From Candidatus Pelagibacter sp. TMED275 (GTDB taxonomy: Bacteria > Pseudomonadota > Alphaproteobacteria > Pelagibacterales > Pelagibacteraceae): 7,338 bases of DNA. Each line of letters opens with the position of its first letter. Position 1 is the first letter of the stretch. Position numbers and translations under genes: made by a program. Positions 1-7,338 of the stretch are shown here, piece after piece. A model generated the notes under the pieces. The model was not told where the DNA came from, ran no database searches, and worked only from the letters and a program-made list of their open reading frames with translations. The stretch is from contig NHLU01000009.1 of NCBI GenBank assembly GCA_002169255.1, forward strand, positions 1-7,338, written 5' to 3'.

Positions 1-47
1 GAAAACGGTCTTAGCGAATTAAATATAGATAGATCCCTACTTGTCAT
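1..47 (-). CDS. Probable small heat-shock protein (Hsp20 family), 5' end only
   Basis: This minus-strand gene starts with ATG at 47-45 and leaves the window after 15 full codons, reading MTSRDLSIFNSLRPF and then probably Ser. A very strong Shine-Dalgarno (AGGAGG at 57-52, four bases before the ATG) fixes the start; such a strong site is not seen at the other genes here. The N-terminus resembles proteobacterial IbpA/Hsp20 proteins, which begin with a short 'M..xDLSxL...' segment before the GFD(R/x)LF motif; that motif would lie just outside the window. The main support is upstream: a sigma-32-like promoter and a leader folding like a ROSE thermometer, which in alphaproteobacteria typically precede small heat-shock genes. 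Hsp20 proteins are ATP-independent cytoplasmic holdases that keep unfolding proteins soluble for DnaK/ClpB. The family call is an inference from 15 residues plus the leader; the alpha-crystallin domain cannot be seen. Confidence 0.62.
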   Translation of the reverse strand, partial: MTSRDLSIFNSLRPF

Positions 48-98
48 ATTTCCTCCTTTGTTAGCAAGGTTATTTTTGAAGCCCCATTAGGCGACTTC
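48..98 (-). promoter_or_regulatory. ROSE-like RNA thermometer in the leader of the hsp20-like gene
   Basis: Read on the minus strand, the leader forms two hairpins. Hairpin I (98-78) pairs GAAGTC-(G)-CC with GGGGCTTC around a TAAT loop: eight base pairs, one of them G-U, with G92 bulged. After an A-rich linker, hairpin II pairs CCTT(G)CT (69-63) with the entire Shine-Dalgarno AGGAGG (57-52) around an AACAA loop, with G65 unpaired or opposite G. A U-U/C-G-C-U anti-Shine-Dalgarno with an extra G is the hallmark of ROSE elements, which hide the ribosome site at low temperature and melt on heat shock. Two short hairpins make this smaller than classical rhizobial ROSE leaders, which have more stems. 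The pairing is read directly from the sequence; temperature control is inferred. Confidence 0.68.
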
Positions 99-105
99 AA
101 TAGAT

Positions 106-132
106 ATATAGTAACTCTTTTTTAATTTTCAA
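106..132 (-). promoter_or_regulatory. Sigma-32 (RpoH)-like promoter for the hsp20-like gene
   Basis: On the minus strand a -35 element TTGAAA (132-127) is followed, 17 bases after its TTG, by ACTATAT (112-106). The alphaproteobacterial RpoH consensus is approximately CTTG-N17/18-CYTATNT, so this matches three of four -35 bases and all but the first base of the -10. Transcription would begin around 101-98, exactly at the base of hairpin I of the leader. TTGAAA with TATATA (16-base spacer) would also be an acceptable sigma-70 promoter, so dual use is possible. It lies in the 94-bp gap after the ptrB stop; no terminator separates it from ptrB, so read-through from ptrB could also reach the gene. 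Confidence 0.55.
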
Positions 133-141
133 TAGATAAAA

Positions 142-2220
142 TTAAATAAGCTTTTCTGAAATTTTTAAAATAAAAGTGTAATCAAATGCTAGTTCTTCAA
201 TAGCACCATCTCTTCCAGATTTACCACCATGACCAGCATTCATTTCTGTTTTTAGAAATAGTAAATTTTTATCAGTTTTAAATTCTCTTAATTTAGCTGT
301 AAACTTAGTTGGTTCATCAAATAAAACTCTGTTGTCGCTCAAACTAGTTGTAATAAGTATATTAGGATAATCCATTTTTTTTATATTATGGTATGGGGAA
401 TAGGAATAGATGTAATCAAAATGATCTTTATTATCTTTTGCATTACCAAACTCATCAAATTCTCCAATTGTTAAAGGTAGAGAGTGATCAAGATTAGTAG
501 TTAAGGAGTCGACAAATGGTACTGCCATAATCATTCCTAAGAATAGATTTGGCTCTTCGTTGACAACAGCTCCCATTAATAATCCTCCAGCAGAGCCTCC
601 CATTCCAATAATTTTCTTTTCAGATGTATATTTTTTTTCAATTAGAAACTTTGCTACTGAAATATAGTCTTTAAATGTATTTTTCTTATTTAACAATTTT
701 CCATCTTTCCACCATTTCATGCCTCTCTCCATGCCACCCCTCACATGCGCTGTAACCCAAATTATATCTCTATCTATTAAACTAAATCTTGAGGATGAAA
801 AATTTGGAGAAATTGAATGGCCGTATGATCCGTATCCATATAATAATAAATTTGAAGACCCATCTATTTTAGTTTTTTTATTTCTAGTTAGAGTTATTGG
901 TATTTTTTTTCCATCATGAGCAACACATTCTAATCTTTCCACAATATAATTATCAGGATTGTGTCCAGAGGGTATTTCTTGTTCTTTAATTAGTTTTCTA
1001 TCTTTATTTTTTAGATTATATAAATATGTTCTGCTTTGAGTTTTTGGAGAGGAATAACTTAAATAAATTAAATTAGTATCTCTATCTCTTTGCATGAGTG
1101 AGAGTCCAGGAGAAATTACTTTTTCATTTTCAAATTTTATCTCTTCTTCCTTATTATTTTTAACGTCTTTTACAAATATCTTATTTAAGGCATTTGATTG
1201 TTCACTTCTAAGTATCCAATCTTTTAAAAAAACTAAATCACCAATAAGCACTTCATTTTTAGGTGCAATATAAGTTTCCCATTTTTGTTCATTTAGATTT
1301 TCACATTTATCAATTTTAAAATCTTCAGCATTTTTATTTGTGTGATTATAGAAAATTTTATTCCAAGAATTAATAGAATATATAATACCCTTTTCTCTTT
1401 TAATTATTAATTTTGGTTTTGGATTTTCTTCATTAGCATCAAAATAATATTGTTCTGATGTATTATGGTCCGAAGAACTAATAAAATAATATTTTTCATC
1501 TGAGCTAAGGTACATACTTACAGTAAAAGCTTCAGTTTTTTCCTCAAAAATTAATTCATCTTTAGATACCGAAGTTCCAATTTTGTGTCTAAAAATTTTT
1601 CTTGGCCTATGATTTTCATCAAGTTTTGAATAAAAAATATATTTATCATCTAGACTGAAAGTAATAGAGCCAGAAGTGTCATGAATTTTTTCTGATATTA
1701 GATTATCATTATTAATATTTCGTAAATAAATAGTATAATATTCTGATCCTTTTATATCTAAAGAGTACCCAAGTATCTTATCATTGTAGCTTACTTCCAA
1801 GTCTCCCACTCCAAAGTATTCGGTTTTTAATTTCTCTTTTTCTTTATCTCCATTCCAAAACTCTTCCACCTTATCTGTGCCGATTTTTTTTCTTAATCTT
1901 ATTGTGTAATTACCTTTTGATGTTGTTTTGCTCCAATAATCATAATTTTTGTCTTTTACAGGAAGAGATTCATCGTTCAATTTTATTCTTCCTTTTACCT
2001 CATGAAATATTTTTTTTTGAATTTCTTTAGTATCTTTAAAGAATTCTTCGGTATAGGCATTTTCATCTTCTAAATATTTCCTAACTTCTGGATTTAGCTT
2101 TGAGCTATCTTTTAAAACATCTAATATATCAGATTGATGGACCCAGCTGTAATTATCATCCCAAGAAATATTGTGACAAGATTTAATATCACTTTTTTTT
2201 TTAAGTTGTGGTACTTTCAT
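142..2220 (-). CDS. ptrB: Oligopeptidase B (protease II), S9A prolyl oligopeptidase family
   Basis: This 692-residue protein matches the family length (E. coli protease II is 686). It is a cytoplasmic serine peptidase that cleaves short peptides after Arg or Lys. The N-terminal part, with a DDNYSWV motif near residue 21 and 'YLEDENAYTEEFF' near residue 49, leads into a beta-propeller of repeated 'FSLDDKYIFYS'-type blades (about 70-430). The alpha/beta-hydrolase domain follows, with YGYGSYG and the GGSAGG nucleophile elbow. The triad is intact: S543, D629 (SLSDNR) and H664 (NAGHGGKSGR). E587 and D589 in 'LTIGEFDEFGN' align with the two E. coli acidic residues (E576, E578) that bind the basic P1 side chain; the second is Asp, a conservative change. 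No signal peptide is seen. The start overlaps the divergent J-protein start, and no clear Shine-Dalgarno is present. A run of ten A lies at codons 7-10. Confidence 0.93.
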   Translation of the reverse strand: MKVPQLKKKSDIKSCHNISWDDNYSWVHQSDILDVLKDSSKLNPEVRKYLEDENAYTEEFFKDTKEIQKKIFHEVKGRIKLNDESLPVKDKNYDYWSKTTSKGNYTIRLRKKIGTDKVEEFWNGDKEKEKLKTEYFGVGDLEVSYNDKILGYSLDIKGSEYYTIYLRNINNDNLISEKIHDTSGSITFSLDDKYIFYSKLDENHRPRKIFRHKIGTSVSKDELIFEEKTEAFTVSMYLSSDEKYYFISSSDHNTSEQYYFDANEENPKPKLIIKREKGIIYSINSWNKIFYNHTNKNAEDFKIDKCENLNEQKWETYIAPKNEVLIGDLVFLKDWILRSEQSNALNKIFVKDVKNNKEEEIKFENEKVISPGLSLMQRDRDTNLIYLSYSSPKTQSRTYLYNLKNKDRKLIKEQEIPSGHNPDNYIVERLECVAHDGKKIPITLTRNKKTKIDGSSNLLLYGYGSYGHSISPNFSSSRFSLIDRDIIWVTAHVRGGMERGMKWWKDGKLLNKKNTFKDYISVAKFLIEKKYTSEKKIIGMGGSAGGLLMGAVVNEEPNLFLGMIMAVPFVDSLTTNLDHSLPLTIGEFDEFGNAKDNKDHFDYIYSYSPYHNIKKMDYPNILITTSLSDNRVLFDEPTKFTAKLREFKTDKNLLFLKTEMNAGHGGKSGRDGAIEELAFDYTFILKISEKLI

Positions 2221-2256
2221 GATAATTATGAGTTATATAACATTAATAATTATCAT
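2219..2256. repeat. Inverted repeat over the divergent ptrB / J-protein start codons
   Basis: A perfect 11-bp inverted repeat, ATGATAATTAT (2219-2229) and ATAATTATCAT (2246-2256), has a 16-bp spacer that itself contains the 10-bp palindrome GTTATATAAC (2232-2241). One arm contains the J-protein ATG and two bases of the ptrB ATG. In either transcript the stem would involve the start codon; as DNA, the dyad could bind a dimeric regulator. In such AT-rich DNA a repeat of this size can arise by chance, so only its position makes it notable. Confidence 0.45.
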
Positions 2257-2740
2257 TTTACTAATAGCATTTTTGTTTATTATCAATTGGTTTCGTAGCA
2301 CACCTAGCAAAAAAATTGTGACAGTATTAAGAAAGTTCTGGATTTTAATATTTGGTATTTTGGCACTTTTAATGGCTTTTGGAGGCAGATATATATTTTC
2401 GTTACCTTTCTTGATGATGATTTTGCCTTTGATAAAAACTAAGGCAGGTTTAACTTTATTTCAAATATTTAGAATATGGAATTTGCTTCAAATATTAAAA
2501 CGTTCTGGAAGATTTAATTTTAATAGCAGTAACAATTCTTCAAACATTGAGAGAATGTCAAAAGCAGAAGCCCTTAAAATTTTAAATTTGAATCCTAATA
2601 AAACATATACAAAAAAAGATATTATTAATGCATATAAAAAAATTATGAAAAAAGTTCATCCAGATGTAAGCCCTGAGCTTACAAGATTGGCATCTATAGT
2701 AAATGAGGCTAAAGAAGTATTAACAAAAAATATTTCATAA
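2219..2740 (+). CDS. Small membrane-anchored J-domain protein (TIM14/Pam18-like DnaJ co-chaperone)
   Basis: This 173-residue protein has a strongly hydrophobic N-terminal helix (about residues 5-23), a basic linker, and a second hydrophobic stretch (about 41-72, possibly one or two segments). A Ser/Asn-rich spacer (100-110) leads to a C-terminal J-domain (about 113-170) with the diagnostic HPD tripeptide at 147-149. The 'MSKAEALKILNL...KKDIINAYKKIMKKVHPD...IVNEAKEVL' pattern matches alphaproteobacterial membrane J-proteins related to mitochondrial Pam18/TIM14. Such proteins stimulate the ATPase of Hsp70 at the inner membrane; the exact client is unknown. The usual Gly-Gly turn after HPD is replaced by VSPE. 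ATG at 2219 overlaps the ptrB start codon; ATG at 2228 (M4, MSYITL) is an alternative start that would leave the hydrophobic helix whole. Neither has a clear Shine-Dalgarno. The stop abuts the convergent GT9 gene. Confidence 0.82.
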   Translation: MIIMSYITLIIIILLIAFLFIINWFRSTPSKKIVTVLRKFWILIFGILALLMAFGGRYIFSLPFLMMILPLIKTKAGLTLFQIFRIWNLLQILKRSGRFNFNSSNNSSNIERMSKAEALKILNLNPNKTYTKKDIINAYKKIMKKVHPDVSPELTRLASIVNEAKEVLTKNIS

Positions 2741-2759
2741 TTACTTTATTAAAGAAATT
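2739..2759. terminator. Weak candidate bidirectional terminator between convergent genes
   Basis: AATTACTTT (2739-2747) and AAAGAAATT (2751-2759) pair in eight of nine positions around an ATT loop, right at the junction of the J-protein stop (2738-2740) and the GT9 stop (2743-2741). T-rich sequence follows on the plus strand, and a run of six T lies a few bases beyond the stem on the minus strand. The stem has only one G-C pair, so its strength is doubtful; position is the main support. Confidence 0.33.
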
Positions 2760-3679
2760 ATTTTATTAAATACATCCTCCACTTTTATATTATTTGGGGA
2801 AATTGATTTATCATGTGTAATTTCATTAATATCGATGCCATTAGGAACAATTTGATATTGATTAACACTGTAATCTGTATATGCTCTAGGTGTATCAAGC
2901 AGCAAGATTATACTGGGTACACCACATTGGCTTGTAATATGATGTCCAAAAGAGTCATTACCAACATATAAATCACAATTAGCTATTATTGGAATTAAAC
3001 TTTTGATATTTTTATTGCTTAATGTTTCACAATAATTTTCTCCTATCTCATTAATTATGCTTTCTGCAATATTTTTTTCATCAGGTCCACATTGTATATA
3101 AAAATAATATTTCCCATGTTTTTTAAGTTTTCTTAATAATTGAATATAATTTTTTTCCCCCCACTTTGTTGTAGGTCCTGAAGAACCAGCTCCAATAACC
3201 AAATTTTTAAAAGATTTATTCATTTGAGACTCTGATTTCATTTTTTCAACTGGATCTACGTAGAAAGTTGTTTCTGTTGGACATTTTTTTATATCTAAAT
3301 TTTTTTCAACAAAATTTTTTGCCGCATTAACTAAATGTAAATTTTTTTTTTTAAAAATAGGATATGTTTTAACTTCACTAATCTTTGCTAGTTTGCCTGC
3401 CAAATATAATCTAACACTAGGATAAAAAATATAGATAGAGTCTAAATTATAAGATGCTAATTTTTTAGCCAATTTGAATACATCTGAAAATTTTTTAAAA
3501 TATTTATCAATATATATCACTTCTTTAATACTTGGATCATTATCGACTGCTTCTTTAAAATTTTTACAAATTGTAATAACTGTTACTGGCCCATATTTCT
3601 TAGCAATTTCATGACAATAAGATAAATGCAAAATATTTGAACCTAAACCAATATAGCTTAAAAAAATACCTACTTTCAT
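2741..3679 (-). CDS. Glycosyltransferase family 9 (heptosyltransferase-like)
   Basis: This 312-residue GT-B-fold protein probably transfers a sugar from an activated donor during lipopolysaccharide or other surface-glycan assembly, on the cytoplasmic side of the inner membrane. The N-terminal half begins MKVGIFLSYIGLGSNILHLS, a GT9-type acceptor domain with a Gly-rich first loop. The C-terminal half has the family motifs: 'IGAGSSGPTTKWGEKNY' (about 162-178), the donor-binding loop, and 'CDLYVGNDSFGHHITSQCGVPSIIL' pieces (235 onward), matching the usual GNDSGPxH motif with SFGHH in place of SGPMH. Length fits the family, and no membrane segment is seen. It is the second gene of a pair: its ATG overlaps the upstream stop (ATGA at 3679-3676), which implies translational coupling. 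A run of eleven A lies at codons 110-113. Donor and acceptor sugars cannot be deduced; heptose is only the family's best-known donor. Confidence 0.85.
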   Translation of the reverse strand: MKVGIFLSYIGLGSNILHLSYCHEIAKKYGPVTVITICKNFKEAVDNDPSIKEVIYIDKYFKKFSDVFKLAKKLASYNLDSIYIFYPSVRLYLAGKLAKISEVKTYPIFKKKNLHLVNAAKNFVEKNLDIKKCPTETTFYVDPVEKMKSESQMNKSFKNLVIGAGSSGPTTKWGEKNYIQLLRKLKKHGKYYFYIQCGPDEKNIAESIINEIGENYCETLSNKNIKSLIPIIANCDLYVGNDSFGHHITSQCGVPSIILLLDTPRAYTDYSVNQYQIVPNGIDINEITHDKSISPNNIKVEDVFNKIISLIK

Positions 3680-4623
3680 AATGAGTTAATCATTTTACGT
3701 ACCAGCCTATCCCTATATATTTTAGGTTTCCAATTGAATTTTTTTAATTTCTTTATCGTTTGACTTATATCAGCAATCATAATTTTCTTATCTTCTTTTC
3801 TAAAGAAATCTTTATCAATTATAATAAATTTTTTATAATCTAGATGATAGTGAATAAATATTCTTTTGATTAAGTTTTTTATGGAAATTCCAACTCCAGA
3901 ACCAAAAATTAAATCACAAGGCTTAATTTTGCTTGCGTGCTTTACCCCTTTCATAATTTCTGGAGCCCATGAAAAATCTCTCACAACATTTAGATTGCCC
4001 ACTTTAATTTGTTTTTTTTTCTTTGCTCCTATACATGCTTTTAAAAAGATAAAGTTTTTATTTCTTAAAGGCGATTCCATATTAAACAGTATTATGTTGT
4101 AACAATTTATTTTATAATATTCCCTATAATATTTAATAATTTTAAAAGCTTTTATTTGTGAGTGAATATAGGGGTTTTTTGTTCTGATAAATTTACAGTT
4201 AAGATTAATTTTTTTCAAGTTATTCTTAAAAATATAGCCACTATTAGCTTTTAAAAATTTTATTTTCAATTTTTCTTGATGAATAATTTCTAAAAAATTT
4301 TTTGCACCTGTGAAATTCGATTCAATTGTATTTTTTTTATCGTGATAGCTTTTAACCAATGAGCTTTGACCAGCAAAATAATATATATAATTTGGTTTAA
4401 ACTTTAAAATAATATTTTTAATTTTTGATTTATTTAATACATCTAATTTTATGAAATTTACTTTAGAATGAATGCCTAATTTTTGATAATTATGAAATTT
4501 TTTTTTTAAACTTCTTGAACTAACAAGAATCTTATTTTTATTATTTATTAATTCTTTGGCTAAATATGCCCCTAAAACACCCGATCCAACTATTAAAATT
4601 GTATCTTTTTTTTTAAGTTTCAT
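3676..4623 (-). CDS. NAD(P)-dependent sugar dehydratase/epimerase-like protein (GDP-mannose 4,6-dehydratase relative) with altered active site
   Basis: This 315-residue extended SDR protein follows the GDP-mannose 4,6-dehydratase (GMD) pattern. It has a Rossmann GSGVLG (13-18), D61 in 'FIKLDVLN', 'FAGQSSLVKSY' (83-93), 'ILFNMESPLRNKNFI' (178-192; GMD has LFNHESPRRGxxF), 'GNLNVVRDFSWA' (209-220) and C-terminal 'FNWKPK'. The active site differs. The YxxxK lysine is Gln (Y152-IHS-Q156, codon CAA), with a lysine only at 158. The GMD catalytic Glu of S-T-S-E is replaced in A-N-S128-G-Y130. Cofactor and nucleotide-sugar binding look kept, but the normal dehydratase chemistry is doubtful. Lysine is 61 of 315 residues, unusually high even here. 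It is first in a pair with the GT9 gene, so a role in surface-glycan synthesis is inferred. A run of nine A lies at codons 4-6. There is no clear Shine-Dalgarno. Confidence 0.8.
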   Translation of the reverse strand: MKLKKKDTILIVGSGVLGAYLAKELINNKNKILVSSRSLKKKFHNYQKLGIHSKVNFIKLDVLNKSKIKNIILKFKPNYIYYFAGQSSLVKSYHDKKNTIESNFTGAKNFLEIIHQEKLKIKFLKANSGYIFKNNLKKINLNCKFIRTKNPYIHSQIKAFKIIKYYREYYKINCYNIILFNMESPLRNKNFIFLKACIGAKKKKQIKVGNLNVVRDFSWAPEIMKGVKHASKIKPCDLIFGSGVGISIKNLIKRIFIHYHLDYKKFIIIDKDFFRKEDKKIMIADISQTIKKLKKFNWKPKIYRDRLVRKMINSL

Positions 4624-4665
4624 TTTTTTAATTATTATATTATTTTTAACATATTAAAATTTAAG
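4624..4665. promoter_or_regulatory. Divergent promoter region between the SDR gene and the DapA-like gene
   Basis: This 42-bp gap separates two divergent start codons and is almost entirely A/T, so it should drive both units. On the minus strand a perfect TATAAT (4639-4634) sits ten bases before the SDR start, implying a very short leader. On the plus strand TATATT (4636-4641) overlaps it, 24 bases before the DapA-like ATG. No convincing -35 box is visible for either, and -10-like hexamers are common by chance in such sequence. Confidence 0.33.
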
Positions 4666-5550
4666 ATGACTAAAGTTAATGGAATTTTTGCTGCTACAAT
4701 GTCAATTTTAGACGAAAATCTCAGTCTAAATGTAAAAAAAACAATTAATCATGGGGAAAATTTAATTAAGCAGGGGTGCCATGGAGTAGCTCTTTTTGGA
4801 AGCACAGGACAGTCACAATTGATATCAATATCAGAAAAACTTAATTGTATTAATGAGCTTTCAAAAAGTATGTATAAAAATCAATTTATTATTGGAACTG
4901 GTATAAATTCATTAAATGAAACTATAAATTTAATGAAAATTTCAATTACTTTGGGATTTAAGAGATTTTTAATTATGCCACCCGCTTATTATAAATATGC
5001 AGACAAAGATGTAATTAAATTTTACTCAGAAATAATTAATAATGTTCCGAATTGTGAAATTATTCTTTACAATTTTGAAAAATTATCAGGGTATAAATTT
5101 AGTATTGAATGTGTAAAAAGGTTGGCAAAAAAGTTTCCAAATCAAATTATTGGAGTAAAAGATAGTAGTTACAATTTATATGAAAATTTAAAAATTGACA
5201 ATTTTTCAATTTTGCCAGGATCGGAGATTAAACTTTTAAAAGGTCTTGAGCTAGGATGTTCGGGAATTATAACAGCTACATGCAATGTAACAGCTTCACT
5301 TTCAAGAAAAGTTTTTGATGATTTCATTGAAAAAAAGCAACAGACCCAAAATGAGAAATTATGTAGAGTAAGAAAAGTTTTTGACCAATTTAATTTAATA
5401 TCTGGATTACATTCTATTTTTTCTAAAAAAGACAAAATATATAAAAACTTAATTCCTCCTTTAGATCTTCTAAATCAAACTGATGAAGATAAGTTATTAG
5501 GTGAGTTAAAAAATTTAAATTTTAATATGGATACAAAAGAAGCAGCATAA
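4666..5550 (+). CDS. DapA/NanA superfamily class I pyruvate aldolase/lyase, substrate unknown
   Basis: This 294-residue protein has the normal length for the dihydrodipicolinate synthase/N-acetylneuraminate lyase superfamily, a TIM barrel that binds pyruvate or another 2-oxo acid as a Schiff base. K165 in 'IIGVKDSS' is the Schiff-base lysine, Y135 in 'ILYNFEKLSGY' the catalytic tyrosine, and 'FGSTGQ' (44-49) the carboxylate-binding loop (GTTGE in DapA). 'PGSEIKLLKGLELGCSGII' (184-202) is the later family signature. It is probably not true DapA: the YNxPxRT arginine that binds aspartate semialdehyde (R138 in E. coli) aligns with Leu140, and GTTGE has become GSTGQ. Related families degrade sugar acids, hydroxyproline products or aromatic adducts, and the sequence does not choose among them. 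The stop codon is followed immediately by the ATG of the CFA-family gene, suggesting an operon. The start has no Shine-Dalgarno. Confidence 0.86.
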   Translation: MTKVNGIFAATMSILDENLSLNVKKTINHGENLIKQGCHGVALFGSTGQSQLISISEKLNCINELSKSMYKNQFIIGTGINSLNETINLMKISITLGFKRFLIMPPAYYKYADKDVIKFYSEIINNVPNCEIILYNFEKLSGYKFSIECVKRLAKKFPNQIIGVKDSSYNLYENLKIDNFSILPGSEIKLLKGLELGCSGIITATCNVTASLSRKVFDDFIEKKQQTQNEKLCRVRKVFDQFNLISGLHSIFSKKDKIYKNLIPPLDLLNQTDEDKLLGELKNLNFNMDTKEAA

Positions 5551-6741
5551 ATGTTATTAGTAAATTTTTTAAACAAAATAATTAAAGAAAAAGGCTTTAA
5601 CCTTGTGGATGCAACAGGCAAAACTCATAAAATTGGAAACGATAATATTGGTGAAAAATCATTAACAGTTAAATTATTAGATAAAAAATTACATTATAAA
5701 CTCTTGTATTTTCCAGATCTATATTTTGGCGAGGGTTATACAGATGGAACTATCAAAATCGAAAATGGAACTCTTTCAGATGTCCTGGATATAGCTTTAC
5801 TTAATATAGGGAGAGGTAACATAAATTTAACAAATAGTATTATTAAAAAAATAAAAGGCACATTGAGATATTTGACTAATTTTAATTTTGCAAAAAAATC
5901 AAAAGAAAATGTTGCACATCATTATGATATATCTGATGAATTATATGAATTATTTTTAGACTCAAAAAGACAATATTCATGCGCTTATTTTAAAAATCAT
6001 ACTGATACTTTAGAAGCAGCACAAAATAATAAAATTAACCATTTAATAAAAAAATTAAATCTAAAAGAAAATCAAACGGTATTAGATATTGGAAGCGGAT
6101 GGGGTTATTTAGGAATGGAGATTGCAAAACAATCAAAATGTGAAGTAACAGGAATTACTTTATCAGAAAATCAGCACGAATTTAGCAATAAAAGAGCTAA
6201 AGAACTAAATTTAGAAAATCAGGTAAAATTTAAATTAGCAGATTATAGAGAATTAAACCAAAAATTTGATAGAATTGTAAGTGTAGGCATGTTTGAACAC
6301 GTAGGGAGAAAATTTTATAATAAATTTTTTAATCAGGTTGCAAATCTTTTAAATGACGATGGCGTTGCTTTAATTCATACTATCGGATCAGTTAATTCAC
6401 CGAGAGACCCACAACCGTGGATTACAAAGTATATATTTCCAGGAGGATACACACCTAGCTTAAGCGAGGTTATGGGTCCAATTGAGCAGTCTGGATTAAT
6501 TGTTTCGGATATGGAAGTCTTGAGATTACATTACTCACACACATTAAGACATTGGAAAGAGAGATTTTTAGAAAATAAAGATAAAGTTTTAGAAATGTTT
6601 GATGAAAGATTTTTGAGAATGTGGGAATTTTACCTAGCATCATGCGAATATGGTTTCAAATGGGGAGATCTTGTCGTTTATCAATTTCAATTATCTAAAA
6701 AATTAACATCTACACCTAATACAAGAGACTATATTTATTAA
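5551..6741 (+). CDS. cfa: Cyclopropane-fatty-acyl-phospholipid synthase family SAM methyltransferase
   Basis: This 396-residue protein is close to the usual CFA synthase length. Such enzymes use S-adenosylmethionine to add a methylene across cis double bonds of membrane phospholipid acyl chains, acting at the inner face of the membrane. The N-terminal lipid-interacting domain contains 'FGEGYTDGTIKIENG' (59-73). The catalytic domain begins 'VAHHYDISDELYELFLD' (121-137), then 'YSCAYF' (142-147), SAM motif I 'VLDIGSGWGYLG' (177-188; the common Cys is Ser), 'GITLSENQ', 'MFEHVG' (247-252), 'IHTIG' (275-279), 'FPGGYTPSLSEV' and 'LRHWKERF'. C144, E249 and H276 align with the bicarbonate-site C139, E239 and H266 of the E. 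coli enzyme, so the active site looks intact. It begins at the base after the upstream DapA-like stop. Some relatives make other modified fatty acids, so the exact product is uncertain. Confidence 0.9.
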   Translation: MLLVNFLNKIIKEKGFNLVDATGKTHKIGNDNIGEKSLTVKLLDKKLHYKLLYFPDLYFGEGYTDGTIKIENGTLSDVLDIALLNIGRGNINLTNSIIKKIKGTLRYLTNFNFAKKSKENVAHHYDISDELYELFLDSKRQYSCAYFKNHTDTLEAAQNNKINHLIKKLNLKENQTVLDIGSGWGYLGMEIAKQSKCEVTGITLSENQHEFSNKRAKELNLENQVKFKLADYRELNQKFDRIVSVGMFEHVGRKFYNKFFNQVANLLNDDGVALIHTIGSVNSPRDPQPWITKYIFPGGYTPSLSEVMGPIEQSGLIVSDMEVLRLHYSHTLRHWKERFLENKDKVLEMFDERFLRMWEFYLASCEYGFKWGDLVVYQFQLSKKLTSTPNTRDYIY

Positions 6742-6774
6742 ATTATTATTGATACTAATAAATAGATACTTGTA

Positions 6775-7338
6775 ATGAAAAAAAAGAAAAAAAAATATAA
6801 GCAAAATATTAAGAAAAAAAAACTTAAATTTAAGACTAAACCTAAAAGTAAAAAAGTAAAAAAAAAAAAGTATTCAGATAGTATTAAAAAAGGAAAAAAT
6901 AAAAAATTCAAGAAAGTAAAGAAAAGGAGTAAAAAGTATAAAATAAAAAATATTTCTAAAAATAAAAGTTTAATTTCAAAAATTGCTCTTGCTCAAGAAA
7001 ATTTTTCTCTAAGTTTTAAGATTAATATTAATTTTAGCTTAGAAAAGTTTATTCAAAAATTTTTCGACTCAATATCAAATAAAATACAAGAATATAAAGA
7101 TACTAGACTTGAAGAGAAGAGGAGAATTAAGATTGAGAAAGCTATATTAAAACAAGAAAGCATAAAAATAGAAAGAGAAAAAAAACAAAAAGAGCAATTG
7201 ATATTATTAGAATTAAAAAAAAAAGAATTAAAAGAAGAAGAAAGATTAGAAAGAGAAAGAACAAAAGATATAAAAATATTTTTAAAAAAAGAACAAGCCT
7301 TAATTAGGAAAGAGCAAGCAGAAAAGCAGAAAAAATTT
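6775..7338 (+). CDS. Lysine-rich coiled-coil protein, function unknown, 3' end outside window
   Basis: This ORF opens with ATG at 6775, 33 bases after the CFA-family stop, and stays open for all 188 codons to the window edge. Staying open that long in A-rich DNA, where TAA is frequent, argues that it is coding. Residues 1-64 are extraordinary: 36 Lys and 1 Arg, starting with M and six Lys, low-complexity and likely disordered. Residues about 65-103 ('SLISKIALAQENF', 'FSLEKFIQKFFDSISNKI') look like amphipathic helices. Residues 104-188 are charged Lys/Glu/Arg/Gln helix with hydrophobics at heptad-like spacing, probably a long coiled coil. No signal peptide or membrane segment is seen. The basic tail could bind nucleic acid, rRNA or acidic membranes, but I recognise no family. 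M1 is the only Met, so no alternative ATG start exists. It may be co-transcribed with the upstream pair, since no terminator intervenes. The coding strand includes A8, A9 and A12 runs. Confidence 0.66.
   Translation, partial: MKKKKKKYKQNIKKKKLKFKTKPKSKKVKKKKYSDSIKKGKNKKFKKVKKRSKKYKIKNISKNKSLISKIALAQENFSLSFKININFSLEKFIQKFFDSISNKIQEYKDTRLEEKRRIKIEKAILKQESIKIEREKKQKEQLILLELKKKELKEEERLERERTKDIKIFLKKEQALIRKEQAEKQKKF

Follow-up and report, generated by a model that had tools for sequence, protein, structure and literature searches.

The leader of ibpA in Pseudomonas is described, in the part of the article on which we draw (Krajewski 2013, PMC3669281), as a two-hairpin structure with a sigma-32 promoter, in which U(U/C)GCU is set against the Shine-Dalgarno (SD) sequence, hairpin 2 melts while hairpin 1 is stable, an upper G-C pair of hairpin 2 is needed for repression, and induction (25 vs 42 °C, in E. 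coli) amounts to 3.3- to 8.3-fold. The same text lists classical ROSE elements, with three to four hairpins, from Rhizobium, Caulobacter, Salmonella and E. coli. Within SAR11, a 'possible RNA thermometer' is mentioned among the intergenic regions of strain HIMB5 (Stav 2019, PMC6429828); the portion of the text at hand names neither its gene nor its structure, and it may or may not be identical with the hsp20 leader treated here. A term search in the main text of Meyer 2009, on P. ubique RNAs, returned no thermometer or heat term, and among the matches listed from the open-licence literature none named the SAR11 hsp20 leader in its title or at the start of its abstract.

The window (the whole stretch of DNA that was analysed, 7,338 nt) carries on its minus strand a prolyl oligopeptidase gene followed by the start of an hsp20 gene (Table 1). 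In the sea, SAR11 bacteria rank with the most abundant cells, and their set of regulators is considered small. With the peptidase gene as anchor we collected 49 loci, most of them titled Pelagibacteraceae or Pelagibacter (the peptidase of the nearest relative, L001, is 91% identical to that of the window), in agreement with the SAR11-like genome surmised in a preliminary description of this DNA. An hsp20 gene was present in 42 of these loci and missing from the remaining 7 (L002, in which the sequence stops 39 nt past the peptidase match, L012, L026, L036, L038, L042 and L048); furthermore, at least one HSP20 match was found in 258 of the 297 genomes of the order to which L001 belongs. The same description took the downstream gene to encode an alpha-crystallin protein, and the gene is indeed an HSP20 one: the first 15 residues in the window (MTSRDLSIFNSLRPF) are the same as in L001, from which the identity is carried over, the L001 protein matching Pfam HSP20 (PF00011) with 63.7 bits. 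Elsewhere in the window, the stretch 2219-2740 (plus strand), divergent from the peptidase gene, encodes a small protein that is hydrophobic at its N-terminus and carries a DnaJ domain at its C-terminus (Pfam), and an open frame very rich in lysine lies at the window edge (6775-7338). We argue that translation of SAR11 hsp20 is very probably controlled by its leader, acting as a short two-hairpin RNA thermometer of the ROSE type.

Table 1. Features of the hsp20 leader and the adjoining genes, in window positions (SD, Shine-Dalgarno)
Feature	Position	Strand	Basis and details
hsp20 (small heat-shock protein) start	1..47	-	N-terminus MTSRDLSIFNSLRPF; runs off the window; start codon 47-45
AGUAGGG, hsp20 codons 3-5, possible second anti-SD partner (hairpin 2-prime)	35..41	-	predicted pairing with 69-63
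SD AGGAGG, candidate partner of 69-63 in hairpin 2	52..57	-	sequence and conservation
ROSE-type anti-SD CCUUGCU, bulged G65	63..69	-	CUUGCU conserved in main-group leaders
Hairpin 1 (UUGAAGUC-G-CC-UAAU-GGGGCUUCAA)	76..100	-	predicted fold; 10 bp, U100-A76 to C90-G85, bulged G92
-10-like element ACTATATA, RpoH-type promoter with the -35 at 126-132	105..112	-	motif rule in SAR11 leaders
-35-like element TTGAAAA, RpoH (sigma-32) type	126..132	-	motif rule in SAR11 leaders
Prolyl oligopeptidase (S9) gene, upstream of hsp20	142..2220	-	Pfam PF02897 and PF00326

The leader (window 100-48, minus strand) is predicted to fold into two hairpins, the second of which would consist of the pairs C69-G52, C68-G53, U67-A54, the wobble U66.G55, C64-G56 and U63-A57. 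The arrangement proposed beforehand, in which AGGAGG at 57-52 lies opposite CCUU(G)CU at 69-63 with the extra G bulged out, has the coordinates and strand right, and the first hairpin, placed at 98-78, was borne out by the fold, in which it is somewhat longer. Both hairpins (100-76 and 69-52) have a local module in common (a pyrimidine-G pair, a bulged G and a C-G pair), which was noted also for L053 and L059-L088. In comparison with shuffled sequences, the leader (98-48) had a z-score of -2.51 (4 of 200 shuffles equally stable), to which hairpin 1 was the main contributor, and the part with the anti-SD and SD sequences alone (72-45) one of -1.50 (15 of 200). On thermodynamics alone the leader is thus only modestly unusual, with the stability of hairpin 2 being near chance, and it is conservation, not folding energy, that raises the leader above chance.

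Folds were also computed at different temperatures. For the window alone at 37 °C, the best 3' fold was either CCUU:AAGG or a pairing of the anti-SD with codons 3-5, not the ROSE pairing; with 30 or 45 nt of the gene included, the ROSE pairing (with its bulged G) was the best fold at 10 °C and ceased to be so at 25 or 40 °C. The computed melting was shallow: between 5 and 45 °C, the mean probability of GGAG being unpaired rose from 0.20 to 0.30 in 102 distinct leaders folded alone, and from 0.39 to 0.60 with 30 nt of the gene added. Folding together with some coding sequence often favoured the pairing of the anti-SD with codons 3-5 or other folds, the outcome varying with the length of gene included. 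A weak hairpin 2 and shallow melting in silico would also be expected of an ordinary strong ribosome site under no regulation, whose 5' hairpin is a relic or serves only for protection of the mRNA, and the Pseudomonas authors themselves suggest, in the part of their text used here, that hairpin 1 may also stabilise the mRNA (PMC3669281). We hold this explanation to be highly improbable, however: a free SD sequence needs no invariant CUUGCU opposite to it (111/111 leaders) amid changing surroundings, and a similar module precedes hsp20 in other alphaproteobacteria.

Upstream of the leader, the window contains a candidate RpoH-like promoter (TTGAAAA-N13-ACTATATA, 132-105) with a predicted transcript start near 99. 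The rule by which such promoters were scored (TTGAA, a spacer of 13, a -10 box agreeing with CCCATATA at 5 or more of 8 positions, and a distance of at most 20 nt from the hairpin-1 core) was satisfied in 101 of 111 leaders, including that of the window, whereas 50 shuffles of the bases satisfied it in 0.14 leaders on average and in 1 of 111 at most; a looser count (105/111) was not used, 4 of its promoters being placed 75 nt away. The RpoH1 consensus is given as CTTGAA-N15-16-CCTATAT in the part of the source consulted, and differs from the window, which has ATTGAA in place of CTTGAA (PMC4843759). With the start taken 6 nt past the -10 box, the leader of the window measures 52 nt, the median over the 101 leaders being 57 nt, and hairpin 1 is brought to the 5' end of the transcript, its outermost pair or two possibly lying beyond the predicted end; the leader of about 50 nt and the 5'-terminal first hairpin of the preliminary description are both in agreement with this. 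A scan of window 1-400 for sigma-70 promoters and terminators found none.

The element recurs in every uncut main-group SAR11 leader examined. A first set of 148 loci gave 141 leaders, of which 140 were sorted into types (L087, whose leader is cut by the contig end, was left out): 106 with a ATGACAAGT start, 4 with other starts (L113, L114, L122 and L135), 29 of a three-hairpin sister type, and L053 (these counts are not independent, since some loci come from the same genome). The hairpin-1 core (5/5 pairs) and CUUGCU followed by GGAG were present in all of the 111 leaders formed by the window and 110 main-group members, with the best placing of hairpin 1 chosen and with a search pattern that presupposes the bulged G. 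As the pattern demands this base, its occurrence in 87/87 distinct hairpin-1 blocks is no evidence, and we used instead alignment A1, in which G92 and all of CUUGCU (68-63) were invariant in 103/103 rows (a second alignment, A2, was left out since it misplaced CUUGCU by one base). In the first set only the cut L087 lacked the wider motif U(U/C)GCU (present in 140/141), which was also found in 33/33 leaders collected later; many of these later ones are from genomes already sampled, and they carry CUUGCU in 31 cases and CUCGCU in 2 (L156 and L157). In the sister group, which belongs to the same order and comprises 29 leaders among L059-L088, hsp20 is preceded by a longer leader of three hairpins, with UCGCUUAAGGAGG and with UCGCU as its anti-SD; by eye, most of its members show UUUAAUCGCUUAAGGAGGAUUAAA, which places them closer to classical ROSE elements, and their upstream hairpins seem to bear a bulged G too. 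In L113 and L114 the stem of hairpin 1 is kept and its loop is longer (UAAUGUU, 7 nt).

Compensatory changes had been suggested as a check on both stems, and the outcome differs between them: they are abundant in hairpin 1, whereas hairpin 2 is almost invariant. Within the 87 distinct blocks, the five inner pairs of hairpin 1 were formed in 87/87 (aided by the search pattern), pairs 6-8 in 250 of 261 cells (shuffle mean 182, maximum 201, in 2000 row shuffles), and the outermost pair in just 52/87. Along a tree of the hsp20 coding region (first eight codons removed, 102 rows), pairs 6-9 underwent 77 pair-to-pair vs 20 pair-to-nonpair changes, a change of both sides with pairing kept being seen on 26 branches, and pair 10 showed 6 and 28, respectively. 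When the partner was slid by one position, the pair-to-pair counts at pairs 5, 6, 7 and 8 went from 4, 20, 19 and 19 to 9, 10, 1 and 1, the conserved pair 5 thus running opposite to pairs 6-8. Moreover, alignment A1 (103 rows) had a covariation score of 0.260 (0.151 shuffled, at most 0.086 slid) and 85 cells with both sides changed (25.0 +/- 3.8 shuffled, at most 35 slid). Hairpin 1 is hence marked by strong compensatory change, and its inner part is strongly conserved.

The core of hairpin 2 changed in A1 on one side only or was broken in a few rows, and of its ends the outer C-G pair was absent in 56/103 rows and the innermost U-A pair in 45/103, so that hairpin 2 counts as conserved and not as proven by covariation. 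The two ends appear to trade off against each other: a U after CUUGCU occurred in 0/21 stretches with a C before CUUGCU and in 36/38 without it, and 5 direct switches were counted on the tree, which would keep the number of pairs about constant. We regard this trade-off as suggestive of hairpin 2 pairing, and not as a proof of it. C69:G52 was considered separately as a covarying pair and is not claimed (p = 0.08).

The strong conservation of the inner part of hairpin 1 could also reflect a putative protein site, to which Hsp20 would bind in order to repress translation of its own mRNA, temperature acting via the amount of free Hsp20. An arginine within GI[SA]xR, which we take to be the counterpart of Arg93 in E. 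coli IbpA, is present in 140/140 proteins, but it may be kept for chaperone reasons. A precedent does exist, as the part of the E. coli study used here describes IbpA as repressing itself via the 5' UTR, with Arg93 being needed (PMC10474464). Such an autorepression leaves the conserved bulged anti-SD unexplained, and it may work jointly with a thermometer; as the explanation of this leader we deem it unlikely.

A further reading, compatible with the thermometer as a refinement of it and not as its opposite, is that of a switch in place of a zipper: the anti-SD would be shared by the SD sequence and hsp20 codons 3-5 (AAGUAAGG, which can form 7 bp with CUUGCUU or CCUUGCU), the first codons being held fixed for this purpose, and warming or the passage of RNA polymerase would shift the anti-SD between its partners. 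In line with this, 98 distinct main-type genes hardly vary at codons 2-4 (ACA 98/98, AGT 98/98, AAG 92/94), with AAG making up just 294 of the 1561 Lys codons past codon 6, and codons 2 and 3 are not fixed in this way in the sister-type hsp20. The predicted codon pairing is stabler than the SD pairing in 67/67 distinct stretches at 25 °C and in 66/67 at 37 °C, random synonymous recoding was equally stable in 3-15 of 500 trials (six chosen leaders), warming moves the ensemble from SD to codon pairing when 30 nt of the gene are included, and L122, despite its different N-terminus, keeps 8 bp (1/117 gene starts as good). On the other hand, early peptidase codons are frozen as well, to A-rich synonyms (36 SAR11 loci; AAA 34/34, ATA 26/26), suggesting a general selection on gene starts, and it is for this reason that we lowered the codon-pairing claim from near proof. 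Set against 117 other gene starts, those of the main type are unusual only at about the 1-7% level: in the AAG form, 6 and 1 of 117 were as good as hsp20 with one leader type and the other, respectively, in the AGG form 8 and 2, and the window's own combination was equalled by 2/117. Furthermore, the match in L113 is ordinary (20/117), L017 and L019 carry AAA, no good codon match was found in L135, L184, L189 and L192 (nor, by eye, in the CUCGCU leaders L156 and L157 or the three-hairpin group), the predicted folds shift with the length of gene included, and the codon pairs, being invariant, offer no covariation. We therefore treat the switch as a doubtful possibility, and retain the thermometer that opens at hairpin 2 as the preferred reading.

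The distribution of the element was also approached through family models. The covariance search with the Rfam ROSE models that had been proposed fell short of the threshold: at curated thresholds there was no ROSE call in the window, 20 sources and 16 further loci, and the window gave an in-register sub-threshold match to ROSE_3 (RF02523; 16.2 bits, E 0.27, cut-off 43). This match spans hairpin 1 to the start codon, and the hairpin 1 of the ROSE_3 consensus is bulged at the same place. Up to E 10, weak ROSE_3 matches occurred in 2/20 sources of one set and 0/16 loci of another; among the relatives, L133 reached 28.3 bits (the best SAR11 leader) and L128 19.5 bits. Being below the gathering cut-off, the leader is not a member of the Rfam ROSE_3 family as defined. 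The preQ1-II riboswitch model (RF01054) overlapped the leader with 20.0 bits (E 0.28, cut-off 47) and so outscored ROSE_3 in the window at a nearly equal E-value; it was rejected, hsp20 not being a queuosine gene. Matches to tsr33 and other sub-threshold Rfam models were set aside as chance or wrong context, and a loose DNA pattern (CTTGCT-GGAG-ATG, 297 genomes) was not used, the matches listed being mostly coding-like.

A covariance model built from A1 (R1; the 18 coding bases in it may favour or hinder distant matches) was run over 66 sources, where it matched the window and 42 hsp20-bearing peptidase loci, main-group leaders outside A1 (L168, L176, L178 and L182), 8/8 of the sister three-hairpin leaders tried, and L156, L157 and L053; the 11 matches elsewhere were all at or below 20.9 bits. 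Over 142 genomes of the class it gave 10 matches with E < 0.05, one of them being a training genome, and six of the nine others lay directly upstream of an HSP20 gene (L184, L185, L187, L188, L189 and L192), the exceptions being L186, L190 and L191. Among the weaker matches L193-L197 none was seen to precede hsp20 (12 further weaker rows were left out). With stricter filters there was no match in 119 of the 142 genomes, including G008, although its leader (L053) matches otherwise. Near 1500-1580 of L193, a hairpin resembling a terminator (GGCGGTCGCCTAATGGGGCCGCC, with eight T after it) has the exact SAR11 hairpin-1 core, and is not placed before hsp20. ROSE_3, when run over the same 142 genomes, gave one match (L152, 1501-1570, in a GC-rich genome; 32.8 bits, under the cut-off), and no hsp20 turned up at this locus in a search with two queries.

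Taken together, the observations obtained here comprise an HSP20 gene, a promoter-like motif, a covarying first hairpin, a near-invariant anti-SD and SD, and the recurrence of this arrangement before hsp20. Three features of the ROSE class are present (location in the untranslated leader of a gene for a small heat-shock protein, U(U/C)GCU with a bulged G able to pair with the SD, and a conserved upstream hairpin), and they support the interpretation first given to this leader as being right in kind. The shallow computed melting, the near-invariant hairpin 2, the missing loop-side G-C pair and the sub-threshold Rfam scores count against it. Under the proposed mechanism, hsp20 would be transcribed from an RpoH-type heat-shock promoter, and hairpin 1 would form at the 5' end of the mRNA and remain closed. 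At normal sea temperature the SD would be masked by the U(U/C)GCU anti-SD, joined to it by weak pairs with a bulged G, and warming would loosen hairpin 2 and let ribosomes start. As the plan is that of Pseudomonas ibpA, from which we infer the temperature-dependent opening, thermosensing via hairpin 2 seems to us the best reading. If it is true, SAR11 hsp20 carries a conserved RNA temperature sensor that the Rfam thresholds miss.

Among the systems described so far, the classical ROSE elements follow the same idea of a 3' anti-SD hairpin, and differ from the main-group SAR11 leaders, which have one upstream hairpin only. With Pseudomonas ibpA the SAR11 leader has the two-hairpin plan in common; it differs in being AT-rich, in the sequence of hairpin 1, in its melting, which is here a computed one, and in hairpin 2, where the place of the loop-side G-C pair is taken by U63-A57 (a difference that counts against a thermometer). 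The preliminary description spoke of a reduced two-hairpin thermometer: the two-hairpin form holds, but a leader of this form is not new, since Pseudomonas ibpA already has one (PMC3669281), and such a reduction is thus not peculiar to streamlined genomes. The SAR11 leader adds to the known short ROSE type and is no new kind of device; if the thermometer reading is right, it would suggest that the two-hairpin ROSE plan is common to distant lineages.
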